From: Myxococcota bacterium
GTDB taxonomy: Bacteria; Myxococcota_A; UBA9160; PR03
Reading direction: 5' to 3'
Assembly (NCBI GenBank): GCA_030066475.1
Contig: JASJBO010000227.1
Coordinates: forward strand, 1-10,898
DNA: 10,898 nt
Shown piece after piece: positions 1 to 10,898 of this stretch. The notes under the pieces are model-generated. The model did no database searches, had not been told where the DNA came from, and saw nothing but the letters and a program-made list of their open reading frames with translations. Every line of letters begins with the position of its first letter. The stretch's first letter is position 1. The translations under genes were made by a program, and so were the position numbers.

Positions 1-660
1 GCCCTGCCCGGCGAGCTGGCGCTGCGCTGGATGGATACGTTCGGCGACAACATCTACAACTTCTACGGCTCCACCGAGGTGGCGCAGGCGTCGATCGCGA
101 TGCCCGACGAGCTGCGCTCCGCGCCCGGCACGGCCGGCCGGCCGCCGCGCGGCGTCACGGTGCGCATCCTCGACGACCAGGGGCGCGAGGTGCCGACCGG
201 CACCACCGGCCGCATCTTCGTCGCCAACGAGAACCAGTTCGACGGCTACACGGGCGGCGGCGGCAAGGAGGTGATCGACGGGCTGATGTCGAGCGGCGAC
301 GTCGGCCACTTCGACGCGAACGGCCTGCTCTTCGTCGACGGGCGCGACGACGACATGATCGTCTCCGGCGGCGAGAACGTGTTCCCGCGCGAGGTGGAGG
401 ACCTGCTCTCCGACCACGACGACGTGGTCGAAGCGTCCGTGATCGGCGTCCCGGACGACGAGTTCGGCCAGCGGCTCAAGGGCTTCGTGGTGCTCAAGGA
501 AGGCGCCTCGGCCGACGAGGCGGCGCTCAAGGACCACGTGAAGGCCAACCTGGCCCGCTACAAGGTGCCGCGCGAGATCGTCTTCCTGGACGCGCTGCCG
601 CGAAACCCGACCGGCAAGGTGCTCAAGCGGGTGCTGGTGGAGGGCGAGAAGCGCGGCTGA
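1..660 (+). CDS. Acyl-CoA synthetase (AMP-forming), C-terminal part, 5' truncated by window
   Basis: The reading frame is open from base 1, so the N-terminus lies outside the window; 219 residues remain. The visible part is the end of the large domain plus the mobile C-terminal domain of an ANL-superfamily ligase, which converts a carboxylic acid, ATP and CoA to acyl-CoA, AMP and PPi. Motif YGSTE (bases 64-78) is the adenine/acyl-binding motif A5. A SGDVGHF segment (bases 292-312) carries the ribose-binding Asp. DGRDDDMIVSGGENVFPRE (from base 337) is the hinge and A8 region. PRNPTGKVLKR near the C-terminus carries the catalytic Lys (codon at 616-618). The gene resembles long-chain or aromatic FadD-like ligases, but the N-terminal substrate pocket is not visible, so the acid cannot be named. 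It converges on the transporter gene with only 10 bp between stop codons and no visible terminator. Family call is firm; substrate unknown. Confidence 0.93.
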   Translation, partial: ALPGELALRWMDTFGDNIYNFYGSTEVAQASIAMPDELRSAPGTAGRPPRGVTVRILDDQGREVPTGTTGRIFVANENQFDGYTGGGGKEVIDGLMSSGDVGHFDANGLLFVDGRDDDMIVSGGENVFPREVEDLLSDHDDVVEASVIGVPDDEFGQRLKGFVVLKEGASADEAALKDHVKANLARYKVPREIVFLDALPRNPTGKVLKRVLVEGEKRG

Positions 661-670
661 GGTCGCGCCG

Positions 671-2884
671 CTACTCCACCCAGCCCAGCACGTTGCGGAC
701 GATCGACCAGCGCGGCTCGGTCGCCTCGGTGCCCTTGCCGCGGATCCAGTAGTCGAAGGCGCGATCGATCGTGCCGTCGCGCTGCTTGAGCGCCACCCAG
801 GTGTTGAGGAACTCGTGCGTGCGGCGGTCGTCGCGGCGGACCGCGTAGGCCAGCGGCACCTTGAGGGCGCCGGGCTTGGGGACGACCGCGGTGAAGCCCG
901 GATCCAGCAGGCTCCAGGCGGAGCCCATCTCGGCCGTGACGACGAGCGCGTCCGCGTCGACCTCGCCCTCGAAGAAGGCGCGCACGTGGGGCACGTCGAC
1001 CACCTCCGCCTCGGGCAGCGCCTCCCGGATCCAGTCGCGATAGTAGGGTGTCTTGAGCATCGCGAGCCGGATGGGTCCGAGCCGGCGGACGGACTCGCGC
1101 GAGGTGAAGTCCTCGCGCCGGAAGTCCCGCACCACGAAGGCCAGCGTGCCTTCGAGGTAGGGCGTCGAGAAGGCCATGCGCCGCGCGCGGCGCGGCGTCA
1201 CCGCATAGCCGGACATCACGATGTCGCAGGCGCCGCGGTTCAGGGCCGCCTCGAAGTCCTCGAGGGCGGTCTGGTAGAACGAGAGCGGCTGGCCGAGCTC
1301 CCGCGCCATCTCGTGGGCCATGTCGATGTCGAGGCCCACCAGCTCGCCGCGCGCGTTGACGTAGGCGAAGGGCAGCGCCTCGGGGTCGTAGCAGACGCGC
1401 AGCCCGTCACGCAGCGCGGCGGAGGGCGCGGCCGCAGGCGCCGCCGCCTCCTCCTCTTCCTCCTCGGAGCCGCCGAAGATCCTCGAGAGGAAGGAGCTGC
1501 GCGGCTTGGGCTTCGGCGGGGCCGCGGCCGCGGGCTCGTCGCCCGTGAGGACCGTGGTCTCCACCGGCGGGCCGGGGAGGCGCATCTCCATCACGGCCTG
1601 GTCCGCGTCGTAGGTCGAGCCGACGACGCGCTCCAGGAAGACGCGCGTCCCGAGCAGGCCCACCACCAGCAGCCCCACCGTCACGCCGGCGTAGCGGAGC
1701 AGGCGGGCCTTGCGCAGCTGGAGACTGCCCTGCACCGCGCAGGTCGAGAGCAGCACGAGCACGATGATCTGGATCGCCGAGAGCAGCGTCTGGAACGGCG
1801 CGATCACGACGTTGGCCGCCACGAACAGCTGGAACAGGTCGATCGGGATCCGGAGGAAGTCCATCAGGAACGGCATCGTCACCCAGATCTTCCCGAAGGC
1901 GCTGATCAGCGCCGCCGACAGGAAGCCCGGGTACTGCGCCCACGACAGGGCCGAGCCGGAGAACCAGGCCGCGAACGGGATGAAGCTCAGCGTCAGCAGC
2001 AGGCCGGTGCTCGGGAAGGTGAAGGCCACCGGCAGCACCACGTCGACGAACGTGTCGGTGTCCTCGCCCTCGAGCTCGGCGTCGGCCAGGAGCCGCTTCG
2101 AGGAGTGCGCCAGGAGCGGCAGCACGATGAACAGGTTCTGGGTCGCGAAGGCCGTGAGCAGGGCGCCGCGGCAGGTCGACAGGATCTGCCGGGTGCGGAG
2201 CGGGGTGAGCGCCGACACGAAGGCCGGCACGGCCCAGAACGTCATGATCGCCCAGGTGACCCAGTAGGTCAGGAAGTACACCCGCAGGCGGCCGAACTCC
2301 TGCGGGCTGATCGTGCCCGCCGCGTAGGCCACGATGGCGAAGATGCCGATCGGCGAGAGCTGCACGATGAGGTCCGCGACCCGGGTGAGGACGTCCTGGA
2401 ACGCGTCGAGGGGCGCGATGATGCGCTCCTTGGCCTCGAGACCGATCACCGCCACGCCGCACAGGAGACTGAAGAGCACGACGGCCGGCACGATCCCCTC
2501 GGCGAGCGAGCGGAACGGGTTCGCGGGGATGTAGAGGCTCAGGAAGTCGGTGGCCTCCGGCTCCTCCACGAGGCTCGTGCTGAAGAACGTCGCCGACTTC
2601 CAGTCGGGCAGGCCGAGCGCCATCAGGCAGAGCGTTGCCAGCGCCAGCACCCAGAAGATCGCCAGGATCAGCCCGCCCCGGCGCGCCAGCAGGCCCGCCT
2701 GCTGGTAGGTGAGCTTCCCCAGGCCCGTGATCAGCGACACCAGGATGTACGGCAGCACCGTCATCTGCATCAGCTGGATGTAGGCGTCGCCGATGGGCTG
2801 GAGGGGCGCGACCAGCTCCCCGAAGAACAGCCCGGCCGCTGCGCCGAGGCCCATCGCGATCAGGATGCGGGTGGCGAGCGACAT
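671..2884 (-). CDS. Fusion of SDF (glutamate/dicarboxylate symporter) membrane domain with family-3 periplasmic solute-binding domain
   Basis: 737 residues. Residues 1-385 are a hydrophobic multi-span region whose start (MSLATRILIAMGLGAAAGLFFG) and spacing match the DAACS/SDF symporter family. An extra hydrophobic segment follows at about 399-420, preceded by basic residues (RKARLLR), which by the positive-inside rule would put the rest outside the cytoplasm. A low-complexity Ala/Pro linker (421-490) contains six consecutive Glu (474-479). Residues 492-725 form an SBP_bac_3 domain: FAYVNARGELVGLDIDMA at its start, then TPRRAR with the probable ligand carboxylate-binding Arg566, then FSTPYLEG. 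The symporter domain lacks the usual SSS, NMDG and D-x-x-R-x-x-x-N signatures; see findings. The ATG at 2884 has only a weak purine-rich upstream sequence (GGCGCGG). The gene lies 62 bp downstream of the MhpA-like gene on the same strand and may be third in that operon. The architecture is clear; the substrate (amino acid, dicarboxylate or aromatic acid) is unknown. Confidence 0.9.
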   Translation of the reverse strand: MSLATRILIAMGLGAAAGLFFGELVAPLQPIGDAYIQLMQMTVLPYILVSLITGLGKLTYQQAGLLARRGGLILAIFWVLALATLCLMALGLPDWKSATFFSTSLVEEPEATDFLSLYIPANPFRSLAEGIVPAVVLFSLLCGVAVIGLEAKERIIAPLDAFQDVLTRVADLIVQLSPIGIFAIVAYAAGTISPQEFGRLRVYFLTYWVTWAIMTFWAVPAFVSALTPLRTRQILSTCRGALLTAFATQNLFIVLPLLAHSSKRLLADAELEGEDTDTFVDVVLPVAFTFPSTGLLLTLSFIPFAAWFSGSALSWAQYPGFLSAALISAFGKIWVTMPFLMDFLRIPIDLFQLFVAANVVIAPFQTLLSAIQIIVLVLLSTCAVQGSLQLRKARLLRYAGVTVGLLVVGLLGTRVFLERVVGSTYDADQAVMEMRLPGPPVETTVLTGDEPAAAAPPKPKPRSSFLSRIFGGSEEEEEEAAAPAAAPSAALRDGLRVCYDPEALPFAYVNARGELVGLDIDMAHEMARELGQPLSFYQTALEDFEAALNRGACDIVMSGYAVTPRRARRMAFSTPYLEGTLAFVVRDFRREDFTSRESVRRLGPIRLAMLKTPYYRDWIREALPEAEVVDVPHVRAFFEGEVDADALVVTAEMGSAWSLLDPGFTAVVPKPGALKVPLAYAVRRDDRRTHEFLNTWVALKQRDGTIDRAFDYWIRGKGTEATEPRWSIVRNVLGWVE

Positions 2885-2946
2885 CCGCGCCGCAGTCTAC
2901 CGCACGGTCCAGCGCGCTCCGCGATCCGCCGCCGCCCGGGGCGCGT

Positions 2947-4488
2947 TCACGCGGTCAGGGACAGCTTGCGTCCCAGCTCCACGAGCAGCCGGTCGAGGTC
3001 CCAGCTCTCGTCCACCACGCCGTAGAGATAGCGGTCGGGGCGCACGACGGCAGCCGGGTGCGCGTCGAACAGGCGGTCGAGCTCGCCCTCGACGATCTCG
3101 AGGTCGGCCAGGCTCACGCTCCGCCCGCCCAGGCGCTCGAGCACGGCGCGGGCCTCGGGGCCGAGCTGGAGGTCGCTCTCCTTGCGGCCCACCACCGCGA
3201 AGCCGCGCCCGAACAGCTCGTCGAGCCGGCACTCGGTGCCGTCGGGACGGCGCACCGTCGGCTGGCGCAGCAGGTGGCCCACCGCTCCCTCGCCGCCGAC
3301 CTGCTCCGCCACCAGCACCCCGTCGCGCAGCGGCGGGGCGGTGCGGCCCTGGCCGTAGCCGGCGCTCTGGTCGACCGCGGGGTGGGGGTCGGGCAGGCCC
3401 GCTTCGCGCGCCGCGAGCGTCTCCATCAGCTTGCCGACGGCCACCGCCCACTCGACCAGGTCGCGCGCGTGGGCGTCGCGCTCGGCGCCGTAGCTGTCGA
3501 GCATGCTCGCGTCGCACACACCCGCCAGCACCAGCGGGATCTTCCAGCCCAGGTTCACCGCGTCGCGGAAGCCCGCGTTCAGGCCCTGGCCCAGGAAGGG
3601 CGGGGTCTGGTGGGCGGCGTCGCCGGCCAGGAACACGCGGCCCTCGCGCCAGCGGTCGGCGGTCGCGGCGTGGAACTGGTAGACGGCGGCGCGGCGCAGC
3701 TCGTAGTGCTCGGGCGGCAGCCAGGGCTGCAGCAGCTCCTGGATCCGCTCGGGGCGCAGCATCTCCTCGCGCGTCTCGCCCTCGACGAGCTGGAACTCCC
3801 AGCGGCGATTGGGGTCCTTCACGCACACGTAGGTGGTCAGCCGCGCCGGGTCGCAGACCTGCATCGTCACCAGCGGCAGGTCGGCCTCGGGTCCCTGCAG
3901 GATGTCGATCACCAGCCAGTCCTGGTCGTAGCCGAGGCTCAGCCACTCGATGCCGACGGCGCTGCGGACGAAGCTCGAGGCGCCGTCGCAGCCGATCGCG
4001 AACGACGCGCGCAGCGTCGTCTCGGCGCCGTCCAGCGCCCGGCTGCGCACCCGCACCTCGTCGTCGTCCTGCTCGAGCGCGATGACCTCGCGTCCCAGGA
4101 AGACCTCGATGCCCTCGTAGCGCGCCACGATCTCACGCAGCAGCGCCTCGAGCTCGGGCTGGTCGAAGAAGGCCATGTCGCGCCAGCCCAGCGCGCCGAC
4201 CCGCGGGAACTCCATCCCGAACAGCTTCTCGCGCTTCGAGTTGGTGAAGCAGACCTCGTCCACCTCGCGGGGCGGCTGGAGGATCGCGGCCACCGTCTCC
4301 GCGAGCCCGATGCGCTGGAACGCGCGCATCGACTCGCCGTCGAGGCCCACCGCGCGCGGCAGCTCGACCGGATCGGGCGAGCGCTCGAGGATCGCGACCC
4401 GCAGCCCCGCCTCCGCCAGCAGGATCGCGGTCAGGGCGCCCACCGGTCCGTAGCCCGCGATGGCGACGTCGTACTCGCTCCGGCTCAT
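2947..4488 (-). CDS. MhpA-like FAD-dependent aromatic hydroxylase
   Basis: 513 residues from the chosen start. This is a class A flavoprotein monooxygenase, close in layout to 3-(3-hydroxyphenyl)propionate hydroxylase MhpA: NAD(P)H and O2 are used to add an ortho hydroxyl to a phenolic ring, giving a catechol. The dinucleotide fold is at the N-terminus (G12-Y-G14-P-V-G17). The MhpA-like PRAVGLDGESMR segment follows at 44-55, then the FAD/NADPH DG motif (C167-D168-G169), the GD motif (G289-D290-AAHQTPPFLGQGLNAGFRDAVNLGWK), and a thioredoxin-like C-terminal region ending in RPDRYLYGV (483-491). An ATG at 4503 would add five residues. The ATG at 4488 is preferred because it forms an ATGA overlap with the upstream dioxygenase stop, typical of translational coupling, and matches the MhpA N-terminus. 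No strong Shine-Dalgarno sequence is seen. The next gene is an extradiol dioxygenase, consistent with sequential hydroxylation and ring cleavage. The exact phenolic substrate is unknown. Confidence 0.92.
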   Translation of the reverse strand: MSRSEYDVAIAGYGPVGALTAILLAEAGLRVAILERSPDPVELPRAVGLDGESMRAFQRIGLAETVAAILQPPREVDEVCFTNSKREKLFGMEFPRVGALGWRDMAFFDQPELEALLREIVARYEGIEVFLGREVIALEQDDDEVRVRSRALDGAETTLRASFAIGCDGASSFVRSAVGIEWLSLGYDQDWLVIDILQGPEADLPLVTMQVCDPARLTTYVCVKDPNRRWEFQLVEGETREEMLRPERIQELLQPWLPPEHYELRRAAVYQFHAATADRWREGRVFLAGDAAHQTPPFLGQGLNAGFRDAVNLGWKIPLVLAGVCDASMLDSYGAERDAHARDLVEWAVAVGKLMETLAAREAGLPDPHPAVDQSAGYGQGRTAPPLRDGVLVAEQVGGEGAVGHLLRQPTVRRPDGTECRLDELFGRGFAVVGRKESDLQLGPEARAVLERLGGRSVSLADLEIVEGELDRLFDAHPAAVVRPDRYLYGVVDESWDLDRLLVELGRKLSLTA

Positions 4489-5393
4489 CCCATCCGACCC
4501 CACTGCGTGCCCAGGGCGACCTGGGGCGTGAAGCGGCCCGGCTCAGCGCTGGCGTCGAGCAGGTCGCCGTCGGTGAAGTGCTCGACCACGTGGCCCCACG
4601 GGTCGCGCCAGTAATCGTACACCTGCGAGCCCAGCACGTGGCGCCCCACGCCCATGGCGTGGTCCCAGCCGGCGCCCGCCAGGTGCTCGTTGCCGCACAT
4701 CACGGCGTCGAAGTCCTGCACCTCGAAGGCGGCGTGGTCGAAGGCCGGCTCGCCGGTGCCGATGCACAGGAAGGTGTGGTGATCGACGTGGACCGGTCCC
4801 CGGTCGCAGCGCATGAAGGCGGTGATGGCGGGGCCGTCGTCGCCGAGCACGATCTCGTCGGAGACCAGGAAGCCGAAGTGCGACCGGTACCAGTCCTTGC
4901 TGCGCGCGAAGTCCGACACGCGGACTACGGCGTGGCCCAGGCGCTTCACCTGGGCGGGGCCCTTCGGCACGCGCTGGAGGCGCCCGAGGCGGCGCTGATC
5001 GTCGCCGAGGTTGAGGGGCAGGGCGCCCCGCACCGGGATCGCCTCGAGCGGCGCGCGGCCGTGCACCACCTCGACCGAGAAGCCGTCGGGATCGGTGAGG
5101 CGTACGCGCGAGCCGCCGCCGGGCCCGTCGAGGGCCTCGATGTCGGAGGCGCCCTCCATCTTGGCCGCCGTCTCCAGGTCCTCGGCCGAGGCGGCGTCGA
5201 AGCCCACGCCCCGGAAGCCGGCCGCGCCGCGCACCGTCTGGTGGATCCACGGCGACGGATCGGACCCGCGCGCATACAGGACCCCCTCGTCGCGCTCGTG
5301 CACCACGAGGCCGAAGTCCTCCAGGAAGCTCTGCATGCGGGCCAGGTCGGGCGCCGCGAAGCGCACGAAGGCAACGTCGGTGACCTTGATCAT
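4485..5393 (-). CDS. Two-domain type I extradiol ring-cleavage dioxygenase (VOC superfamily)
   Basis: 302 residues with two tandem VOC (glyoxalase/bleomycin-type) halves, about 1-115 and 150-285, the layout of BphC/HsaC-like catechol dioxygenases. These use Fe(II) and O2 to cleave a catechol next to its hydroxyls (meta cleavage). By-eye alignment to BphC places the metal ligands at H154 (LGHAVV), H220 (FDHAAF) and E271 (VVEHF), and second-shell residues at H205, H252 (GRH) and Y261. The H-Y-E spacing at the end (252, 261, 271) equals that of BphC. The PROSITE-style signature GRH...YWRDPWGHVVE is complete except for Asp at one hydrophobic position. The catalytic set is in the C-terminal half, as expected. 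The start is supported by GGAGGAG (5398-5404), 4 nt before the ATG. It is the first gene of the minus-strand operon, behind the 5445-5472 promoter. Other VOC functions are less likely given the full ligand set. Substrate unknown. Confidence 0.9.
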   Translation of the reverse strand: MIKVTDVAFVRFAAPDLARMQSFLEDFGLVVHERDEGVLYARGSDPSPWIHQTVRGAAGFRGVGFDAASAEDLETAAKMEGASDIEALDGPGGGSRVRLTDPDGFSVEVVHGRAPLEAIPVRGALPLNLGDDQRRLGRLQRVPKGPAQVKRLGHAVVRVSDFARSKDWYRSHFGFLVSDEIVLGDDGPAITAFMRCDRGPVHVDHHTFLCIGTGEPAFDHAAFEVQDFDAVMCGNEHLAGAGWDHAMGVGRHVLGSQVYDYWRDPWGHVVEHFTDGDLLDASAEPGRFTPQVALGTQWGRMG

Positions 5394-5419
5394 GGGGCTC
5401 CTCCGGCGCCTCGCGCCAG

Positions 5420-5464
5420 GGTTTAGTCAGGCGAATAAGCGCGGATTATACACATGACTAAACC
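5420..5464. promoter_or_regulatory. 45-bp imperfect palindrome, probable shared operator between divergent operons
   Basis: The outer arms GGTTTAGTCA (5420-5429) and TGACTAAACC (5455-5464) are perfect 10-bp inverted repeats. The symmetry continues inward around the same centre (base 5442), including ATAA/TTAT at 5435-5438 and 5446-5449. In total 17 of 22 base pairs are symmetric. The dyad covers the minus-strand -10 element and the ATG of the plus-strand gene at 5454. Position and symmetry fit the binding site of a dimeric or tetrameric repressor. No regulator gene is present in the window, so the family that binds it (TetR, MarR, GntR or other) cannot be named. Confidence 0.7.
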
Positions 5465-5472
5465 GGGCGCAA
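5445..5472 (-). promoter_or_regulatory. Sigma70-like promoter for the dioxygenase operon
   Basis: On the minus strand a perfect TATAAT (bases 5450-5445) is preceded, with a 16-bp spacer, by TTGCGC (5472-5467), which matches the -35 consensus at its first three bases. This is a rare AT-rich patch in very GC-rich DNA. Transcription would start near 5438, leaving a leader of about 45 nt before the ATG at 5393, with GGAGGAG just upstream of it. The -10 lies inside the 45-bp dyad, so a bound regulator would block it. Confidence 0.65.
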
Positions 5473-6545
5473 GCGCTCGTGCGGCTATGCTCAAGGCCCT
5501 CGTGAGGACCTTGATCGAGGGCTATCGGATCTTCCCCGGCGAGCACTGTGGCAGCGTCGCCATGCGCGGGCTGCTGAGCCACTACTGCGGTCTGGAGCTG
5601 CCGGAGAGCGCCGTCTTCGGCCTCGGCGCGGGCGTCGAGTGCCTCTACCTCGCGGGCCCCGCGATCGACCCGCCGCGCCTCGTCTTCGGGCGCACGGCCA
5701 CGCTGGAGGTCGACGTCGGCGCGGCGCTCCAGGTGGACTACCGCGAGCAGACCGAGGACGACGACGCCCGCGCCTGGCAGGTCGTGCGCGACGAGGTGCT
5801 CGCCGGGCGGCCCACGATGCTGAGCGGCGACATCCTCTATCTCGACTACCGCGAGTACAAGGTCCACTTCCCGGGACACCGCTTCGTGTTGCTGGGCTTC
5901 GACGACGCGACCGAGCGCGCCTTCATCGCGGACCGCATCCGGCCCGAGCCGGAGGCGTGCTCGTACGCGGCGCTGGCGCGGAGCCGCAACCCGCCCGAGG
6001 GCATGTCGACGCGCAATCTGTGGGGGCGCTTCCACGGCGTCGAGCCCGGCCGCTCGCTGCCCGACGCCGCGCGCTGGGCGATCGGGCGCTGCGCCCGGAG
6101 CATGCTGGGGAGCGACGGCGGCGACGAGGCGATCGACTTCGGCGCGGGGACGACGGCCACGCGCGGGGTCGCGGCGATCCGACGGCTGGCGGAGGAGCTG
6201 CCGACCTGGGGCGTGCGCGAGGACGCCGGCTGGATCGCCAGCTACAACGCGCGCTGCATCGAGAAGTTCGGCAACGGCGGGGGCAACTTCCGGCGCCTGT
6301 ACGCCGGCTTCCTGAGCTGGGCGCGCGAGCTCGAGGCCGCGCTCGTGCCCGCCTCGGCGCCGGCGCTCGCCACCCGTGCCGCAGACGGCTGGACGGCCGC
6401 CTCGGCGGCCTTGGGCGCGGCGGGCGAGAGCGGCGCCCAGGCCGCCGGGTGGCGCGAGGCGGCCGCGCGCCTGGCGGAGGTGGCCGAGGTCGAGCGCGAG
6501 CTGTTCGAGCGCCTGGGCGAGGCGGCCGCTGGAGGCGCGGACTGA
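5454..6545 (+). CDS. BtrH_N / DUF4872 domain protein (putative papain-like acyltransferase or peptidase)
   Basis: 363 residues. The N-terminal half resembles the BtrH_N domain, named for the butirosin enzyme BtrH, which moves an acyl group from a carrier protein to an aminoglycoside. The signature FPGEHCGS has C32 after H31, followed by a GLGAG turn (57-61). VHFPGHRFVLLGFD gives H142 and the strand ending FIAD gives D160; C32-H142-D160 fits a papain-like catalytic triad. The C-terminal half matches DUF4872, with IEKFGNGGGNFRRLYAGFL at 269-287 as its usual hallmark. No signal peptide or membrane segment is seen, so it is probably cytoplasmic. The ATG at 5454 has no Shine-Dalgarno sequence and lies inside the operator dyad, so the message may be leaderless; the only other in-frame ATG, at 5487, also lacks one. 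It is divergent from the aromatic operon and overlaps the next gene as CTGA. The reaction is unknown; a carrier-protein partner is not visible nearby. Confidence 0.82.
   Translation: MTKPGASARAAMLKALVRTLIEGYRIFPGEHCGSVAMRGLLSHYCGLELPESAVFGLGAGVECLYLAGPAIDPPRLVFGRTATLEVDVGAALQVDYREQTEDDDARAWQVVRDEVLAGRPTMLSGDILYLDYREYKVHFPGHRFVLLGFDDATERAFIADRIRPEPEACSYAALARSRNPPEGMSTRNLWGRFHGVEPGRSLPDAARWAIGRCARSMLGSDGGDEAIDFGAGTTATRGVAAIRRLAEELPTWGVREDAGWIASYNARCIEKFGNGGGNFRRLYAGFLSWARELEAALVPASAPALATRAADGWTAASAALGAAGESGAQAAGWREAAARLAEVAEVERELFERLGEAAAGGAD
6531..6535 (+). promoter_or_regulatory. Ribosome binding site that supports a CTG start at 6542
   Basis: GGAGG lies 6 nt before the CTG at 6542-6544, the ideal spacing. 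No ATG, GTG or TTG in the correct frame lies close enough to this site to produce the lipoprotein signal peptide. The site is inside the last codons of the BtrH_N/DUF4872 gene, fitting translational coupling. Confidence 0.6.
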
Positions 6546-8302
6546 GCGGGCTGCGCGCGAGCGTCGCTGCCCTCGTGCTGGCGGCGTGCTCCGGGGCCAC
6601 CGAGAGCGGCCAGCTCGCGCTGCGCATCGTCGACGCCGCGACCGGCGAGCCGGTGCCGGCGCGCGTCGAGCTGCTCGATGCCACCGGCGCGCCCGTGGTG
6701 CCGGTCCCGGCGCTGCGGCTCGACTTCGAGTGCGTGGCGGCGCCGCTGCCCGACTGGCTGATCGGCCTGACCCGCTCCGACCGCATCGAGAACCGCCACA
6801 CCGGCACCACGCAGTTCTACCTGGCCGGACCGGCCGAGTTCGCGCTGCCGGCCGGCCGCCACCGGCTGCGCGTGTTCCGCGGCATCGAGACCGAGGTGGT
6901 GGAGCGCGAGCTCGAGATCGAGGCGGGGGCGCACCTCGCGCTGGAGGTCGCGCTGTACCGCTGGGCCGACGAGGCGGCGCGCGGCTGGTACTCGGTCGAC
7001 GATCACCTGCACATCACGCGACTCACGCCGGAGGACGACCGCCGCATCGCGCACTGGATGCGCGCCGAGGACCTGCGCGTGGCGAACCTGCTCCAGATGG
7101 GCACGGTCGACCAGCTGAGCGTCACGCCCCAGCACGACTTCGGCGACGCCGGCGCCTTCCGCGACGCCGACACCCTGCTGCTGGCCGGCCAGGAGCATCC
7201 GCGCACCCACTTCCTGGGCCACACCATCACGCTGGGCGCCGCCGCGCCGATCGACCTGCGCGACACCTACATCGTGTACGAGCGCTTCTGGGCCGAGTCG
7301 CGCCGGCTCGGCGGGGTCTCGGGCTTCGCGCACTTCGGGATCGGCGCGAACGCGCGCGACGGCCTGGCGATCGACGCGCCGCGCGGCGGGATCTCGTTCC
7401 TCGAGGTGCTCCAGTTCGAGTGGGCGCACTACGACGTCTGGTACGGGCTGCTCGACCTGGGGCTGCGCATCACGCCGACGGCCGGGACGGACTTCCCGTG
7501 CGGGATGTGGAGCCTGCCGGGGCGCGAGCGCTTCTACGCGCGCATCGACGGGCCGGTGACGCGCGCCTCGTTCGTCGAGGCCGTGCGCGCCGGACGCACG
7601 TTCGTGACCAACGGGCCGCTCCTCGAGCTCCGGATCGACGACGCCGGGATCGGCGACACGCTCCGGCTCGAGGCGCCCGCCAGCGTCACGATCCGCGCGC
7701 GCGTGCGCTTCGACCCCGCGCGCGACGACGTGCGCCGCGTGGAGGTGCTCCGCAACGGCGTCCCGATCGAGGCGCCGCCCGAGCGGCTCGGGCCCGGCGA
7801 GCTCCGCATCGAGGCGGCGCACCGAGCGGACGCCTCGGCCTGGTACGCGCTGCGCGTGACGGGGGACAAGGTGGGCGAGGCGCCGCTCGACGAGGCGCTG
7901 CTGACCGATTGGCAGTGGGACCTCGTGGCGGACCGGATCACCACCTTCCGCGAGCAGGAGGACCTGCGCGAGGCGGACGCCGCCGCGCGCGGCCGCGTAC
8001 GCGCGTCGGCGGCGCACACGGCCGCCGTCTGGGTCGAGGTGGCCGGGACGCCGCCGCTCGCCGCCCGCCCCGAGGCGGCCGAGCGCGCGCGGGCCGCGCT
8101 CGACCGCCTGGACGACCTCGAGTCCCGGCTGGCCGACGATCGCCTGGACGATCAGACGATCTGGGACTGGCTCCCCTACAGCGACGGCGTCCCGGCCGAG
8201 CACCTGCGGCGCAACCGCGCCGCGCTGCTCGAAGCCATCGCCGATGCCCGCCGTCGCTATCGGGCCGTCGTCGCTCAGAGGCAGTCGATCGACGGGGTGT
8301 AG
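6542..8302 (+). CDS. CehA/McbA-family metallohydrolase (PHP superfamily), lipoprotein
   Basis: 586 residues from an inferred CTG start; the frame also runs open far upstream inside the preceding gene, but that part is not expected to be coding. The N-terminus MSGLRASVAALVLAAC is a short type II signal with lipobox L13-A-A-C16, so the protein should be lipid-anchored outside the cytoplasm. A small beta-rich domain (about 24-140, starting LALRIVDAATGEPVPARV) resembles carboxypeptidase-regulatory folds. The PHP-type catalytic core runs from about 145 to 360: DDHLH (D153, D154, H155, H157), GQEHP (E218, H219), FAHFG (H264) and TAGTDFP (D317) are probable metal ligands. FVEAVRAGRTFVTNGPLL (344-361) is the family hallmark. 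A beta domain and an acidic/Arg-rich helical tail follow. Known members hydrolyse carbamates such as carbaryl, but most are uncharacterised, so the substrate here is unknown. It overlaps the upstream stop by 4 nt and the convergent hydrolase gene by 28 nt. Confidence 0.87.
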   Translation: MSGLRASVAALVLAACSGATESGQLALRIVDAATGEPVPARVELLDATGAPVVPVPALRLDFECVAAPLPDWLIGLTRSDRIENRHTGTTQFYLAGPAEFALPAGRHRLRVFRGIETEVVERELEIEAGAHLALEVALYRWADEAARGWYSVDDHLHITRLTPEDDRRIAHWMRAEDLRVANLLQMGTVDQLSVTPQHDFGDAGAFRDADTLLLAGQEHPRTHFLGHTITLGAAAPIDLRDTYIVYERFWAESRRLGGVSGFAHFGIGANARDGLAIDAPRGGISFLEVLQFEWAHYDVWYGLLDLGLRITPTAGTDFPCGMWSLPGRERFYARIDGPVTRASFVEAVRAGRTFVTNGPLLELRIDDAGIGDTLRLEAPASVTIRARVRFDPARDDVRRVEVLRNGVPIEAPPERLGPGELRIEAAHRADASAWYALRVTGDKVGEAPLDEALLTDWQWDLVADRITTFREQEDLREADAAARGRVRASAAHTAAVWVEVAGTPPLAARPEAAERARAALDRLDDLESRLADDRLDDQTIWDWLPYSDGVPAEHLRRNRAALLEAIADARRRYRAVVAQRQSIDGV

Positions 8303-9657
8303 CCCGGCGCCGCGCCGGTCAGGTCCGCCTGCACGTCCACCGTCGCCCCCACGCCGCTCACCCAGTTCGAGAGCAGGTCGTGGAAGGTGAGGCCGGTGCC
8401 GCCGTCGGTGGTGGTCTGGGCGAAGCCCGGGCCGTGGATCATCACGTGCCCGTTGCACTGCGGGCCGAAGGCGCCCGAGCCGACCGGCAGGTTGCCGAAC
8501 TCGGCGGCGGTCGCGATGGCGAACGCCTCGGGATCGGCGTAGAGCCCCCAGGCCGTGACGAAGCGGTCCATGTGCAGGTGGTCGGTGAGGTCGGAGCGCA
8601 CGAACACCGGCGTCGTGATCTCGTTGAGCACCGTGTAGATCGGGTCCATGCAGTAGTAGGCGGCCACGCCCGAGGCCAGGCACGACTCGTCGAGCGCGCT
8701 GGTCGGCGTCTCCCAGAAGTCGTGGCGCGGCTGCACGTAGTTGAGGCCCATGTCGGCGTAGTCGATCGGGCTCGCGGGCGGGTTCCAGACCGTGGCCGCG
8801 GTGTGCAGCGACGGCGAGAGACCGGCGTCCAGCACGCCCAGCACCTCGACGCCGGCGGGGTTGCGGTTGTTGGCGAGCAGGTCGTCCGCGATCCGGTCGA
8901 GGTGGAACTTCAGGTTGTTGTTGCCGGCCGAGTCGCCCGAGAGGATCACGGTGCCCGCGTCGCGCAGGTCGGGCAGCGCCTCGTCGTAGTACTGCTGCCG
9001 CGGCCGCGGGTCGGGCCAGGTGACGCCGTCCTGGAGCGTGCGGATCAGGTCCTCGACGATCGCGTCGCCGCGGAACTCGATCTTGTAGTCCACGCCGTAG
9101 GCCGGCGACGTCACGACCTTCGGACCCGCCCCGCCGGTGCCCGAGTCGGACGACAGGTAGGCCAGATGCACGTGGTTGTAGCCGGCGAAGTCGTTCAGCG
9201 GGTTGAGCGCCAGCATCCCGTCGGGATGGTCGATCGCGCTGGGCGCCCCGAGCGAGCTCATCTTGCCCGCGACGTCGAACACCTGCGTTCCGAGACTGCA
9301 GAAGCGCTCGAGGCAGTCGTCGGCGTCGGCGCAGGAGCCGCCGCCCTCGAAGTGGATCACCCACTTGTCCTCGTCCGGCGAGCCCGGCACCGCCGGGCGC
9401 ACGTAGGCGATGGCGGGCGAGCCGTCGTTGGCGTGCGACTCGGGGCCGCGCAGCGTGAGCTTCAGCAGCGGCCGGTCGGCGCCCGGCCCGGCCGCGGGCA
9501 TGCGGATGCCGTAGTTCGGCTGCCCGGCGCCGAGGTCGAGGCAGAGCTGCGGCTCGAGCTTGCGGACGGGCGAGCCGGGACAGGCCGCCGCCAGCAGCGG
9601 AAGCGCGAGCAGGGCCGTGAGAGCGACGCGGAGTCGAATCGGGTCGAAGCGGAACAT
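8275..9657 (-). CDS. Pectin acetylesterase / Notum-like serine hydrolase, lipoprotein
   Basis: 460 residues. The hydrophobic N-terminus after FRFDPIRLR ends in LLAAAC (C26), a plausible though imperfect lipobox (Ala at -3), so a surface or periplasmic lipoprotein is expected. The fold signature is the alpha/beta hydrolase family that includes plant pectin acetylesterases and animal Notum, which remove O-acyl groups. KWVIHFEGGGSC (98-109) matches the WLIYLEGGGWC oxyanion-hole segment. YNHVHLAYLSSD (160-171) follows it. S243 in GDSAGNNN is the nucleophile, D277 (VLDAGL) the acid, and H404 in CNGH the base, matching the family C-x-x-H motif. The usual GCSAGG around the Ser is changed to GDSAGN. 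The frame stays open upstream to 10020, but the start at 9657 is chosen because GAGGAG (9665-9670) lies 7 nt before it and the signal peptide begins there. Substrate unknown; polysaccharide or lipid ester is possible. Confidence 0.85.
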   Translation of the reverse strand: MFRFDPIRLRVALTALLALPLLAAACPGSPVRKLEPQLCLDLGAGQPNYGIRMPAAGPGADRPLLKLTLRGPESHANDGSPAIAYVRPAVPGSPDEDKWVIHFEGGGSCADADDCLERFCSLGTQVFDVAGKMSSLGAPSAIDHPDGMLALNPLNDFAGYNHVHLAYLSSDSGTGGAGPKVVTSPAYGVDYKIEFRGDAIVEDLIRTLQDGVTWPDPRPRQQYYDEALPDLRDAGTVILSGDSAGNNNLKFHLDRIADDLLANNRNPAGVEVLGVLDAGLSPSLHTAATVWNPPASPIDYADMGLNYVQPRHDFWETPTSALDESCLASGVAAYYCMDPIYTVLNEITTPVFVRSDLTDHLHMDRFVTAWGLYADPEAFAIATAAEFGNLPVGSGAFGPQCNGHVMIHGPGFAQTTTDGGTGLTFHDLLSNWVSGVGATVDVQADLTGAAPGYTPSIDCL

Positions 9658-9664
9658 CGGGGTT

Positions 9665-9670
9665 CTCCTC
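9665..9670 (-). promoter_or_regulatory. Ribosome binding site fixing the start at 9657
   Basis: On the minus strand GAGGAG lies 7 nt before the ATG at 9657-9655. It decides against the much longer open frame that runs on to 10020 and would overlap the divergent gene at 9954. Confidence 0.75.
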
Positions 9671-9709
9671 GTCCCGCGGGGTTCGAGTCGCTCCCCGGCG
9701 CGGGACGGC

Positions 9710-9740
9710 CTTGCGGGAGCTGCCCGGCTCCCAGGGCAAG
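9710..9740. repeat. Bulged inverted repeat (11-bp stem)
   Basis: CTTGC-GGGAGC (9710-9720) pairs with GCTCCC (9727-9732) and GCAAG (9736-9740). The loop is TGCCCG, with a three-base AGG bulge on one side. It lies 53 bp upstream of the esterase ATG and could form a stem in that gene's 5' leader or be a protein-binding dyad. There is no T-run after it on either strand, so it is not a standard terminator. Confidence 0.5.
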
Positions 9741-9823
9741 CGCCGTACCAGACCGGCGCGCAGTCCGGCCTCGGCCCGATTCCTTGCGCTTTCGCGGAGT
9801 TGCCGGCGCGTTCGCCCATCGGG

Positions 9824-9902
9824 CTGCCGTCGGCAGACGCGGTCGGCGCGCGTCGCGCGTTGACGGCAGCAACGGATCGTTGCCGGTTTCGCTCCGATCG
9901 GA
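9824..9902. repeat. Cluster of three short perfect dyads
   Basis: CTGCCG-T-CGGCAG (9824-9836), GCAACG-GAT-CGTTGC (9869-9883) and the 10-bp palindrome TCCGATCGGA (9893-9902) lie within 79 bp upstream of the plus-strand gene at 9954. They could be operator sites. Short palindromes are common by chance in GC-rich DNA, so the support is modest. Confidence 0.35.
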
Positions 9903-9953
9903 ACGCCGTTCGGTGTAGTATCGTCCGTCGACGTTGCGCCGCCGGAGGCCTCC

Positions 9954-10898
9954 ATGCGGGATCGCGTCCCTCTCGTGTCGAAGGTCCTTCTCGTCGCCGC
10001 CTGTGTGACCTTCGTCTCACTGGCCGAGTCGGTGCGCGCCGAGCCGCCGCCCGAGACCACGGTGCAGGGACGGCTGCTCGACCCCGCGGGCAATCCCCGC
10101 GTCGGCCCGGTGGACATGCGGGTCCGGATCTTCGGGAGCCCCGCTCCGGCCAGCGGCGAGCCGACCCTCTACGAGGAGGAGCACCTCGGCGTGGCGCTCG
10201 TCGACGGCATCTTCGACCTCGCGCTCGGTGCCGGCAGCCCGCTGGTCGGGACGTTCGAGGCGGGCCTGTTCGCGGAGGCGAACCGCTACGTCGAGTTCGT
10301 CGTGAACGGCGAGACCCTGAGCCCGCGCCAGCCGCTCGGCTCCGTCCCGTTCGCCCTCCAGGCGTCGAACGCGCAGCGCTTCGGTGGCCTCACGCCCGAC
10401 GAGTTCGTCGAGGACGCGATCGGGGGCCCTGCGGGCAGTCCGCTGGCGGTCCATCTCTTCCGCGACTCCGGCGACCTCCAGTACATCGTGCCGAGCGGCA
10501 AGACGCTGCTCGTCGAGCAGGTCCTGTTCAGTGAGGCCTGGGAGACCCGCGGCGATCCCCTGGAGCTGTACGTCCATCACTCGATCAGCCCGGGCGGGAC
10601 GATCTGGACGACGGCGCACCGCTTCTTCTCCGTCGTCAACACGCTCCCGAATCCCCTGGTGATCCCCGCAGGCCGGGCGGTGGGAGTCCCGTCCCGAACA
10701 CCGGCCGACGCCAGCCAGAAGGCCTTCCTCTACGGCCGACTCCTGGACGCGACGGACCCGACCCGGGTCGTGATCGAGATCCCCCGGGACGGGGAGGGCG
10801 GCGGGAACCGCTACCGGGTGCCGAGCGGCAAGAGCCTCATCGTGGAGCACATCATGTTCAACCAGTGGTGGGAGCGGAGCGGCGAGCCCATGGAGCTG
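9954..10898 (+). CDS. Exported protein with 110-residue repeats, 3' end beyond the window
   Basis: The frame is open to the last base: 315 residues are visible and no stop is reached. The start ATG is 5 nt after GGAGG (9944-9948). Residues 1-29 form a Sec signal with a hydrophobic core at 11-24 and a likely cut after V-R-A29. A VAAC at 14-17 could be read as a lipobox, but its hydrophobic core would be too short. Residues 37-120 form a beta-rich domain (VQGRLLDPAGNP, then a YEEEHLGVALVDGIFDLALG strand pair). SPRQPLGSVPFALQASNAQRFGG (123-145) is a linker of a type often seen in secreted fibre-like proteins of myxobacteria and relatives. Two copies of a domain beginning Y-x-VPSGK follow, at 177 and 287. 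No enzyme motif is recognised; a surface or structural role is a guess. It is divergent from the esterase gene. Confidence 0.85.
   Translation, partial: MRDRVPLVSKVLLVAACVTFVSLAESVRAEPPPETTVQGRLLDPAGNPRVGPVDMRVRIFGSPAPASGEPTLYEEEHLGVALVDGIFDLALGAGSPLVGTFEAGLFAEANRYVEFVVNGETLSPRQPLGSVPFALQASNAQRFGGLTPDEFVEDAIGGPAGSPLAVHLFRDSGDLQYIVPSGKTLLVEQVLFSEAWETRGDPLELYVHHSISPGGTIWTTAHRFFSVVNTLPNPLVIPAGRAVGVPSRTPADASQKAFLYGRLLDATDPTRVVIEIPRDGEGGGNRYRVPSGKSLIVEHIMFNQWWERSGEPMEL
10482..10568 (+). repeat. Protein-level direct repeat, copy 1
   Basis: Encodes 29 residues (177-205) starting YIVPSGKTLLVEQVLF and ending DPLEL. It aligns without gaps to copy 2, with 16 of 29 residues identical, including PSGK, VE, F, WE, G, P and EL. 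The copies start 330 bp apart (110 residues), so each belongs to a larger repeated domain. Confidence 0.8.
10812..10898 (+). repeat. Protein-level direct repeat, copy 2 (cut by window end)
   Basis: Encodes residues 287-315, starting YRVPSGKSLIVEHIMF and ending EPMEL at the last base. It is the same conserved block as copy 1; the remainder of this repeat domain lies beyond the window. Confidence 0.8.

Follow-up and report, generated by a model that had tools for sequence, protein, structure and literature searches.

Two copies of a TetR-type 16-bp operator, centred 23 bp apart, very probably form the control region of a minus-strand operon that encodes a VOC-type extradiol dioxygenase and an FAD-dependent aromatic hydroxylase in the window (the whole 10,898-nucleotide stretch of Myxococcota DNA analysed here). 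Both are dyads of the form 6-4-6. Operator A (TTAGTC-AGGC-GAATAA, positions 5423–5438, plus strand) lies just downstream of the predicted −10 element of the VOC-direction promoter, at about the expected transcription start, while operator B (TTAGTC-ATGT-GTATAA, positions 5446–5461, minus strand) has its right half-site over that −10 box. Operator and predicted core promoter thus overlap. The two sites score 24.4 and 25.1 bits, respectively, against a matrix derived from relatives, and each has the 16-bp dyad form of a TetR-regulon operator. Sites, spacing, placement in the promoter and recurrence before the TetR, FAH, VOC and FAD genes of relatives are direct observations, and together they add a further case to a well-known type of control.

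The region had caught the eye of a sequence-only reading as a single large concentric palindrome (5420–5464), through which one regulator would repress two divergent operons. Its description of the DNA was accurate. The perfect 10-bp arms are there (GGTTTAGTCA, 5420–5429; TGACTAAACC, 5455–5464), 17 of 22 concentric positions pair, and the dyad holds both a minus-strand TATAAT (5450–5445) and a plus-strand ATG (5454–5456). The window has no second copy of TTTAGTCA, even with one mismatch allowed, and no regulator gene. The 45 bp consist of operators A and B plus flanks, with 19-nucleotide arms that are 84% complementary. By itself this symmetry is only mildly unusual and is weak evidence: a 45-mer with at least 17 of 22 pairs is present in 50 of 500 windows simulated with a first-order Markov model, and perfect 10-bp arms with a loop of up to 40 nucleotides occur 3.3 times per simulated Markov window. 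Arms as AT-rich as these (at most four G or C) are rare, appearing in 1 of 300 simulations. The idea of one large operator gave way to two 16-bp operators, units that keep their form in relatives while whole-pair symmetry and spacing vary. Any palindrome that is present twice creates a concentric dyad, which accounts for the form first noticed; what looks like one striking large palindrome can be a small operator repeated.

The matrix is symmetrised; 15 related loci supplied its 27 sites, and the window was excluded. When 25 non-duplicate loci (duplicates L106, L107, L109, L118, L122 and L124 removed) were scanned with a loose consensus, 29 matches came back, 27 of them (15 loci) before genes of the set; the other two (L110 2915 and L121 1967) were left out as off-target. 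Because the window was in view when the consensus was first drafted, sites discovered later in new sequence carry more weight. Training sites score 17.6–31.9 bits, a range that includes both sites of the window, in which the third-best score is 1.8 bits. None of 1,000 Markov-simulated windows reached 24.4 bits. The 17-bit line applied below was drawn after the scores were known, 17.6 bits being the lowest training score. Relatives' promoters carry AT-rich 6-4-6 dyads of the same kind (for example, TTATACAACCGTATAA, TTATTCGATTGTATAA and TTAGTCGGGTGTATAA). Searches of the open-licence literature found neither the motif nor the regulon; among them, a literal motif search, a weak test, returned no paper.

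Pairing recurs with a narrow geometry. Ten training loci hold 11 pairs with centres 20–23 bp apart (L001, L003 twice, L004, L005, L006, L114, L115, L119, L120 and L123), and the 23-bp spacing of the window is matched in L114, L119, L120 and L123; five of the 15 training loci have one site only. These arrangements bear on whether another kind of regulator might read the entire 45-bp symmetry as one site, a reading we consider very unlikely. The outer arms do reach 2 bp past the operators (GG/CC) and are perfect over 10 bp. Relatives, however, keep 16-bp units at spacings of 20–23 bp, with whole-pair symmetry that ranges from 8/19 to 17/19 across pairs (14/19 in the window, for the two operators alone), and lone units occur, for example in L002, L117 and L127. 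In 90 genomes, a search for the dyad that required exact 9-bp arms around a gap of 12–38 bp found nothing. That the symmetry is mere chance, or a DNA or RNA hairpin with no regulatory role, is scarcely credible: the simulated frequency of 17/22 pairing speaks for it, but two matches to a window-free matrix, at a recurrent spacing and promoter position, speak against it.

The predicted minus-strand promoter combines a −35 element, CTTGCG (5468–5473), with a −10 element, TATAAT (5445–5450), 17 bp away and at a position conserved in relatives. Read along the minus strand, CTTGCGCCCGGT-TTAGTCATGTGTATAAT presents the −35 element, followed by operator B over the −10 element and operator A at the expected start. 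A generic sigma-70 scan reported no promoter on either strand of the window. The combined module CTTGC-N7/8-TTANNCNNNNGTATAA, matched in the window at 5473–5446, is present in 12 of the 79 genomes of a related Myxococcota order (that of genome G002, locus L002), and its reversed control in none; 377 genomes drawn from the phylum gave the same 12 places, with one match to the control. The operator of each of the 12 promoters is placed as operator B is in the window. Behind the module lie genes for TetR (five: L131, L132, L133, L137 and L141), FAH (two: L134 and L136), VOC (one: L135), FAD hydroxylase (two: L138 and L139, 60% identical to that of the window) and SDR (two: L130 by Pfam, L140 by eye). 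Both enzyme families of the window operon therefore directly follow this promoter elsewhere. A second site follows 21–30 bp on in eight of the 12 modules, two of these being weak (14.5 and 11.6 bits); the other four have no second site of at least 8 bits.

Scanning genomes with an alignment of 25 VOC sequences yielded at least 80 loci of VOC relatives. The best six (L001–L006) encode VOC proteins 62–69% identical to that of the window and are titled Myxococcota (three), Deltaproteobacteria (two) and uncultured bacterium (one). Among the best 120 of 3,655 VOC homologues, five of the six that name an organism are Myxococcota or Myxococcales. The metagenomic homologues P0001–P0003 are 76–98% identical. 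Within the related order, 25 of the 79 genomes have a VOC match at E 1e-100 or better, and a site of at least 17 bits accompanies 21 of these 25 VOC loci (20 at 17.6 bits); for Markov copies of the same 25 loci, 0.7 sites are expected in all. The 21 site-bearing loci divide into 12 with pairs 20–23 bp apart, one with a pair at 30 bp (L151) and eight with a single site. Sites typically stand before TetR, FAH or VOC genes. Near VOC, 14 of the 25 loci have a TetR match, 14 an FAH match and ten an FAD hydroxylase match; TetR-FAH-VOC is a frequent order. Three of the regulators (L003, L119 and L137) score above cut-off for both TetR_N and TetR_C_29. The family is named as the candidate because it is encoded beside VOC in those 14 of 25 relatives. 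The proposal of a regulator therefore stood as far as a regulator-binding region overlapping the VOC-operon promoter, and gained a family name; the single large operator did not stand.

Conservation is incomplete. Three of 24 informative VOC loci have no site (G061, G023 and G036; a further one, G067, ends inside TetR), and siteless G023 and G036, which argue against full conservation, still have FAH together with a partial TetR match. Ten upstream regions were obtained after matrix training. Four of them hold new-sequence sites of at least 17 bits (L142, L144, L150 and L151), with pairs in L142 (21 bp, about 930 bp before TetR), L144 (21 bp) and L151 (30 bp); L150 has a 23.5-bit site and a second of 9.6 bits at 21 bp. 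Single sites in L145 and L146 (18.2 and 17.2 bits) were missed by the loose consensus; as their stretches are already part of L110 and L116, they do not count as new-sequence sites. L147, L148 and L149 have no site in their upstream regions, and L143 ends inside TetR. At the far edge of the window, an acyl-CoA ligase fragment (1–660, plus strand) is 91% identical to L002 1790–2431, where it also lies a few kilobases from VOC; the VOC-side neighbourhood is thus partly conserved.

Binding, repression, the inducer and the transcription start are features that we infer from these sequences. Two TetR-family dimers would occupy the same face of the DNA, 23 bp being about two helical turns, with operator B filled between the −35 and −10 elements, overlapping the −10 box, and operator A filled over the expected start. 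The bound dimers would block RNA polymerase and so repress the hydroxylase/dioxygenase operon, until an aromatic substrate or a ring-cleavage product released the repressor. Its gene would lie elsewhere in this genome and act from outside the window. Such a scheme would give the aromatic ring-cleavage regulon of one Myxococcota order a candidate operator, promoter and regulator family, and the matrix can be used to seek the missing regulator and further targets in the source genome.

Among known systems, a TetR dimer is described as binding a 15-bp palindrome and QacR, as a tetramer, 28 bp, and about 60% of the mycobacterial regulators are said to face a divergent gene (both in PMC4482099). 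On that account, TetR and QacR likewise use short palindromic operators; the window differs in having two separate 16-bp sites 23 bp apart. RolR of Corynebacterium glutamicum, presented in PMC3086911 as a TetR-type regulator of resorcinol catabolism, gives a precedent for TetR-type control of aromatic catabolism, in a different host and on a different operon. DarR binds DNA as a dimer of dimers, according to PMC10636190; its sites, as described there, overlap each other, whereas the centres in the window are about two helical turns apart.

The first gene of the operon encodes the VOC protein (4485–5393, minus strand; Pfam PF00903, with the HpaD model below its cut-off). Its best solved chains by profile are 3b59, then catechol and homoprotocatechuate 2,3-dioxygenases. 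Across 25 sequences, residues H154, H220 and E271 do not vary; by homology they would be the His-His-Glu iron ligands. The MhpA-like FAD-dependent aromatic hydroxylase (2947–4503, minus strand) overlaps the end of the VOC gene and scores 493 bits against NF004829 (cut-off 390). The VOC and FAD proteins of the window and the FAH proteins of relatives resemble enzymes of the HpaD, MhpA and HpaG type, VOC and FAH falling below the equivalog cut-offs. A possible third gene (671–2884, minus strand) follows behind the hydroxylase gene, encoding an unusual-looking 737-residue fusion of a sodium:dicarboxylate symporter (SDF, PF00375) and a periplasmic-type SBP_bac_3 domain (PF00497).

On the plus strand, the divergent gene encodes BtrH_N and DUF4872 domains (PF14399 and PF16169) and runs from 5487, or from 5454, to 6545. 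The upstream ATG (5454) is an unlikely start, because there is an in-frame ATG at 5487 and orthologues align from residues 3–7 of the shorter form. Behind it comes a CehA/McbA-family metallohydrolase (6542–8302, plus strand; NF038032, 181 bits, cut-off 80), with a putative start codon. Judged by eye, that start seems to be a CTG at 6542 that overlaps the stop codon of BtrH (as CTGA); GGAGG stands immediately upstream, and a lipoprotein-like signal follows. This arrangement (6531–6545) suggests translational coupling. Further along are a pectinacetylesterase-family protein (8275–10020, minus strand) and a protein (9954–10898, plus strand) with a weak resemblance to a Bdellovibrio mosaic fibre model (48 bits against a cut-off of 60).

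The pair might also act as a shared bidirectional switch, the same TetR repressor controlling VOC/FAD together with BtrH/CehA as a recruited member of the ring-cleavage regulon; we hold this to be less likely than not. The gap between VOC and ATG 5487 measures just 93 bp, with the pair in its middle, and any BtrH promoter located in it would overlap the pair; by eye, a weak plus-strand TAGTCA-N17-TATACA (8 of 12 consensus bases) does lie across the pair, and in L137 and L151 pairs stand between divergent FAH and TetR genes. We also found a 15.1-bit site, TAATCCGATTGATCAA, 48 bp before the BtrH match in the closely related loci L087 (1180–1195) and L088 (2581–2596), with 0.3 expected in the set; it is the best score of any BtrH locus and keeps a BtrH link possible. 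L101 adds an 11.4-bit dyad 15 bp before its BtrH match. Against a shared switch, sites of at least 17 bits occur in none of 24 BtrH loci and none of seven CehA loci (best CehA score, 7.2). BtrH is present at 1e-60 or better in 23 of the 79 genomes of the order, and VOC and BtrH are never neighbours in the loci examined, where the flanks covered are about 1.5 kb for BtrH and 1.5–6 kb for VOC, shorter where a contig ends. In L003, moreover, a second pair belongs to the divergent gene, as if each promoter had one pair. The first proposal, one regulator for both operons, is thus supported on the VOC side, and the tie to BtrH/CehA was not established.

The same absence of a VOC/BtrH pair from all loci examined would also arise if the divergent arrangement were an assembly joint, the operator belonging to VOC and BtrH being no true neighbour. 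This we rate as highly improbable, the intergenic sequence showing by eye no direct sign of a joint. Steric repression in both directions is plausible, because the pair sits midway in the 93-bp gap and relatives' pairs lie between divergent FAH and TetR genes. An effect on the BtrH/CehA operon is possible but more probably incidental. It is also conceivable, if unlikely, that a detached branch of the aromatic ring-cleavage regulon, its TetR encoded elsewhere, captured the BtrH/CehA operon through one operator pair. With such a capture, a single inducer might govern a route in which the BtrH-type enzyme and the CehA-type hydrolase supply phenolic substrates to the hydroxylase/dioxygenase pathway. 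Control of the VOC/FAD operon by paired TetR-type operators is the reading we prefer.

Beyond the order, we scanned the 74 further VOC loci (L007–L080), none of which is titled Myxococcota. The matrix found 12 sites of at least 17 bits in eight of them, compared with 7.3 sites in 6.5 loci expected from simulation. These counts exceed expectation by little, and in AT-rich DNA the matrix by itself therefore lacks specificity; we make no cross-phylum claim from them. A strict 6-4-6 scan gave near sites in three of the 74 loci and no pairs, with looser pairs visible by eye (for example, in L007). The AGTCA/TGACT half-site, as oriented before the TetR/VOC genes of Parvibaculum and other alphaproteobacteria (TTGACTAAATAGTCAA), was tried as a candidate and rejected: by eye, the window has it in the opposite order and without a matching partner.

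Several observations stand beside these scans. In alphaproteobacterial loci another 6-4-6 dyad, TTGACTAAATAGTCAA, TTGACTAAAAAGTCAA or TTGACCAAATGGTCAA, stands before TetR or VOC genes (L007 5281, L034 5922 and L049 5967). The second operator pair of L003 (4258–4295) faces a divergent gene that is acyltransferase-like by eye, a possible extra member of the regulon. Pairs of the window's motif, 31 bp apart, adjoin TetR/VOC genes in L044 (5927/5958) and L039 (4258/4289), from metagenome-assembled genomes titled Proteobacteria and Actinomycetes, and the spacings of 20–23 and 30–31 bp fit two and three helical turns.
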